Source: Longibaculum muris (GTDB lineage Bacteria > Bacillota_I > Bacilli_A > Erysipelotrichales > Coprobacillaceae). From it: a stretch of DNA of 64,000 nt. The notes beneath the pieces are model-generated. The model searched no databases and was not told the DNA's origin. It was given only the letters and a program-made list of their open reading frames with translations. Of this stretch, positions 1 through 64,000 are shown piece after piece (position 1 is the first letter of the stretch; every line of letters begins with the position of its first letter). The position numbers and the translations under genes were made by a program. The DNA lies in contig NZ_SMCQ01000013.1 of the NCBI RefSeq assembly GCF_004343035.1, positions 1-64,000 on the forward strand, in the 5' to 3' direction.

Positions 1-178
1 TATGAGATATATCAAATGCACTTTCACCAAATGCATTATATTTTTTTACCCAGCTACTCACTATATTAGCTGCTGTATTTATTTCTTTGGCTAAAAAGAT
101 GGTTGATCCTTCACCCTCTAAATATCTTTTGACAATACTTAATTTTAATTCTTTTGAATATTTATTTTTTCTTCCCAA
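1..178 (-). CDS. IS3/IS150-family transposase OrfA, N-terminal part
   Basis: The reading frame begins at TTG (176-178) with a strong GGGAGG ribosome site eight bases upstream and stays open to the window edge (59 residues visible). The protein starts LGRKNKYSKELKLSIV and contains a helix-turn-helix ending in a VSSWVKKYNAFG-type recognition helix. This is the usual N-terminal domain of IS150/IS3 OrfA (HTH_29-like). OrfA normally binds the IS ends and is joined to the DDE-bearing OrfB by frameshifting; OrfB is not in the window. The TTG start and the sequestered ribosome site would both keep expression low. The family call is from motif resemblance only. Confidence 0.7.
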   Translation of the reverse strand, partial: MGRKNKYSKELKLSIVKRYLEGEGSTIFLAKEINTAANIVSSWVKKYNAFGESAFDISH

Positions 179-184
179 TATAAA

Positions 185-232
185 AACCTCCCGTATCAGT
201 GTTTAATTATTTACACTGTCTACTGGGAGGTT
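185..232 (-). promoter_or_regulatory. Hairpin at IS end that can sequester the orfA ribosome binding site
   Basis: AACCTCCC (185-192) is the exact complement of GGGAGGTT (225-232), and CAGTGT (197-202) of ACACTG (213-218), separated by small internal loops and a 10-base apical loop. In a - strand RNA entering from outside the element, the 3' arm holds the orfA Shine-Dalgarno sequence GGGAGG, so it would be base-paired. This matches the known logic by which some ISs block translation of read-through transcripts. Pairing is seen; function is inferred. Confidence 0.55.
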
Positions 233-257
233 ATCATATCAATTTGTTATAGTTTTT

Positions 258-827
258 TTATTCAACAATCATTGCATTAGGAATAGGTGCTTTTGGATTA
301 TCTTTATTAATATGATCATAAAAGAGTTTACCATCAAAATGATCAAGTTCATGTTGTAAGCAGATAGATAAAAATCCTCTAGCAACAATAGTTACATCTT
401 GATGAGTTAAAACATCATATCCTTTAACTGTGACTTTTGCATGTCGAGGAACATATCCATCAACATCATCATTGACACTTAGACATCCTTCACCATCTTT
501 TAAATAAGATTGTTTTTCTGTATAAGATACGATTTTAGGATTGACTAAGGCATAATCATCAGCTTTTTTTATATTTCCTTCATCATCATATGTAAGAACA
601 TGGATAGCACACATTCTTTTTAAAATTCCAAGTTGAACAGCAGCAATTCCAACAGCTGGTCTTAATTGATATTTTTTTGACATTTCTTCATCTTGAGAAT
701 TTACTAAAAATTCATGCATATCAAGCAATAATTTTTCATCTTCCTCACTTACTGGCATTTCAACAGGTTTTGAAATTTCACGAATAAGAGGATGATGATC
801 ATCAATAATATCTTTCATTAAAATCAT
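258..827 (-). CDS. def: Peptide deformylase
   Basis: Removes the N-terminal formyl group from nascent proteins in the cytoplasm. The 189-residue product has the three family motifs: GIAAVQLG (residues 60-67), EGCLS (113-117, metal ligand Cys115) and QHELDH (158-163, ligands His159 and His163, catalytic Glu160). The insertion between motifs 1 and 2 and the length fit type 2 deformylases of Gram-positives. I chose ATG at 825-827 because AGGTG lies six bases upstream; a GTG at 834-836 overlaps that ribosome site and is unlikely to be used. No fmt is adjacent. No terminator is visible between def and the insertion sequence that begins about 20 bases downstream. Confidence 0.96.
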   Translation of the reverse strand: MILMKDIIDDHHPLIREISKPVEMPVSEEDEKLLLDMHEFLVNSQDEEMSKKYQLRPAVGIAAVQLGILKRMCAIHVLTYDDEGNIKKADDYALVNPKIVSYTEKQSYLKDGEGCLSVNDDVDGYVPRHAKVTVKGYDVLTHQDVTIVARGFLSICLQHELDHFDGKLFYDHINKDNPKAPIPNAMIVE

Positions 828-866
828 TGTATTCACCTCGCGTTCTTCATTCTATCACAAAAATAA

Positions 867-894
867 AAAATATGCTAGAAATCTAGCATATTTT
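867..894 (-). terminator. Rho-independent terminator of the Cys-rich small gene
   Basis: A perfect 13-base inverted repeat (AAAATATGCTAGA against TCTAGCATATTTT) lies between def and the small gene ending at 902. On the - strand it follows the stop codon directly and ends in a T-run, so it probably terminates that gene. The T-run on the other strand makes it potentially bidirectional. Confidence 0.7.
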
Positions 895-901
895 CATGTG
901 T

Positions 902-1126
902 TTAACAGATTTTTGTACATCCACAGATGATAAGCAATAAAAAGACAACTAATACAATAGCAAACCAAGTACATCCACTACCTGATCCAAATCCACATCC
1001 ACAAGATGACATGACTGGGAAAGATTGACATCCACACCCACATCCACTACATCCGAATGGATTACAAGGAAATGTTGGCATATAGCTATTGCATCCGCAT
1101 CCTCCATAATTATAACAAGAGTTCAT
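902..1126 (-). CDS. Cys/Gly-rich tiny membrane protein, YjcZ-like
   Basis: A 74-residue protein. The first about 52 residues are rich in Cys, Gly, Asn and Ser, with repeated CGCG/SGC units. A single hydrophobic segment (FAIVLVVFLLLIICG) and a short Cys-containing tail follow. The end of the protein resembles the YjcZ family of tiny sporulation-associated membrane proteins, which share a Gly-rich stretch before a FALIVVLFILLII-type helix. The Cys richness of the N-terminal part goes beyond typical members. Start chosen at 1126 because AAAGGAGGG sits just upstream; a longer frame to 1189 lacks a site. A role in the spore surface is inference. Confidence 0.7.
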   Translation of the reverse strand: MNSCYNYGGCGCNSYMPTFPCNPFGCSGCGCGCQSFPVMSSCGCGFGSGSGCTWFAIVLVVFLLLIICGCTKIC

Positions 1127-1218
1127 TGAATTCCCTCCTTTCAATTTAAGGTATTCTTCTTTTACAAAATTGCTAGTGTTTCTACCCAATTCTTATTTTA
1201 TTTTTTTTAAATATCATG

Positions 1219-1224
1219 TATAAT
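1219..1224 (+). promoter_or_regulatory. Likely -10 element for the UPF0223-ftsW operon
   Basis: TATAAT preceded by TG lies 24 bases before the chosen start at 1249, giving a short leader. No good -35 is seen (the region at about -35 is a T-rich run). The hexamer overlaps an upstream in-frame ATG at 1216, one reason not to use that start. Confidence 0.5.
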
Positions 1225-1248
1225 AGTGAGGACAAGGAAGTGAGAGAA

Positions 1249-1509
1249 ATGTATGATTACCCATTAGACCCTTATTGGAGTACACAAGACATTATTGATG
1301 TGATGTCATTATATAATGCAGTTGAAAAAGCTTATGAAGAAGGAATATCTAAAGCAGAGTTTATGGAATGTTATCGTAAATTTACAGCAGTTGTTGATTC
1401 AAAGAGTGAACAAAAACAAATTGATGCTGCTTTTGAGAAAGCATCCCATTATTCTATCTATCGTGTTTTTTTAAAGGCTAAAGACAACGATTGGATTGAC
1501 ATGCGATGA
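1249..1509 (+). CDS. UPF0223 family protein (YktA-like)
   Basis: An 86-residue soluble, mostly helical protein. The opening YPLDPYWSTQDIIDV, the AVEKAYEEGI segment and the ending around YRVFLKAKD match the UPF0223 family, whose function is unknown. AGGAAG at 1235-1240 places translation at ATG 1249. The frame extends back to 1216, but that ATG overlaps the -10 hexamer. It overlaps ftsW by four bases (ATGCGATGA arrangement), so the two are translationally coupled and head the cell-division/ylb operon. Confidence 0.85.
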   Translation: MYDYPLDPYWSTQDIIDVMSLYNAVEKAYEEGISKAEFMECYRKFTAVVDSKSEQKQIDAAFEKASHYSIYRVFLKAKDNDWIDMR

Positions 1510-2720
1510 TTAGTTTATTAAAAAGAATATTTAAAAGCCGGGGTGTTGATAAACTTATTTATGCCTGTGTGGTTATTTTAACAATCTATGGGATTGTTAT
1601 GATTGGTAGTGCATCGGTTGGACAAACAGCTAAATATGGTCCTACATATGCAACTATGAATATGATTAAGCAAATGATCTTTGTATTGAGTGGTTTTGCT
1701 TTTATGATCTTTTTTACCCGTTGTTTTAAAAAAGGGTGGGTTAATTCACCTTCAACTTGGGTAACATATGTCATTGGTTTAGGGCTGATGATTGTCTGTT
1801 TGGCGTTTAGAGATGTAAAAGGATCACATGCATGGATTCAGATTGGTTCTTTTACTATTCAACCAGCTGAATTTATGAAGATAATTATGATCTTGTTTTT
1901 ATCTTTTCATTTTGGTGAAATTGAAGAATATTGCCAGATTCCTAAAAATATTAGTCGTAAAAAGAAAGAAGAATTACAAAAAAGAAAGCTCTGGTATTGT
2001 GTTGTTAGACCAATACTTGCGATTATTGTAGTCTTTTTTGTAGGGGTTCTTTTACAAAAGGATTTAGGGAGTGCATTGATTTTAGCATTTATCTGTATGA
2101 TGTTATTCTTTATTACACCGCGACCTTATTATACAAAATATAAAAAACTATCATTGATCTTATTAGTTATTGCATTTGTTGTTGCGATTTTAGGAATGAA
2201 CTTTATTTTGAAGCCTCACCAATTAGGAAGAATTACAACTTGGCTTAATCCTTTATTAGATGAAAAAGGGGATGGCTGGCAATTGGTAAATGCTTTGGTC
2301 GCTTTTTCTAATGGTGGATTGTTTGGTCAAGGCTTTGGCGCTTCAAGACAAAAGTATGGTTATATTCCTGAATCACATAATGATTTTATTGTTGCAATTA
2401 TTTATGAAGAATTAGGTTTAGTTGGATTTTTGTTATTTTTAATTCCTTATTGTATCATTATATATAAGATGTTTCATTATGGAATGAAAGTGAAAGAGAC
2501 TAAGAGTAAATTAATTTTATATGGTGTTGGGCTTTATTTCTTTACTCATTTATTAGTTAATGTGGGTGGAGTTTCAGGATTGATTCCAATGACCGGTGTT
2601 CCGTTACTATTGATTTCTTCAGGTGGTTCATCAACATGGGCAGCAATGATTGGTATAGGAATAGCTCAATCAATTATTGCAAAATATAATCGTGATCTTT
2701 TAAAAGAACAAATTTCATAG
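1506..2720 (+). CDS. ftsW: FtsW, SEDS peptidoglycan polymerase of the divisome
   Basis: A 404-residue polytopic membrane protein of the SEDS family (FtsW/RodA/SpoVE), which polymerises glycan strands from lipid II together with a class B PBP. Recognisable segments are the first membrane helix ending IVMIGSAS, the GSHAWIQIG/QPAEFMKI loop, the GDGWQLVNALVAFSNGG loop and the PESHNDFIVAIIYEELG segment. I prefer FtsW to RodA because of the neighbouring ylb-rsmD-coaD genes, an order known from Bacillus. RodA or SpoVE function cannot be excluded from sequence alone. The start overlaps the preceding gene. Confidence 0.93.
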   Translation: MISLLKRIFKSRGVDKLIYACVVILTIYGIVMIGSASVGQTAKYGPTYATMNMIKQMIFVLSGFAFMIFFTRCFKKGWVNSPSTWVTYVIGLGLMIVCLAFRDVKGSHAWIQIGSFTIQPAEFMKIIMILFLSFHFGEIEEYCQIPKNISRKKKEELQKRKLWYCVVRPILAIIVVFFVGVLLQKDLGSALILAFICMMLFFITPRPYYTKYKKLSLILLVIAFVVAILGMNFILKPHQLGRITTWLNPLLDEKGDGWQLVNALVAFSNGGLFGQGFGASRQKYGYIPESHNDFIVAIIYEELGLVGFLLFLIPYCIIIYKMFHYGMKVKETKSKLILYGVGLYFFTHLLVNVGGVSGLIPMTGVPLLLISSGGSSTWAAMIGIGIAQSIIAKYNRDLLKEQIS

Positions 2721-2748
2721 TTTTGCATATTCTAATATAGGTGAGAAT

Positions 2749-3060
2749 ATGGAAATAGATGATTTTAAGAGTTTTATTAGAACGATTCCTTCAATTAAGG
2801 ATGAGGTTGTTAAGGGACGATATACTTGGCAACAATTGTATGAATTTTATGTTCTTTATGGTGAAGATGATAAAATGTGGGAACCCTATAAGAAGTCTCA
2901 GGTAGATTTAACAGGTATTTTTGATATTATTAAAAATGTTGATTTAGATGCTCTATCAAAGAGCTTTGAAGGAATTCAGAAAGTTTTAGATTTGGTCAGT
3001 GGGTTTGTTGTGAAAGAGGAACCTAAGAATGTAAAGAATAGGCAATGGTATGATGATTGA
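2749..3060 (+). CDS. YlbD-like protein
   Basis: A 103-residue protein with the YlbD signature: a SFIRTIPSIKDEVVKGRYTW-type opening followed by YVLYGEDDKMWEPYK. In Bacillus YlbD is described as a putative coat-associated protein encoded beside ylbE and ylbF, the same order as here. The C-terminal half is a predicted amphipathic region ending in a charged tail. GGTGAGAAT precedes the ATG. The stop overlaps the ylbE-like start. Biochemical function is unknown. Confidence 0.8.
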   Translation: MEIDDFKSFIRTIPSIKDEVVKGRYTWQQLYEFYVLYGEDDKMWEPYKKSQVDLTGIFDIIKNVDLDALSKSFEGIQKVLDLVSGFVVKEEPKNVKNRQWYDD

Positions 3061-3235
3061 TGAAGATATTAGAATGTATTTAAGATTACATCCCAAATGG
3101 TATTTGATTCTTTCACGCTATCCACAAGAATTTCCAACTTTATTAGAAGAATATCGAGTGGAAAATAAACTAACAATGGCTGATCGTATTGAAAAGATAG
3201 GAACAATGTTACAGATGTTAGAAGTTTTATTATAG
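3050..3235 (+). CDS. YlbE-like protein
   Basis: A 61-residue protein. The segment IRMYLRLHPKWYLILSRYP matches the YlbE-like family (HPxWYRxLSRxP core). It overlaps the preceding gene by 11 bases and has two possible starts (3050 and 3053), implying translational coupling; no strong ribosome site is present. Function unknown. It is retained in the same place as in Bacillus between ylbD and ylbF. Confidence 0.78.
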   Translation: MMIDEDIRMYLRLHPKWYLILSRYPQEFPTLLEEYRVENKLTMADRIEKIGTMLQMLEVLL

Positions 3236-3243
3236 GTGAGAAT

Positions 3244-3591
3244 ATGGAAGAAATAATCAATGAACTGATTGATGCTATTTTAAAAGATGAAAAATTTAAG
3301 GCTTATCAACAAGCACAAGAGGCATTGTATGATGAAAAAACCTTAGCGTTATTGTCACGTCAAAAAACAATGCAGGAAGATTATTTGAGATTGAAAAACT
3401 ATCTAGATGAGTCATCTTTAAGTCAGATGAAAGATGAATTAAGAGAAATAAAAAAAGAAGTTTTAGATAATCCTAAAATCAAAGCATACTATCAAACTTA
3501 TCATGAATTAAATGATTTGTTAGAAGATGTAACAAAAACGGTTTTTCAAGGAATTAGTGAAGATATTACATTGGAAAGATTTCAATTGTGA
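3244..3591 (+). CDS. ylbF: YlbF/RicF family regulator
   Basis: A 115-residue, all-helical protein of the Com_YlbF family, with the typical pattern of an N-terminal LIDAILKDEKFKAYQQA helix and a central long hairpin. In Bacillus YlbF (RicF) joins RicA and RicT in a complex that promotes RNase Y-dependent mRNA maturation and affects competence, sporulation and biofilm. GGTGAGAAT precedes ATG 3244. ylbG, which follows ylbF in Bacillus, is missing here and rsmD follows directly. Confidence 0.85.
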   Translation: MEEIINELIDAILKDEKFKAYQQAQEALYDEKTLALLSRQKTMQEDYLRLKNYLDESSLSQMKDELREIKKEVLDNPKIKAYYQTYHELNDLLEDVTKTVFQGISEDITLERFQL

Positions 3592-3599
3592 GGGAAGTT

Positions 3600-4151
3600 A
3601 TGAGAGTTATTGCAGGTAAATTTAAAAGTCGTCAATTAAAGAGTGTAGATTCATCTCACACGAGGCCTACAACTGATAAAAATAAAGAGAATTTGTTTAA
3701 TATGATTGGTCCTTATTTTGATGGTGGAATATGTTTAGATTTGTTTGGTGGTAGTGGAGGACTTGGAATTGAAGCTTTGAGTCGAGGAATGGATGAACTT
3801 TATAGTGTTGATAAACAGTACAAGGCTTTTGCAACTATAAGAGAAAATTTTAAATTGTTGAAGATTGAGGATGTTGCTCATGTCTATAAGATGGATTTTA
3901 GAAAAGCATTACAACAATTTGCTCAATTGGGATTGAAGTTTGATTTGGTTTTATTAGATCCACCTTATGGTTTAAAGATTAATCAAGGGATTCTTTCGTT
4001 TTTAGATGAACATCATATGTTAAATGATGGTTGTCTTGTTGTTGTGGAAGATTTAAATGAAGAAGCATTTGAAATAACTCAACCATTTGTATTAAAAAAG
4101 CAACAGTCGTATGGAATTACAACATTACAAATATTAGAATATAAGGAGTAA
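3600..4151 (+). CDS. rsmD: 16S rRNA (guanine-966-N2)-methyltransferase
   Basis: A 183-residue SAM-dependent methyltransferase. It has the RsmD opening MRVIAGKFKSRQL and TRPTTDKNKENLFN, SAM-binding motif I (LDLFGGSGGLGIEAL, about residues 50-64), and the catalytic LDPPYG motif near residue 122. GAGGGAAG positions the start at ATG 3600 rather than the upstream GTG at 3588, which overlaps the ylbF stop. The gene sits between ylbF and coaD as in Bacillus (ylbH). Confidence 0.94.
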   Translation: MRVIAGKFKSRQLKSVDSSHTRPTTDKNKENLFNMIGPYFDGGICLDLFGGSGGLGIEALSRGMDELYSVDKQYKAFATIRENFKLLKIEDVAHVYKMDFRKALQQFAQLGLKFDLVLLDPPYGLKINQGILSFLDEHHMLNDGCLVVVEDLNEEAFEITQPFVLKKQQSYGITTLQILEYKE

Positions 4152-4154
4152 ACG

Positions 4155-4634
4155 ATGATGAAGGCAGTATATGCAGGAACATTTGATCCCGTAACAAGTG
4201 GACATTTAGATATTATAGAACGAGCTAGTCGTATGTATGATCATTTATATGTGACTATTTTTGATAATCCAACGAAAAAAACAATGTTTTCTTTAGCTGA
4301 AAGATTAGAATTATTACAAGCTGTAACGGCTTCTTTTGAAAATGTTTCAGTTGATTATAGTAGTGCTTTAGCTGTTGAATATGCTAAAGAAGTTGGGGCG
4401 AGTGTTTTGGTGAGAGGACTTCGTGCAACAATGGATTTTGAATATGAGTTACAACTTGCTTTTTCTAATCAATATTTAGATGATAGTGTTGATATGGTCT
4501 TTTTAATGACAAGACCTAATCATTCTTATATTTCTTCATCATCGGTGAAGGAAATTGCAACTCATCATCATAGTGTTGAGGGACTTGTTCCACCAATTGT
4601 GGAAAATGCATTAAAAAAGAAAATCGATGAATAG
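4155..4634 (+). CDS. coaD: Phosphopantetheine adenylyltransferase
   Basis: Transfers AMP from ATP to 4'-phosphopantetheine, the fourth step of coenzyme A synthesis. The 159-residue protein has the nucleotidyltransferase signature GTFDPVTSGH (residues 8-17, the TxGH motif) and the ISSSSVKE motif near residue 127, with the VLVRGLRATMDFEYELQ substrate region between. AAGGAGT lies upstream; either of two adjacent ATGs (4155, 4158) could be used. It is the last gene of the ftsW-ylb-rsmD operon; a new promoter for pyrB begins five bases later. Confidence 0.96.
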   Translation: MMKAVYAGTFDPVTSGHLDIIERASRMYDHLYVTIFDNPTKKTMFSLAERLELLQAVTASFENVSVDYSSALAVEYAKEVGASVLVRGLRATMDFEYELQLAFSNQYLDDSVDMVFLMTRPNHSYISSSSVKEIATHHHSVEGLVPPIVENALKKKIDE

Positions 4635-4638
4635 ATAA

Positions 4639-4667
4639 TTGTCAAATCATAAGAGTTTTGGTATGAT
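4639..4667 (+). promoter_or_regulatory. pyr operon promoter
   Basis: TTGTCA (4639-4644), a 17-base spacer and TATGAT (4662-4667) form a good vegetative promoter directly after coaD. Transcription should begin near 4673-4675, which places the attenuator-like repeats at the very 5' end of the mRNA. Confidence 0.75.
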
Positions 4668-4679
4668 ATTAAAGATAAA

Positions 4680-4729
4680 GGTATATCTATTCATGAAATA
4701 TAAATATACCGTTAAGGTATATTTTTTTT
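4680..4729 (+). promoter_or_regulatory. Terminator/antiterminator attenuator in the pyrB leader
   Basis: AAATATACC (4702-4710), loop GTTAA, GGTATATTT (4716-4724) and a run of eight T (4722-4729) form an intrinsic terminator. An earlier GGTATAT (4680-4686) can pair with ATATACC (4704-4710), the same arm the terminator needs, so the two structures are mutually exclusive. An ATG at 4693, in frame with pyrB, lies in the loop of the antiterminator. No PyrR-binding-loop consensus is visible. Attenuation is inferred from the geometry. Confidence 0.6.
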
Positions 4730-4743
4730 GGAAGGAGACAAGC

Positions 4744-5616
4744 ATGAAGAATATTGTAAATTTAGATGATTTAAGTCTTGATGAAATTAATGATTTAATT
4801 GATGAAGCATTGGCTTTTAAAAATGGTAAGGTTGTTGATTATCAACAAAAGAAAGTCGTTGCAAATCTGTTTTTTGAGCCATCTACAAGAACTCATTATA
4901 GTTTTGATATGGCAGCAGGAAATCTTGGTTGTCGTACACAAAATTTTGAAGCAAGCAATTCAAGCTTAAAAAAAGGTGAAACTTTATATGATACTTGTAA
5001 ATTATTTGAAAGTATTGGTTGTGATGCATTGGTTATTCGTCATAGCGATGATGACTATTATAAACAATTAACAGCTTTAAATGTACCTATTTTAAATGCT
5101 GGTGATGGAAAAGGAAATCATCCTTCACAATCATTATTGGATTTAATGACAATCAAAGAAGAATTTGGTCATTTTGAAGGATTGAAAGTTGTCATTGTGG
5201 GGGATATTCTTCATTCAAGAGTTGCTCATTCAAATTATAATGTGATGCAACGTTTAGGAATGAGTGTATACACATCTGGACCATTAGAATATAAACAAGA
5301 AGGATATAATTATGTGGATTTTGATGAAGTGATTGAAGATATGGATATTGTGATGTTACTTCGTGTTCAACATGAAAGACATCAAGGTGATGAAAACTTC
5401 TCAAAAGAAAAATATCATCAAATTTATGGTTTGTCATTAGAAAGATATAATCGTATGAAAGATACAGCAATTATTATGCATCCGGCACCAATTAATAGGG
5501 ATGTAGAAATTAAAGATGAATTAGTAGAAAGTGAGAAAAGTCGTATTTTTACGCAAATGAGAAATGGTGTTTTTGTAAGAATGGCGATGATTCATAAGGT
5601 GTTAGAAGATGAATAG
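4744..5616 (+). CDS. pyrB: Aspartate carbamoyltransferase catalytic chain
   Basis: Condenses carbamoyl phosphate with aspartate, the committed step of pyrimidine synthesis. The 290-residue protein shows the carbamoyl-phosphate motif FEPSTRTHYSF (about residues 45-55), the HPSQSLLDL motif (about 125-133) and the PAPINRDVEI segment near the C-terminus. GGAAGGAG positions the start at ATG 4744. The frame is open back to 4639, but that region is the promoter and attenuator. No regulatory pyrI is present. It overlaps pyrC by eight bases and heads pyrB-C-K-D. Confidence 0.96.
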   Translation: MKNIVNLDDLSLDEINDLIDEALAFKNGKVVDYQQKKVVANLFFEPSTRTHYSFDMAAGNLGCRTQNFEASNSSLKKGETLYDTCKLFESIGCDALVIRHSDDDYYKQLTALNVPILNAGDGKGNHPSQSLLDLMTIKEEFGHFEGLKVVIVGDILHSRVAHSNYNVMQRLGMSVYTSGPLEYKQEGYNYVDFDEVIEDMDIVMLLRVQHERHQGDENFSKEKYHQIYGLSLERYNRMKDTAIIMHPAPINRDVEIKDELVESEKSRIFTQMRNGVFVRMAMIHKVLEDE

Positions 5617-6883
5617 TTATTTATTAAAGAATGCGCATTTGTATATTAATCATCAATTTGAGAATGTTGATATTCTTATTGAAGATGGGATGATTACAAA
5701 AATTGAAAAAAATATAGAAAGTGATGTTCCTACTTATGATTTAAAAGGAAAAATGGTTGCACATAACTTTATTGATATGCATACCCATTTAAGAGAACCT
5801 GGGTTTGAACATAAAGAAACAATCTACAGTGGAACAATGAGTGCCTTGTATGGTGGCTATGGAACTGTTGTGGCTATGGCAAATACTTTACCATGTATGG
5901 ATGATTTAGAGACAATTGCTGATTTTAAAAAGAGAGTTATAAAAGATGGACAAGTGAATACTTATACATATAGTGCAATTACAAAAGATTTAAAAGGTAA
6001 AGAACTTGTTGATATGGCACATATTGTTGAAGAAGATATTGTCTTAGGTTTTTCAGATGATGGAAAAGGTGTTCAAAGTGATGAGATGATGGATTTAGCA
6101 ATGCAGCTTGCAAGTAATATTGATTCTATTATTGTTGCTCATTGTGAAGATGAAAGTGAATTACATGGTGGATGTATTCATGAAGGACACTATGCAAAAG
6201 AACATGATTTAATTGGTATTAATAGTGCTTCTGAATACAAACAAGTGGCAAGAGACTTAGAAATAGTCAAACATTATCAAAATCGCTATCATGTTTGTCA
6301 TATTTCAACAAAGGAAACAGTTGAATTGTTAAGACAAGCAAAAAAAGATGGCTTACCAGTTTCAGGAGAAGCAAGCCCTCATCATTTGATTTTAACAGAG
6401 GAAAATATTAAGGATTGTCATCCAAACTATAAGATGAATCCACCACTACGCTCAATTGAAGATCATCAAGCTTTAATTGATGGGTTAAATGATCAAACAA
6501 TTAAAGTTATTGCGACTGATCATGCACCTCATGCCAGAGAAGAAAAAAATAAACCAATTCAAGATGCGCCGTTTGGCATTATTGGGATTCAACATGCTTT
6601 TCCATTATTGTATACATATTTAGTAAAAAAGAATTTGGTGAAATTAGAAACAATTTTAGATGCTTTAACAACTGGTCCTGCCCATGTTTTACGTTTAGAA
6701 GGAGATGTAAAATTAGGACAAAAAGCCAATTTATGTATCTTTGATTTAGATAAAGAATTTGTTATTGAAGAAGATGATATCAAATCAAAATCAATCAATA
6801 CACCTTTTTTAGGAGTCAAATGTTATGGAAAGATTGTTGCCAATATTGTTAATGGAAAAATGACAGAAATGGAGGAAATGTAA
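5609..6883 (+). CDS. pyrC: Dihydroorotase, class I
   Basis: Catalyses reversible cyclisation of carbamoyl-aspartate to dihydroorotate. The 424-residue amidohydrolase has the metal-binding DMHTHLREPG motif (about residues 57-66), HCEDESE, HVCHISTKE, the SGEASPHHL segment and the TDHAPHAREEK motif near residue 305. Length and motifs fit Gram-positive class I enzymes. It overlaps pyrB by eight bases and is followed by pyrK with no gap. Confidence 0.96.
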   Translation: MNSYLLKNAHLYINHQFENVDILIEDGMITKIEKNIESDVPTYDLKGKMVAHNFIDMHTHLREPGFEHKETIYSGTMSALYGGYGTVVAMANTLPCMDDLETIADFKKRVIKDGQVNTYTYSAITKDLKGKELVDMAHIVEEDIVLGFSDDGKGVQSDEMMDLAMQLASNIDSIIVAHCEDESELHGGCIHEGHYAKEHDLIGINSASEYKQVARDLEIVKHYQNRYHVCHISTKETVELLRQAKKDGLPVSGEASPHHLILTEENIKDCHPNYKMNPPLRSIEDHQALIDGLNDQTIKVIATDHAPHAREEKNKPIQDAPFGIIGIQHAFPLLYTYLVKKNLVKLETILDALTTGPAHVLRLEGDVKLGQKANLCIFDLDKEFVIEEDDIKSKSINTPFLGVKCYGKIVANIVNGKMTEMEEM

Positions 6884-8550
<1,667 letters not shown>

Positions 8551-8552
<2 letters not shown>

Positions 8553-8579
8553 GATGCATCAATGAGTGCATCTTTTTTT
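8551..8579 (+). terminator. pyr operon terminator
   Basis: AAGATGCA, an eight-base loop and TGCATCTT are followed by a T-run, overlapping the pyrD stop codon. Confidence 0.85.
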
Positions 8580-8745
8580 ATTTTAAAAAGGGCAAACGTT
8601 AAAAAGTTTGTTATTCTACTAAGTTTGATTTTTTATTTTTAAATATCAATAATATAATTATGATTTCATCATAAGAAAAAATTTTTTATCTTATTAAAAT
8701 TTGAATTATCCGCTTTTATTTGTGCATACTATTTTGGGTGATGAG

Positions 8746-9627
8746 ATGTCTATATATATTCAACTTTTACTTGCAAGCTTCTTTTGGGGAAGTAATGTTA
8801 TTGTTATGAAATTACTTTTAAAAGAAATACCTTTTTTATTATTGGCATCAATGAGAGTCTTTTTTTCTTTTATGTTTATTGCTATTTATATGAAATTTAA
8901 AAAGTTTGATTTTCATTATGAACATAAAAAGAAGGCATTGTTTATTGGTATTTTAGCTATCTATTTGAATTTCTTTTTTACTTTTTTAGGGATGAATGAA
9001 GTGAAAGGAATTGATAATGCTTTTATGAATGCATTATCACCAATGTTAACTTTTCTATTTTCTGTTTTATTATTAAGACAAAGAGGGAGTCTTAAAGAAT
9101 ATATAGCACTTTTTTTAACTGTTTTTGCATTTTTATTATCTATTCGTTTTCGAATTTTTTCTATTAAATTAGGTTTCTGGTATTTATTTTTAGGAATGAT
9201 TTTATATATGCTAGCTAATGTCATGATTCAAAAATGGCATTTACATAATTCTTTAACTTTGACTTTGTATGAATTGTTATTTGGTTTTTTGTTTTTAGCA
9301 ATCCATTGTTTATGGAAAGGACAATTTCAATATCAAGCATTGTTAAAGATGCCATTATTTCATTGGATCTTGTTTTTGATTATTTCTGGAATAGGTTTTG
9401 CCTTTATTCAAGTAACATATATGCAATCGATTGAAAAGATAGGGGCTTTTCAGACAAGCTTTTTTTTAAGTTTAAATCCTATTGTGACATATGTTGAATC
9501 ATTAATATTTTTAAATGAAAAATTTGATTGGTTACATTTTATTGGTTTTATCATTTTAGCAATTGCAATCTATTTGATGAAAAACCACAAAGAAAAAGGA
9601 ACTACTCTTTCTCATAATAATGAATAA
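8746..9627 (+). CDS. EamA/DMT-family transporter
   Basis: A 293-residue membrane protein with about ten hydrophobic segments in two similar halves, the layout of EamA drug/metabolite transporters. The first half begins LLASFFWGSNVIVMKLL and includes ALSPMLTFLFSVLLL; the second half repeats this as FFLSLNPIVTYVESLIFLNE. Substrate cannot be read from sequence. ATG 8746 is preceded by GGGTGATGAG; an in-frame TTG at 8701 lacks a site. The 3' end overlaps the convergent dehydrogenase gene by 26 bases. The 165-base upstream region is AT-rich with a TATAAT at 8653-8658 but no well-spaced -35. Confidence 0.82.
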   Translation: MSIYIQLLLASFFWGSNVIVMKLLLKEIPFLLLASMRVFFSFMFIAIYMKFKKFDFHYEHKKKALFIGILAIYLNFFFTFLGMNEVKGIDNAFMNALSPMLTFLFSVLLLRQRGSLKEYIALFLTVFAFLLSIRFRIFSIKLGFWYLFLGMILYMLANVMIQKWHLHNSLTLTLYELLFGFLFLAIHCLWKGQFQYQALLKMPLFHWILFLIISGIGFAFIQVTYMQSIEKIGAFQTSFFLSLNPIVTYVESLIFLNEKFDWLHFIGFIILAIAIYLMKNHKEKGTTLSHNNE

Positions 9628-10459
9628 GAGCTTGTGTTCCTTTTTCGTTTTCAGCTAATTCTTCATACATTTTTAATACTGTATCTAAAACTTTTAAATG
9701 AATATCTTCATCGCTCATTTCTTTTTGAGCTATCTTCATGTCTTTAATAAAATGTTTAATATAAAATCCGGGCTCAAAATTATTCTCAAGAATAGCTTGA
9801 CCATTATGCTCTAATTGCCAACTGGCAGCTGCACCTTGACTAATACACTTCATCATCATGTCAGTATCAAGACCTACTGCTCGGGCATAATGAATAGCTT
9901 CTACTACCCCAGCGATATTTCCAGCAATGACAATTTGATTGGTCATTTTGGTATGTTGTCCTAAACCAGCTTGACCAACATACTGAATAGATTTTCCTAA
10001 TACCTGTAAGATAGGATTAACTTTATTGAAGCAATCCTGATCACCACCAATCATAATTGATAATGTTCCATTTTTAGCTCCAATGTCACCACCAGAAACT
10101 GGGGCATCCAAACTGCTTAGATGTTTTGCTTTTGCATCTTGATAAATTTTTTGAGCAAGAGCAGGTGAAGATGTTGTAAAGTCTATTAATATTGCGTTCT
10201 CTTTGGCGTGATTTAAAATACCATCTTCACCATAATAAACAGCTTCAACATCACTTGGATAACCTACCATAGTCATAATAATATCTTTATCATGAATACA
10301 ATCTTTTATTGTATCTTGCCAATCAATGCCTTCTTCAATTAAATCTACCACTTTATCTTTGGTACGGGTATAAATAGAAACATAGTAGCCAGCTTTTTTT
10401 AAGTTCCTAACCATTGATTTTCCCATAACCCCTACACCAATGAATCCTATTTTTTCCAT
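9602..10459 (-). CDS. NAD(P)-dependent beta-hydroxyacid dehydrogenase (3-hydroxyisobutyrate dehydrogenase/GarR family)
   Basis: A 285-residue cytosolic oxidoreductase. The Rossmann motif is GFIGVGVMGKSM at the N-terminus, the substrate-binding DAPVSGGDIGAKNGTL near residue 118, and the catalytic-lysine helix GQHTKMTNQIVIAGN near residue 168. These are the three signatures of beta-hydroxyacid dehydrogenases (3-hydroxyisobutyrate, tartronate semialdehyde or succinic semialdehyde reductases). The exact substrate is not decidable. It is alone on its strand with GGAGG six bases before ATG, and an extended -10-like TGGTAAAAT on the - strand upstream. It overlaps the convergent transporter gene with no terminator between. 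Confidence 0.88.
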   Translation of the reverse strand: MEKIGFIGVGVMGKSMVRNLKKAGYYVSIYTRTKDKVVDLIEEGIDWQDTIKDCIHDKDIIMTMVGYPSDVEAVYYGEDGILNHAKENAILIDFTTSSPALAQKIYQDAKAKHLSSLDAPVSGGDIGAKNGTLSIMIGGDQDCFNKVNPILQVLGKSIQYVGQAGLGQHTKMTNQIVIAGNIAGVVEAIHYARAVGLDTDMMMKCISQGAAASWQLEHNGQAILENNFEPGFYIKHFIKDMKIAQKEMSDEDIHLKVLDTVLKMYEELAENEKGTQALIHYYEKE

Positions 10460-10551
10460 AATGTTCCTCCTTGTTTTCTTATTTTACCACATTTATTTGA
10501 GATAGAAAAATCTTTTTATGAGGTATATAATGAAGTTAGGAGATGAGTGAA

Positions 10552-10995
10552 ATGAAAAAAGTATTGATTTTGATTGGCATCATAGCAGTTGGAATATGTC
10601 TTTATACTTGTGCAACTTTTAAGTTGAAGGATGATTCTTTAGAAAAAATTGAGACTATTGAGAATCAATGGTCAATGACTTTTCCTAATCATAAGACTTT
10701 ATTATATCAAAAAGATACTGTAGAAGGATTTCACAGAGATGGAAATCAATATTTTGTCTATTCTTTAGATGAAATTGATTCTCATGATTTTTCAAGTTTT
10801 CAAAAACAGCCTTCTCCAACATTAGAAAACCATATAAAATCATTATGGCATGATGATGGTTTAGATGAAACAGTGCAGCCAGATTTTAATGATGATTATA
10901 CTTATTACATAGTTTCAAAAGATGAATTTAATCATTTATATGTTTTACTTTTTGAAAATCAAAGGAAACTTTATATTATTCATGAAAAAATTTGA
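10552..10995 (+). CDS. Hypothetical membrane-anchored protein
   Basis: A 147-residue protein I do not recognise. It has one N-terminal hydrophobic segment (VLILIGIIAVGICLYTC) after MKK, then a soluble acidic domain rich in Asp, His and Tyr. The Cys after LYT is not in a canonical lipobox, so a simple membrane anchor is more likely than a lipoprotein. AGGAG lies nine bases before ATG 10552, whereas the earlier ATG at 10543 touches the site. Monocistronic, divergent from the dehydrogenase. Function unknown; the sensor or exported domain probably faces outside. Confidence 0.6.
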   Translation: MKKVLILIGIIAVGICLYTCATFKLKDDSLEKIETIENQWSMTFPNHKTLLYQKDTVEGFHRDGNQYFVYSLDEIDSHDFSSFQKQPSPTLENHIKSLWHDDGLDETVQPDFNDDYTYYIVSKDEFNHLYVLLFENQRKLYIIHEKI

Positions 10996-11013
10996 GAAAT
11001 ACATAGGAAAATC

Positions 11014-11041
11014 TTGACATTTCCTCTATTATCCATATAAT
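11014..11041 (+). promoter_or_regulatory. rpsO promoter
   Basis: TTGACA (11014-11019), 16-base spacer, TATAAT (11036-11041): near-consensus vegetative promoter, start expected near 11048. Confidence 0.85.
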
Positions 11042-11047
11042 AACAAG

Positions 11048-11118
11048 TGCGGCTATCTCTAGGATATAAGAGTCCTCGACCTATACCTTGGATTTGGCTA
11101 AGTTAATATATAAGGAGG
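11048..11118 (+). promoter_or_regulatory. Structured rpsO leader, possible S15 autoregulatory element
   Basis: The roughly 75-base leader contains AGGA/TCCT (11061-11064 with 11073-11076) and CTTGG/CTAAG (11087-11091 with 11098-11102) stems. It is more GC-rich than the surrounding DNA. S15 represses its own mRNA through leader structures in many bacteria, but architectures differ between lineages. I did not identify a specific known class, so this is a positional inference. Confidence 0.35.
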
Positions 11119-11125
11119 AAAACAC

Positions 11126-11392
11126 ATGTTAACTAAAGAAGAAAAAACTGCTATTATGAAAGAATATGCAAGAGCTGAAGGAGATACAGGTTCTCCAGAA
11201 GTACAAATCGCTGTATTAACTGCTGATATCAACAAATTAAATGGACACTTTAAAGTTCATAAAAAAGACTATCATTCAAATAGAGGTCTTTTAAAGAAAA
11301 TCGGTAGAAGAAGAGATTTATTAAAATATTTAAAAAATAAAGATCTTGACAGATATACAACATTAGTTGACAAATTAGGATTAAGAAGATAA
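11126..11392 (+). CDS. rpsO: 30S ribosomal protein S15
   Basis: An 88-residue primary 16S rRNA-binding protein. Typical segments are [36 protein letters not shown] and [10 protein letters not shown] (short excerpts of the conserved core). AAGGAGG precedes the start. It is a single gene bracketed by its own promoter and terminator. In many Firmicutes rpsO lies next to pnp; here it is 2.6 kb upstream with mgtE, a GNAT and a membrane protein in between. Confidence 0.97.
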
Positions 11393-11421
11393 AAGATATT
11401 CAAAAAAGAATATCTTTTTTT
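11391..11421 (+). terminator. rpsO terminator
   Basis: AAAAGATATTC, loop of six A, GAATATCTTTT and an extended T-run directly after the rpsO stop codon. Confidence 0.9.
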
Positions 11422-11473
11422 CTTTATTTTGTTTATAATATATATGGTTTTGTCAAGAAAGGATGTGATTTGT

Positions 11474-11572
11474 ATGTTTTATAGTAATAATGAAGTTCCC
11501 GAGCCGTTATCCTGTTTACATACAATAAATATCTTGGAGGGACAAATATGGAAAAGAGAATTGAAGAATTAG
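11474..11572 (+). CDS. Upstream ORF overlapping the mgtE start, possible leader peptide
   Basis: A 32-codon frame (starting MFYSNNEVPEPLSC) that begins 74 bases before mgtE, with AAAGGATGTGA about ten bases upstream. It runs 25 bases into mgtE in another frame. It contains CCC, GAG and CCG codons, uncommon in this AT-rich DNA, encoding an acidic/proline run (EVPEP). Leader peptides with such runs control the Mg2+ transporter gene mgtA in enterobacteria (MgtL). A similar role here is an inference; conservation across relatives would be needed to treat it as real. Confidence 0.4.
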   Translation: MFYSNNEVPEPLSCLHTINILEGQIWKRELKN

Positions 11573-12906
11573 AAAATCAAATTAAAGATTTATTGAATGA
11601 TAAAAAATATCATCAAATAAGAGAGTTATTAGTAGATTTAAATGAAGCAGATATTGCTGAAATTATTGAAACCATTGATAATAAAGAAGATGTTGTACGT
11701 ATTTTTAGGTTATTGCCTAAAGATAGTGCAGCGGATGTTTTTTCTTATATCCCAGTTGAATATGAACAAATGATTATTGAGTCATTAACCAATCGTGAAA
11801 TTGGTCAAATTATGAATGATCTTTATTCTGATGATGCGGTTGATATGTTAGAAGAAATGCCAGCAAATGTCGTTAAAAAAGTATTGGCGGCAACAGATAA
11901 AGAAACTCGTAGAGATATTAACAGTTTATTGAAATACCCAGAAGATTCTGCGGGAAGTATTATGACGGTTGAGTATGTTGATTTACGTGCTTATATGAGT
12001 GTATCTGATGCGATTGATCGTATTCGTCAAACGGGTGTTGATAAAGAAACAATCAATACTTGTTATGTGACAGATGCGCAAAAGCATCTGTTAGGGATTG
12101 TAACTTTAAGAGAAATCATTTTAGCAAAAACTGATGAGAATATTAAAGACTTAATGACTGAAAATGTTATTACTTTTCATACTTTAGATGATCAAGAAGA
12201 AGTTGCTAAACAATTCCAAAAATATGATTTTGGAGCGATGCCTGTTGTTGATAATGAAAATCGTTTGGTTGGAATTATTACGGTTGATGATGTTATGGAT
12301 ATCTTAGAAGAAGAAGCAACTGAAGATATCGAAATGATGGCAGCCATTACTCCAACGGATCAACCTTACATGAAAACAAGTGTTTTTGATACATATAAAA
12401 AACGTATTCCTTGGTTATTGTTGTTGATGATTTCAGCATCAATTACTGGAAAAATTATTCAAGGTTTTGAAACTGCCTTATCGACATATGTAATTTTAAC
12501 TGCTTTTATTCCAATGTTGATGGATACGGGTGGAAATTGTGGTTCACAAGCTTCAGTTTCGGTTATTCGTGCTTTGTCATTGGATGAAGTGGAATTTAAA
12601 GAATTACCACTTGTTGTATGGAAAGAAATGAAAGTATCTATTTTAGTTGGTGCCACTTTAGCAATTGCTAATTTTGCTAAAATCATGTTGATTGATCAAA
12701 CATCAATGCTGGTTGCTTTTGTTGTTTGTATGACTTTGTTTGTAACTGTCGTTGTAGCAAAATTTGTTGGTTGTACTTTACCGATTTTAGCTGATAAAAT
12801 TGGTTTTGATCCTGCAGTTATGGCAAGTCCATTTATTACTACTATTGTTGATGCTTTATCATTACTTGTTTATTTTAATGTGGCAGGAGCATTTTTAGGG
12901 ATTTAG
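11548..12906 (+). CDS. mgtE: Magnesium transporter MgtE
   Basis: A 452-residue Mg2+ channel/transporter of the cytoplasmic membrane. Domains in order: N-terminal superhelical MgtE_N (about residues 30-130, with the LPKDSAADVFSYIP-type repeats), paired CBS domains (about 135-255, VTFHTLDDQEEVAKQF and LVGIITVDDVMDIL), then a five-helix membrane domain with ALSTYVILTAFIPMLMDTGG-type sequence; the GGNCGSQ signature lies near residue 332. CBS domains normally close the channel when cytosolic Mg2+ is high. TTGGAGGGA precedes ATG 11548. A proline-containing upstream ORF overlaps the start. No M-box riboswitch is recognisable. Confidence 0.95.
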   Translation: MEKRIEELENQIKDLLNDKKYHQIRELLVDLNEADIAEIIETIDNKEDVVRIFRLLPKDSAADVFSYIPVEYEQMIIESLTNREIGQIMNDLYSDDAVDMLEEMPANVVKKVLAATDKETRRDINSLLKYPEDSAGSIMTVEYVDLRAYMSVSDAIDRIRQTGVDKETINTCYVTDAQKHLLGIVTLREIILAKTDENIKDLMTENVITFHTLDDQEEVAKQFQKYDFGAMPVVDNENRLVGIITVDDVMDILEEEATEDIEMMAAITPTDQPYMKTSVFDTYKKRIPWLLLLMISASITGKIIQGFETALSTYVILTAFIPMLMDTGGNCGSQASVSVIRALSLDEVEFKELPLVVWKEMKVSILVGATLAIANFAKIMLIDQTSMLVAFVVCMTLFVTVVVAKFVGCTLPILADKIGFDPAVMASPFITTIVDALSLLVYFNVAGAFLGI

Positions 12907-12920
12907 AAAAGAGGAAAACA

Positions 12921-13382
12921 ATGAATATCCGTTATGCAATAAAAAAAGATTATTTAGGTGTTGAAAATATTATGCAGCAAGTCCAAACAATGCATGTCTT
13001 CTGGAGTCCTGATATTTATCAAAAGGTAGATATAGCTATGCCTAAAGAAACATTTGAGATACTTGTTTTTCAAAAACAATTAATAGTAGCTGAAGATGAG
13101 AATCATCAAATATTGGGTATTGTTTCTTTTGAAGAAAAACAAAAGCAAGCTATACATCTTGTGAAAAGAAATATTATTTATATCCATGTCATAGCTATTG
13201 ATGAAAAATATCGTGGTCAGGGAATTGGTCGTCAATTGCTTGATTTTATGAAAAAGATGGCTAAAGATAAACATTATGATGGGTTGGAGTTATCGGTGAA
13301 TGTACACAATCAAAAAGCAAAATCAATGTATGAAAATTATGGATTTGAAGAAAAATCAATTCATATGAATTTAAAGTTATAA
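12921..13382 (+). CDS. GNAT-family N-acetyltransferase
   Basis: A 153-residue acetyltransferase. The acetyl-CoA-binding motif A is visible as HVIAIDEKYRGQGIGRQLLDFM (Q/RxxGxG/A core, near residue 95), followed by LSVNVHNQKAKSMYENYGFEEKS, the usual C-terminal motif of RimI-like enzymes. Substrate unknown. It starts 14 bases after mgtE with GAGGAAAAC upstream and is likely cotranscribed with it. Confidence 0.85.
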   Translation: MNIRYAIKKDYLGVENIMQQVQTMHVFWSPDIYQKVDIAMPKETFEILVFQKQLIVAEDENHQILGIVSFEEKQKQAIHLVKRNIIYIHVIAIDEKYRGQGIGRQLLDFMKKMAKDKHYDGLELSVNVHNQKAKSMYENYGFEEKSIHMNLKL

Positions 13383-13403
13383 TGTTTATGAAGGGAGATT
13401 GTG

Positions 13404-13868
13404 ATGCTTGATTCAATATATTTATCATGGTTAGGAATTATTTATCTTATTATGCTTTTTATTCCTAATTTCTTTTGGACAAAGCATCAACCTCTTGGTT
13501 ATGATGCAAAGTCAGAGAATTTGATTTTATTAATCCTAGAAAGAATAGGTCAAGGATTGGTGACTTGTTTTGCCATAATAAGTTTTCAAAAAATAATTTG
13601 GCAATGGGATATTTTATTGATAATTGCAACAATAGCTATGTTTTTGTATGAAGGTTATTGGATACGTTATTTTCGTAGTGATTGTACTTTGCAAGATTTT
13701 TATACTTCGTTTTTAAAGATTCCTTTAGCTGGAGCAACTTTACCAGTTTTAGCTTTTTTGTGTTTAGGAATCTATGAAAGACATATCTTGCTTGTTATTT
13801 CTACAATTATTTTAGGAATCGGACATATAGGAATACATTATGAACATTTTCGAAAGATAAATGCTTGA
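13404..13868 (+). CDS. Hypothetical integral membrane protein
   Basis: A 154-residue protein with about four hydrophobic helices (LGIIYLIMLFIPNFF, GLVTCFAIISF, LLIIATIAMFLYEGYWI, GATLPVLAFLCLGIY and a final one), with many aromatic residues. I recognise no enzymatic motif. GGGAG six bases before ATG 13404 decides the start over the GTG at 13401. It is the third gene after mgtE. Function unknown. Confidence 0.6.
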   Translation: MLDSIYLSWLGIIYLIMLFIPNFFWTKHQPLGYDAKSENLILLILERIGQGLVTCFAIISFQKIIWQWDILLIIATIAMFLYEGYWIRYFRSDCTLQDFYTSFLKIPLAGATLPVLAFLCLGIYERHILLVISTIILGIGHIGIHYEHFRKINA

Positions 13869-13927
13869 TTTCGAAGATGTTTTTTTGTTTTTTTCATGAT
13901 TTTAGGAATATATCAAAAATAAATAGT

Positions 13928-13955
13928 TTGTTATTGGGATAAATTATGCTATAAT
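13928..13955 (+). promoter_or_regulatory. pnp promoter
   Basis: TTGTTA (13928-13933), 16-base spacer, TATAAT (13950-13955) with an extended -10 TGC directly before it. Leader to ATG 13988 is about 25 bases. Confidence 0.75.
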
Positions 13956-13987
13956 AACAAAGATAATAAATGAGGTGGAAATATAAT

Positions 13988-16120
13988 ATGTCAAAACAAG
14001 TGTTTAGCTTAGAATTTTATGGAAAGACATTAACTGTTGAAACAGGTGAACTTGCCAAACAAGCCAATGGCTCAGTATTGGTTAGATATGATGATACAGT
14101 TATTTTGTCAACAGCAGTTGCTGGGAAAGAACCAAAAGATGTGGACTTTTTCCCATTAACAGTTACATATGAAGAAAAATTATATTCTGTAGGAAAAATT
14201 CCTGGAGGATTCTTAAAAAGAGAAGGGCGTCCTAGCGAACATGGAACATTAACGGCTCGTATGATTGACCGTCCAATTCGTCCATTGTTTGCTGATGGAT
14301 TTAGAAATGAAGTGCAAGTGGTGAATACTGTTTTATCAGTAGATCAAGAAGCATCACCAGAAATGGCAGCAATGTTTGGTGCATCTCTTGCGTTATGTTT
14401 ATCTGATATTCCTTTTAATGGACCAATTGCTGGTGTCAATGTTGGATTAATTGATGGTGAATTTACAATCAATGCTGGTCCAGAAGATATGGAAAGAAGC
14501 TTAATTAATCTTGAAGTTGCTGGAACAAAAGAAGCAATTAACATGGTTGAAGCTGATGCTAAAGAAGTTGATGAAGAAACAATGTTGAATGCTTTAATGT
14601 TTGGTCATGAAAAGATTAAAGAATTAATTGCTTTCCAAGAAAAAATTGTTGAAGCATGTGGTAAGGAAAAAATTGAAATTCCTTTATTTGAATTAGATCC
14701 TGCAATTGTAGAAGAAGTAGAAGTTTTAGCAAAAGAAAAAATGATTGCGGCTGTTTCTATTCCTGGAAAATTAGAAAGATATGGCGCTATTGATGATATC
14801 AATGCTGAAGTTGTTGCGCTTTTTGAAGAAAGAGATTATGCAGATTTAAAAGAACATGATTCAGTCATTAAACAAGTGAAGATTGTTTTACATGACTTAG
14901 AAAAAGATGAAGTCAGAAGATTAATTACTGAAGATAAGATTAGACCAGATGGAAGAAAAATTGATGAAGTGCGTCCATTAAATGCACAAGTTGATTTATT
15001 ACCAAGAGTTCATGGTTCAGCTTTATTTACCCGTGGTGAAACACAAGTTTTATCAGTGTGTACATTAGGAGCTTTAGGTGAACATCAAAAAATTGATGGT
15101 TTAGGTTTAGAAGATCAAAAACGTTTTATGCATCACTATAACTTCCCACCATATTCAGTTGGTGAAACAGGAAGAATGGGTGCGCCAGGACGTCGTGAAA
15201 TTGGACATGGGGCCTTAGGAGAAAGAGCTTTGGCTCAAGTAATTCCTAGTGAAGATGAATTCCCATATACAATTCGTGTTGTTTCTGAAGTTTTAGAATC
15301 TAATGGTTCTTCTTCACAAGCTTCTATCTGTGCATCATCAATGGCTTTAATGAGTGCCGGTGTTCCTATTAGCAATCCAGTTAGTGGTGTGGCTATGGGA
15401 TTAGTAAAAAAAGGTGACGATTATACAATTTTAACTGATATCCAAGGGATGGAAGATCATTTAGGTGATATGGACTTTAAAGTTGCAGGTACAAAAAATG
15501 GTATTTGTGCTTTACAAATGGATATTAAAATTGATGGTATCACAAAAGAAATTTTACAAGAAGCTTTAGCACAAGCTAAAATTGGTAGACAACAAATTAT
15601 GGATTGTATGTTAGGGGCTATTCAAGAACCTAGAAAAGAATTAAGTCCATATGCTCCAAAAGTCTTTATGATGAGAATTAATCCTGATCAAATTAAAGAT
15701 GTTATTGGACCAGGTGGTAAAAATATTAATGAAATTATTGAAAAATCTAATGATGTCAAGATTGATATTGAACAAGATGGTCGTGTGACAATTTATCACT
15801 TTGATCAAGATGCTATTAATACTGCAGCTAAATTAATCGAAAATATCGTGAAAAAAGCTGAAGTTGGTGAAATCTATGATGGTAAAGTTGTTCGTGTTGA
15901 AGATAAATTTGCCTTTGTTGAATTATTCGAAGGAACAAATGGATTCTTACATGTAGGTGATGTTGCTCATGAAAGAATCAATAAAGTATCTGATGTCTTA
16001 AAACTAGGAGATACTGTTAAAGTTAAAGTTACAAAAATCACAGATAAAGGTGTTAATGTTTCAAGAAAGGCTTTATTGCCAAAACCAGTTCAACCAAAGG
16101 AAGAAAAAACAAGTGAATAA
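13988..16120 (+). CDS. pnp: Polyribonucleotide nucleotidyltransferase (PNPase)
   Basis: A 710-residue phosphorolytic 3'-5' exoribonuclease of the RNA-decay machinery. Domains in order: first RNase PH core (about 10-220), helical linker, second RNase PH core with [21 protein letters not shown] (about 310-540), KH domain with [16 protein letters not shown] (about 565) and C-terminal S1 domain (about 620-695). GAGGTGG positions ATG 13988; an in-frame upstream ATG at 13970 overlaps that site. The stop overlaps the GTG of maf. Confidence 0.96.
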
Positions 16121-16688
16121 AATTATCTTGGCTTCGACTTCGCCAAGACGAAAAGAATTATTAGAAAGTACGGGCATCGATTTTATAATCGATGCTTCTT
16201 CTATAGAAGAAGTCATGGATGAAACATTACCTTTATCATTAAGATTACAAAAACTAGCAACTGATAAAGCTTATCCAATTCATCAAAAATATCCTCATGA
16301 TATTGTTATTGGTGCGGATACAATTGTTTATTTAGATGATGAAATCATCGGAAAAGCCCGTGATGAAGCACATGCTCGTGAGATTTTAATGAAACTTAAT
16401 CATCGTAAACATAGTGTTTATAGTGCTGTGGCTATCTATTTTGGTGAAGAACTTGTGACATTTGTAGAAAAAACAGATGTTTATTTTAAAGATATAACAA
16501 ATATGATTGATGATTATCTTGCTTCAAAGGAATGGATGGGTAAAGCGGGAGCTTATGGAATTCAAGGACGTGCTGATTGTTTTGTTGATCATGTTGATGG
16601 TGATAAAAACAATGTTATTGGATTACCTCTTTCAAAAGTTATGGAAGTCTTAAAACAACATATTTCATTTGAGAATCTCACTTTATAG
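16113..16688 (+). CDS. maf: Maf-family nucleotide pyrophosphatase
   Basis: A 191-residue dTTP/UTP-type pyrophosphatase of the Maf house-cleaning family, linked to septum control in Bacillus. Motifs: [14 protein letters not shown] at the N-terminus, [16 protein letters not shown] (about residue 67), and [11 protein letters not shown] (about 150). The start is GTG 16113 within the pnp end (eight-base overlap) because the family motif begins at residue 3; AAAGGAAG lies upstream. The first 100 bases contain three consecutive inverted repeats. In Bacillus maf sits beside radC-mreBCD; here it is detached from that cluster. Confidence 0.93.
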
Positions 16689-16700
16689 TGAGATTTTTTT
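16674..16700 (+). terminator. pnp-maf terminator
   Basis: AATCTCAC, six-base loop, GTGAGATT and a T-run, overlapping the maf stop. Confidence 0.9.
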
Positions 16701-16876
16701 GGTGATATATGAGTAAACTGCAATGATAAGTGATAGATTCATTTTTTGTTGATGAATCGAAGATAATTTTTAAAAATAAGATAAAGAGGGTAAGATATTA
16801 AGAAAAAATGGTGGTTTTATATTTTTAGATATCTTGTGTTTTTTTATAAAAATATGTAAACGGATTCATTTTTATG
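16701..16876. other. AT-rich intergenic stretch
   Basis: Between the maf terminator and the pfkA promoter I see no gene. One seven-base inverted repeat (GATTCAT 16736-16742 with ATGAATC 16752-16758) and an imperfect AAGATAT/ATATCTT pair are present, of unknown meaning; they lie upstream of the predicted pfkA start site. Confidence 0.5.
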
Positions 16877-16905
16877 TTGTAGTCTTATTGAAATTTTATT
16901 ATAAT
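16877..16905 (+). promoter_or_regulatory. pfkA promoter
   Basis: TTGTAG (16877-16882), 17-base spacer, TATAAT (16900-16905), ending about 30 bases before ATG 16936. Confidence 0.65.
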
Positions 16906-16935
16906 AAGTGAGAAGGAAAAATGGAGGATGAAAAT

Positions 16936-18054
16936 ATGGAAAAGAAAGTTAAGAGGATTGCATTGCTTTCTGGAGGTGGAGATTGTCCAGGATTGAATGC
17001 GGTAATTAGAACTATTACAAAAACTGCTATTCGTAAATATGGTTGGGAAGTTATTGGATATGTTTATGGATACCGTGGTTTATACAATAATAACTATATT
17101 GAATTGACTGAAGAAAAAGTAGAAGATATTTATAAAGAAGGAGGAACTATTTTATATAGTTCTAATAAAGATAACCTTTTTGATTATTTAGTTGATGATG
17201 GAAAAGGTGGTAAAGTAAAGAAAGATGTCAGTGATGTTGGAGTTGAAAACTTAAAGAAAGCTGGCGTTGATGTTTTGGTTGTTTTAGGTGGAGATGGTAC
17301 ATTAACAAGTGCAAGAGATTTCTCTAGAAAAGGAGTTAATGTCATCGGGGTGCCTAAAACAATGGACAACGATTTAACAAGTACAGATTTAACTTATGGA
17401 TTTATTAGTGCTATGAGTGTTGGAACTGATTTTATTGATCGTTTACAAACAACAGCAAAATCTCATCATCGTGTTATCTGCTGTGAATTGATGGGGAGAG
17501 ATGCTGGATGGATTGCTTTATATTCAGGACTTGCTGGGAATGCTGGTGTTTGCTTAATCCCAGAAATTCCTTTCACAATTGAAAACATTGCAAAACATGT
17601 TGCTAAACGTGATGCGGAAGGATTGCCTTATACTGTTATTGCTGTAGCAGAAGGAGCTAAATATGCTGATGGAACAAAAGTTATTGGTAAAATTGTTGAA
17701 GATTCACCAGATCCAGTTCGTTATAGTGGTTTAGCTGCTAAAGTTGCTGATGATTTAGAAAAAGTGATTCCAAATCATGAAGTGCGTGCTGTTAATCCAG
17801 GACATATTATTCGTGGTGGAGATATTACAGCATATGATCGTATCTTATCAATTCGTTTTGGAGTGAAAGCTTGTGAATTAATTGATGAAGGTTTATTTGG
17901 TAATGTTGTTACCCTTCATGGTGAAGATATGGATTATACTTCTTTAGAAGAAGTTATTGGTGATGCAAAATTCGGTAAACAAAAACGTGTTGATCCTAAT
18001 GGTGAATTGGTACGTGCTGCTAAAGCTATTGGTGTTTGCTTCGGAGATGAATAA
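16936..18054 (+). CDS. 6-phosphofructokinase
   Basis: A 372-residue phosphofructokinase (fructose-6-phosphate to fructose-1,6-bisphosphate). Motifs: LLSGGGDCPGLNAVIR at the N-terminus, LGGDGTLTSAR near residue 113, GVPKTMDNDL near residue 140 with the catalytic Asp, and MGRDAGWIAL. The GGDGT loop (Gly at the position equivalent to E. coli 104) suggests ATP use. The Lys in PKTMDND (E. coli 124, normally Gly in ATP enzymes) is typical of PPi-using and of the mixed group III enzymes. Phosphoryl donor is therefore unsettled. GGAGG decides ATG 16936 over 16921. Confidence 0.9.
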   Translation: MEKKVKRIALLSGGGDCPGLNAVIRTITKTAIRKYGWEVIGYVYGYRGLYNNNYIELTEEKVEDIYKEGGTILYSSNKDNLFDYLVDDGKGGKVKKDVSDVGVENLKKAGVDVLVVLGGDGTLTSARDFSRKGVNVIGVPKTMDNDLTSTDLTYGFISAMSVGTDFIDRLQTTAKSHHRVICCELMGRDAGWIALYSGLAGNAGVCLIPEIPFTIENIAKHVAKRDAEGLPYTVIAVAEGAKYADGTKVIGKIVEDSPDPVRYSGLAAKVADDLEKVIPNHEVRAVNPGHIIRGGDITAYDRILSIRFGVKACELIDEGLFGNVVTLHGEDMDYTSLEEVIGDAKFGKQKRVDPNGELVRAAKAIGVCFGDE

Positions 18055-18058
18055 GATG

Positions 18059-18084
18059 AAAAAAGTCATGAAAATGGCTTTTTT
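18059..18084 (+). terminator. pfkA terminator
   Basis: AAAAAAGTCAT, GAAA tetraloop, ATGGCTTTTTT: a stem with one G-T pair and a T-run. Confidence 0.85.
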
Positions 18085-18144
18085 ATTTGCTTATATTTTT
18101 TTTCTTTGATAGAATGAGGATTGCTAGTTAAAGGAGGACGAAGA

Positions 18145-19068
18145 ATGATTGATGAATTAATACAAAGTGGTGAATATAATCAGGCACTTTCTTTATTGAA
18201 TGATATGAACGATGAAAATACCCGTTATTTAAGATTGGTTTGTTTAGTTGGTCTACAAGAATATCAACAAGCTAAATTAGAAGGTGCGCTAGCCAAAGCG
18301 AAAGCTGAAGAAACATATTATGATGTTGTTTCGATGTATGTTACAACACTTAAAGAATTGGGTGAATTTGAAGAAGCAATTAATATTTTAATTGAGGAAT
18401 TATCAATGCCTTACATTCCTTATCAATATGAGATGCTTTTTAATACGGCATATGATGAAATTCTATTAGAAAAACAAGAAGCTCATTATGAACTTGAATC
18501 TAAGAATCAAATCTTTTCAATTGAAGAAATTGAACAAGTTTTAAAGAAAAAAGATTGTAATGAAGATTTGTTATATATGGTTTTAGATCAACTACAACAA
18601 TTAAATGTACGTATGATCATTCCAACAATTAAAGACTATTTATTGGATAGTCGTCGTCATTTCTTTGCCAAAACTTTATTAATAGAAATTATGATTGATC
18701 AACAAGTTGATGAAGATATGGAAGTAGAGAAGTTTGGTGCGTATTATCATATTAATCCAAGTTATATGCCACTTGTTTTAGCTCAAGATGCTTACCAAGG
18801 AATTGGACAGTATTTAGAAAATGCACTTGAAAATGATAATCCAACCATGTTTGAACAATGTATGGATTATCTAGAATATTTTCTTTATGCTTATTATCCT
18901 AAAGAAATATATGATGATAAGTATAATGTTGTAGCAGCTTCAATTCATTATTATGTTGCGACTTTACAATCTTATGATATAGATATGTCTGATTTAGAAG
19001 TGACATATTATTGTGATGAATCACAAATTCAAGGGGTTGTTCTTTTGTTAAAACAGATTGAAGTCTAG
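18145..19068 (+). CDS. Hypothetical helical-repeat (TPR-like) protein
   Basis: A 307-residue, acidic, predicted soluble all-helical protein. The first part has TPR-like helix pairs (IDELIQSGEYNQALSLLNDM, YDVVSMYVTTLKELGEFEEAINIL), and the rest is helical with many Tyr. It resembles uncharacterised TPR-like proteins of low-GC bacteria (possibly DUF3196), but I cannot confirm a family. GGAGG seven bases before ATG 18145 sets the start; the open TTG at 18121 has no site. No terminator is visible after it. Probably a scaffold or interaction protein; function unknown. Confidence 0.6.
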   Translation: MIDELIQSGEYNQALSLLNDMNDENTRYLRLVCLVGLQEYQQAKLEGALAKAKAEETYYDVVSMYVTTLKELGEFEEAINILIEELSMPYIPYQYEMLFNTAYDEILLEKQEAHYELESKNQIFSIEEIEQVLKKKDCNEDLLYMVLDQLQQLNVRMIIPTIKDYLLDSRRHFFAKTLLIEIMIDQQVDEDMEVEKFGAYYHINPSYMPLVLAQDAYQGIGQYLENALENDNPTMFEQCMDYLEYFLYAYYPKEIYDDKYNVVAASIHYYVATLQSYDIDMSDLEVTYYCDESQIQGVVLLLKQIEV

Positions 19069-19205
19069 TAAAACATAGGGAAAGTATTGATAAATAAAGG
19101 ATATTATGGTATATTTATTAAGCTATTTATCTATTAGAATAGAAATGGATTGCCAAAAAGTAGATAAATATAGAAAAGCATGAAGTACATAAATGAAATA
19201 GATTT

Positions 19206-19232
19206 TTAGCACTCTTACAATAAGAGTGTTAA
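19206..19232 (+). promoter_or_regulatory. CIRCE operator (HrcA binding site) upstream of tig
   Basis: TTAGCACTC, nine-base spacer TTACAATAA, GAGTGTTAA: the CIRCE consensus (TTAGCACTC-N9-GAGTGCTAA) with a single C-to-T change in the right arm. It ends five bases before the -35 box of the trigger-factor promoter. HrcA binds CIRCE to repress heat-shock operons. Confidence 0.88.
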
Positions 19233-19237
19233 AATAG

Positions 19238-19266
19238 TTGCAATCTTATATTTATTCATGTATAAT
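19238..19266 (+). promoter_or_regulatory. tig promoter
   Basis: TTGCAA (19238-19243), 17-base spacer, TATAAT (19261-19266) with TG just before. Predicted start near 19273, 24 bases before ATG. Confidence 0.85.
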
Positions 19267-19296
19267 ATGCGTGTTGAAATAATGGAGGAAGTATAA

Positions 19297-20577
19297 ATGG
19301 AAACAGTTTGTAACAAACTTGAAAATTGTATGGTGGAAGTCAAAGTAACTTTCACAACTGAAGAATGGAAAGATGCACAAGACAAAGCATTAAACAAATT
19401 AGCAAAAAATGTAAAAATTGATGGATTTAGACAAGGGAAAGCGCCTGCTAAATTAGTTAAAGCAAGAGTTGGTAAAGGAGCTATCTTAGAAGAAGCAACT
19501 GACATCATTTTACAAAAGAATTATGCAGGTATTTTATTAGATAATGATGTACATCCTGTAGGTCAACCAGAAGTAAAAATCGATGAATTAACTGAAGAAA
19601 CTTTAAAAGTTACTGTTAACGCTCCAGTTGCACCTGAAGTGACTTTAGGACAATATAAAGGATTAGAAGTTAAAAAAGGACAAGTTAAAGTAACTAAAAA
19701 AGAAATCGAAGCTGAATTAAAGAACTATCAAAATCAATTTGCTGAATTAGTGATTAAAGAAGAAGGAACTGTTGAAAACGGAGATACTGCAGTTATCGAT
19801 TTTGAAGGATTTAAAGATGGAGAAGCTTTCGAAGGTGGAAAAGGTGAAAACTATCCATTAGAAATTGGATCTGGTTCATTTATTCCTGGATTTGAAGAAC
19901 AATTAGTAGGTATGGGTATTGATGAAGAAAAAGAAATTAATGTAACTTTCCCAGAAAACTATCAAGCTGCTGAATTAGCTGGTCAAGCTGTTGTTTTCAA
20001 AGTTAAAGTTCATGAAATCAAATCAAAAGTTTTACCTGAAATTGATGATGAATTAGCAAAAGATGTTAATATTGATGGTATTGAAACATTAGCTGATTTA
20101 GAAACTTATACAAAAGAACAAATTAAAAACAGAAAACAAAGTGAAGTTGAATCAAAATTCAGTGATGATATCTTCAATGCAGTTATTGAAAATACACCAT
20201 TAGAAGTACCAGAAGTTATGGTTGAAACTGAAGTTCAACAAATGTTAAGAGAAGTAGAACAAAACTTATCTCAACAAGGTTTAAATATGGAATTATTCCA
20301 ACAATTAACTGGTAAGACTATGGATGATATGAAAGCTGAAATGAGAGAACAAGCTGAAAAACGTGTAAAATTTAACTTAATTTTAGCTGAAATTGTAAAA
20401 GCTGAAAATATTGAAGTGTCTGAAGAAGAAGTTGATGAAGAAATCAAAGAAATCGCTACATACTATAGCAGAGAATTTGATGAAGTTAAAAAATTATTTG
20501 AAAGTCAATTAGGACAAATCAAATCTGATTTAGCAACTCGTAAGGCTGTTCAATTAATTAAAGATAACGTAAAATAA
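19297..20577 (+). CDS. tig: Trigger factor, ribosome-associated chaperone
   Basis: A 426-residue chaperone and prolyl isomerase at the ribosomal exit tunnel. The ribosome-docking signature IDGFRQGKAPAKLV is near residue 42, the FKBP-type PPIase domain (GDTAVIDFEGFKDGEAFEGG) spans about 155-240, and the C-terminal helical arm follows. The N-terminus METVCNKLENC is unusual in carrying two cysteines close together. GGAGG precedes ATG 19297. The upstream CIRCE operator implies heat-shock control by HrcA. lon follows in the next unit with its own promoter. Confidence 0.96.
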   Translation: METVCNKLENCMVEVKVTFTTEEWKDAQDKALNKLAKNVKIDGFRQGKAPAKLVKARVGKGAILEEATDIILQKNYAGILLDNDVHPVGQPEVKIDELTEETLKVTVNAPVAPEVTLGQYKGLEVKKGQVKVTKKEIEAELKNYQNQFAELVIKEEGTVENGDTAVIDFEGFKDGEAFEGGKGENYPLEIGSGSFIPGFEEQLVGMGIDEEKEINVTFPENYQAAELAGQAVVFKVKVHEIKSKVLPEIDDELAKDVNIDGIETLADLETYTKEQIKNRKQSEVESKFSDDIFNAVIENTPLEVPEVMVETEVQQMLREVEQNLSQQGLNMELFQQLTGKTMDDMKAEMREQAEKRVKFNLILAEIVKAENIEVSEEEVDEEIKEIATYYSREFDEVKKLFESQLGQIKSDLATRKAVQLIKDNVK

Positions 20578-20600
20578 GACGCACTTGCGTCTTGTTTTAT
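20576..20600 (+). terminator. tig terminator
   Basis: AAGACGCA/TGCGTCTT stem with a two-base gap, followed by GTTTTATT; the T-run is interrupted, so read-through into lon is possible. Confidence 0.6.
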
Positions 20601-20613
20601 TAAGACGTTTTGA

Positions 20614-20642
20614 TAGACAAATGACTCATTATTATATATAAT
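20614..20642 (+). promoter_or_regulatory. lon promoter
   Basis: TAGACA (20614-20619), 17-base spacer, TATAAT (20637-20642). No CIRCE element is seen here. Confidence 0.6.
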
Positions 20643-20693
20643 GATGAAAATGGATGGATTGATGATTCATCTTTGTAAAGGAGGTAATGAATT

Positions 20694-23018
20694 ATGGAAG
20701 AATTAGAAATTGTTGTTGATTTACCTGTCATTTGCACAAGGGGAATGATTGTTTTCCCTAAACATGAAATTTCTTTAGATGTTGGAAGAAGTTTTAGTTT
20801 AAAAGCAATAGAAAAAAGTATCAATGAGTTTGATGAAAATATAGTTTTTATTTCTCAAAAGAATCCAATTGATGAAAATACAGATTTTGAACATGTTTAT
20901 CACTATGGAACTTTATGTAAAGTGAAAAGAAGAATTAAAAGAGATAATCATGGAACAATTAAATTAACTGTTGAAGGTCAAAAGCGAGTAGAAATTACTC
21001 AATTAGAAGAAAGAGATGGATGTTTATTTGCCAAAACAAAATATCTTGAAGATATTCCTGGTGAAAAAACTGAAGAAATTGCATTGGTACGTAAAGTTTC
21101 TGAACAAATGCAATCTATGAATAAGAACTTACAAATGTTTCCACGTGAAGTTTTCTCAAACTTATCACAAGGTATGAGTGCAAGTGATTTGGCTGATACA
21201 ATTGGTCAATATATCAATGTTGAATTACAAACAAAACAAAAAATCTTAGCTGAATGTGATATTAATAAACGTTTACTTCTTGTTTTAGGTAGTATGGAAG
21301 AAGAAAAAGTGATTAATGAACTTGAAGAAAAGATTAATTTAAAAGTGAAAGAAAGCATTGATGAAAATCAAAAAGAATATTATCTAAGAGAAAAGTTACG
21401 TGCAATTAAAGAAGAATTAGGGGATACGCCTAATAAAGAAGATGATACAGATTATATTCGTCAAGAAATGAAGGATAAACCTTATCCACAATATATTAAA
21501 GATAAGATTGAAGAAGAATTAAGACGTTATGATATGATGCCTTCAGCATCTTCTGAAGCCAATGTTGTGAGAACATATATTGATTGGGTATTAAAGACAC
21601 CTTGGTATCAAGAAACTGAGGATAATCAAAATATTGGTGATGTTGAAAGAATCTTAGATGAAGATCATTATGGTTTAAAGAAAACAAAAGAAAGAATTGT
21701 CGAACATCTTGCGGTAAAACAAATGACACAATCTTTAAATGCGCCAATTATCTGTTTGGTTGGGCCACCAGGGGTTGGGAAAACATCGATTTCTAAATCG
21801 ATTGCTAGAGCATTAGGTAGAAAATTTGTAAAAGCATCATTAGGTGGTGTTAAGGATGAAGCTGAGATTCGTGGACATCGTAGAACTTATTTAGGTTCTA
21901 TGCCAGGAAGAATTATTCAAGGAATGAAAAAAGCTGGCGTCGTCAATCCTGTATTCTTATTAGATGAAATTGATAAGATGTCTAGTGATTATAAAGGGGA
22001 TCCAACAAGTGCAATGCTTGAAGTCTTAGATCCAGAACAAAATCAATTTTTCTCAGATAACTACTTAGAAGAACCTTATGATTTATCTAAAGTTTTATTT
22101 ATTGCGACTGCTAATGATTTAGGAAGTATTCCTGAACCATTAAGAGATCGTCTTGAAATTATTGAAATTTCTTCTTATACTGAACAAGAAAAATTACAAA
22201 TTGCTAAACGTCATCTTTTAAAGAAAGAATTAGAAAGACATGGTTTAAAAGCTGAACAATTAATGATTAGTGATGAAACAATGATGTCAATCATTCGTCA
22301 TTACACACGTGAAGCAGGGGTTCGTCAATTAGAAAGATTGATTGCTCAAATTTGTCGTAAATCAGTTTTAAAGATTTTAAAGAATCCAGGACTTGTTTTA
22401 GATATTCAAATTGCTGATTTAGAAGAATTCTTAGGTAAAGCACCATTTGAACATACAAAGAAATTAGATAAACCACAAATTGGAGTGGTAACTGGAATGG
22501 CATATACTCAATATGGTGGAGATATTTTACCAATTGAAGTCAATCATTTTAATGGAAGTGGTAAATTTATTATTACTGGTCAATTAGGTGATGTGATGAA
22601 AGAATCTGCGTCTATTGCTTTAGATTATATGAAAGCAAATCGTGAAAAATATGGATTAGAAAATATTGCTTTTGATAAAGAAGATATTCATATCCATGTT
22701 CCTGAAGGAGCAGTGAAAAAAGATGGACCAAGTGCTGGTGTGACTTTGACAACTGCAATTCTATCTGCATTTAGTAATCGTCCTGTTCGTGATGATGTTG
22801 CGATGACTGGAGAAATCACTTTAAGAGGTCAGGTTTTACCAATTGGTGGGTTAAAAGAAAAATCTATTTCTGCTCATCGTAGTGGTATTCGTACAATTAT
22901 TATTCCTAAAGATAATGAAAAGGATATTGATGATATTCCTGAATCAGTTCAAAAGGATTTAAAAATTGTTTTAGCTGATCATATTGATACAGTATTAGAA
23001 AATGCATTAGTAAAGTAG
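20694..23018 (+). CDS. lon: ATP-dependent protease Lon (LonA)
   Basis: A 774-residue AAA+ serine protease degrading misfolded and regulatory proteins. Domains: N-terminal substrate-binding LON domain (about 1-200), helical linker, AAA+ module with Walker A GPPGVGKTS (about residue 357) and Walker B VFLLDEID, and C-terminal protease domain with catalytic Ser in KDGPSAGVT (about 679) and the partner Lys about 40 residues later in GGLKEK. AAGGAGG precedes ATG. The lon-ysxC-spoVID-ysxE-valS order matches Bacillus. Confidence 0.97.
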   Translation: MEELEIVVDLPVICTRGMIVFPKHEISLDVGRSFSLKAIEKSINEFDENIVFISQKNPIDENTDFEHVYHYGTLCKVKRRIKRDNHGTIKLTVEGQKRVEITQLEERDGCLFAKTKYLEDIPGEKTEEIALVRKVSEQMQSMNKNLQMFPREVFSNLSQGMSASDLADTIGQYINVELQTKQKILAECDINKRLLLVLGSMEEEKVINELEEKINLKVKESIDENQKEYYLREKLRAIKEELGDTPNKEDDTDYIRQEMKDKPYPQYIKDKIEEELRRYDMMPSASSEANVVRTYIDWVLKTPWYQETEDNQNIGDVERILDEDHYGLKKTKERIVEHLAVKQMTQSLNAPIICLVGPPGVGKTSISKSIARALGRKFVKASLGGVKDEAEIRGHRRTYLGSMPGRIIQGMKKAGVVNPVFLLDEIDKMSSDYKGDPTSAMLEVLDPEQNQFFSDNYLEEPYDLSKVLFIATANDLGSIPEPLRDRLEIIEISSYTEQEKLQIAKRHLLKKELERHGLKAEQLMISDETMMSIIRHYTREAGVRQLERLIAQICRKSVLKILKNPGLVLDIQIADLEEFLGKAPFEHTKKLDKPQIGVVTGMAYTQYGGDILPIEVNHFNGSGKFIITGQLGDVMKESASIALDYMKANREKYGLENIAFDKEDIHIHVPEGAVKKDGPSAGVTLTTAILSAFSNRPVRDDVAMTGEITLRGQVLPIGGLKEKSISAHRSGIRTIIIPKDNEKDIDDIPESVQKDLKIVLADHIDTVLENALVK

Positions 23019-23039
23019 AGTCTTGATGACTCTATTTTT
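23016..23039 (+). terminator. lon terminator
   Basis: TAGAGTC, loop TTGAT, GACTCTA then ATTTTTC, overlapping the lon stop; a short T-run. Confidence 0.65.
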
Positions 23040-23101
23040 CTTATAGTTATTTGTTAAGAAATATGTTAAGATGGATTCAACAAGGAATAAAGGAGAATAT
23101 T

Positions 23102-23686
23102 ATGTATAAAGTCAATAAAGCACAATTTGTATTATGTGCAGCCTGGAAATCACAATGGCCAGAAAATGATTTGCCTGAAATTTGTTTGGCTGGACGTAGT
23201 AATGTAGGGAAATCAAGTTTGATTAATACAATAACAAATCATAGTAAATTAGCAAAAGTATCAGGGACACCGGGAAAAACACGTACTTTGAATTTCTTTA
23301 ATATCAATGATGAGTTAAGATTAGTTGATGTGCCGGGCTATGGATATGCTAAGGTCAATGATAAAATTAAAGAAAGTTTTGGAGATATGATTGATACTTA
23401 TTTAAGAGAACGAGATGTTTTAAAAGGATTGGTATTAATTGTTGACTATCGTCATAAACCAACGCGTGATGATATTGAAATGTATGAGTATGCAAAGTAT
23501 TATGAAATTCCAGTTATTGTTGTGGCAACTAAAGAAGATAAATTAAAACGTAATGATTTAAAGAAAAATGAAAAAATGATTAAACAAGTTTTGGATTTTG
23601 ATGAAAACGATCAATTTGTTAGATTTTCAAGTTTTAACAAGACTGGGATTCAAGAACTTTGGGATGCAATTTTGAAGCTTTGTTAA
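23102..23686 (+). CDS. ysxC: Ribosome-biogenesis GTP-binding protein YsxC/EngB
   Basis: A 194-residue essential-type GTPase for 50S assembly. G1 GRSNVGKSS (about residues 31-39), G2 region SGTPGKTRT, G3 DVPGYGYAK (about 77-85), G4 ATKED (TKED, about 144). AAAGGAGAATATT decides ATG 23102. An upstream frame from TTG 23051 is not needed. Adjacent to lon as in Bacillus. Confidence 0.95.
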   Translation: MYKVNKAQFVLCAAWKSQWPENDLPEICLAGRSNVGKSSLINTITNHSKLAKVSGTPGKTRTLNFFNINDELRLVDVPGYGYAKVNDKIKESFGDMIDTYLRERDVLKGLVLIVDYRHKPTRDDIEMYEYAKYYEIPVIVVATKEDKLKRNDLKKNEKMIKQVLDFDENDQFVRFSSFNKTGIQELWDAILKLC

Positions 23687-23694
23687 ATTAAAAC

Positions 23695-23723
23695 TTAACA
23701 AAAGGCAATGTTTGTTGTATAAT
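23695..23723 (+). promoter_or_regulatory. Promoter of the PTS IIB gene
   Basis: TTAACA (23695-23700), 17-base spacer, TATAAT (23718-23723) preceded by TTG. Leader to ATG 23745 is about 15 bases. Confidence 0.78.
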
Positions 23724-23744
23724 CACTAGCAGGGGGTAATAGTC

Positions 23745-24047
23745 ATGATAAATATTATGTTATGTTGTGCATCTGGGATGTCAACAAGTTTATTAGTAGA
23801 AAAAATGAAGAAGGCTGCTGCAGAAGAAGGGGTAGAAGTGAATATCTGGGCAGTTGGAGCTAATGAAGTGAAAGCAAATGCTACAAAAGCTGATATTATT
23901 TTACTTGGACCACAAGTCAGATATGCGCAAAAGAAAATTGAATCTGAAGCGCCAGGTGTTCCAGTTGCAAATATTGGAATGCGTGAATATGGTATGATGA
24001 ATGGTAAGGCTGTTTTGGCTCAAGCTATTGAATTATGTAAAAAGTAA
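23745..24047 (+). CDS. PTS EIIB component, lactose/cellobiose type (orphan)
   Basis: A 100-residue phosphocarrier of the Lac/Cel PTS family. The N-terminal IMLCCASGMSTSLLVEKM contains the phosphorylatable Cys (Cys8 by alignment to the CA(A/S)GMSTS signature; Cys7 precedes it). The middle (DIILLGPQVRYAQKKIE) and the end match CelA/LicB-like IIB proteins. No IIA, IIC, regulator or glycosidase gene is adjacent, so its partners must be elsewhere, or it has a regulatory role. It has its own promoter and terminator and uses AGGGGGT as ribosome site. Confidence 0.9.
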   Translation: MINIMLCCASGMSTSLLVEKMKKAAAEEGVEVNIWAVGANEVKANATKADIILLGPQVRYAQKKIESEAPGVPVANIGMREYGMMNGKAVLAQAIELCKK

Positions 24048-24070
24048 GAAGTAGAAATACTTCTTTTTTT
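24046..24070 (+). terminator. Terminator of the PTS IIB gene
   Basis: AAGAAGTA, GAAA tetraloop, TACTTCTT and a T-run. Confidence 0.88.
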
Positions 24071-24097
24071 CATATTCTGTATTTTTTTGCATACAGT
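24070..24097 (+). promoter_or_regulatory. Sigma-E-like sporulation promoter before the spoVID homologue
   Basis: TCATATT (24070-24076) fits the sigma-E -35 consensus KMATATT exactly. After 13 bases, CATACAGT (24090-24097) fits the -10 consensus CATACAHT with one change. Bacillus spoVID is sigma-E dependent. No sigma-A hexamers with good spacing are seen here. Confidence 0.6.
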
Positions 24098-24114
24098 TTG
24101 TTAGGAGGGAAAGT

Positions 24115-24822
24115 ATGCAAAAAATATATTTTAAAAAAATTGTGGACTTGAATCATCGTTTGAAGGAGCTTGTATCTATTTCTGTTGATGAATCAATCAG
24201 TTATAAAATGGAAACTCAAGGTATGAGAGCCGTTGGAAGTATTATGATTAATGGTGAGTATAAAGATGACAATACCAAACAAAGCTTTCATGAAACGATT
24301 GATTTAGATATCTTAGCTCAATTTGACAAGATTACAGATAAACGTGATTTTCATGTTAAAGTTGAAGATTTTGATTATACACTCAATGAAGGAAATATGG
24401 CATTGGTTATTCAAGCCTGTGTATATGGTGTTTTAGATGATGAAGATCGTGTCATTGAAACTTCACAGATTGTTAGTGATGAAGTACAAAGTGATGAAGA
24501 TGTTGCTTTAGAAATTGAAAATCTTTTAAGGGAAGAAGATGAGATCATAATGACACCACCTGTGGAAGAACCAATATTAGAGCTCGATGAAGAAATCGTT
24601 GTACCGCAAAAAGAAACAAAAGAAGTCATAACAAAGTCAAACAATGAGGATGAGGAAGATGATGAAGATATTGGTACTTATTACTTATATGTTGTATCTG
24701 ATGGAGATAGTTACCAATCCATAGCCGCTCGTTATCAAGTTGATGAATATCAGCTTAAAGAATACAACCATGATCGTCCGCTTTCCAAAGGTGCGATTGT
24801 GATTGTACCTTATTATGCATGA
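24115..24822 (+). CDS. SpoVID-like spore coat morphogenetic protein with LysM domain
   Basis: A 235-residue protein. Residues 1-110 resemble the N-terminal SPOCS-type domain of SpoVID (LKELVSISVDESISY opening). A very acidic linker (about 125-185) follows, then a C-terminal LysM domain (about 187-235, YLYVVSDGDSYQSIAARYQVDE ... GAIVIVPYY). In Bacillus SpoVID encases the forespore with coat and its LysM contacts cell-wall or lipid-linked material. It is much shorter than Bacillus SpoVID (about 575 residues), mainly in the acidic middle. It overlaps ysxE by four bases, and lies between ysxC and valS as in Bacillus. Confidence 0.75.
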   Translation: MQKIYFKKIVDLNHRLKELVSISVDESISYKMETQGMRAVGSIMINGEYKDDNTKQSFHETIDLDILAQFDKITDKRDFHVKVEDFDYTLNEGNMALVIQACVYGVLDDEDRVIETSQIVSDEVQSDEDVALEIENLLREEDEIIMTPPVEEPILELDEEIVVPQKETKEVITKSNNEDEEDDEDIGTYYLYVVSDGDSYQSIAARYQVDEYQLKEYNHDRPLSKGAIVIVPYYA

Positions 24823-25724
24823 AAGAACAGCTTGAGGAATATTATGGAATTCATGTGATTGGACAAATCACATTAAGTCAAAAAACATATAAGTTAAAAT
24901 GTATTGAAGGTTATTATGTATTAAAATGTGTAAAAGATAAGCATGTACAAAGAACCTTAGAATATATTGAAACATTGCATATGACTTGTTTTGTGCATGT
25001 TTTATTAAATAAAAATAATGAGTATGTCACACCTTATCAGCAACATTATATTTATTTGATGCCCTATATTGATAATTCACAGGGACAATTAAAAGAAATG
25101 AAAATAAAGTTTTACTTTGAAACCTTAGCTTATCTTCATTACCATAGTTTTTATTATACAAAAGTCAATCAACAATATTTTGAAACATTACAACATGATA
25201 TCATTACAATCATCAATGAACGTTTTGCATATTATGAACAAATGATTCAAAATTTTGAAAACATCATGATGCGTTCACCTAGTCAATGGATGTTAGTGAT
25301 GAACTATTATCGTATTTATGAAGCTTTATGTAGTGCTAGACAATATTTGTCGCAATATTTAGAAAAAACGAAAGAATATCATCAAATTAGAGTTTGTATG
25401 AATTATAAGCATTTTGATTATGATCATATTTCTTTAAAAGAAAAATGTTTCTTATCAATTGATAATGTCTGTATAGATTTACCAATCTATGATTTATTTG
25501 ATATTTATCAAAGAATTCCTGATATTTTATTTGATTTAGATTGTTTTAGTGAATATTATTTAAAAAAGATTGAATTAAAAGATGATGAAAAATTGTTATT
25601 GTGTTGTTTGATGAATATTGTTCCTTTAATTGATTATGGACAAGATGAAATCGAAAATATTATCAAACTTTCACGATTATTATATTATTTAGATTCTATC
25701 ACCCATTTTATTCATCAATTGTAA
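24819..25724 (+). CDS. YsxE-like spore coat protein, CotS-type (pseudo)kinase
   Basis: A 301-residue protein following the SpoVID homologue with an ATGA overlap, as ysxE does in Bacillus. The N-lobe has a TYKLKCIEGYYVLKCV pattern reminiscent of the CotS/YutH aminoglycoside-phosphotransferase fold. The region where CotS-type kinases carry HGD...N and DFD reads CMNYKHFDYDHISLKEKCFLSIDN, so the catalytic Asp/HGD pattern is not preserved. Probably a pseudokinase working as a coat structural or adaptor protein. The family call rests mainly on position and fold pattern. Confidence 0.65.
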   Translation: MKEQLEEYYGIHVIGQITLSQKTYKLKCIEGYYVLKCVKDKHVQRTLEYIETLHMTCFVHVLLNKNNEYVTPYQQHYIYLMPYIDNSQGQLKEMKIKFYFETLAYLHYHSFYYTKVNQQYFETLQHDIITIINERFAYYEQMIQNFENIMMRSPSQWMLVMNYYRIYEALCSARQYLSQYLEKTKEYHQIRVCMNYKHFDYDHISLKEKCFLSIDNVCIDLPIYDLFDIYQRIPDILFDLDCFSEYYLKKIELKDDEKLLLCCLMNIVPLIDYGQDEIENIIKLSRLLYYLDSITHFIHQL

Positions 25725-25753
25725 TTGACAAGACATGGTAGCTTTGTTAAAAT
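25725..25753 (+). promoter_or_regulatory. Promoter of the valine T-box operon
   Basis: TTGACA (25725-25730), 17-base spacer, TAAAAT (25748-25753); start near 25760. The -35 lies immediately after the ysxE stop. Confidence 0.85.
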
Positions 25754-25759
25754 AAGAAT

Positions 25760-25973
25760 ACGTTGATGAGGAGGAGTACATCTTGTATTCTTAAAGAGAG
25801 TCTCTGGAAGGTGTAAAGAGATAGAAGAAAAGATGGAAGGTAGCCTCGGAGTATGTTTTTTGAACTCACAGTAGGAAAACACGTAGAACTGCGTTAAAGT
25901 TTAAGAGGTATACAAATGTATACGAATTAAGGTGGTACCACGAACATTCGTCCTTAAACGAATGTTCTTTTTT
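25760..25973 (+). promoter_or_regulatory. T-box riboswitch, valine-specific
   Basis: The leader has the canonical T-box sequence AAGGTGGTACCACG (25929-25942) just before a strong terminator: GAACATTCGT, loop, ACGAATGTTC, T-run to 25973. Stem I begins GATGAGGAGGAGTACA, and its 3' side reads GGAAGGTAGCCTCGG, where CCTC can pair with GAGG. This leaves GTA (25840-25842) as specifier codon, followed by a purine. GUA is a valine codon and valS is in the downstream operon, so uncharged tRNA-Val should stabilise the antiterminator. Specifier placement was done by eye. Confidence 0.92.
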
Positions 25974-25992
25974 ATTTGAAGGAGGAAAAATT

Positions 25993-26676
25993 ATGAGTTG
26001 GAAGATTTTATTGGTTTGGGTATTGTTTATTGCAGCTTTGATGTTTTTAAGCTATTTCTTTACTAAACGTGTCAAAATGAATAAAGAAATAAGAAAACAA
26101 ATCCAGACTGAAGAAGCAGCAAGAAAACAAAAATATACATATCTTAAACCTGGTATTTTTGATGAATGTCCAAGAGAGGATGTTTCTGCAGCTGCATTAT
26201 TTCATTGTATAAGAAAAGAAGATGAGGATTTTGATCACTACTTTGAAAATATGAATGAAAGTGAAAAAGTTGTTTATGGAATTTATCAAGTTGGTTTAAC
26301 ATTACAAGGACAAGGGGCTTCTTTACACAGTTTCTTTTTAAGCCCATCAACAAAACCATTTGTTCCTATTATTGTTGATATTTTTGAAAAAGTTGGATCA
26401 CATGAATTGGCTGATTTAATGCGTGCAGCAAGACGTTTTGCTGAAATTATTGAAAATGATGAAGATGATGATGAAGATGATCCAGAAATGGGAGATTATT
26501 CACGTTATAACTTTTCTGATTTTACTAATGAATTTGCAACTTTAGTAAGTACAACTAATTTAAATGAAAAAATTACAAACTTTATTTTAGATCATAAAGA
26601 AGATTTCTATGATAAATATATTCCTGAAAAAAATGAAGAAAATGGAGTTGATGAAGATGAAGGAACTAGCAACTAA
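25993..26676 (+). CDS. Membrane-anchored DMP19-like (DUF4375-type) protein
   Basis: A 227-residue protein with one N-terminal membrane helix ([19 protein letters not shown]), a basic stop ([13 protein letters not shown]) and a cytosolic domain. The region [20 protein letters not shown] ... LHSFFLS and the following helices resemble DMP19/DUF4375 proteins. A Glu/Asp-rich stretch sits near residue 155. It is the first gene behind the valine T-box and overlaps valS by 20 bases, so it is coexpressed with valyl-tRNA synthetase when valine tRNA is uncharged. Function is unknown. Confidence 0.65.
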
Positions 26677-29275
26677 ATATGATCATAAGAAAGTAGAAGA
26701 AGGAAAATATAAGACTTGGATTGATAAAAAATATTTTGAAGCAGGAGATATTTCTAAAAAGCCATATAGTATTGTTATTCCACCACCTAATGTTACAGGA
26801 AAATTACATTTAGGGCATGCTTGGGATACAACATTACAAGATATGATTATTCGTTATAAGAGAATGCAAGGATATGATGCTTTATGGTTACCTGGAATGG
26901 ATCATGCTGGAATTGCAACACAAGCAAAAGTTGAAGCAAGAATGCGTGAAGAAGGGATTTCACGTTATGATTTAGGACGTGAAAAATTCTTAGAAAAAGC
27001 TTGGTCTTGGAAAGAAGAATATGCTTCTATTATTCGAAGTCAATGGGAAAAATTAGGTTTATCACTTGATTATTCAAAAGAAAGATTTACTTTGGATGAG
27101 GGATTAAGTGAAGCTGTTAAAACTGTATTCGTGACGCTTTATGAAAAAGGTTTGATTTATCAAGGTGAACGTATTATTAACTGGGATCCTGTACAAAGAA
27201 CAGCTTTATCAAATATTGAAGTTATTCATAAAGAAATTGAAGGACATATGTATTATTTCAAATACAAGGTTGTGGAAACAGATGAAACACTTGTTATTGC
27301 GACAACTCGTCCTGAAACAATGTTTGCTGACCAAGCAATCTTTGTTCATCCAGATGATGAAAGATATACACATTTAATAGGAAAACATGCAATTAATCCG
27401 GCTAATGGTGAAGCTTTACCAATTATGGCTGATAGTTATATTGATATGAGCTTTGGAACTGCAGTTATGAAATGTACTCCTGCACATGATCCAAATGACT
27501 TTGCTTTAGCAAAGAAATACAATTTAAAAATGCCAATTTGTATGAATGATGATGGTACAATGAACGCTATGTGCGGTAAATATGCTGGAATGGATCGTTT
27601 TGTATGTCGTGAAGCTTTGGTTAAAGATTTTGAGGATGCTGGAGTGGTTGATCATATTGAAACACATATGCATCAAGTTGGACATTCTGAACGAAGCAAT
27701 GCGATTGTTGAACCATATTTATCAAAACAATGGTTTGTTAAAATGAAACCATTGGCTGAAGCAGCTTTAGCTAATCAACAAACTGATTCAAAAGTCAATT
27801 TTGTTCCTGGACGTTTTGAGAAAACATTTAATCAATGGATGGAAAATATTGAAGATTGGTGTATTTCACGTCAATTATGGTGGGGACATCAAGTACCTGC
27901 TTGGTATCACAAAGAAACTGGAGAAGTTTATGTTGGTAAGAATCCACCCGCTGATATAGAAAATTGGAAACAAGATGAAGATGTCTTAGATACATGGTTT
28001 TCAAGTGCTTTATGGCCATTTTCAACAATGGGTTGGCCAAATACTGATAGCGAATTATTTCAACGCTATTTCCCAACAAATACATTAGTTACAGGATATG
28101 ATATCATTTTCTTCTGGGTATCTCGTATGATTTTCCAATCATTAGAATTTACGCAAGAAAGACCTTTTAAAGATGTTTTGATTCATGGTTTAATTCGTGA
28201 TGAACAAGGAAGAAAAATGTCTAAATCTTTAGGTAATGGGGTTGATCCAATGGATGTTATTGATGAATATGGTGCTGATACACTTCGTTTCTTCTTAACA
28301 ACTAATTCAGCTCCAGGAATGGATTTAAGATATATTCCAGAAAAACTTGAAGCATCATGGAATTTCATTAATAAGATTTGGAACTCTGCACGTTTTGTTT
28401 TAATGAATATTGATGAAGATATGAAATATGAAGATTTAAGTTTTGATCATTTGAATTTATCTGATCAATGGATTTTAAATCGTTTGAATGAGGTTATTGT
28501 ATCTGTTGATGAAAATATGGATAAATTTGAGTTTGTTAATGTTGGAAGTGAATTGTATAATTTTATTTGGGATGATTTCTGTTCATGGTATATTGAATTA
28601 TCTAAAGTTCATTTAAATAGTGAAAATGCAAATGAAAAACAAGCAACCCAAAATACTTTGGTTTATGTTTTAAATGCGATTGTTAGATTATTACATCCAT
28701 TTATGCCATTTGTGACTGAAGAAATTTATCAAACAATTCCTCATTTAGAAGAATCTATCTGTATTTCATCTTGGCCACAAGTAAATCATGAATTTGATAA
28801 TCAAACAATTAATGATCAATTCCAATATTTAATTGATATTATTAAAGGAATCAGAAATATGCGTGCTCAATATGTCATTAAAAATGCGATTGAAGTTGCT
28901 TATAGTATGCAAACAAAAGATAGTGCATTAGAAGCATTATTAAAAGACTTAGCACCATATATCTATAAATTATGTCATGCACGTTGCATTGGTTATAATG
29001 TAGAAACATCACAAAATGTAGCGACTGAAATGATCAAAGGTGGAAATGCGTTGATTATTGAACTTGGTGATTATATTGATTTAGCAGCTGAAAAGAAAAA
29101 ATTAGAAGCAGAACTTCAAAAATTGGCTGGCGAAATTAAACGTTGTGAAGGTATGCTTTCAAATCCTAACTTCGTTAATAAAGCACCAGCTAGTAAAGTA
29201 GAGGCAGAAAAAGAAAAATTGGCTGATTATCAATCTAAATATGAAGCTGTTCAAACAAAATTAGGGAATATGTAA
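26657..29275 (+). CDS. valS: Valyl-tRNA synthetase
   Basis: Charges tRNA-Val. The 872-residue class I synthetase has HIGH as HLGHAW near residue 49, the CP1 editing domain ([12 protein letters not shown], about 215), [20 protein letters not shown] as [11 protein letters not shown] near residue 521, anticodon-binding domain, and the C-terminal coiled coil ([15 protein letters not shown]) typical of ValRS. GGAG nine bases upstream selects ATG 26657. It is the last gene of the T-box operon; folC, which follows valS in Bacillus, is absent. Confidence 0.97.
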
Positions 29276-29305
29276 AAAGTGAAATGAAAAAATTTCACTT
29301 TTTTT
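29274..29305 (+). terminator. valS terminator
   Basis: AAAAAGTGAAAT, six-base loop, ATTTCACTTTTT; the stem spans the stop codon. Confidence 0.9.
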
Positions 29306-29379
29306 CATTTTTGACAAGAAAAATTGATACAAAGAAGCGTATATATAAGTAGGGGCTACTTTTGAAAGGAAGGATAATT

Positions 29380-29544
29380 ATGAAAGAATTAACATTACAA
29401 GAACAATATGAGATTCAAGGTGGGTCATTGGTTGGGACAGCTCTTTTGTATTTATTGTTAGGAGCAGGTATTTATAAGATTTGGAAATCAAAGAAAGGAC
29501 GTATTTCTATTCCAAGACTTATTAATATTGAATGGCGTAATTAA
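29380..29544 (+). CDS. Small double-glycine leader peptide (putative bacteriocin or signalling peptide)
   Basis: A 54-residue peptide. Residues 1-15 (MKELTLQEQYEIQGG) fit the double-glycine leader consensus: Leu at -12, Thr at -11, Glu at -8, Ile at -4 and Gly-Gly at -2/-1. The predicted 39-residue mature part has a hydrophobic stretch with GTALLYLLLGAG (residues 19-30), then a basic segment (WKSKKGR) and a polar tail, like a short membrane-active class II bacteriocin or pheromone. AAGGAAGG precedes ATG 29380. No C39-peptidase ABC transporter or immunity gene is next to it. Family assignment is inferred from the leader only. Confidence 0.6.
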   Translation: MKELTLQEQYEIQGGSLVGTALLYLLLGAGIYKIWKSKKGRISIPRLINIEWRN

Positions 29545-29547
29545 ATG

Positions 29548-29576
29548 TGAAAGGCTTTATGCCTTTCATATTTTTT
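29548..29576 (+). terminator. Terminator of the double-glycine peptide gene
   Basis: TGAAAGGC, loop TTTAT, GCCTTTCA then TATTTTTT, starting four bases after the stop. This makes the small gene a self-contained transcription unit. Confidence 0.88.
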
Positions 29577-29613
29577 ATGTTGTATGCATAGATATTAAAA
29601 GAGGTGATATGCG

Positions 29614-29973
29614 ATGAAGTTTGAATATAAGATTGTTATTATGGGGATTCTTTTTTCTTGTTTATGTATCTTACTTTTTACATATGGAACGACACTTGGT
29701 CAAAAGACGATGTATGTTTATCAAGTAGGTATTTATAAAGAAGAAAAGAATAAGGAAGATAAATTGGATGAGTTATCTAAGCAAGGGATAAAAGGATATT
29801 GTTATCAAAAGGAAAATCAATATTATGTTTTATCTATGATTAGTGAAAATCGTCAAGAAATTGATACTCATGCCAGTCAAGTTAAAGGTATTTTAAAGAC
29901 TTATAAAGTATCTAAAGATACTACTGTAGATATTTTACTGCAAAATTTAGCTAAAGGAGTTACACATGATTAA
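29614..29973 (+). CDS. SpoIIB-like membrane-anchored SPOR-domain protein
   Basis: A 119-residue protein with a short cytoplasmic N-terminus, one membrane helix (IVIMGILFSCLCILLFTYG) and an extracytoplasmic domain with the SPOR pattern (YVYQVGIYKEEKNKEDKLDEL ... YYVLSMISENRQEI). SPOR domains bind denuded glycan at septa. In Bacillus spoIIB lies just upstream of maf-radC-mre-min-spoIVF, and this gene has the matching place before radC. It is shorter than Bacillus SpoIIB. GAGGTGATATGCG precedes ATG. A weak sigma-E-like match (TCATATT, 14 bases, CATAGATA at 29566-29594) lies upstream. It overlaps radC by eight bases. Confidence 0.65.
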   Translation: MKFEYKIVIMGILFSCLCILLFTYGTTLGQKTMYVYQVGIYKEEKNKEDKLDELSKQGIKGYCYQKENQYYVLSMISENRQEIDTHASQVKGILKTYKVSKDTTVDILLQNLAKGVTHD

Positions 29974-30652
29974 ATCATTACCAAAAGAAGAAAATCCTAG
30001 AGAAAAGGCATTGAATTATGGCATTGAGTCATTGAGCAATGTTGAATTATTAGCTTTGGTTTTAAGAACAGGAAACAAAGAAGAATCAGTTATTCAATTG
30101 GCTCAGAGATTATTAAATGAAGTAGGTGGATTTGAAAGATTGAATGATATTTCCTATGCTCAATTGATATCACTTAAAGGAATTAAGCAAGCTAAAGCAA
30201 TTGAAATTTTAAGTATTCTTGAAATTGCAAAGCGTCTAAAGAGTAGAGTTCAAGATGCACAATCTTTAATGACTCCGTTTGATATTTATTATTATGTGAA
30301 GGATAAAATGATGTTTTTAAAACAAGAACATTTTGTTGTTTTATGTTTGGATAATAAAAATCGGGTTATTAAAGAAAAAACCATTTTTATTGGTTCGATT
30401 AATATGAGTGTAGTGACCCCAAGAGAGGTGTTTAAAGAAGCTATTCATGTGAGTAGTGCCAAGATTGCTTTGGTGCATAATCATCCTAGCGGGGATGCTT
30501 CACCGAGTCAGGAAGATATTTATTTGACAAGACAGTTTAAAGAGTTGGGAGAAATGATGTCAATTGAAATCATTGATCATATTGTTGTAGGGTGGCATCA
30601 GTTTTATAGTATCAGTGCAACGCATCTGTTTTATGATGATGACAAAATTTAA
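29966..30652 (+). CDS. radC: RadC family protein (JAB/MPN domain)
   Basis: A 228-residue protein of the UPF0758/RadC family. An N-terminal helix-hairpin-helix part (LPKEENPREKALNYGIESLSNVELLAL, split here by family variation) precedes a JAMM-type metal site: ALVHNHPSGDASPSQED near residues 167-183, with His-x-His and the distal Asp. The historical link to DNA repair is weak and biochemical function is uncertain. It overlaps the SPOR gene and precedes mreC; mreB, which normally lies between, is missing. Confidence 0.92.
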   Translation: MIKSLPKEENPREKALNYGIESLSNVELLALVLRTGNKEESVIQLAQRLLNEVGGFERLNDISYAQLISLKGIKQAKAIEILSILEIAKRLKSRVQDAQSLMTPFDIYYYVKDKMMFLKQEHFVVLCLDNKNRVIKEKTIFIGSINMSVVTPREVFKEAIHVSSAKIALVHNHPSGDASPSQEDIYLTRQFKELGEMMSIEIIDHIVVGWHQFYSISATHLFYDDDKI

Positions 30653-30688
30653 AAAAATAAATTAATTTGATAAAATCTATATCTCGAA

Positions 30689-30717
30689 TTGCTTTTTTTC
30701 ACTCCAGATATTATAAT
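30689..30717 (+). promoter_or_regulatory. mreC promoter
   Basis: TTGCTT (30689-30694), 17-base spacer, TATAAT (30712-30717), 22 bases before the TTG start. Confidence 0.7.
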
Positions 30718-30739
30718 GTACTAGATTAGGGGTGATATT

Positions 30740-31597
30740 TTGTATAAGAAAAATAACAAATGGAATAAACATAACAAAAGAATTGTTATTGTGACAATCG
30801 TTTTGGTTCTTTTTTCAGTTTTTACCTTAGTAACAAGTCGATCAGCTTCTGGAATTGAAACGATGTTTAAAGATACAATTGCCAACATTGAATATTATGT
30901 CATTAAGGCACCAATAGAATATGTGAGTCATCTTTTTGATGAATACAGTGATTTAAAAGATGTCTACAATGAAAATGCGAAGCTTAAAGAACAGTTAGAT
31001 AATCTAGCAAGAGAATCAGCTATGAATGAAACTTTATCCAATGAAATAGAAGAATTAAAGAAGTTGACAGGAATTGATTTTCTACCAACAGAATATCAAG
31101 TCAAATACACAAATGTCATTGCTAGAGATGCTGAAAGCTGGAACAATCAAGTTACAATTAACTTAGGTAATCTTTCTGGAATTAAAGAAGGAATGGCAGT
31201 TATTAGTTCTGATGGAATGATTGGAACGGTAACAAATGTAAGTGAAATTTCTTCAACGGTTTCTTTATTATCAAGTGAAACGAGCAAGAGTCAGTTGCCT
31301 GTAATGATAATAAGTGGTGATGAAGAATATTATGGCTTATTGAATCGTTATGATTTGAGTAGTAAAAGTTATCGTATTACTTTATTGAGTGATGTGGAAA
31401 AACTAGAAAAAGGAGCCAAGGTTGTAACGAGCGGTTTAGGTGGTGTCGGCAAGAGTCCGAAAGGTATTTTAGTAGGGACAGTTGAAAATTATACTGTTGG
31501 AGATGATGCGACTGAATCTGTTTGTATGGTAAAGCCAAGTGTCAATTTTGATTCATTGAACTATGTTGCTGTGGTTCAAAGGGTGAATGAAAAATGA
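30740..31597 (+). CDS. mreC: Rod-shape determining protein MreC
   Basis: A 285-residue elongasome protein: short basic N-terminus, one membrane helix (IVIVTIVLVLFSVFTLVTS), coiled coil (LKDVYNENAKLKEQLDNLA, about residues 75-110), then the extracytoplasmic double beta-barrel domain with VIARDAESWNNQVTINLG and GMAVISSDGMIGTV. It activates PBP2/RodA synthesis. The start is TTG 30740 with AGGGGTGAT upstream; the next in-frame Met is inside the mature domain. It overlaps mreD by four bases. Confidence 0.94.
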   Translation: MYKKNNKWNKHNKRIVIVTIVLVLFSVFTLVTSRSASGIETMFKDTIANIEYYVIKAPIEYVSHLFDEYSDLKDVYNENAKLKEQLDNLARESAMNETLSNEIEELKKLTGIDFLPTEYQVKYTNVIARDAESWNNQVTINLGNLSGIKEGMAVISSDGMIGTVTNVSEISSTVSLLSSETSKSQLPVMIISGDEEYYGLLNRYDLSSKSYRITLLSDVEKLEKGAKVVTSGLGGVGKSPKGILVGTVENYTVGDDATESVCMVKPSVNFDSLNYVAVVQRVNEK

Positions 31598-32115
31598 GAA
31601 CAAGAATGAGAGATAGTTATCTTTTTAAATGTTTTGTCGTCGTTTTTCTTTGCTTTATTATAGATAGTACTATGGGTTATTTTTTACCATATAACTATAC
31701 TAAAACTGGAATAACGATTATTCCATGTCTTGGTTTAATGATGTTTTCATTGTTAGTTAAAACGATTGATGGCGCAGAAAGATATTTCTTTGCAGCAATA
31801 TGTGGTGTTTATTATTCTATTGTTTATTCGAATTCTTTAGCTATATATATACTTATTTATTGTTTAATCGCCTTTGTTCGATCTTATATTGTAAAATTAG
31901 AAAGCTTTAATCTTATTGAATCAATGGTTTTTTGTTGTTTGACAATATTTGCGCAAGAAAGCGTGCTATATTGGTTGATGTGGATTACCAATATGACAAG
32001 ATATCCTATTTCATCATTTTTATTGATGAGGATATTACCAACGCTGATTGTGAATTTGATTCTATCGATGGGAGTTTATTGGGTCTACAATAAAGTGAAG
32101 ATCGAGGTGGAATAA
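31594..32115 (+). CDS. mreD: Rod-shape determining protein MreD
   Basis: A 173-residue integral membrane protein with about five helices. It begins FKCFVVVFLCFIIDSTMGYFLP and ends in a VNLILSMGVYWVY-type helix, the usual MreD layout. Sequence conservation in this family is low; position between mreC and minC supports the call. It overlaps both neighbours. Confidence 0.88.
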   Translation: MRTRMRDSYLFKCFVVVFLCFIIDSTMGYFLPYNYTKTGITIIPCLGLMMFSLLVKTIDGAERYFFAAICGVYYSIVYSNSLAIYILIYCLIAFVRSYIVKLESFNLIESMVFCCLTIFAQESVLYWLMWITNMTRYPISSFLLMRILPTLIVNLILSMGVYWVYNKVKIEVE

Positions 32116-32702
32116 TGAATATTGAAGTCAAAGGGGTTAATGAAATATTGATGATGAAAGTCAATCCCCATTGTTTATTTGAAGAAGTTTTAAATGATTT
32201 AAATATGCTCTTGGATCAGCCTATCTTTAAACAAGATGGCTATTATCCAAGGGCATATTTTGATTTTGGATGTCGACTTTTAAAAGATGATGAATTAAAA
32301 AGTTTGATTGTGTTGTTAAAAGCAAAAAAGCGGGTTATTTTTGAAGGATTATCTTTACCTAAAAAAGAACATGCACTTTCAATTCAACGGGAACAATTGA
32401 GAAATGGTGAAGAAATTTATATTGAAAATGAAACATTATTTTTAGGAACAGTTAATCCAGGAAGTTATGTTTATTGTCATGATAACGTTTATTTTTTAAA
32501 TACTGTTAAAGGAACAATTATTGCGATGAATGAGAATGTAAAGATTTATGGGCATGATTTTCAAAAAGCACAAATCATAATAAATCAACAATCTTTGCAT
32601 GATTTGACAACTTCTGCACTCACAAGTGTCTATTATAAAGATAACCAGATTAAGGCAATGAAGGAGGATGGTTATGAGAACGATTGTCATTACATCAGGT
32701 AA
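32115..32702 (+). CDS. minC: Septum site-determining protein MinC
   Basis: A 195-residue FtsZ antagonist. The N-terminal domain (about 1-95) is followed by the C-terminal beta-helix domain with NPGSYVYCHDNVYFLNTVKGTI (about 115-165) that dimerises and binds MinD. The N-terminal part is divergent. The start overlaps the mreD stop (TAATG) and the end overlaps minD by 29 bases. No MinE is nearby, fitting a DivIVA-type system. Confidence 0.88.
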   Translation: MNIEVKGVNEILMMKVNPHCLFEEVLNDLNMLLDQPIFKQDGYYPRAYFDFGCRLLKDDELKSLIVLLKAKKRVIFEGLSLPKKEHALSIQREQLRNGEEIYIENETLFLGTVNPGSYVYCHDNVYFLNTVKGTIIAMNENVKIYGHDFQKAQIIINQQSLHDLTTSALTSVYYKDNQIKAMKEDGYENDCHYIR

Positions 32703-33447
32703 GGGTGGTGTAGGAAAAAGCAGTATGACGATTAATATAGGTTATGCGCTGGCTTCCTCAGGTATGAAGGTTTGTTTAATAGATGCGGATTTTGGTTTAA
32801 AGAACCTTGATGTCATGATGGGACTTGAAAATCGTGTGATTTATGATTTGAAGGATGTGATTTCAAATAAATGCTCACTTAATCAGATATTGGTAAAAGA
32901 TAAAAGAATGGAATCTTTGTATTTATTACCAGCATGTAAATCATTATCATTTGAAAATTTAAATGTTGATTACATGACAAAGATGATTGAACAATTAAAA
33001 GAAGAATTTGATTACATATTGATTGATAGTCCAGCAGGAATAGAAAAAGGTTTTCAATATGCCAGTGGACTTTCCCAAGAAGCGATTATTGTTGTCACAC
33101 TTGATGTTGTTTCTTTGCGTGATGCTGATCGCGTGATTGGCTTATTGTTAAAACAGGGAGTAAGTCATTTACATATGTTAGTCAATAAATACAATGATGA
33201 GGATATTCATAAAGGACGTAGCTTAAGTTTAAAAGATGCTTATGATATTTTATCTATTCCTTTATTAGGGATTGTTTATGATGATCATGCTATGATTGAA
33301 GCAAACAATAAAGGAATGCCTGTTTTTATGGATAAGAATTTAGCAGTTTCAGGTTGTTTTAGTCGTATTGTGAAGCGTTTAGAAGGGGTGGAGGTTCCAT
33401 TTCAAAAAAATAAGAAAAAACCTTTGTTGGAACGTATTTTTGGTTGA
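32674..33447 (+). CDS. minD: Septum site-determining ATPase MinD
   Basis: A 257-residue ParA-type ATPase that recruits MinC to the membrane. Deviant Walker A SGKGGVGKSS (about residues 8-17), DADFGLKNLD switch, IDSPAG Walker B. The C-terminus (KKKPLLERIFG) is a basic amphipathic membrane-targeting helix, as expected. GGAGG six bases before ATG 32674 selects this start over ATG 32668, which abuts the site. It overlaps minC; spoIVFA follows after 34 bases. Confidence 0.96.
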   Translation: MRTIVITSGKGGVGKSSMTINIGYALASSGMKVCLIDADFGLKNLDVMMGLENRVIYDLKDVISNKCSLNQILVKDKRMESLYLLPACKSLSFENLNVDYMTKMIEQLKEEFDYILIDSPAGIEKGFQYASGLSQEAIIVVTLDVVSLRDADRVIGLLLKQGVSHLHMLVNKYNDEDIHKGRSLSLKDAYDILSIPLLGIVYDDHAMIEANNKGMPVFMDKNLAVSGCFSRIVKRLEGVEVPFQKNKKKPLLERIFG

Positions 33448-33481
33448 TTGATTTCATAAGTTGTAAAGAGGTGACAAACTT

Positions 33482-34078
33482 GTGAATGAAATTGATGAAA
33501 TCAAAAGAAGGATGAAAAAAAGGAAAGCGTATCGTAGTCCTAGTCCTACATTGACGGATTATCATTTTTCAAAGCTTTATAATGCAATGATTAAATGTAT
33601 GGTTGTTTTACTTGTTGGAATTGCGATATGCGCTTATGTGAAAGTCAGTCCAAATGGTGAATATATTAAAGATTATGTCTTGAATGATGTACATTTTACT
33701 GAATTAACAAAATGGATTAATCATCAGCTTTTATCTTTTCAATCCAAACAAGATCAAAGTGTAGCTGTTAGTAATCAGGTGAGTTATACAAATATAAAAG
33801 ATAATTATTATACAAATCAATCAAATGAAGTATTGAATTTTGATAAAGGACGAGTTATTTATGTTGGTAAGCAAGATTTACTTGGTCAATATGTGACGGT
33901 TTTATTAGAAAATAACGTTGAAGTGACTTATGGTGGATTAAGTGATGTTTTTGTAGGAATGTATGATCAAGTTGATAAAGCTACAATTATTGGTACTTAT
34001 CAAAAACAAGTCATGCTGGTTTTTACCCAAGGTGAAAAAGAAATTGATTATTCAACATTTGAAGAACTTATTTCATAG
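33482..34078 (+). CDS. spoIVFA: SpoIVFA-like regulator of sigma-K processing
   Basis: A 198-residue protein with a basic N-terminal cytoplasmic tail, one membrane helix (MIKCMVVLLVGIAICAYVKV, about 37-56) and an extracytoplasmic domain. Its end (GRVIYVGKQDLLGQYVTVLLENNVEVTYGGL, about 122-152) is a degenerate LytM/M23 fold without the metal-binding His. In Bacillus SpoIVFA inhibits the SpoIVFB protease until a signal from the forespore arrives. GAGGTGA selects the GTG start. Family members are divergent; position before spoIVFB supports the call. Confidence 0.8.
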   Translation: MNEIDEIKRRMKKRKAYRSPSPTLTDYHFSKLYNAMIKCMVVLLVGIAICAYVKVSPNGEYIKDYVLNDVHFTELTKWINHQLLSFQSKQDQSVAVSNQVSYTNIKDNYYTNQSNEVLNFDKGRVIYVGKQDLLGQYVTVLLENNVEVTYGGLSDVFVGMYDQVDKATIIGTYQKQVMLVFTQGEKEIDYSTFEELIS

Positions 34079-34802
34079 ATTAAAGATTCATCCATTAACA
34101 GTTCTTTATTTTGGTTTTGCATTAATAGGAGGATATTTAAAATGGTATCTTTCAGCTTTAATGATTGTTTGTTTACATGAACTATGCCATCTTTTGATGG
34201 CATATTATTTTCATTTTGAAATTGAAAAAGTAGAAATCTTACCTTTTGGAGCTTATTTATCTTTACATGATTTTTATTTTCATTCGTTAATGGAAGAAAT
34301 ATGTGTTGTTTTAGCTGGACCATGTAGTCATTTGATTATTTATTCTATGATTTGTTTATGTTCTCAAGGTGTTTATCGAGATTATCTTTTATTAATGAAT
34401 ATGTGTGTTTTTGGGTTTAATCTTTTGCCTATCTATCCAATGGATGGTTATCGCTTGATCAATTTATTATTACAAAGTTTGATTGATTTAAAAAAAGCAT
34501 TTTACTTCAGCTTGAAACTTTCAGTATTTTCTTTTTGCATCTTTTTTGTGTTTTATTTAAGAATCAATACGATTGTTATTTTAGGATATTTATTTGTTCA
34601 ACAATTTTATTTACTCAAGTTTATTCCTGAATATTTAAGGCGATACTATAGTGAAATAGCAACTTTGAAACCTGCTAAAAAGGTGAAACTTCATCATCAT
34701 TTGAGTTATCGTCGTGGTTATCATAACTATTATTTATTAGATCAGGGTATTAAAGATGAAAAGGAAATGGTCTTTATCTTTTTAAAGAATGTAAAAAAAT
34801 AG
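34059..34802 (+). CDS. spoIVFB: SpoIVFB-like M50 intramembrane metalloprotease
   Basis: A polytopic site-2-type protease. The zinc motif HELCH lies in VCLHELCHLLMAYYFHF (near residue 45), and the NLLPIYPMDGYR motif (NxxPxxPxDG, near residue 128) supplies the third ligand. In Bacillus it cleaves pro-sigma-K. I chose TTG 34059 because it gives MKNLFHRLKIHPLTVLY, matching the usual short N-terminus (247 residues). It overlaps spoIVFA by 20 bases and has no clear ribosome site, so coupling is likely; an ATG at 33963 would add a long unlike extension. A C-terminal CBS domain seen in some homologues is not evident. Confidence 0.82.
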   Translation: MKNLFHRLKIHPLTVLYFGFALIGGYLKWYLSALMIVCLHELCHLLMAYYFHFEIEKVEILPFGAYLSLHDFYFHSLMEEICVVLAGPCSHLIIYSMICLCSQGVYRDYLLLMNMCVFGFNLLPIYPMDGYRLINLLLQSLIDLKKAFYFSLKLSVFSFCIFFVFYLRINTIVILGYLFVQQFYLLKFIPEYLRRYYSEIATLKPAKKVKLHHHLSYRRGYHNYYLLDQGIKDEKEMVFIFLKNVKK

Positions 34803-34820
34803 AAAATATCACAATAGAAC

Positions 34821-34849
34821 TTGTATTTTTGTCATTTATATGATATCAT
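34821..34849 (+). promoter_or_regulatory. rpsB-tsf promoter
   Basis: TTGTAT (34821-34826), 17-base spacer, TATCAT (34844-34849). This gives a leader of about 100 bases before rpsB, long enough for S2 autoregulation, though I recognise no specific element in it. Confidence 0.55.
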
Positions 34850-34956
34850 ACAACAGGTATTTCAAAATACACACATTGTGAATTCGTAAATCGAGTGCCT
34901 AATGGTGGTTTATGTTAGAAACAATGGAGGAAAAAAACGAAAAGGAGGAAGTTACA

Positions 34957-35823
34957 ATGGCAGTAATTTCAATGAAAAAATTATTAGAAGTTGGTGTTCA
35001 TTTCGGACATCAAACAAAAAGATGGAATCCAAAAATGGCTCCATACATTTTCACAGCAAGAAATGGTATTTACATCATCGATTTAAAGAAATCATCTGAT
35101 AAAATTGATGATGCTTATGCAGCTATGATGGATATCGTTGCTAAAGGTGGAAAAGTTTTATTTGTAGGAACTAAAAAACAAGCTCAAGAAGCTGTACAAA
35201 TGGAAGCTGAAAGATCTGGAAGTTTCTATGTTAATTCTCGTTGGTTAGGAGGAACTTTAACAAACTTCAAAACTATTCAAAAGAGAATTAGAAGATTAAA
35301 AGAATTAGAAAAAATGGAAGAAGATGGAACTTTAGAATTGTTCACTAAGAAAGAAGCAGTTCTTATGATGAAAGAAAAAGCTAAGTTAGAAAAGAACTTA
35401 GGTGGTATCAAGGAAATGAGAAGATTACCAAATGCTTTATTCGTAGTTGATCCTAAAGTTGAACATAATGCAGTAGCAGAAGCTAAAATCTTAGGTATCC
35501 CTGTATTTGGTATCGTTGATACAAACTGTGATCCTGATGAAGTTGATTATGTTATCCCAGCTAATGATGATGCTATTAGAGCAGTAAAATTAATCGTTGC
35601 TGCTATGGCTGATGCTGTATGTGAAGCAAAAGGTGAACCTGTAACTGTTGCATACGTTAAAGATGAAGATGACAAAGAAGTATCTATGAATGATGCTGTT
35701 GCTTCTGTAGAAGAAAGTAAACAAAGAGGACCAAGATACAAAAATAACGGACGTCCAAGAAATAACAAACCTGCTGAAGTAAGCAAACCAGCTGAAGTTA
35801 AAGAAGAAAAAACTGAAGCATAG
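34957..35823 (+). CDS. rpsB: 30S ribosomal protein S2
   Basis: A 288-residue S2 protein. Conserved segments: [20 protein letters not shown] at the start, [23 protein letters not shown] (near residue 92), PNALFVVDP. The C-terminal about 45 residues are a low-complexity charged tail ([19 protein letters not shown] ... EVKEEKTEA), longer than in Bacillus. AAGGAGG selects ATG 34957; the frame extends back to 34912, where no site exists. Confidence 0.97.
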
Positions 35824-35830
35824 TTGTAAT

Positions 35831-35859
35831 AAGGGGAGGCTTATGTCTTTCCCTTTTTT
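35831..35859 (+). terminator. Partial terminator/attenuator between rpsB and tsf
   Basis: AAGGGGAGG (35831-35839) pairs with TCTTTCCCTT-side bases (35847-35855) including G-T pairs, followed by a T-run. It may set the rpsB:tsf ratio. Confidence 0.6.
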
Positions 35860-35889
35860 ATAAAAAATATTAATGGAGGATAGAGAGAA

Positions 35890-36777
35890 ATGGCTATTAG
35901 TGCAAAATTAGTAAAAGAATTACGTGAAAAAACTGGTGCTGGAATGATGGATTGTAAAAAAGCATTAGAAGCTTGTGATGGTGACTTAGAAGCATCATTT
36001 GACTGGTTAAGAGAAAAAGGAATTGCAAAAGCTGCTAAAAAAGCTGACCGTATCGCTGCTGAAGGGTTAACTGCTTTTGTTATGGATGGAAATGCTGCTG
36101 CAATCGTTGAAGTGAACTCTGAAACTGACTTCGTTGCTAAAAATGCTGAATTCCAAGAATTAGTAGCAAATGTTGCTGCAATTATTGTTAAAAATCAACC
36201 AGCTGATTTAGAAGTTGCATTAAAATTAGATGTAGATGGTAAAGATTTAGAAACAGTTATCGCTGAAAAGAGTGGTAAAATTGGTGAAAAATTAAGCTTA
36301 AGAAGATTCGTTGTTATGAATAAAGCTGATGATGAAGTTTTCGGTGCTTATTCACATATGGGTGGAAAAATGTCTGCCTTAGTAAAAGCATCAGGAATTG
36401 ATGAAACAAAAGCAAAAGATGTTGCTATGCAAGTTGCTGCTATTAATCCACAATATATTGATAGAAGTGCAATTCCTGCTGAAGTTTTAGATCGTGAATT
36501 AACAGTTTTAAAAGCTCAAGCAATGGAAGAAAATGCAAATGCTGCTAAACCTAAACCAGAAAACATTATTGAAAAAATGGTTCAAGGTCGTTTGAATAAA
36601 AATTTACAAGAAATTTGCTTAGTTGATCAAGCATTTATTAAAGATTCTGATTTAACAGTTGCTAAATACTTAGGAAACGGAAAAGTATTAGAAATGGTTC
36701 GTTTCGAAGTTGGTGAAGGAATGGAAAAAAGAGAAGAAAACTTTGCTGAAGAAGTAGCTGCTCAAATGAAAGGATAA
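35890..36777 (+). CDS. tsf: Elongation factor Ts
   Basis: A 295-residue guanine-nucleotide exchange factor for EF-Tu. The N-terminal UBA-like domain has [21 protein letters not shown], then [13 protein letters not shown] near residue 76. The core domain has the usual two subdomains, ending in [17 protein letters not shown] precedes ATG. The gene follows rpsB across an attenuator-like hairpin. Confidence 0.97.
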
Positions 36778-36834
36778 TTATATACGGGGGAGGACACTTT
36801 TTGTGCCCTTTTCTTGTAAAATGAAGGAGAACGT

Positions 36835-37554
36835 ATGAAGTACAAGAGAGTATTATTAAAGCTTAGTGGAGAAGCTTTAGCCGGGGAACAAGGTTTTGGA
36901 ATTAATCCTGTTGTTGTTGCCGATGTAGCAAGACAAATTAAAGATGCAAAAGATTTAGGTGTTGAAATTGCCATTGTTTGTGGTGGTGGAAATATCTGGC
37001 GTGGTAAGACTGGTAGCGATATGGGTATGGAAAGAGCTGCTGCTGATTACATGGGGATGCTAGCAACTGTCATGAATGGTATGGCCTTACAAAATGCTTT
37101 AGAAGCGATTGGTTTAGATACAAGATTATTATCTGCGATTGATATGAAAGAAGTTGCTGAACCATATATTCGTAGACGTGCTGTTCGTCATTTGGAAAAA
37201 GGACGTATTGTTATTTTTGGTGCTGGTACTGGTAGCCCATTCTTTACAACAGATACAACTGCTGCTTTACGTGCTGCTGAAATGAATGCAGATGTTATTT
37301 TAATGGCTAAAAATGGTGTTGATGGTGTTTATTCAGCTGATCCTAAGATTGATCCTCAAGCGAAAAAATATGATCACATCACATATTTAGATGTATTAAA
37401 TGAAGATTTACATATCATGGATCAAACTGCAATTACTTTATGCAAGGATAATGGTATTGATTTATGTGTATTCAACATGCAAGAAGATGGTAATATTGCG
37501 CGTGCTTGTGATGGTGAATCAATTGGAACAATTATTTCAAAAGGAGGAGAATAG
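36835..37554 (+). CDS. pyrH: UMP kinase
   Basis: A 239-residue hexameric amino-acid-kinase-family enzyme converting UMP to [18 protein letters not shown] at the N-terminus, CGGGNIWRG (about 50), [14 protein letters not shown] (about 130), and [12 protein letters not shown]. It ties pyrimidine supply to the translation cluster. AAGGAGA precedes ATG; a second mismatch-containing hairpin (36790-36812) lies between tsf and pyrH. Confidence 0.97.
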
Positions 37555-37556
37555 AC

Positions 37557-38102
37557 ATGTTAGATTTGATTTTAGAAGAAACAAAAGAAAGAATGGAAAA
37601 ATCTATCGAAGCTTTTCGTCATGAATTAGCAACTGTAAGAACTGGACGTGCGAATCCAACAATGTTAGATCGTGTTATGGTAAATTACTATGGTGAAAAG
37701 ACACCATTAAATCAAACAGCTGGTATTTCTGTTGTTGAAGGTCGTCAATTATTAATTAAACCTTATGATAAAAATTCTTTAAAAGATATTGAACATGCTA
37801 TCTATGAATCAGGAATTGGCTTAACACCTCAAAATGATGGTGAAGTTATTCGTATCAATGTTCCTGCTTTAACAGAAGAAACAAGAAAAGAATATGTTAA
37901 ACAAGCAAAAAAATATGCTGAAGAAGCAAAAGTAGCTTTACGTAATATTAGAAGAACTTCTAATACTGAAGTTGAAAAAGCTGGTTTAACTGAAGATGAA
38001 GAAAAACAAGGTAAAGAACAAATTCAAAAATTAACAGATGAATTTGTAAAAAAGATTGATCAATTAACAAAAGAAAAAGAAACAGATTTAATGACAGTTT
38101 AA
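37557..38102 (+). CDS. frr: Ribosome recycling factor
   Basis: A 181-residue factor that splits post-termination ribosomes with EF-G. Recognisable: ELATVRTGRANPTMLD (about 22-37), NQTAGISVVEGRQLLIKPYD, GEVIRINVPALTEETR, and the long C-terminal helix region VALRNIRRTSN. It starts two bases after pyrH behind GGAGGAGA. Last gene before a strong terminator. Confidence 0.97.
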   Translation: MLDLILEETKERMEKSIEAFRHELATVRTGRANPTMLDRVMVNYYGEKTPLNQTAGISVVEGRQLLIKPYDKNSLKDIEHAIYESGIGLTPQNDGEVIRINVPALTEETRKEYVKQAKKYAEEAKVALRNIRRTSNTEVEKAGLTEDEEKQGKEQIQKLTDEFVKKIDQLTKEKETDLMTV

Positions 38103-38110
38103 TATGTTTG

Positions 38111-38140
38111 AGGGATATCAAAAGGGATATCCCTTTTTTT
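38111..38140 (+). terminator. frr terminator
   Basis: AGGGATATC, six-base loop, GATATCCCT and a T-run of seven; ends the rpsB-tsf-pyrH-frr unit. Confidence 0.92.
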
Positions 38141-38179
38141 ATACATCTTTTTCTTTTTGTTTTCAATACTTGTTGTTTA

Positions 38180-38188
38180 TGGTATAAT
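38180..38188 (+). promoter_or_regulatory. Extended -10 promoter of uppS-cdsA-dxr-rseP
   Basis: TGGTATAAT fits an extended -10 element; the -35 is poor (T-rich). Start near 38195, 18 bases before ATG 38213. Confidence 0.55.
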
Positions 38189-38212
38189 ACAAAATGATTA
38201 TGAGGTGAGAAC

Positions 38213-38962
38213 ATGTTTTTTAACAAAAAGAAAAAAGAAGATTATGATTTAGATATGGATAATATTCCTGCTCATATTGCTTTTATTATGGATGGTAATG
38301 GACGATGGGCAAAGAAAAGAAAGATGCCTAGAACTTATGGACATCATGAAGGAACGAAAACTATCCGTACTTTGGCTTTAGAAGCTAATCGTTTAGGGGT
38401 GAAGGCAATGACTGTTTATGCTTTTTCAACTGAAAATTTTAAACGTGAAGCAAGTGAAGTTGAATATATTTTTAAGTTACCTAAAGAATTTTTTAATCTT
38501 TATTTAAAAGAATTAATGGATAACAATGTTCAAATTCGTTATATTGGTCATTTAGAAATGGCACCAAAAGAAACTCAGGATATTATTCAGGCAGCTATTG
38601 ATCAAACGGCTAATAATACAGGATTAATTTTAACTTTTGCTTTTATTTATGGTGGTCGTGATGAAATTGTTGAGACGACAAAAGAAATTTGCGAAAAGTA
38701 TAAAAATGGTGAAATATCTTTAGATGATATTAATGAAGATTATTTTGAAAAGCATTTAATGACAAAAGATTTACCACCTGTTGATTTGATGGTTAGAAGT
38801 AGTGGTGAATGTCGTTTATCTAATTTTTTACCTTGGCAGTTGGCTTATGCTGAGTTTATCTTTGATGAGACATTATGGCCTGATTTTGATGAGGAACATC
38901 TTCATCGGGCAATTGCAATATATCAGGGAAGGGAACGTAGATTTGGAGGTGTAATTCAATGA
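38213..38962 (+). CDS. uppS: Isoprenyl transferase (undecaprenyl diphosphate synthase)
   Basis: A 249-residue cis-prenyltransferase making the lipid carrier for peptidoglycan. P-loop-like motif AFIMDGNGRWAKKR (catalytic Asp near residue 26) and YAFSTENFKR. At the end are RSSGECRLSNFLPWQ (Cys where Gln is common) and EFIFDETLWPDF. A 20-residue charged N-terminal extension precedes the core. It overlaps cdsA by four bases. Confidence 0.95.
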   Translation: MFFNKKKKEDYDLDMDNIPAHIAFIMDGNGRWAKKRKMPRTYGHHEGTKTIRTLALEANRLGVKAMTVYAFSTENFKREASEVEYIFKLPKEFFNLYLKELMDNNVQIRYIGHLEMAPKETQDIIQAAIDQTANNTGLILTFAFIYGGRDEIVETTKEICEKYKNGEISLDDINEDYFEKHLMTKDLPPVDLMVRSSGECRLSNFLPWQLAYAEFIFDETLWPDFDEEHLHRAIAIYQGRERRFGGVIQ

Positions 38963-39747
38963 AAACAAGAATTATAACAGGAATTGTATTGGTTTTGGTT
39001 ATTTTACCTTGTGTTATTATTGGGCAAATTCCTTTTCAAGTTCTTTTAGCGCTTGTTGCAGGAGCCGGAATTTTTGAGATGCTTTCTATTTGTGATCGAC
39101 CAAAAGCTAATATTTATCTTTATCCACTTGTTGGAATCTTTGTTTATTATTCTTTATTTTTAGATCAATCTTTGATGATTCCTACGGAAATCATTGTTTT
39201 ATATTTAATTGTTTTATTAGCTTGTAGTATGTTTGATGATGGTATGAATTTTTTAAGATTGTGCTATTATTTTACAGCAGGTGTTTTAATTGCTATGGGG
39301 TTACATATGCTTTATCAATTGCGTTTAACATATGGATTTAGTTATATTCTTTTATTAGCTCTAGCAACTTTTGGAACCGATACAGGAGCTTATTTTAGTG
39401 GTATGATGTTTGGTAAACATAAATTAAATCCGAGATTATCTCCTAAAAAGACAATTGAAGGTTCAATTGGAGGAATGTTATTAGGGACTGTTCTTTCAGT
39501 TGCTTATGGTGCATATATTCATATAGAGATTCCTTTTATTTATTTGATTGGTATTTGTTTTATTTTGACAATTACAAGTCAAATTGGTGATTTGACTTTT
39601 AGTAGTATTAAGCGGGTATTTGAAGTGAAAGATTATTCACAGTTGTTACCTGGACATGGTGGAGTTTTAGATCGTTTTGATTCGATTTTATTTAATGCTA
39701 TGGTGTTTGGAATTTTACTTCGATTTTTAGCAATGGTGGTGATGTAA
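38959..39747 (+). CDS. cdsA: Phosphatidate cytidylyltransferase
   Basis: A 262-residue integral membrane enzyme making CDP-diacylglycerol. About seven helices; the signature near the C-terminus is SQIGDLTFSSIKRVFEVKDYSQLLPGHGGVLDRFDS (seen in pieces at about residues 208-244). Between uppS and dxr as in most Firmicutes. Confidence 0.95.
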   Translation: MKTRIITGIVLVLVILPCVIIGQIPFQVLLALVAGAGIFEMLSICDRPKANIYLYPLVGIFVYYSLFLDQSLMIPTEIIVLYLIVLLACSMFDDGMNFLRLCYYFTAGVLIAMGLHMLYQLRLTYGFSYILLLALATFGTDTGAYFSGMMFGKHKLNPRLSPKKTIEGSIGGMLLGTVLSVAYGAYIHIEIPFIYLIGICFILTITSQIGDLTFSSIKRVFEVKDYSQLLPGHGGVLDRFDSILFNAMVFGILLRFLAMVVM

Positions 39748-39748
39748 T

Positions 39749-40912
39749 ATGAAGAAAATTACTGTTTTAGGAGTTACGGGGTCGATTGGAACACAGACAG
39801 TTGATGTTGTTAAACATCATCGTGAAGAATTTGAAATTATTGCGATGAGTGCTGGAAGAAATATTGAGTTGTTAGAAAAAATCATGGTTTCTGTGCATGT
39901 TCGTCATATTTGTGTTCAAAATAAAGAAGATAAGGAATATTTGGAAAACAAATATAAAGATTGTTATTTTTATTATGGTCAAGAAGGTCTTATTACTATT
40001 GCAACCCTTCCTGAAGTTGATGTTGTCTTAAATGCAATTGTTGGCTTTGCTGGTTTATTACCTACAATGGAAGCCATTAAAGCTCATAAAGATATTGCTT
40101 TAGCTAATAAAGAAACATTGGTTGTGGCAGGACATTTAATCATTCCTTTGGTTAAAGAATATGGTGTTGCATTATTACCTGTAGATAGTGAACATTCAGC
40201 GATTTTTCAATCTATGAATGGAGAACATCATGGTGATATTTCTAAAATTATTTTAACAGCAAGTGGTGGAAGTTTTAGAGATAAGTCACGTGAAGAATTA
40301 AAAAATGTGACGGTTGAACAAGCTTTAAAACATCCAAATTGGTCAATGGGAGCAAAGATTACAATTGATAGTGCGACATTGTTCAATAAAGGTTTAGAAG
40401 TTATGGAGGCAAAATGGTTGTTTAATGTTGATTATGATGATATTGAAGTTTTAATTCACCCTGAAAGTATTGTTCATTCAATGGTTGAATATCAAGATAC
40501 TTCAGTCATTGCACAATTAGGAACACCAGATATGCGTTTGCCTATTCAATATGCTTTAACTTATCCTCGCCGTCAACCTTTGATTGGTGGAAAACGTTTA
40601 TCATTGGCTGATATTGGAACTCTCCATTTCTATGCTCCAGATTTTAAACGTTTTAAAGCGTTGGAATTAGCTTATGAAGCAGGAAGAAAAGGTGGTTCCA
40701 TGCCATGTGTTTTAAATGGAGCTAATGAACAAGCAAATGCTTTATTCTTAGATCGTAAAATCTGTTTCTTGGACATTGAAAGATTAGTAGAAGAAGCGAT
40801 GCGTGCTCATGAATGGGTAGATCATCCATCTTTAGATCAACTTTTAGAAATTGATCAATGGGCTAGAAATTATGTTTTAAAAAGAGTAGGAGAAGATGAA
40901 TGCAAACAATAA
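39749..40912 (+). CDS. dxr: 1-deoxy-D-xylulose 5-phosphate reductoisomerase
   Basis: A 387-residue NADPH enzyme for the second step of the MEP isoprenoid pathway. Rossmann VLGVTGSIGTQTVDVV at the N-terminus, ALANKETLVVAG (about 115), VDSEHSAIFQ (metal ligands about 148-153), SGGSFRDKS, and KHPNWSMGAKITIDSATLFNKGLEVMEA in separate conserved pieces. It feeds uppS just upstream. It overlaps rseP by 13 bases. Confidence 0.96.
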   Translation: MKKITVLGVTGSIGTQTVDVVKHHREEFEIIAMSAGRNIELLEKIMVSVHVRHICVQNKEDKEYLENKYKDCYFYYGQEGLITIATLPEVDVVLNAIVGFAGLLPTMEAIKAHKDIALANKETLVVAGHLIIPLVKEYGVALLPVDSEHSAIFQSMNGEHHGDISKIILTASGGSFRDKSREELKNVTVEQALKHPNWSMGAKITIDSATLFNKGLEVMEAKWLFNVDYDDIEVLIHPESIVHSMVEYQDTSVIAQLGTPDMRLPIQYALTYPRRQPLIGGKRLSLADIGTLHFYAPDFKRFKALELAYEAGRKGGSMPCVLNGANEQANALFLDRKICFLDIERLVEEAMRAHEWVDHPSLDQLLEIDQWARNYVLKRVGEDECKQ

Positions 40913-41985
40913 TTAATATAATCGTCTTTTTATTGATTTTAGGTTCAATTATTATTATTCACGAGCTTGGACATTTTTTAGCAGCTAAGTTCTTTGGGGT
41001 CTATTGTGGTCAGTTTTCAATTGGATTTGGACCTAAACTTTGGTCAAAAAAAGGCAAAGAAACAGAATATGAAATTCGCGCTTTACCTTTTGGAGGATTT
41101 GTTGCAATGGCTGGTGAAGAAGACCAGGCTGATAATGAAGATATGCAAGATTTTCCTGTTGAAAGAACTTTAAAAGGAATTAAAACTTATCAAAAAGTCA
41201 TTATCTTTTTAGCTGGTGTCTTTATGAATTTTGTTTTGGCTTTTGTGGTGACTTTAGGGGTCAATGTATTTGCTGGACAATTGCCAGTGAATGTTGCTCA
41301 AATTGGTCAAATTGAAGCCAATTCACCAGCGGCTCAATATGGTCTTGAAAAAGATGATGTCATTCAACAAATTCAAATTGTTGAAACAGGAGAATCTATT
41401 TTAGTTTCAAATTTTGAAGATGTTCATTTAACACAGGATACTCTAAAAACAAAAGCTAACACTTTAAATATGAAGATTACGGTTTTAAGAGATAATCAAA
41501 AAAAAGTGATTGACATGAAGGTCCCTTATAATGTAGAGGCAAGTCGTTATAGTTTAGGTATTCAACAGGCAACACGTGATATGAATATTGCTGAAGCTTT
41601 TCAATATACATTTATTTCTTTAAAAAGCATGAGTGTTGCGATATTTGCTGCATTAGGTCAACTTGTTACAAAGTTTTCTGAAACTGTGACTCAGTTATCA
41701 GGGCCTGCAGGTATTTATCAAATTACAGCGCAGGTAACTGAAACGGGGCAAATTGCTTATGTATTAAATTTATTAGCTTTATTATCTGTCAATATTGGAA
41801 TTTTTAATCTGATGCCAATTCCTGGTTTGGATGGTTGTCAAGTTCTTTTTGCAATCGTTGAAAAGATGATTGGTAGGGAATTACCAGAAAAATTAAAGTT
41901 AACTTTACAAATGATTGGGTTAGGCTTGGTTTTATTATTGATGGTATTTGTCACATATCAAGATATATTAAGAATATTTGGATAA
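40900..41985 (+). CDS. rseP: Site-2 protease RseP/RasP
   Basis: A 361-residue M50 membrane metalloprotease acting in regulated intramembrane proteolysis. Zinc motif HELGH (about residues 22-26), one PDZ domain (about 140-220, NSPAAQYGLEKDDVI), NLMPIPGLDG near residue 305. It overlaps dxr. A second M50 enzyme, SpoIVFB, is also in this window. Confidence 0.95.
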   Translation: MQTIINIIVFLLILGSIIIIHELGHFLAAKFFGVYCGQFSIGFGPKLWSKKGKETEYEIRALPFGGFVAMAGEEDQADNEDMQDFPVERTLKGIKTYQKVIIFLAGVFMNFVLAFVVTLGVNVFAGQLPVNVAQIGQIEANSPAAQYGLEKDDVIQQIQIVETGESILVSNFEDVHLTQDTLKTKANTLNMKITVLRDNQKKVIDMKVPYNVEASRYSLGIQQATRDMNIAEAFQYTFISLKSMSVAIFAALGQLVTKFSETVTQLSGPAGIYQITAQVTETGQIAYVLNLLALLSVNIGIFNLMPIPGLDGCQVLFAIVEKMIGRELPEKLKLTLQMIGLGLVLLLMVFVTYQDILRIFG

Positions 41986-42006
41986 GGGATATTTTATCCC
42001 TTTTCA
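41984..42006 (+). terminator. Weak terminator between rseP and polC
   Basis: AAGGGATA, three-base loop, TATCCCTT, then TTCATATT: the T-run is short, so read-through into polC is likely. Confidence 0.5.
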
Positions 42007-42024
42007 TATTGAGGGAGGAATTTT

Positions 42025-45000
42025 ATGAATAAAATGTTGATTTTATTACAACAACTCCATTTAGAAAATGAAGTCAACGAATTAAAAAGAGCAACTATTG
42101 AGAAAGTTGTTGTCAATGCTGATAATTCATATGTGTTTTATATTGTTGCTTCACATATTGTGCCATTAGAAGAAATAAGGGTTCTTTTTGCTGCTAAAAA
42201 TGAATTTCCTTATCCTTGTGATTTTATTTTTGATTGGATGTCATCTTATACTGATCAAGATGTAAAAGAATATGCGCTTTTTATTTTTAATGGTTTAAAG
42301 AAACGTTTTCCTCAGATTGAATTTTTAAATCAGGATTCTTTATCTTTTGAAGAAAATACATTAAAGATGGAAGTTTTAAATGAAATTCAATTGAATCAGT
42401 TACAACATTTATATAAGATTTTTGATAAATATTTTAGTAAGTTTGGAATTCAGATTGGCTTTGATGCTTATATTGATCAAAATAATGAAACCTATCAGTC
42501 TATTCAAGAAGAAATGAGTGCTTTAAATGAAGTTCAAGTTGATGAAAAAACTTTTCATCAACAAGTAGAATCTCCTGTTGTGGAAAAGAAAGCAAAGTTT
42601 CAAAGTTATAAAAAAGAATATTTTTCATTAACAATTGATGAAATTGATGAAACTGTTAAAGAAGTTATGATTCAAGGATATGTCTTTAATGAAGATTCTA
42701 AAAAAGTCAAAACAGGAAAAACAATTCAATCACTTTATGTGACAGATTATACAAATAGTATTGTTGTTAAGCGTTTTGAAAATAAAGGTGGCAATAGCCT
42801 TGAAGAAATGAAAAAAGTGAAAAAAGGTGGCGTATGGGTCAGAGTTAAAGGAAATGTTGAATATGATACATATGCGAAAGATACTGTTATAATTGCTAGA
42901 GAGGTTGAAGTGATTCCTTCACCTAAAGTTCGACAAGATAATGCACCTAAAAAACGTGTAGAATTACATGTCCATTCAAAAATGTCAGCAATGGATGGAA
43001 TTGGCAGTATGAGTGAATACATAGAGCGTGCAGCTTATTGGGGACATCAAGCGATTGCTGTGACAGATCATGGTAATGTTCAGTCTTTCCCAGAGGCCCA
43101 GATGGCTAGTATTAAAAATAAGATTAAGATGATTTATGGGGTTGAAATGTATATGATTGACCCTGAATTTAGTGTTGTCTATAATGAAAAAGATGTGCCA
43201 TTAAAAGATTTGACCTTTGTTTCATTTGACCTTGAAACAACTGGACTTTCAGTCATGGATGATGATATTACTGAATTTGGTGCTGTACGTTATAAAAACG
43301 GGCAGGAAATTGGTCGTTTACAAAGTTTAATTAAACCTAATAAACGCATTTCTCAAAAGATTACAAATTTGACCCATATTACAAATGAAGATGTCAAAGA
43401 TGCCCCAACAATTGATGAATTTATTCCACGTATTTTAGATTTCTTTAAGGATGATGTTATTGTTGCTCATAATGCAACATTTGATGTTGGTTTCTTAAAT
43501 GAAATCTTAGTCAGACATGGTTATCAAAAATTAACGAATCCTGCTGTCGATTCTTTAACTTTAGCATGGAAATTACTACCTGAAGCAAAAGGTTATCGTT
43601 TGGGGAATGTAGCTCGTCATTATCGTATTGCCTATGATGGAGAAGCAGCCCATCGTGCTGATTATGATGCAGAAGTCTTAGCTGGTGTTTTTAATATGAT
43701 GCTTCATGATATGATGCAAAATCAAAAAGACAATCTATTAGATATGAATGCAATGGAATGTGTCAATGCATATAAGATAGTACGTCCAAAACATATGTGT
43801 GTCCTAGCTAAGAATAAAGATGGTCTAAAGAATATGTTTAAATTGGTTTCTGAAGCGAATACAACTTACTTTGAAAAGACTTCACGTATTCCTCGTGAAC
43901 GTTTACAATTCTATCGTGAGGGGCTTTTATTTGGGAGTGGGTGTTATAATTCAGAAATCTTTGAACTTGCAATGACGCGTAGTTTGGAGGAATTAAAGCA
44001 AGCTATTTCTTTTTATGATTATATTGAAGTTTTACCTTTGGATATTTGTGATTACTTTGTAGAAAGAGGAAGAATTGATACAGAGGAAGATTTAAAACGT
44101 ATTTTACGTCGTATTGTTGATGCAGCTAAGGAAATGGGTAAAATGATAGTAGCAACAGGGGATGTTCATTATCTTGATCAAAAAGATAAGATTTTTAGAG
44201 ATGTTTTTACCTGCAATCCTAAAATTGGTTTAGGTGGTACTCTCCATCCTTTAACAAACCGTAGTGATCCAAAAGCTTGGACACCGGATGAATATTTCCG
44301 TACAACGGAAGAAATGCTCGCTAGTTTCCCTTATTTAACACCAGAAGAATGTTATGAATATGTTGTTGAAAATACGAATAAGATAGCTGATATGATTGAT
44401 GGTAGTTTCCATGTTGTTCATGATAAATTATTTACTCCTCATATTGATAACGCAGATGAAAATTTAAGACAATTGTGTTTTGATAATGCGCATAAACAAT
44501 ATGGTGAAGTTTTACCTGAAATTGTTGAAAAACGTTTATCAAAAGAGTTAGATAACATTATTAAACATGGATTTGGGGTTATTTATTATATTGCTCATAA
44601 ATTAGTTAAGAAATCTAATGAAGCAGGATATCTGGTAGGAAGCCGTGGTTCAGTAGGATCTTCTTTCGTTGCGACAATGGCAAATATTTCAGAAGTTAAT
44701 CCTTTGCCTCCACATTATTATTGTCCACATTGTCAATATAGTGAATTTTTACCTGATGGATTTATCGCAAATGGATTTGATTTACCAGATAAAATTTGTC
44801 CAAAATGTGGAAAGCCTTTAAAAGGTGATGGACATAATATTCCATTTGAAACGTTCTTAGGATTTAATGCGGATAAAGTTCCTGATATTGATCTTAACTT
44901 CTCAGGTGATTATCAGCCAACAGCGCATGCTTATACAAAAGAAATCTTTGGTGAAAGTCATGTCTATCGTGCCGGTACAATTTCTACTGTAGCAGAAAAA

Positions 45001-46344
45001 ACAGCTTATGGTTATGCAAAAGGATATGCTGAATTAATGGGTAAAGAAAATAGTATACGTGCTGCTGAGCTAGAACGAATTGCTAAGGGATGTACGGGTG
45101 TTAAACGTACCACAGGACAGCATCCCGGAGGAATTATTGTTATTCCTGAAAGCATGGATGTCTATGATTTTACTCCATATCAATATCCTGCTGATGATTT
45201 GTCAGCTGAATGGAAAACAACGCATTTTGACTTCCATGCCATTCATGATAATGTCCTTAAGTTCGATATCTTAGGACATGTTGATCCAACAGTTATTAGG
45301 ATGTTACAGGATTTAACGGGAATTAACCCAAAAGACATTCCAACCAATGATCCAAAAGTGATGAGTTTATTTAATTCTACTGATGCTTTAGGGATTGATT
45401 TAAGCTTCTTGAATTGTAAAACTGGAGCCTTAGGATTGCCTGAGTTTGGAACGAAGTTTGTTCGTGGAATGCTTGAACAAACTCATCCAACGTCTTTTAG
45501 TGATTTGGTTATCTTATCAGGACTTTCTCATGGGACGGATGTTTACTTAGGAAACGCCGAGACTTTAATTAGCTCAGGAACATGTACATTAAAAGAAGTT
45601 ATTGGATGTCGTGATGATATTATGGTTTATTTAATTGAAAAAGGTTTACCAAATAAAGATGCCTTTGATATTATGGAGTGTGTACGTAAAGGAAAATCAC
45701 CAGCAGTTTTCCCAGAAAAGAAATATGAAGAATTAATGCGCAAGCATGATGTTCCAACTTGGTATATTGAATCATGTAAGAAAATTAAATACATGTTCCC
45801 AAAAGCCCATGCTGCTGCTTATGTATTAAGTGCGATTCGTGTGGCTTGGTGGAAACTTTATTATCCACGTGAATATTATGCAGTTTATTTTACAACACGT
45901 TGTGATGCTTATGATATTGAAACTTTGATTCAAGGAAAAGAAGCTGTTTTAGCAAGATATCAGGAAATTTTAAGTGATAAACAAAATGGGGTTAAGATTT
46001 CTAATAAAGAAGAAGCTTTGATTTCAGTATTTGAAATTGCTTTAGAAATGTTTGAAAGAGATATTCATTTTAATAATATTTCTTTAGAGAATTCTGATTC
46101 ACGTTGTTTTATATTAGATCCTGATGATGAAAGTGGATTATTACCTCCATTTATTTCAATTGATGGATTAGGGGCAGCCGTAGGTGATAGTGTTGTTGAA
46201 GCCCGCAAACAAAATTCTTTCTTATCTAAGGAAGATGTTATGAAACGTACGAAATTAACCAACACACAAATTGATTTTTTGACAAAAATCGGGGTTTTTG
46301 AAGATATGTCTGAAGAAAATCAGTTATCTTTGTTTGATTTGTAG
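42025..46344 (+). CDS. polC: DNA polymerase III PolC, alpha subunit with exonuclease
   Basis: A 1439-residue Gram-positive replicative polymerase. Order: N-terminal domain, OB domain (about 200-305), PHP domain (ELHVHSKMSAMDG ... AVTDHG, about 312-355), an inserted DEDD 3'-5' exonuclease (SFDLETTGLSVMDDDITEFGAV, about 402-580), PHP remainder, then palm with PDIDLNFSGDY (catalytic Asps about 953-955), and the Zn motif CPHC ... CPKCGKP (about 904-932) before it. GGGAGGA precedes ATG. Full length for the family; no dnaE in the window. Confidence 0.97.
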   Translation: MNKMLILLQQLHLENEVNELKRATIEKVVVNADNSYVFYIVASHIVPLEEIRVLFAAKNEFPYPCDFIFDWMSSYTDQDVKEYALFIFNGLKKRFPQIEFLNQDSLSFEENTLKMEVLNEIQLNQLQHLYKIFDKYFSKFGIQIGFDAYIDQNNETYQSIQEEMSALNEVQVDEKTFHQQVESPVVEKKAKFQSYKKEYFSLTIDEIDETVKEVMIQGYVFNEDSKKVKTGKTIQSLYVTDYTNSIVVKRFENKGGNSLEEMKKVKKGGVWVRVKGNVEYDTYAKDTVIIAREVEVIPSPKVRQDNAPKKRVELHVHSKMSAMDGIGSMSEYIERAAYWGHQAIAVTDHGNVQSFPEAQMASIKNKIKMIYGVEMYMIDPEFSVVYNEKDVPLKDLTFVSFDLETTGLSVMDDDITEFGAVRYKNGQEIGRLQSLIKPNKRISQKITNLTHITNEDVKDAPTIDEFIPRILDFFKDDVIVAHNATFDVGFLNEILVRHGYQKLTNPAVDSLTLAWKLLPEAKGYRLGNVARHYRIAYDGEAAHRADYDAEVLAGVFNMMLHDMMQNQKDNLLDMNAMECVNAYKIVRPKHMCVLAKNKDGLKNMFKLVSEANTTYFEKTSRIPRERLQFYREGLLFGSGCYNSEIFELAMTRSLEELKQAISFYDYIEVLPLDICDYFVERGRIDTEEDLKRILRRIVDAAKEMGKMIVATGDVHYLDQKDKIFRDVFTCNPKIGLGGTLHPLTNRSDPKAWTPDEYFRTTEEMLASFPYLTPEECYEYVVENTNKIADMIDGSFHVVHDKLFTPHIDNADENLRQLCFDNAHKQYGEVLPEIVEKRLSKELDNIIKHGFGVIYYIAHKLVKKSNEAGYLVGSRGSVGSSFVATMANISEVNPLPPHYYCPHCQYSEFLPDGFIANGFDLPDKICPKCGKPLKGDGHNIPFETFLGFNADKVPDIDLNFSGDYQPTAHAYTKEIFGESHVYRAGTISTVAEKTAYGYAKGYAELMGKENSIRAAELERIAKGCTGVKRTTGQHPGGIIVIPESMDVYDFTPYQYPADDLSAEWKTTHFDFHAIHDNVLKFDILGHVDPTVIRMLQDLTGINPKDIPTNDPKVMSLFNSTDALGIDLSFLNCKTGALGLPEFGTKFVRGMLEQTHPTSFSDLVILSGLSHGTDVYLGNAETLISSGTCTLKEVIGCRDDIMVYLIEKGLPNKDAFDIMECVRKGKSPAVFPEKKYEELMRKHDVPTWYIESCKKIKYMFPKAHAAAYVLSAIRVAWWKLYYPREYYAVYFTTRCDAYDIETLIQGKEAVLARYQEILSDKQNGVKISNKEEALISVFEIALEMFERDIHFNNISLENSDSRCFILDPDDESGLLPPFISIDGLGAAVGDSVVEARKQNSFLSKEDVMKRTKLTNTQIDFLTKIGVFEDMSEENQLSLFDL

Positions 46345-46412
46345 AAAAATAATGATGAAAGCATTGTTTTTTCTAGTTGTGTGTGTTATATTATTAGTGT
46401 AGTCAGTGTTTT

Positions 46413-46434
46413 ACGAGAGGGGAAACCCTCTCGT
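46413..46434 (+). promoter_or_regulatory. Strong GAAA-capped hairpin in the rimP leader
   Basis: ACGAGAGGG, GAAA tetraloop, CCCTCTCGT, unusually GC-rich for this DNA. It is followed only by TTATAT, so it is not a typical terminator; it may stabilise the 5' end or weakly terminate polC transcripts. Confidence 0.5.
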
Positions 46435-46458
46435 TTATATTTGTAAATGGAGGATTAT

Positions 46459-46920
46459 ATGCTAGAAAAAATAACAAGTTTAATTCAACCTATTTTAAGT
46501 GAACATGATGTTTACCTTGATGACATTGAATATGTGAAAGAAAAGAATGAATGGTATTTAAGAATTTTTATTGAAAAAAATGTTGGTCATTTAGATATGG
46601 ATACTTGCGTAGCTGTTAGTGAAGCGATTAGTGATCAATTAGATGAAGCTGATATCATCACAAATGAATACTATTTAGAAGTATCTTCACCAGGTGCTGA
46701 AAAACCATTAAAGACTTTAGAAAAGGTTCAACAATCTATTGGAGAATATGTTTATATTGAATTTAAAAATCCAATGTTTGGAATGAATGATGTTTATGGA
46801 ACAATTTTAAATGTTGATGGGGATACAATTGAACTTCAATATATGGTTAAGAATATAAAGAAAAAATGTTCTATTCAATATGATGATATTGCATTCATCA
46901 GATTAGCTGTTAAATTTTAA
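46459..46920 (+). CDS. rimP: Ribosome maturation factor RimP
   Basis: A 153-residue 30S assembly factor: N-terminal alpha/beta domain (IFIEKNVGHLDMDTCVAVSEAISDQLDE region) with YYLEVSSPGAEKPL (about 75-88), and C-terminal SH3-like domain. TGGAGG selects ATG 46459 over the in-frame ATG at 46447 that overlaps the site. First gene of rimP-nusA-rnpM-ylxQ-infB-rbfA, the standard order. Confidence 0.94.
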   Translation: MLEKITSLIQPILSEHDVYLDDIEYVKEKNEWYLRIFIEKNVGHLDMDTCVAVSEAISDQLDEADIITNEYYLEVSSPGAEKPLKTLEKVQQSIGEYVYIEFKNPMFGMNDVYGTILNVDGDTIELQYMVKNIKKKCSIQYDDIAFIRLAVKF

Positions 46921-46936
46921 GGAGGAAAAAAGAAAA

Positions 46937-48346
46937 ATGGCTAGTAAAAAATTTATCCAAGCTTTAGAGTTATTGGAAAGTGAAAAGGGAATTCAAAAGG
47001 AAGTTGTTTTAGATGCTTTAAAAGAAGCATTAGAAAAATCATACAAAAAGAATTATGGTGGACCTGAATCTATAATTCGTGTTGATATCAATGCTAATAC
47101 AGGTAAAATCCGTTTATATGAAATTAAACATGTTGTTGATGATGTGAATGATGAGGACTATGAATTATCAATTGAAGAAGCACAAATGATTAATCCAAAA
47201 TATCAAGTTGGAGATGATGTTGTCACTGAAGTTGATCCTGAAGTTTTTGGTCGTTTAGCAGCGATTCAAACAAAACAATTATTAAAACAAAAAATCAGAG
47301 AAGCTGAAAAAGAAACATTATACAATGAATATGTTGATAAAAAGGATGATATTATTACTGGTGTTGTTGATCGTGTAGAAGATCGTTTTGCGATTATCAA
47401 TATTGGTAGAACTGGGGCTTTGTTGCCAGTTAATCAACAAATTCCTGGAGAAAAAATTTATGAAGGTCAACATATTAAAGTATATGTAAGTGATGTTGAA
47501 AGAAATACGAAGGGAACTCATATTGGGGTTTCTAGAACTGAACCAGGTTTAGTGAAAAGATTGTTTGAAATGGAAGTTCCAGAAATTTATGATGGAACTG
47601 TTGAAATTAAATCTGTGTCTCGTGAAGCTGGGGATCGTAGTAAAATTGCTGTTTATACAACAAATGAAAATGTTGATCCAATTGGTTCATGTGTTGGGCC
47701 AAAAGGTAGTCGTGTACGTAATGTTGTTAATGAATTAAATGGTGAAATGATTGATATTATTGAATGGAATGAAGATCCAGTTGTCTTTATTTCTCATGCT
47801 TTATCTCCATCTGTTGTTGTAAGTGTTGATATCAATGAAGAAGATCATAGTGCTTTGGTTATTGTTCCTGACAATCAGTTATCATTAGCAATTGGTAAAA
47901 GAGGTCAAAATGCACGATTAGCAGTACGTTTAACTGGATGGAAGATTGATATTAAATCTGTTAGTGAAGCTGCTAGAGAAGGTATTGTTTATGGTCAAGA
48001 TGCTGAATTTGAAAAATCATTTGAAGCAGAAATGACGAAAGAAGAACCTGTAGAAGTTGAAGAACCAATTGTTGAAAAAATCGTTATGGATGTAGAAGAA
48101 CCTGAAGCTGTAGAAGATTTTGAAGAAAGCTTTGAAGAAGATACAGAAGTTGAAGAAAGTGTTGAAGAAGTCGCTGATGAAGAATCATTTGATGATGAAG
48201 AAAATGATCTTGTTACAAGTGAAGAAGAATCTTTTGATGGTTATGATGATGACTATGATGAAGAAGATGATGATTATGACTACGATCCTAAATATGACGA
48301 AGATATTGACTATGATGAATTTGATAAATATTATGATGAAAAATAG
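46937..48346 (+). CDS. nusA: Transcription termination/antitermination factor NusA with acidic tail
   Basis: A 469-residue protein. N-terminal RNA-polymerase-binding domain (about 1-125), S1 domain (about 133-200), KH1 (SKIAVYTTNENVDPIGSCVGPKGSRV, about 230-275) and KH2 (SLAIGKRGQNARLAVRLTGWKID, about 315-340). From about residue 355 to the end there is a Glu/Asp/Tyr low-complexity tail of more than 110 residues, absent from the roughly 370-residue Bacillus protein. GGAGG precedes ATG. Confidence 0.95.
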   Translation: MASKKFIQALELLESEKGIQKEVVLDALKEALEKSYKKNYGGPESIIRVDINANTGKIRLYEIKHVVDDVNDEDYELSIEEAQMINPKYQVGDDVVTEVDPEVFGRLAAIQTKQLLKQKIREAEKETLYNEYVDKKDDIITGVVDRVEDRFAIINIGRTGALLPVNQQIPGEKIYEGQHIKVYVSDVERNTKGTHIGVSRTEPGLVKRLFEMEVPEIYDGTVEIKSVSREAGDRSKIAVYTTNENVDPIGSCVGPKGSRVRNVVNELNGEMIDIIEWNEDPVVFISHALSPSVVVSVDINEEDHSALVIVPDNQLSLAIGKRGQNARLAVRLTGWKIDIKSVSEAAREGIVYGQDAEFEKSFEAEMTKEEPVEVEEPIVEKIVMDVEEPEAVEDFEESFEEDTEVEESVEEVADEESFDDEENDLVTSEEESFDGYDDDYDEEDDDYDYDPKYDEDIDYDEFDKYYDEK

Positions 48347-48357
48347 AGGTGATTTTT

Positions 48358-48612
48358 ATGAAAAAAATTCCTTTAAGAAAATGTGTTGCGACAGGTGAGC
48401 AATTACCTAAAAAAGAACTTATTCGTGTTGTGAGAAACAAAGAAGGAGAAGTATTTGTAGATCCAACGGGTAAAATGAATGGCCGTGGGGCATATTTAAA
48501 AAGAAGCCTTGAAGCGATTGAAATTGCTCAAAAAAAGGGTGTTTTAAAAAGAGCATTAGAAGTGGATATTCCAGATTCTGTTTATGAGGAATTAAAAAGC
48601 TATGCTCAATAA
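48358..48612 (+). CDS. rnpM: YlxR/RnpM family RNA-binding protein
   Basis: An 84-residue protein between nusA and ylxQ. Signature: RKCVATGEQLPKKELIRVV and GRGAYLKRS. In Bacillus YlxR (RnpM) binds RNase P RNA and modulates its activity. GAGGTG selects ATG 48358 rather than the overlapping GTG at 48349. It overlaps ylxQ by 11 bases. Confidence 0.9.
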   Translation: MKKIPLRKCVATGEQLPKKELIRVVRNKEGEVFVDPTGKMNGRGAYLKRSLEAIEIAQKKGVLKRALEVDIPDSVYEELKSYAQ

Positions 48613-48904
48613 AGATGTATTGTCTTTGTTAGGACTTGCAAGTCGTGCGCGTTTAATTAGTACAGGAGATGTTTTATTAAAAGATATTCGTAATAATCGT
48701 GTGTACTTTGTTATGATTGCTTTAGATGCAAGTGAAAATACAAAGAAGAAATTTAAAGATAAATGTTCATATTATCATATTGATTATCAAGTGATAGGAG
48801 AAGTAGATGATTTGTCCCACGCAATTGGGAGAGATAATCGTGTTGTTGTTGGGATTAAAGATAAAGGTTTTGCAGATAAAATCAAATCAAAGTTAGGAGG
48901 TTGA
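48602..48904 (+). CDS. ylxQ: YlxQ, L7Ae/L30e-family RNA-binding protein
   Basis: A 100-residue protein of the L7Ae family (k-turn binding). [21 protein letters not shown] at the N-terminus, [16 protein letters not shown] in the middle. Nonessential putative ribosomal protein in Bacillus. Starts within rnpM; infB follows after four bases. Confidence 0.9.
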
Positions 48905-48908
48905 TATT

Positions 48909-50759
48909 ATGGCAAAAAAGAATAATACAACAAAAAAGAAAGGGAATCAGCATAAAAAGAAATTAATTTCAAATATCCCTAATAAAAAAGAAGAAAAGAT
49001 ATTAGGTGATGGAATTGTTGAATATGAAGATGGTATCACTGTTGGTGAATTAGCTGAGAAAATTGGTCAAACACCTGCCAATGTTATTAAAGTTTTATTT
49101 ATGCTTGGAACAATGGTTACTATTAATTCGTCTTTGGATGATGAACAAGTGGAATTAATCTGTCTTGAGTATGGTTATGAATCAAAGAAAAAAGTTGTTG
49201 TCAGTGAAATCAATTTTGAAGAAATCGAAATTGTTGATGATGAAGCTGATTTGGTTAGTCGTCCACCTGTTGTTACTATCATGGGACATGTTGACCATGG
49301 GAAAACAACGTTATTGGATTCTATTCGTAAATCAAAAGTTGTTGATGGAGAATTTGGTGGAATTACTCAACATATTGGAGCTTACCAAGTTGAAGTTAAT
49401 GGAAAGAAAGTCACTTTCTTAGATACTCCAGGACATGAAGCTTTCACTGCTATGCGTGCTCGTGGAGCTCAAGTTACTGATATTGTTATTATTGTTGTTG
49501 CAGCTGATGATGGTGTTATGCCACAAACAAAAGAAGCTGTTGACCATGCTTTGGCAGCTGGTGTTCCAATTGTTGTTGCAGTAAATAAGATTGATAAAGA
49601 GGGTGCTGATCCTGAACGTATTAAAGGTGAAATGAGTGAATTAGGATTAATGCCTGAAGAATGGGGTGGAGATACTGTTTATTGCAATATTTCTGCTAAA
49701 AAAGGGATTGGTATTTCTGAATTATTAGAAACATTAACAGTTGTTGCTGAATTAGCTGATTTAAAAGCAAATCCAAAACGTTATGCATATGGAAGTGTTG
49801 TTGAGGGTAGACTAGATAAAGGTCGTGGACCAGTTGCTACATTACTTGTTCAAAATGGAACTTTAAGATCTGGTGATCCAATTGTTGTAGGTACAGCTTT
49901 TGGACGTGTTCGTCAAATGTTAGATGATTCTGGACGTGATCTTAAAGAAGCTGGACCATCAACACCTGTTGAAATTACTGGATTAAATGAAGTGCCAGTT
50001 GCTGGAGATAAGTTTATGGCTTTTGAAACTGAAAAGACAGCTCGTCATGTTGGTGAAGAAAGACAAAAAGCTAAACAAGAACTAGATCGTGGTGTTAGTT
50101 CAGCAATGAGTCTTGATGATTTATTTAATCAAATTAAAGATGGTGAAGTTGCTGATTTAAATATCATTGTAAAAGCTGATGTTAATGGAACTGCTGAAGC
50201 CGTTAAAGGTTCATTAGAAAAAATTGATATTGATGGAGCTAGAGTCCATGTTATTCGTTCAACTGTTGGTGCTATTAGTGAATCTGATGTTTTATTAGCT
50301 AGTGCTTCTAAAGCAATTATCTATGGATTTAATGTTCGTCCTGATGCTAATGTTAGAAGAAAAGCTGAAGAAGAAGGTGTTGAAATCAGATTACACAATA
50401 TCATCTATAAGATGGTTGAAGAAATTGAAGCTGCCATGAAAGGTATGTTAGCACCTGAAATGGAAGAAGTTGTTACAGGACAAGCTGAAATTAGACAAGT
50501 TATTAAGGTTTCAAAAGTTGGAAATATCGCTGGATGTTATGTAACTGATGGATATATCCGTAGAGATTGTGGTATCCGTTTAATTCGTGATGGAGTTGTT
50601 ATTTATGAAGGGAAATTAGCTTCATTAAAACGATTCAAAGATGATGCTAAAGAAGTTGCAAGCGGTTATGAATGTGGTATGACAATTGAAAACTACAATG
50701 ATATCAAAGAAGGAGATATTGTTGAAGGATATATCATGGAAGAAGTAGAAAGAAAGTAG
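48909..50759 (+). CDS. infB: Translation initiation factor IF-2
   Basis: A 616-residue GTPase delivering fMet-tRNA to the 30S subunit. The basic N-terminus is short (about 120 residues before the G domain against about 220 in Bacillus). G1 [12 protein letters not shown] (about 125-136), G2 [11 protein letters not shown]3 [16 protein letters not shown]4 NKID. Domains II-IV follow with complete C-terminal fMet-binding part. GGAGG overlaps the ylxQ stop. It is followed by rbfA. Confidence 0.97.
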
Positions 50760-50771
50760 GAGTGATTCATT

Positions 50772-51107
50772 GTGGTCATGAAAAAAGAAAAAATGAATGG
50801 CATTATTCAAAGAGAGCTTTCTGATATATTACAAACTGAAGTAAGAGATCCTGCTATTGGTTTTTGTACAATCACTGGAGTAGATATCACAAGTGATTTA
50901 TCAATTGCTAAAATTTATGTTTCTTTCTTGAATAAGAATACTAAAAAGAGTATGGAAGCATTAGAAAGATCAAAAGGATTTATTCGTAGTTTACTTGCGA
51001 AACGATTAACAATTCGTAAGTGTCCTGAACTTCATTTTATATTGGATACTTCTTTGGAGTATGGTAATAAAATTGAAACAATTATTGAAGAACTTAAAGA
51101 AAAATAA
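50772..51107 (+). CDS. rbfA: Ribosome-binding factor A
   Basis: A 111-residue KH-like 30S maturation factor. NGIIQRELSDILQTEVRDPAIGFCTITGVDIT is recognisable in parts, with AKIYVSFL and CPELHFILDTSLEYG. The start is GTG 50772, nine bases after AGGAG; ATG 50778 is an alternative. Last gene of the rimP operon; truB and ribF do not follow. Confidence 0.93.
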   Translation: MVMKKEKMNGIIQRELSDILQTEVRDPAIGFCTITGVDITSDLSIAKIYVSFLNKNTKKSMEALERSKGFIRSLLAKRLTIRKCPELHFILDTSLEYGNKIETIIEELKEK

Positions 51108-51144
51108 AAGATAAGTATTTATGTTTTATCTAATAACTAAAATG

Positions 51145-51216
51145 AGTCTTGTAATCAATGATTACAAGACTTTATAGATTTATAATAATGGAAAATAGTA
51201 ACTGCTATTTTCCATT
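51145..51216 (+). terminator. Tandem hairpins ending the rimP-rbfA operon
   Basis: First, a perfect 12-base stem AGTCTTGTAATC/GATTACAAGACT with a three-base gap (51145-51171). Second, AATGGAAAATAG/CTATTTTCCATT with loop TAACTG (51187-51216), followed by TTATTATG. The second looks like the main terminator. Confidence 0.7.
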
Positions 51217-51464
51217 TTATTATGTATTGATAGTCATAAATAAAATATAGAATTTTATAAATATAATGCAAACTTTATTGAACTTATAATATGAACAACA
51301 TATAATGAACTTAAGAGGTATATTGACTGAATGAGTCTCAATAATTATGTGTGTTTATCATTTTATAATTCACGGAATTCATTAGTAAAAACTATAGGTT
51401 GTGGTGGATATATGTTTTTTGATGAATATAAATTCAAATGGACAAGAGGGAGCGTGTATAATAT
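51217..51464. other. AT-rich intergenic region without a gene
   Basis: About 250 bases before the hypothetical membrane protein. I see no ORF of note, no clear paired promoter, and no repeat besides the hairpins already listed. GAGGGAG at 51447-51453 is the probable ribosome site of the next gene. Confidence 0.5.
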
Positions 51465-51884
51465 ATGAAAAAAGTCTTGGTTATTGTTTTTATATGGTTG
51501 ACAATTTTAACAGGATGGCTTGCTTATCATAGTTTTTATCAAACAAATGATGATAATTTGACGCCAACGACAAGTATTCCTGCATGTAATTTATTAGGTC
51601 ATTTCTATTATAGTCACTATGATCGTGATGAAGATAAAGTTCATCAAGTTGAAAAGGGATTTGATTATTATGGAACAATTCATGAATATGTAAAGAGTTT
51701 GGAACGTAATCAAATAAATGAATTAACAACAAATGCGTTATATTATATGAATAGAGATGTTTATGTCAATAAAGATGATGATAGTTATATTTATGTACGT
51801 ATGGATAAAGATAATTATTCATTATTGTATTATGATGATGCCACTGAAAATAAAGTTCTTAAAATCATTCAAGCCAATCAATAA
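51465..51884 (+). CDS. Hypothetical membrane-anchored protein
   Basis: A 139-residue protein I do not recognise: N-terminal MKK and a hydrophobic helix (VLVIVFIWLTILTGWLAYHSF), then an extracytoplasmic acidic, Tyr/Asp-rich domain with one Cys (PACNLLGHFYYSHY). The layout resembles the unrelated hypothetical protein at 10552. The ribosome site GAGGGAG is 12 bases away, rather far. A TATAAT (51457-51462) just before ATG seems fortuitous. It is isolated between two similar hairpins. Function unknown. Confidence 0.5.
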   Translation: MKKVLVIVFIWLTILTGWLAYHSFYQTNDDNLTPTTSIPACNLLGHFYYSHYDRDEDKVHQVEKGFDYYGTIHEYVKSLERNQINELTTNALYYMNRDVYVNKDDDSYIYVRMDKDNYSLLYYDDATENKVLKIIQANQ

Positions 51885-51961
51885 AATAGCTTTTTGAATT
51901 AATGAAAATGATATTTGTCAACGACTTTATTTCACAACTAAAAACTTAATAGATTGATAAT

Positions 51962-51994
51962 AATGGGAAATGGATGATTGCCACTTCCCATTTT
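51962..51994 (+). terminator. Terminator of the hypothetical membrane protein gene
   Basis: AATGGGAAATGG, seven-base loop, CCACTTCCCATT with one A-C mismatch, then TTCTATTC. It resembles the hairpin at 51187-51216, including the preceding TAATAATGG context. Confidence 0.65.
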
Positions 51995-52062
51995 CTATTC
52001 AATTAATATATTTAGAATGTCTTTTGTCATAAAATCATTTTACATGTTTATATGTGAAATAA

Positions 52063-52091
52063 TTGACAAGAATGCAAGAATAGACTAAAAT
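52063..52091 (+). promoter_or_regulatory. Promoter of the SDR gene
   Basis: TTGACA (52063-52068), 17-base spacer, TAAAAT (52086-52091). Confidence 0.85.
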
Positions 52092-52122
52092 ATTGTTATA
52101 TTGAAAAGAAAGAGGGACGAAA

Positions 52123-52869
52123 ATGTTATTAGAGAATAAAGTTGCCATTGTAACTGGCGGGACAAGAGGAATTGGTTATGCAACTGTGAAAGAATTTTTA
52201 AAACAAGGAGCCAAAGTTGCTTTGTTTGGTTCACGTGAAGAAACTGTAAGAGTTGCTTTAGAAAAATTAAGAGAAGAAAATCCGGATTATCCTGTGATTG
52301 GTTTATATCCTAATTTAATGGATGCAAATGAAGTTAAAGAAGCTTTCCAAAAAGTTGTTCATGAATTTGGACATTTAGATATTTTGGTAAATAATGCAGG
52401 TATTTCACAAAGAGATAAAATCTTTGATTATAATATTGAAGATTTTGAAAAGATTATGAATTTAAATGTTAATGCAGTTTTTGTATGTTCAAAAGAAGCT
52501 GCACATATTATGAAAGAACAAGGTGGAGGTGTTATCTTAAATACAAGCTCAATGGTTTCTTTATATGGACAACCTGCAGGAGCTGGATATCCAACATCTA
52601 AATTTGCTGTTAACGGAATGACAAAATCTTTAGCAAGAGAACTTGGAAAAGATCACATTCGTGTGAACGCAGTAGCTCCAGGAGTCATTAAAACTGATAT
52701 GGTTGCAGCCCTTCCAGATGAAGTGATTCAACCAATTATTAATACAATTCCATTAAGACGTGTAGGGGAACCTGAAGATGTTGCTAATGCTTTTGTTTTC
52801 TTAGCAAGTGAAATGGCAAGTTACATAACTGGGGTTGTTTTATCAGTTGATGGTGCGACAATGTCATAG
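52123..52869 (+). CDS. Short-chain dehydrogenase/reductase (FabG-like)
   Basis: A 248-residue classical SDR oxidoreductase. TGGTRGIG cofactor motif (about residues 11-18), NNAG (about 90), catalytic Ser in NTSSMVSLYG (about 143), and Tyr-x3-Lys as YPTSK (about 156-160), with the APGVIKTDM C-terminal loop. An Arg/Ser-containing segment after strand 2 (FGSREET) suggests NADP preference. It has its own strong promoter and terminator and is not in a fab cluster, so it may be a sugar, steroid or keto-acid reductase rather than FabG. Substrate not decidable. Confidence 0.9.
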   Translation: MLLENKVAIVTGGTRGIGYATVKEFLKQGAKVALFGSREETVRVALEKLREENPDYPVIGLYPNLMDANEVKEAFQKVVHEFGHLDILVNNAGISQRDKIFDYNIEDFEKIMNLNVNAVFVCSKEAAHIMKEQGGGVILNTSSMVSLYGQPAGAGYPTSKFAVNGMTKSLARELGKDHIRVNAVAPGVIKTDMVAALPDEVIQPIINTIPLRRVGEPEDVANAFVFLASEMASYITGVVLSVDGATMS

Positions 52870-52873
52870 AATT

Positions 52874-52897
52874 AGGTATACTGATGTATACCTTTTT
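52874..52897 (+). terminator. Terminator of the SDR gene
   Basis: AGGTATAC, TGAT loop, GTATACCT and a T-run. Confidence 0.88.
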
Positions 52898-52910
52898 GTA
52901 TGTATTTTAT

Positions 52911-52938
52911 TTGAAGATGAACTAATAAGTGGTATAAT
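52911..52938 (+). promoter_or_regulatory. nagA promoter
   Basis: TTGAAG (52911-52916), 16-base spacer, TATAAT (52933-52938) with extended -10 TGG. Confidence 0.72.
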
Positions 52939-52958
52939 AAGCACAGGAGGACAAAAAA

Positions 52959-54089
52959 ATGAAAAAATGTATTGTAAACGGGAAAATTATTTTACATGAT
53001 GAAATTGTAGAAAAAAATCTTTTTATCGAAGATGATAAAATTACTGAAATTAGTGATCGTCAGCCAACTGATGAGGACGTGATTGATGCGAAAGGACAAT
53101 ATGTAGCACCTGGATTTATTGATGTTCATACCCATGGTCGTGGTGGTAGTGATACAATGTATCCAACTTTTGAAGATTTAAATACAATCTCAAAAGCAGC
53201 TTTAAAAACTGGAGTTACAACATTATTACCAACAACAATGACGATGCCAGTTAATGATATTGCTAAGGCAGTTGAAAATATTGCGGTTTATAAAGATAAG
53301 GTTGAAGGAGCTCAAGTTTTAGGGACACATTTAGAAGGACCTTTCTTTAATAAAAAATATAAAGGAGCTCAACCAGAAGAATGTATGATCTTACCAACAG
53401 TTGAAAATTATTTATCATTTGTTAAAGATCATCAAGATATTATCAGAAAGATTTCTATCGCTCCTGAATTGGAACATTCAATTGAATTAATTGAGTACTT
53501 AAATGATAAAAATACAGTCGTATCTTTAGGTCATACAAATGCGACATATGAAGAAGCACAAAAAGCCATTGATGCTGGAGCTACTTCAGGAACGCATACA
53601 TTTAATGCAATGACACCATTAACACATCGTGCACCTGGAGTTGTTGGCGCTGTAATGATTAATGATAGTGTTTATGCTGAGTTAATATTAGATGGTATTC
53701 ATGTTAATTTTGCAGCAGCTCAAGCTTTGCTTCGTACTAAAGGAAAAGATAAGCTCATTTTAATTACAGATTCTATTGAAGCAGCTGGATTACCTGATGG
53801 AACATATAAATTAGGGAACCAACCAGTATATGTTAAAAATGGTGAAGCAAGATTAGCAAATGGAGCATTAGCTGGAAGTATTGCAAATATGAATGATTGC
53901 GTTAGAAATGCTTATCGTCATTTAGGATTAACTTTAAATGAAGCTGTTAACCTTGCAAGTTATAACCCAGCTCAAAGTTTACATGAAGATTTATTAGGTG
54001 AAATTAAAGTTGGAAATTATGCTGATATTATTTTCTTTGATGAAGATATTCGTATCCAACAAACAATGATTAAAGGGCAAATGAAGTAG
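52959..54089 (+). CDS. nagA: N-acetylglucosamine-6-phosphate deacetylase
   Basis: A 376-residue amidohydrolase removing acetate from GlcNAc-6-P for amino-sugar catabolism and cell-wall recycling. DVHTHGRGGSDT (about 55-66), THLEGPFFNKKYKGAQ (about 122-137, Glu metal ligand), SLGHTNATYEEA, GTHTFNAMTPLTHRAPG and the catalytic Asp in LITDSIEAAG. GGAGG precedes ATG. nagB is not adjacent; a mutarotase-like gene follows nine bases later. Confidence 0.95.
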   Translation: MKKCIVNGKIILHDEIVEKNLFIEDDKITEISDRQPTDEDVIDAKGQYVAPGFIDVHTHGRGGSDTMYPTFEDLNTISKAALKTGVTTLLPTTMTMPVNDIAKAVENIAVYKDKVEGAQVLGTHLEGPFFNKKYKGAQPEECMILPTVENYLSFVKDHQDIIRKISIAPELEHSIELIEYLNDKNTVVSLGHTNATYEEAQKAIDAGATSGTHTFNAMTPLTHRAPGVVGAVMINDSVYAELILDGIHVNFAAAQALLRTKGKDKLILITDSIEAAGLPDGTYKLGNQPVYVKNGEARLANGALAGSIANMNDCVRNAYRHLGLTLNEAVNLASYNPAQSLHEDLLGEIKVGNYADIIFFDEDIRIQQTMIKGQMK

Positions 54090-54098
54090 GAGAAAATT

Positions 54099-54977
54099 AT
54101 GGTTACTTTAAAAAATGATGTATTAGAAGTTGAATTAAATGCTAAAGGGGCAGAAATCATTAAGATTATTGGTCAACAAGATCATTTGAATTATATGTGG
54201 AAAAGAGATCCTGAGTTATGGGCCAATAGTGCACCGATTTTATTTCCAATTGTTGGAGCTTTACAAAATAATGAATGTCGCATAGATGGAAAAACTTATA
54301 CAATGACACAACATGGTTTTTCTCGTCATAATGAATATGCAACTCATCAATTATCTGATACTTGTGTTGAATTTGAATTAACACCAAATGAAGATATTTT
54401 AAAACAATATCCTTATTTGTTTGATTTAAAAGTGATTTATACATTAACTGATAATCAATTACAATGTCATTGTATTGTTAAAAATACTGATACAAAAACA
54501 ATTTATTTCCAAATTGGTGGACATCCTGCTTTTGCTTGTCCCTTTATGGAAAATGAATCAAGTAATGATTATTATATTGAATTTGAGCAAAATGAAACTT
54601 TAAATCAAAAAATCATTGATGTTGCACGTAAAGGAATGTCTCATAAAACAACATTATTATTTGATAATGAAAAACGTTTCTTTGTTAGACAAGCATTGTT
54701 TAATAATGATGCAATTGTCGTAAAAGATTTTAAGTCTCATTATGTGACATTAAAATCTTTAAATCATCAAAAATCATTACGTTTCTATATGGATAATTTT
54801 AACCATTTAGGAATTTGGACAAGTAAACATGTTGGTGGTTTATTAGCTATTGAACCTTGGGTTGGACATAGTGATTATGTTGATTTTAAAGGAGAATTTA
54901 AAAATAAAGAAGGCGTTGTAGAATTACCTGAAGGTCAAGAATTTGAATGTCAATTTACTATTGAAATTAATCAATAA
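54099..54977 (+). CDS. Aldose 1-epimerase family protein (LacX-like)
   Basis: A 292-residue beta-sandwich protein of the galactose-mutarotase superfamily. NSAPILFPIVGALQNN (about 43-58), TQHGFSRHNEY (His about 71), IGGHPAFACP (His about 147) and AIEPWVGHSD with the catalytic Glu (about 248). Matches the LacX-like subgroup, whose sugar is undefined. Probably cotranscribed with nagA. Confidence 0.87.
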   Translation: MVTLKNDVLEVELNAKGAEIIKIIGQQDHLNYMWKRDPELWANSAPILFPIVGALQNNECRIDGKTYTMTQHGFSRHNEYATHQLSDTCVEFELTPNEDILKQYPYLFDLKVIYTLTDNQLQCHCIVKNTDTKTIYFQIGGHPAFACPFMENESSNDYYIEFEQNETLNQKIIDVARKGMSHKTTLLFDNEKRFFVRQALFNNDAIVVKDFKSHYVTLKSLNHQKSLRFYMDNFNHLGIWTSKHVGGLLAIEPWVGHSDYVDFKGEFKNKEGVVELPEGQEFECQFTIEINQ

Positions 54978-55016
54978 ATGACAAAATATTTATAATTGAT
55001 GTGTTATGATTTTTTC

Positions 55017-55202
55017 ATGAAAGTTAAAATTATTGAAAAAACACATGAATTAGATTTAGAAGATGCTTTGAATGACTTTTTAGAAAAAGAAAATCCGAAT
55101 ATTCAAGAATTAAAGTATCAAGTCGCATTGACTTCACATAATGGCGAGTTAGAGTATAGTTTTAGTTGCATGATTGTATATTTACCAGAAATTTCGCCAT
55201 AA
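55017..55202 (+). CDS. Cse60-like sporulation protein
   Basis: A 61-residue protein resembling Bacillus Cse60, a sigma-E-controlled sporulation protein of unknown function. It shares the KVKI opening, the LEDALNDFLEKE helix and the EYSFSCMIVYLPE end. ATG 55017 lacks a good ribosome site. A TGTTATGAT extended -10 lies seven bases before it, so the mRNA could be leaderless. The frame also opens at 54996, upstream of that -10. A DUF1540 gene follows after 22 bases. Confidence 0.65.
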   Translation: MKVKIIEKTHELDLEDALNDFLEKENPNIQELKYQVALTSHNGELEYSFSCMIVYLPEISP

Positions 55203-55224
55203 TAAATGATGTGGAGGTGAAACC

Positions 55225-55380
55225 ATGGCTAAAGATGTAAAATGTAGCGTGGATACTTGTAAGTATTATTGTGATGGTCAATGTGAAGCAAGTTGTATTC
55301 ATGTAGATAATTGTCATTGTAATGAAGCAAAACATATTTCTGAAACAGCGTGTGATACATTTGAATGTAAAGGTAAATAA
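55225..55380 (+). CDS. DUF1540 Cys-rich small protein
   Basis: A 51-residue protein with nine cysteines (positions 7, 12, 16, 20, 24, 30, 32, 43, 48). It opens KDVKCSVDTCKYYCDGQCEA and has HISETACDTFECK, matching the DUF1540 pattern (CSVxNCxYxxxxxCxA...C.TF). The spacing suggests metal binding. GGAGGTGA precedes ATG. Likely cotranscribed with the Cse60-like gene. Function unknown. Confidence 0.8.
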   Translation: MAKDVKCSVDTCKYYCDGQCEASCIHVDNCHCNEAKHISETACDTFECKGK

Positions 55381-55402
55381 AAGGCTAATTTAGCCTTTTT
55401 CT
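55380..55402 (+). terminator. Terminator after the DUF1540 gene
   Basis: AAAGGCT, loop AATTT, AGCCTTT and a T-run, starting at the stop codon. Confidence 0.85.
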
Positions 55403-55515
55403 TTTGTTTTTGTACAATTTAGAAATACTTATATGAAAAATAAGAAAAATCAAGGAATATCTAATCATGACTTTCATCATTATGATAAAGATGTTATAAT
55501 AGAAAAGGTGATAAT

Positions 55516-55983
55516 ATGAAAAAAATCATATGGCTGATGGTCACCTTATTGTTTTGTGTTTCATGTACACAATCACAAATTGACCCTCGTTTTGAAGAAT
55601 ATCAACAAATTAAAGATCATTTAATAACAAAAAAGTCTTTTGATCAGGATTTTGATTTTCAAATACGCGTTATTTTTAATCAAATGGATAAAGGTTATCG
55701 TTATGATGTTCTTATTGATCATGCTCAAGTTGATATGTATGATATACAGGCTATGGCGTATGCTGGTGAGTCTGATAAAAAAATGTGCCCAGTGATTGGT
55801 TTATTTGACGATGAACCTTATCACTTGAAAGTCGGTTTGGTTGATAAAGAAAATCATTTTTATAAAGGTATTCAATTATCTGGAGAATGTTCTTCAAAAA
55901 AATCAATTAAAGTTTATATTTCTTATTATCAAGATGAACAAAAATCTAAAAAAGTCATCAAGTATATTGAGGTGAAGGAATGA
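55516..55983 (+). CDS. Putative lipoprotein of unknown function
   Basis: A 155-residue protein with a signal sequence (MKKIIWLMVTLLFCVSC) whose Cys17 follows Val-Ser, close to a lipobox except for Cys at -3. The mature part is charged, with a likely beta-rich domain (FQIRVIFNQMDKGYRYDVLI) and two further cysteines. Not recognised. An extended -10 (TGTTATAAT, ending 55500) precedes it. It overlaps the pseudouridine synthase gene by four bases. Confidence 0.6.
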   Translation: MKKIIWLMVTLLFCVSCTQSQIDPRFEEYQQIKDHLITKKSFDQDFDFQIRVIFNQMDKGYRYDVLIDHAQVDMYDIQAMAYAGESDKKMCPVIGLFDDEPYHLKVGLVDKENHFYKGIQLSGECSSKKSIKVYISYYQDEQKSKKVIKYIEVKE

Positions 55984-56699
55984 GATTAGATAAATTATTA
56001 GCCCATAGTGGTTTTGGAACACGTAAAGAAGTAAAGGAATTAATAAAAAAAGGATTTGTTAGTGTTAATGATGAAACGATAAAGACTGATAAAATGCATG
56101 TTGATCCACAAAAAGACGTGGTGAAAGTGGATGATGAAGTCATTACATATGAAGAAAAAGTTTATTATATGTTAAATAAACCAAGTGGTTATGTGAGTGC
56201 AACTGAAGATCAATTACATCCTACAGTTGTAGATTTAATCGATGATTATTATCGTAATGATTTATTTCCTGTAGGAAGATTAGATATTGATACAGTTGGG
56301 TTGCTGTTGTTGACAAATGATGGTGTTTTAGCTCATCAATTACTGTCTCCTAAAAAACATTGTCCAAAAGTTTATTATGCAAAAATAAATGGTGTTGTGA
56401 CAAATGATGATGTTCAAAAGTTTTTGGATGGTATAACGATTGATGATTATCAATGTCAACCAGCCCATTTAACAATTTTATCACATGATGAGACAACAAG
56501 TGAAATTGAAGTTGAAATTTATGAGGGAAAATTTCATCAAGTGAAAAAAATGTTTTTGGCAGTAGGGAAAGAAGTTGTTTTTTTAAAGAGAATTCGTATG
56601 AAAAATTTAGAATTAGACGAATCTTTGGCACTAGGAGAGTATCGTCGATTAACGAATGAAGAATTAGATAGATTAAAAGATGAATCTATGCTACAATAA
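55980..56699 (+). CDS. RsuA-family 16S/23S rRNA pseudouridine synthase
   Basis: A 239-residue enzyme. N-terminal S4 RNA-binding domain (MRLDKLLAHSGFGTRKEVKEL), then the catalytic domain with VGRLDIDTVGLLLLTNDG (catalytic Asp about residue 103), and the KVYYAKING and GKFHQVKKMF motifs. Length fits RsuA rather than RluB. Exact uridine unknown. It overlaps the lipoprotein gene by ATGA. Confidence 0.92.
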   Translation: MRLDKLLAHSGFGTRKEVKELIKKGFVSVNDETIKTDKMHVDPQKDVVKVDDEVITYEEKVYYMLNKPSGYVSATEDQLHPTVVDLIDDYYRNDLFPVGRLDIDTVGLLLLTNDGVLAHQLLSPKKHCPKVYYAKINGVVTNDDVQKFLDGITIDDYQCQPAHLTILSHDETTSEIEVEIYEGKFHQVKKMFLAVGKEVVFLKRIRMKNLELDESLALGEYRRLTNEELDRLKDESMLQ

Positions 56700-56720
56700 T
56701 AAAAAATATTGGAGGGACAT

Positions 56721-57374
56721 ATGCGTTTAAGAAATAATCCTAAAGCAAATGAAATTTTAGAAAATCACAAAGATATTGTTGTTTTTAATCCAAATGAAAA
56801 TAAAGGAAAGTGGCATGATGTTTTTGGTAATGATCATCCTATTTATATTGAGATAGGTATGGGTAAAGGTGATTTTATTATTGAAAATGCTAAGACATAT
56901 CCAGATATTAATTTTATTGGTATTGAGAAGTTTCCTAGTGTCATGGTAGGAGCTTTAAAAAAGATTGATGAGGAAGAACCTTTAGCTAATTTAAGATTAA
57001 TGAAAGTCGATGCGATTGAATTAAATGATATTTTTTTAGAAAATGAAGTTAGTCGAATTTATCTTAATTTTAGTGATCCTTGGCCTAAGAAAAAACATGC
57101 CAAACGTCGCTTGACTTCTGAAACGTTTTTACCGATTTATCAAAATATCTTAAAGCGTGATGGTGAATTGATTTTAAAAACTGATAATCGAACTTTATTT
57201 GAATATTCTTTAATATCATTTCAACAGTTTGGTTTACAGTTTGAAGATGTGTGCTTAGATTTACATCATAGTGATGGTTATGAAGATAACATTCAAACTG
57301 AATATGAGCGTAAATTTTCACCATTTGGACCGATATATCGTATTGTAACAAAATTTAAAGGAGATGAGTCATAA
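56721..57374 (+). CDS. trmB: tRNA (guanine-46-N7)-methyltransferase
   Basis: A 217-residue SAM enzyme. IEIGMGKGDFIIENA (motif I, about 44-58), NFIGIEKF (about 66), LNFSDPWPKKKHAKRRL (about 117-133, signature) and ETEYERKF near the end (NIQTEYERKFS). GGAGGGA selects ATG 56721. It overlaps the thioredoxin-like gene by one base. Confidence 0.95.
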   Translation: MRLRNNPKANEILENHKDIVVFNPNENKGKWHDVFGNDHPIYIEIGMGKGDFIIENAKTYPDINFIGIEKFPSVMVGALKKIDEEEPLANLRLMKVDAIELNDIFLENEVSRIYLNFSDPWPKKKHAKRRLTSETFLPIYQNILKRDGELILKTDNRTLFEYSLISFQQFGLQFEDVCLDLHHSDGYEDNIQTEYERKFSPFGPIYRIVTKFKGDES

Positions 57375-57694
57375 TGGATAGTTTAACAAAGATTAGTACT
57401 CTAGAAGCTTATGAAGAAGCAAAGAAAGGACATGCAATGATGGTGTTTTCAACAACTTGGTGTCCAGATTGTCATTTTTTAAAAACATTTATTGATGATC
57501 TTGTCAAAGATAATGCTGAATGGACTTTTTATTACATTGATCGTGATGAGATGATTGATTTATGTATTGATTTAGAAATTATGGGTATTCCTTCTTTTAT
57601 TGCCTATAAAGATGGTAAAGAAGTTGCTCGTTTAGTTAATAAATTAAGAAAAACACAAGCTGATGTACAAGCTTTTATTGATTCTATAGAATAG
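57374..57694 (+). CDS. Thioredoxin-like protein (YtpP-like)
   Basis: A 106-residue single-domain thioredoxin fold with active site FSTTWCPDCHFL (Cys32, Cys35) and cis-proline loop MGIPSFIAYKDG. The WCPDC motif and the next gene being ytpR match Bacillus ytpP. Probably a small thiol oxidoreductase; partner unknown. Confidence 0.85.
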   Translation: MDSLTKISTLEAYEEAKKGHAMMVFSTTWCPDCHFLKTFIDDLVKDNAEWTFYYIDRDEMIDLCIDLEIMGIPSFIAYKDGKEVARLVNKLRKTQADVQAFIDSIE

Positions 57695-57704
57695 GGGAGA
57701 AAAA

Positions 57705-58307
57705 ATGAACTTACATGCTTTTTATAATCAAGAACATATTGGTGATGTGTTATTAATTCGTTTAACACATATTAGAAAAGTTACACATTTTCTTCGAGAA
57801 GATGATTTATGTATTTTATATCATCAAGATAAAGTTATTGGATATAATTTATTTCATGCATCTTCTTATATTTCTCATTTATCAGAAGGTAAAGTAAAGA
57901 TAACACCTACTTTTGTTGATGAGTTAAATGCAGTTTTAACAAAATATCAACAAGATACAGTTACAAGTGATTATGATGATCATTTTAGAGTTGGAAAAGT
58001 TGTCGAGATGAAAGAACATCCTGATTCTGATCATATGCATATTTGCCAAGTTGATACAGGGGATGAAATTTTACAAATTGTTTGTGGAGCACCTAACGTT
58101 GCATTAAATCAATTAGTTGTTGTTGCTAAAAATGATGCAGTTATGCCTTCAGGTCTTGTGATTCGTCCATCAAAGTTAAGAGGAATTGAATCAAATGGAA
58201 TGTTATGCTCAGCACGTGAACTTGCATTACCAAATGCACCACAAGTACGTGGAATTTTAATCTTAGATGAAGCTGATTATCAAGTCGGTGATTCGTTTTT
58301 TAAATAA
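57705..58307 (+). CDS. ytpR: YtpR-like tRNA-binding (EMAP/Myf) domain protein
   Basis: A 200-residue protein with an N-terminal small domain and a C-terminal OB-fold tRNA-binding domain (about 88-195): FRVGKVVEMKEHPDSDHMHICQVDTGDE, IVCGAPNV and GIESNGMLCSARELAL. It resembles the N-terminal part of PheT and Bacillus YtpR. Sits in a trmB-ytpP-ytpR order. Confidence 0.9.
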   Translation: MNLHAFYNQEHIGDVLLIRLTHIRKVTHFLREDDLCILYHQDKVIGYNLFHASSYISHLSEGKVKITPTFVDELNAVLTKYQQDTVTSDYDDHFRVGKVVEMKEHPDSDHMHICQVDTGDEILQIVCGAPNVALNQLVVVAKNDAVMPSGLVIRPSKLRGIESNGMLCSARELALPNAPQVRGILILDEADYQVGDSFFK

Positions 58308-58321
58308 GGAGGGGAAGAAAT

Positions 58322-58936
58322 ATGTTTAAAAAGTTTTTTGGACACGATGATGAAGAAGATGAAGTTTTTGAATCTGTTGATCCTGTCTTAGAACAAAGAA
58401 GAAAAGAAAAATTTAGCACTCCTTTGATTTATAATGACGAAGAAGAAACAGAAGAAGTAGAAAAAAAGGAAGAAAAGAAACCAGAGCCTAAAAAAACAGT
58501 GACTTTAGATACAACTTATCATATGAGTGAGATTATTTCACCAATGACAGGTTTAAAAGAAACAAAAAAACCAGAGGTTAAAGTCAATAAACCAAAAGTT
58601 AAAAAAATAAAAAAAGAAACTGATGAACTGATTCCAATTATTAGTCCATTTTATGGACCTGCTACAAATTTAGAAGAAGAAAAAGTTGAAAAGAAGCCAG
58701 AAGTAAAAAAAGAAAAGGCTGTTCATGAAGATGAACCAAGTGTAGAAAACAATTTGAGAAATATTGCTCATATTGTTGAAGAAGAACAAGATCAATTGAA
58801 AATTATTGAAGAACGTACAGGTGAATTTAAATTAGATTTTAAAAATAAAGATGAAGATTCATTTATTGATGAAATTGATGATTCAATGAGTTTAGATGAG
58901 TTAATGAGTCTTTATGAAAAGAAATTTAAAGATTAA
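58322..58936 (+). CDS. Acidic low-complexity protein with two IISPxxG motifs
   Basis: A 204-residue hydrophilic, probably disordered protein rich in Glu, Lys and Asp. No signal peptide or membrane helix; the N-terminus MFKKFFGHDDEEDE is amphipathic. Two short hydrophobic islands, IISPMTG (71-77) and IISPFYG (106-112), stand out in the charged background, and a conserved-looking acidic end (DDSMSLDELMSLYEKKF) is helical. In Bacillus ytpS/sftA (DNA translocase) follows ytpR, so this could be a separated N-terminal-like domain or an unrelated adaptor. Starts after AAGGAGGGG and overlaps acpS by one base. Function unknown. Confidence 0.6.
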   Translation: MFKKFFGHDDEEDEVFESVDPVLEQRRKEKFSTPLIYNDEEETEEVEKKEEKKPEPKKTVTLDTTYHMSEIISPMTGLKETKKPEVKVNKPKVKKIKKETDELIPIISPFYGPATNLEEEKVEKKPEVKKEKAVHEDEPSVENNLRNIAHIVEEEQDQLKIIEERTGEFKLDFKNKDEDSFIDEIDDSMSLDELMSLYEKKFKD

Positions 58937-59265
58937 TGAAGGGAATAGGTGTTGATATCATTGATCTTGAACGATTGGATATTGAGAACGTTCATTTTGT
59001 TAAAAGAGTATTAAGCGATAAAGAATATCAACTCTTTTTGCAAATGAATTCTTCTAAACGTCGTTTAGAATTTTTAGGTGGTCGTTTTGCTGGGAAAGAA
59101 GCATATTTAAAAGCAAATCATAAAGGATTAGGTGGAATTGATTTTCATGATATTGAGATTTTAAATCATGATGATGGGAGTCCTTATCTTAATGATGAAA
59201 ATGCATGTATATCTATTTCACATGAGAATAAATATGCGATTGCCTTTGTTGTGATTGAAAAGTAA
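58936..59265 (+). CDS. acpS: Holo-[acyl-carrier-protein] synthase
   Basis: A 109-residue phosphopantetheinyl transferase. GIGVDIIDLERL (Asp about residue 7) and FAGKEAYLKA (Glu about 56) carry the Mg2+ ligands, and SISHENKYAIAFVV is typical of the C-terminal strand. Overlaps the acidic gene (TAATG). Confidence 0.93.
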   Translation: MKGIGVDIIDLERLDIENVHFVKRVLSDKEYQLFLQMNSSKRRLEFLGGRFAGKEAYLKANHKGLGGIDFHDIEILNHDDGSPYLNDENACISISHENKYAIAFVVIEK

Positions 59266-59286
59266 TAGGAAACTATTGCTTTTTTT
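59260..59286 (+). terminator. acpS terminator
   Basis: AAGTAATAG, GAAA tetraloop, CTATTGCTT and a T-run. Confidence 0.88.
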
Positions 59287-59448
59287 AATATAAATGAAAT
59301 TTTTTTCTCTTTTTCTGATTATTATTAAATCGAAATTTTAAAATTTGTCGTTAAAATTATAGTTTTTTGATAATCAAAAATGTAAAAAATATAGAAATGT
59401 TTTACAAAATTAATGAAAAAATGCTGTTTGTTATAAAATATGAGAAAA
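59287..59448. other. Extremely AT-rich intergenic stretch
   Basis: No gene visible. It contains short A/T-only inverted repeats (for example AAATTTTAAAATTT near 59334-59347), which at this base composition are expected by chance. Confidence 0.5.
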
Positions 59449-59477
59449 TTGGGTTTTTGTCGCTTTTTGTTTATACT
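59449..59477 (+). promoter_or_regulatory. Promoter of the short ssb gene
   Basis: TTGGGT (59449-59454), 17-base spacer, TATACT (59472-59477). Confidence 0.6.
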
Positions 59478-59500
59478 ATTAACAAGGAGGAAATATAAAA

Positions 59501-59839
59501 ATGTTTAATGAAATTATTTTAATAGGGAAATTAGCAGGGAGACCGGTAGTAAAAGAAACCCAAAACGGTGTTAAGTTATCAACAATTGTTGTTGATGTAG
59601 AAAGACCATATCGTAATAATTTAGGTATTAAAGACCATGATTATATTCGATGTGTTTTATGGAAAGGGATTGCTCAAGAGGTAGCAGATTGTTGTGATAT
59701 TGGAAGTTTTATTGGTTTAAAAGGACGCTTACAATCTAGAACATATGAAACTTCTGATCAACAAACATCAACTGTTATGGAAGTAAAGATCGAACATGTT
59801 GAATTTTTGGATAAATATTTGATAAAAAGTAGTAGCTAA
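59501..59839 (+). CDS. Short single-stranded DNA-binding protein
   Basis: A 112-residue OB-fold SSB. FNEIILIGKLAGRPVVKETQNG and IRCVLWKGIAQEVADCC, GSFIGLKGRLQSR are the usual strands. It ends KYLIKSSS right after the OB domain and lacks the acidic DDDIPF-type tail that recruits repair and replication partners. So it is more like a second, SsbB-type paralogue than the replication SSB, which in Firmicutes usually lies between rpsF and rpsR. AAGGAGG precedes ATG. Confidence 0.85.
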   Translation: MFNEIILIGKLAGRPVVKETQNGVKLSTIVVDVERPYRNNLGIKDHDYIRCVLWKGIAQEVADCCDIGSFIGLKGRLQSRTYETSDQQTSTVMEVKIEHVEFLDKYLIKSSS

Positions 59840-59851
59840 TACTACTTTTTT
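59825..59851 (+). terminator. Terminator of the short ssb gene
   Basis: AAAAGTAGTA, loop GCTAA, TACTACTTTT and a T-run; the stem begins inside the coding region. Confidence 0.88.
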
Positions 59852-59909
59852 GTTTCTTTTTGGTTGAGAATTGTGTAAAATAGATGAGTATAGAGAAAGG
59901 AGTTCGATT

Positions 59910-61718
59910 ATGAAAATAGATCAATCACATATAAGAAATTTTTCTATCATTGCACATATCGATCATGGAAAATCAACGCTTGCTGATAGAATTTTACAAT
60001 TAACAGGTGCTGTTGCTGAGCGTGAAATGAAAGAACAACTCCTTGATAGTATGGATTTAGAAAGAGAACGTGGTATTACCATCAAATTAAATGCAGTACA
60101 ATTAACATATACCGCTAAAAATGGTGAAACATATTTATTACATTTAATTGACACACCAGGTCACGTCGATTTTACTTATGAAGTTTCTCGTTCATTGGCT
60201 GCATGCGAAGGTGCAGTTTTGGTAGTCGATGCCGCACAAGGTGTTGAAGCCCAGACTTTAGCAAATGTTTTTTTAGCCTTGGATAATGATTTAGAAATTT
60301 TACCAGTCATTAATAAAATTGATTTGCCAAGTGCTGATCCTCAACGCGTGATACATGAAGTTGAGGAAATTATTGGCTTGCCAGCAGATGATGCTCCACT
60401 TATTTCAGCAAAAACAGGATTAAATGTTATAGATGTTTTAGAGGACATTGTTCATAATGTTCCTGCTCCTAAAGGTGATATTAATCATCCAACTCAAGCT
60501 TTAATCTTTGATTCCTTCTATGATAGCTATCGCGGTGTTATTGTCTTTGTCTGTGTTAAAGAAGGAAAAATTAAAGTTGGTGATCAAATCAAGTTTATGG
60601 CGACTGATGCCATTTATGAAGTTGTTGAAGTTGGAGTTCGTACACCTAAAGAAGTGAAGAAAGATGAACTTGTAACTGGTGAAGTTGGTTGGATTGCAGC
60701 ATCAATTAAATCTATTCAGGATGTTCATGTTGGGGATACAATTACAACTTTAGACAACGAATCTTCTCATCAATTACCAGGATATCGTAAATTAAATCCA
60801 ATGGTTTATTGTGGACTTTATCCTGTAGATAATGCCAAATATAAGGATTTAAGAGAAGCATTAGAAAAAATGAAACTCAGTGATTCTTCTTTAATCTTTG
60901 AACCAGAAACTTCACAAGCATTAGGCTTTGGTTTTAGATGTGGATTCTTAGGATTGTTACATATGGATGTTATTGAGGAAAGATTGGAACGTGAATTTGA
61001 TTTAGAATTAATTGCAACTGCTCCATCTGTTGTTTATCATTGTTATTTAACAGATGGAACAATGGAAGAAATTGATAACCCTGCTGCATTACCAGGACCA
61101 CAAAAAATAGATCATATCGAAGAACCATATGTGAAAGCTTCAATTATGACACCTAATGAATTTGTAGGTCCAATTATGGAGTTATGTCAATCAAAACGTG
61201 GTGAATATCAGGATATTGAATATATTGATGATTTACGTCGTAATGTTATTTATTTGATACCATTAAGTGAGATTGTTTATGATTTCTTTGATAAACTTAA
61301 ATCATGTACAAAAGGGTATGCATCTTTTGATTATGAATTAAGTGGTTATAAAGAAAGTAAATTAACAAGAATGGATATTTTGTTAAATGGTGATATTGTT
61401 GATGCTTTATCAACAATTGTTCATAAAGATTTTGCTTATAATCGTGGTCGTATTATTTGTGAAAAGCTAAAAGAAATTATTCCTAAACAAATGTTTGAAG
61501 TTCCTATTCAGGCTGCAATTCAGGGAAAAGTCATTGCCAGAACAAATATTAAGGCTATGCGTAAAAACGTTTTAGCAAAATGCTATGGTGGAGATATTTC
61601 ACGTAAAAAGAAATTGTTAGAAAAACAAAAAGAAGGTAAAAAGCGTATGAAAGCAGTAGGTAGTGTTGAAATACCACAGGAAGCTTTTATGGCTATTCTA
61701 TCAGTTGATGATGATTAA
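59910..61718 (+). CDS. lepA: Elongation factor 4 (LepA)
   Basis: A 602-residue ribosome-associated GTPase. G1 [13 protein letters not shown] (about 14-26), G2 ERGITIK, G3 DTPGHVDF, G4 [20 protein letters not shown] in domain III and the family-specific C-terminal domain with [14 protein letters not shown] and [25 protein letters not shown] selects ATG 59910. Single-gene unit with terminator. Confidence 0.97.
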
Positions 61719-61723
61719 TTTTG

Positions 61724-61746
61724 AGGTAGGAAATCCTACCTTTTTT
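61724..61746 (+). terminator. lepA terminator
   Basis: AGGTAGG, AAAT loop, CCTACCT and a T-run. Confidence 0.88.
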
Positions 61747-61786
61747 ACTTTATTGACATTTTGTGAAATTCAGTTTTTCTTTTGAG

Positions 61787-61814
61787 TTGATTTACTTTCA
61801 AAATTGTTTATAAT
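61787..61814 (+). promoter_or_regulatory. Promoter of the class B PBP gene
   Basis: TTGATT (61787-61792), 16-base spacer, TATAAT (61809-61814). Confidence 0.72.
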
Positions 61815-61839
61815 ATAATAAGTTGTGGAGGTGCATGGA

Positions 61840-63891
61840 ATGAGTTTTTTTAGAAAAAGCCCAATCAGATTTGATGGGACAAAAGAAATTGAAACAAAAG
61901 TAAAAAATCAAACTGATAATGTTATCTCTAGAAGATTTAAAATATTAATGGTTGGTGTTGGAGCGATTGGAGTCTTGTTGTTAGTGAGATTATTTATGAC
62001 TCAAATTAGTGAAAAAGATTATTATGATACTAAATTAATTCAATACAATACAAGTATTTTTACTGCTGATACTTTTAGAGGAAATATCTATGATCGTAAT
62101 TATAACCGTTTGGTTTATAATAAAAATATTAATTGTGCAACATATTATGCTGTTAAAAATATTAAAGAAGAAGAAATTAATGTTATTGTTAATTTTTTAA
62201 TAAAAAATGTTCGTGTTGATATTGAAGATGTCACTGAACGTGATAAAAAAGATTTTTTAATTTTAAAAGATTCTGATTTTGTAAAAGGATTATTAAGCAA
62301 AGAAGAATTAAAGCAAGATGACAGTACAGTATATAAATTACAATTAAGTCGTATTACTGAAGATATGTTAAAACAAAAATTAACGGATCATGATATCCAG
62401 TATTATATGTTATTCTCAAAGATTCGAAATTGTACGAGTGGATCGGTTGTTTTACTAGAGGGTCTTTCAATCAAGGAAGCAAGTTTGATAGGAGAAAATT
62501 CTAACTTGTTAAGAGGAATCAAAGTGACAAATGATTGGTCCAGAGAGTATACATATGATGAGATATTCCGTTCTGTTTTAGGACGTGTCACAACTAAAAA
62601 GCAAGGGTTACCTGCTAATATGAAGGATTTGTTATTGGCTAAAGACTATAATAATGATTCACGTGTTGGAGTTAGTGGGTTAGAAGCTCAATATGAAAGT
62701 ATTTTAGCGGGAACATCAGCGAAATATTCAATGTCTTATGATAATGAAGGTAATCCTATTATTAAATCGGTATCAAGTGGATCTAAAGGTGATAACATTC
62801 GTTTATCTATTGATTGGGAGTTACAAGAAATGTTAAGTAAGGACGTTGAGGACTTTTTAAAGAGTCGAACAGGTGGACCTTATAATAACCATTTATTCTT
62901 AACCCTTATTAATCCTAATAATGGTGAAATTATTGCAATGGTAGGGAAACAACGTGATCCAAAAACAGGTAAAATTACAGATTTTGCTTCTGGAAACTAT
63001 TTATCTGCATATGCTGTTGGATCAACTTTTAAAGGAGCTACTATTTACACTGGATTTAAAGAAGGTGTTTTAACAAAGGGACAAACTTTTGCTGATACTT
63101 CTGATGGTATTAAAATCAAAGGAACACCAGCTAAAAAGTCATGGGATAAGAGAGGTTTGGGTGTCTTAAATGAAGTTCAAGCTTTAGCTAAATCCTCAAA
63201 CGTTTATATGTTTTATGTGGCAATTCGTTTAGGAAAAGGAAATTATGTACCAAATCAACCTTTGGATATTGATGAAAAAGCTTTTGATGTTTTGCGTAAA
63301 GATGCTGGAGAACTTGGACTTGGTGTAAAAACAGGTTTGGATGTTCCAACTGAAGCATTGGGATATCGTGGACCGGTGACAAGTCGTATGGCTGGTAATT
63401 TGCTTGACTTTGCTATTGGTCAATATGATACTTATACACCTATTCAAATGGCCCAATATGTTTCAACAATTGCAAATGGAGGGAAACGTATTCAACCACA
63501 TTTCTTTGTTGAATCATTTGAAGAAAATGATGAAGGTCAAAAAATATCTTTATTACAACATCAAATTCAAATTTTGGATGATGTTTCAAGTTATTCTTTA
63601 GGTCTTGAACGTGTACAAACTGGATTTAGAGAAGGTTGTGTGACTGGTCTAGCTAGAAACATGGATGGCTATTATAAGGCTGCAGGAAAGACTGGGACAG
63701 CTCAGGTACCAATAAAGGGAGTAGAGTATCAAAACCGTGCATTCGTTGGCTATGCGCCTTATGATGACCCACAAATTGCTGTTGCTTGTATGTCTGAAAC
63801 ACAAACTGAGAATTCAACAAGTGGATGTAGTGCTATCCCAAAGAAGGCTTTAACAAAATACTTTGATAAATATGGAATAAAAAATAAATAA
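61840..63891 (+). CDS. Class B penicillin-binding protein (transpeptidase)
   Basis: A 683-residue peptidoglycan transpeptidase. Cytoplasmic tail, one membrane helix (ILMVGVGAIGVLLLVRLFM, about 39-57), a dimerisation domain with FRGNIYDRNYNRLVYN and SGLEAQYESILAG, then the catalytic domain. Active-site motifs are STFK (Ser near residue 391), SSN (KSSNVYMFY) and KTGTAQ. Resembles PBP2/PbpA-type elongation enzymes more than FtsI, but the assignment is tentative. GGAGGTG selects ATG 61840; the in-frame GTG at 61825 overlaps the site. rpmG follows, as in several Firmicutes. Confidence 0.9.
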   Translation: MSFFRKSPIRFDGTKEIETKVKNQTDNVISRRFKILMVGVGAIGVLLLVRLFMTQISEKDYYDTKLIQYNTSIFTADTFRGNIYDRNYNRLVYNKNINCATYYAVKNIKEEEINVIVNFLIKNVRVDIEDVTERDKKDFLILKDSDFVKGLLSKEELKQDDSTVYKLQLSRITEDMLKQKLTDHDIQYYMLFSKIRNCTSGSVVLLEGLSIKEASLIGENSNLLRGIKVTNDWSREYTYDEIFRSVLGRVTTKKQGLPANMKDLLLAKDYNNDSRVGVSGLEAQYESILAGTSAKYSMSYDNEGNPIIKSVSSGSKGDNIRLSIDWELQEMLSKDVEDFLKSRTGGPYNNHLFLTLINPNNGEIIAMVGKQRDPKTGKITDFASGNYLSAYAVGSTFKGATIYTGFKEGVLTKGQTFADTSDGIKIKGTPAKKSWDKRGLGVLNEVQALAKSSNVYMFYVAIRLGKGNYVPNQPLDIDEKAFDVLRKDAGELGLGVKTGLDVPTEALGYRGPVTSRMAGNLLDFAIGQYDTYTPIQMAQYVSTIANGGKRIQPHFFVESFEENDEGQKISLLQHQIQILDDVSSYSLGLERVQTGFREGCVTGLARNMDGYYKAAGKTGTAQVPIKGVEYQNRAFVGYAPYDDPQIAVACMSETQTENSTSGCSAIPKKALTKYFDKYGIKNK

Positions 63892-63956
63892 AACTGTAGC
63901 AATTTGGTTGACTTTATGCTATTATAGTATGGCGAAGTCATAATGGAGGTGTAAAA

Positions 63957-64000
63957 ATGAGAGAAAACATCATTTTGAAGTGTACAGAATGTGGTGAAGA
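63957..64000 (+). CDS. rpmG: 50S ribosomal protein L33, N-terminal fragment (cut by window end)
   Basis: The last 44 bases encode MRENIILKCTECGE, matching the start of L33 with the first CxxC zinc pair. TGGAGGTG precedes ATG. The rest lies beyond the window. Confidence 0.8.
   Translation, partial: MRENIILKCTECGE

Follow-up and report, generated by a model that had tools for sequence, protein, structure and literature searches.

Double-glycine peptides are habitually taken to be bacteriocins or pheromones, and C39 domains to be parts of exporters. What, then, is the role of such a peptide when its gene stands alone, and which enzyme would process it? The question is raised by a short open reading frame of Longibaculum muris, located at 29380-29544 of a stretch of 64,000 nucleotides, which was analysed as a whole and is called the window here. 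The first-pass annotation had described it as an isolated double-glycine peptide, possibly exported by a distant C39 transporter and possibly under sporulation control. Our analysis confirmed the observation itself and supports that interpretation in part. The features on which the following description is based are all on the + strand:

26609 to 29275, + strand: valS, the conserved upstream neighbour (gene order in relatives).
29340 to 29348, + strand: TATATATAA, a conserved -10-like element (upstream comparison of 26 orthologues).
29365 to 29373, + strand: Shine-Dalgarno sequence AAAGGAAGG (sequence).
29380 to 29544, + strand: precursor gene of the membrane peptide, 54 aa (open reading frame with Shine-Dalgarno sequence, orthologues, dN/dS).
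29380 to 29424, + strand: leader MKELTLQEQYEIQGG, 15 aa, of the double-glycine type (sequence; the Gly at -2 is kept in leadered relatives, and the leader is absent as a unit in leaderless ones).
29425 to 29541, + strand: core SLVGTALLYLLLGAGIYKIWKSKKGRISIPRLINIEWRN, 39 aa (alignment, hydropathy, AlphaFold2, net charge).
29543 to 29573, + strand: intrinsic terminator closing the peptide unit.
29614 to 29973, + strand: membrane-anchored SPOR-like protein at the spoIIB position (Pfam SPOR, 0.014, below the cutoff; synteny).
29966 to 30652, + strand: radC, the conserved downstream neighbour (Pfam RadC, 1.3e-42).

Double-glycine leaders carry Gly-Gly and conserved hydrophobic residues at -4, -7 and -12 (PMC10885120, PMC6363468). 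Leu-12, Glu-8, Ile-4, Gly-2 and Gly-1 were all found as claimed; position -7 is Gln, which is not hydrophobic, so that the -4/-7/-12 pattern is matched in part. The gene also proved to be a transcription unit of its own, bounded at its 5' end by an A/T-rich hairpin and T-tract after valS and closed by the terminator at 29543-29573. It lies between valS and the spoIIB-like/radC/mreC genes, an order conserved in relatives, and the window contains neither a C39 transporter nor an immunity gene, the C39 genes of this genome being located on other contigs. The peptide had no match in Pfam or NCBIfam, bacteriocin families included. Elsewhere in the window, a short open reading frame at 2580-2720 (+) has GG after a leader-like stretch, which is probably due to chance.

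A search for similar GG peptides, suggested in the first-pass annotation, identified orthologues in 40 of the 43 genomes of the home family, which we read as Coprobacillaceae-type, at E values of 1e-31 to 5e-8. These include Candidatus Stoquefichus massiliensis (94%), Massilimicrobiota timonensis (81%), Thomasclavelia sp. and Faecalibacillus faecis, and the usual locus reads valS, peptide, SPOR-like (spoIIB-like)/radC/mreC. Comparison of the window gene with its two nearest relatives gave a dN of 0.05-0.07 and a dS of 1.1-1.2, that is a dN/dS of about 0.05, indicative of purifying selection. Given the orthologues, this ratio and the conserved synteny, the open reading frame is a real gene and not a product of chance. 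Profile searches added 57 genomes of the sister family and, from other families in the class, 56 (54, plus two weak mycoplasma-type matches); in several of the latter genomes valS, radC and rplU again adjoin the peptide. The 72,556 plasmid and 50,697 phage records searched contained no copy. Taken together, these comparisons describe what appears to be an ancient, vertically inherited family of tiny membrane peptides, nearly universal in one branch of the Bacilli. The family is undescribed; our search of the open-access literature found no paper on it, and none linking C39 peptidases with ybeY, the gene that marks the place of the peptidase described below.

Tandem copies occur in some home-family genera, with a maximum of four (G007). 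GG peptides were also seen in tandem beside a family member (L079 1890-2036 (-); L022 at about 1496 (-); L016 at 2025 and 2231 (-)), and some of these keep the leader while their core is unrelated and has no C-terminal motif. Since such peptides share the leader type and differ in their cores, the exporter considered below may have more than one substrate.

The core consists of a hydrophobic span, at about residues 16-35, followed by a basic patch and an S-x2-G-R-I-S-I-P...E-W motif; alignment and hydropathy thus bear out its earlier description as a hydrophobic helix with a basic patch. AlphaFold2 placed helices at 6-36 and 46-53 of the precursor with a mean pLDDT of 70, which is uninformative on function. 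The net charge of the window core is 0 before the span and +6 after it, and all 28 aligned members have a net charge of about 0 ahead of the span and of +2 to +6 in the 22 C-terminal residues. By the positive-inside rule, an uncharged N-terminal side and a basic C-terminal side predict an N-out/C-in orientation. The predicted mature core (37-42 aa) is nearly equal in length to the product of leaderless relatives (39-42 aa), whose start Met aligns at the cleavage site of the leadered ones. Both findings would follow if the core acts once it has been freed and the leader serves only the C39 step.

A prepilin-like nature, suggested by the Gly and the hydrophobic span, was considered and rejected, given an acidic leader and the lack of a Glu at +5. 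In B. subtilis the corresponding position is occupied by comC, in a region whose order is valS-folC-comC-spoIIB-maf-radC-mreBCD-minCD. One sister-family genus has a prepilin peptidase-like protein (ComC-like, GGADLLIF) between the leaderless peptide and radC (L155 2247-2633, L156 981-1352, L157 1417-1812).

The distant C39 transporter postulated earlier does exist. The genome contains one exporter (PCAT), unlinked to the peptide gene, on contig C11 (G000:C11). It is a protein of 672 aa with C39, ABC_membrane and ABC_tran domains and intact catalytic residues, encoded between an argD-like gene and ybeY, and no double-glycine open reading frame was found within the surrounding 10 kb. A second C39 match, at G000:C2:129202-129546 (L002 1426-2196), is a C39-like protein of 256 aa with an N-terminal membrane anchor; it lies between two sets of two-component regulators and away from ybeY, and was rejected as partner.

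The C39 gene keeps its place immediately upstream of ybeY in all 18 sister-family loci and in each of the five home-family loci whose reading extended that far, and at least 13 of 20 loci of other orders have it there too. What is encoded there takes several forms. The home family has a full PCAT, in which Gln, Cys, His, Asp, Walker A, signature and Walker B are invariant (10 aligned); among C39 domains of this family from peptide-bearing genomes, Cys, His and Asp are kept in 31 of 31 aligned. The sister family has a stand-alone C39 of 111-127 aa (L092-L099, L143-L152), with Cys, His and Asp invariant in the first eight aligned and the usual Gln ahead of the Cys missing; for LahT, the catalytic role of this Gln has been questioned (PMC6363468). 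Other orders have proteins of about 390-410 aa with a C39 and a transmembrane domain and without an ATPase (L194-L213, e.g. L194 1468-2646), and the profile of this form covers 383 columns of the home PCAT, stopping before its ATPase. Two mycoplasma-type genomes, read under genetic code 4, encode full PCATs. A C39 tree separated these forms, and did not resolve their order or whether they make up one lineage.

Leader and peptidase were observed to travel together. Within the sister family, 22 genomes are leadered (with a leader or a leader-like extension), and 17 of them also encode a solo C39; of the 35 leaderless genomes (with Met directly at the core), none does. The p value for this contrast is 2e-10, to be read knowing that the genomes are not independent; counted by genus, the contrast is 6/7 against 0/10 (p=6e-4). 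Leader status was read base by base in 30 of the 35 leaderless genomes and assigned from the start of the profile match and the open frame in five. One genome (G274), which is among the leadered exceptions in these figures, had been tallied as leaderless in an earlier count. Its peptide (L158 1307-1498 (-)) is extended at the N-terminus by an atypical, hydrophobic stretch that ends in GG and could be a decaying leader, and no C39 was found in this genome. The assemblies of the leadered genomes that lack a solo C39 are 79-89% complete. Misplaced starts as the origin of the leaderless genes were ruled out in the 17 loci subjected to a frame check, none of which has an in-frame upstream start that would add a leader-length leader. 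Sister-family genomes without the peptide have a solo C39 in one of 216 cases, in an assembly that is 68% complete. Three leaderless genomes have C39 matches of other kinds: bacteriocin-type PCATs (719-759 aa) in G087 and G222, and a weak match in G258.

A similar pattern holds in the home family, where none of the three genomes without the peptide (G009, G010, G024) has an intact catalytic PCAT. In G009 the peptide has been deleted at its locus, the interval between valS and the SPOR-like gene having shrunk to 116 bases, and its PCAT counterpart is a degenerate protein with no detectable ABC domain and the catalytic Cys replaced by Ala. G010 has no PCAT, and in G024 the Cys, His and Asp of the PCAT are all replaced; radC was not found in these two genomes, so that the loss of the peptide was read at the locus itself in G009 only. 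The residue-losing PCATs of two home-family genomes with no detected peptide lie at L142 1428-3050 and L141 1074-3008. One genome has the peptide and no detected PCAT (G001, assembly 69% complete), and in another the PCAT is split by an apparent frameshift (G007). Of the 56 peptide-bearing genomes outside the order, the only ones that this count covers, 55 encode a C39, usually with a transmembrane domain and without an ATPase. In the sister family the residue at -1 varies, G-K, G-S, G-R or G-L often standing in place of GG, and one home-family peptide has G-E although the PCAT triad is intact (G004). We regard the peptide family, and its link with the C39 gene, as well supported, and these presence patterns make the PCAT or its relatives the likely processor of the leader.

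We consider it probable, though by no means certain, that the precursor gives rise to a membrane peptide which is matured by a dedicated C39 peptidase and acts mainly in the membrane of its producer. We infer the cleavage, topology, site of action and function from what was observed directly, namely the gene family, its synteny, the co-occurrence with C39 genes, the catalytic-residue patterns and the agreement of the core with the leaderless product. The leader would be recognised and cut off by the C39 cysteine peptidase encoded just upstream of ybeY, which in L. muris would be the orphan PCAT on contig C11. This would free a single-span peptide of about 39 residues, the putative functional form of this vertically inherited family. 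With the charged leader removed, the N-terminus could cross the membrane, and the core would insert N-out/C-in in the membrane of the producer, with a role in envelope or membrane housekeeping. Lineages that start translation at the core would bypass leader removal, and have lost the peptidase. Where the ABC ATPase stays (home family, mycoplasmas), the exporter module may help in translocation or release. Among the findings that are awkward for this proposal, the solo C39s lack the Gln, and many of their partner peptides lack GG.

The strongest competitor is secretion: in the home family the double-glycine peptide would be a signal or matrix peptide that the orphan PCAT cleaves and exports, and the ATPase-less and solo forms elsewhere would be secondary reductions accompanied by a new use of the peptide. 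The ATPase motifs and C39 triad of the home PCAT are intact, which would be unexpected if nothing were exported, and the co-occurrence of peptide and PCAT in the home family is near-perfect. Precedents for non-bacteriocin roles of this kind are EbfG1-4/PteB in Synechococcus (PMC4997328) and HetC in Nostoc (PMC10986499). These, however, are exporters with an ATPase, unlike several of the forms found here, and the mature parts of EbfG have no homologues in other cyanobacteria, unlike the conserved core of the present family. Moreover, the same core, the same two loci and the same coupling are found in lineages without the ATPase or the leader, neither locus has a receptor or regulator gene, and both a hydrophobic span and a C-terminal motif are conserved in the core. 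Since relatives have an ATPase-less or stand-alone C39, or a leaderless core without such a peptidase, secretion is unlikely to be the conserved function. Thus, of the earlier proposal of export by a distant C39 transporter, the transporter stands, as the likely processor, and export as the core function is doubtful. This secretion reading is unlikely in our view, and export remains a live rival where the ATPase has been retained.

It is distinctly improbable that the leader is vestigial, the peptide staying uncleaved in the membrane and the C39 protein working on another substrate. This would suit the variable -1 residue of the sister family and the missing Gln of the solo C39s. It fits poorly with a leader that is kept almost only alongside a C39 and is absent where the C39 is absent, and with the coincidence of peptide loss and loss of the catalytic Cys.

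A class II bacteriocin or other antimicrobial, to which the leader type, the hydrophobic and basic core and the sub-threshold matches of some relatives to bacteriocin models might point, is very unlikely. The core is strongly conserved under purifying selection and its inheritance is vertical and near-universal. In addition, there is no immunity gene, the neighbours in the window and in relatives are valS, the SPOR-like gene and radC, the plasmid and phage records hold no copy, and the window peptide has no family match. The bacteriocin character read into the sequence earlier is therefore not supported.

Sporulation control is likewise not supported and barely credible: the locus lies in the spoIIB-radC-mre-min-spoIVF region and many hosts have SpoIVA, but seven home-family genomes without a SpoIVA match keep both peptide and PCAT (G004, G008, G015, G016, G018, G019, G026), G009 shows the reverse, with SpoIVA and no peptide, and the sigma-E-like pattern invoked in its favour is not conserved. 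Its 'TCATTTT' is the tail of the terminator-like element of valS, and the closest relatives do not share the proposed octamer GATACAAA, whereas TATATATAA is kept. Upstream of the peptides in L019, L020, L028, L029, L031 and L032 we also observed a stretch of leader RNA that is conserved as GAGGAAGTTAGTGG...TCTTTTCC and might form base pairs; AAGGTTTAGTGG...GTGGCCTTT was seen in another group.

The preferred reading, maturation by C39 of a peptide for the producer's own membrane, was compared with known systems. PCAT1, ComA/ComC and LahT share with it the C39 Cys/His/Asp, the Gly-Gly leader and the hydrophobic residues at -4 and -12, and the nearest solved chains are annotated as bacteriocin-type PCATs and ComA. 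The present system differs from these in that substrate and enzyme genes are unlinked, the core is conserved and vertically inherited, many of the enzymes have no ATPase or no transporter part at all, and leaderless relatives occur. The best NCBIfam match of the home PCAT is NF045998, the Mbov_0121-family peptidase-domain ABC transporter of mycoplasmas (1.6e-88), which is also the best match of the ATPase-less and solo forms. As it scores 297.7 bits against a cutoff of 500, the home PCAT is a relative and not a member of NF045998; the PCATs of two mycoplasma-type genomes (G464, G583) score above the cutoff.

JCVI-syn3A 0401 is a C39 transporter for which no double-glycine peptide is known, as in other mycoplasmas, and import of lipoyl-peptides has been tentatively proposed for it (PMC6609329). 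By this published description it resembles the present case, as a C39-domain ABC transporter with no known double-glycine substrate. In the two mycoplasma-type genomes, both of which have an Mbov_0121-family PCAT, we found leadered open reading frames with GG and a C-terminal S-x2-G...W, the Trp being encoded by TGA (L250 1270-1476 (+), L252 1251-1430 (-)). One lies upstream of rplU and the other downstream of ileS-lspA. Their E values of 1.4e-5 and 3.3e-4 are modest, which makes them a lead and not a result; they are candidate substrates of the C39 transporters of mycoplasmas, JCVI-syn3A 0401 included, for which none was known. A role confined to the cell wall is weakened by these candidate homologues, themselves weak matches. 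Tentatively, and with rather more doubt than confidence, we extend the proposal to a class-wide two-gene system. In it, a small transmembrane peptide and a C39 peptidase would mature a housekeeping membrane peptide in Erysipelotrichales, reduced-genome orders and mycoplasmas; the peptidase would occur with an ATPase, without one or without the transporter part, the leader would be discarded when the peptidase is lost, and the same family would supply the missing substrate of the orphan mycoplasma transporters, 0401 among them.

The leader is kept almost only where the matching C39 gene is kept, and this speaks for a maturation system with a housekeeping task and against a weapon or a spore signal; action in the producer's own membrane is our best reading of its purpose. 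In several families the genes for peptide and peptidase have been retained, each as a single gene passed on vertically at its own fixed place, and both ATPase and leader are dispensable. Leader removal is thereby separated from secretion, which predicts a general pathway for the maturation of small membrane peptides. A published puzzle, that of mycoplasma and JCVI-syn3A C39 transporters without a double-glycine substrate (PMC6609329), also gains a concrete candidate.
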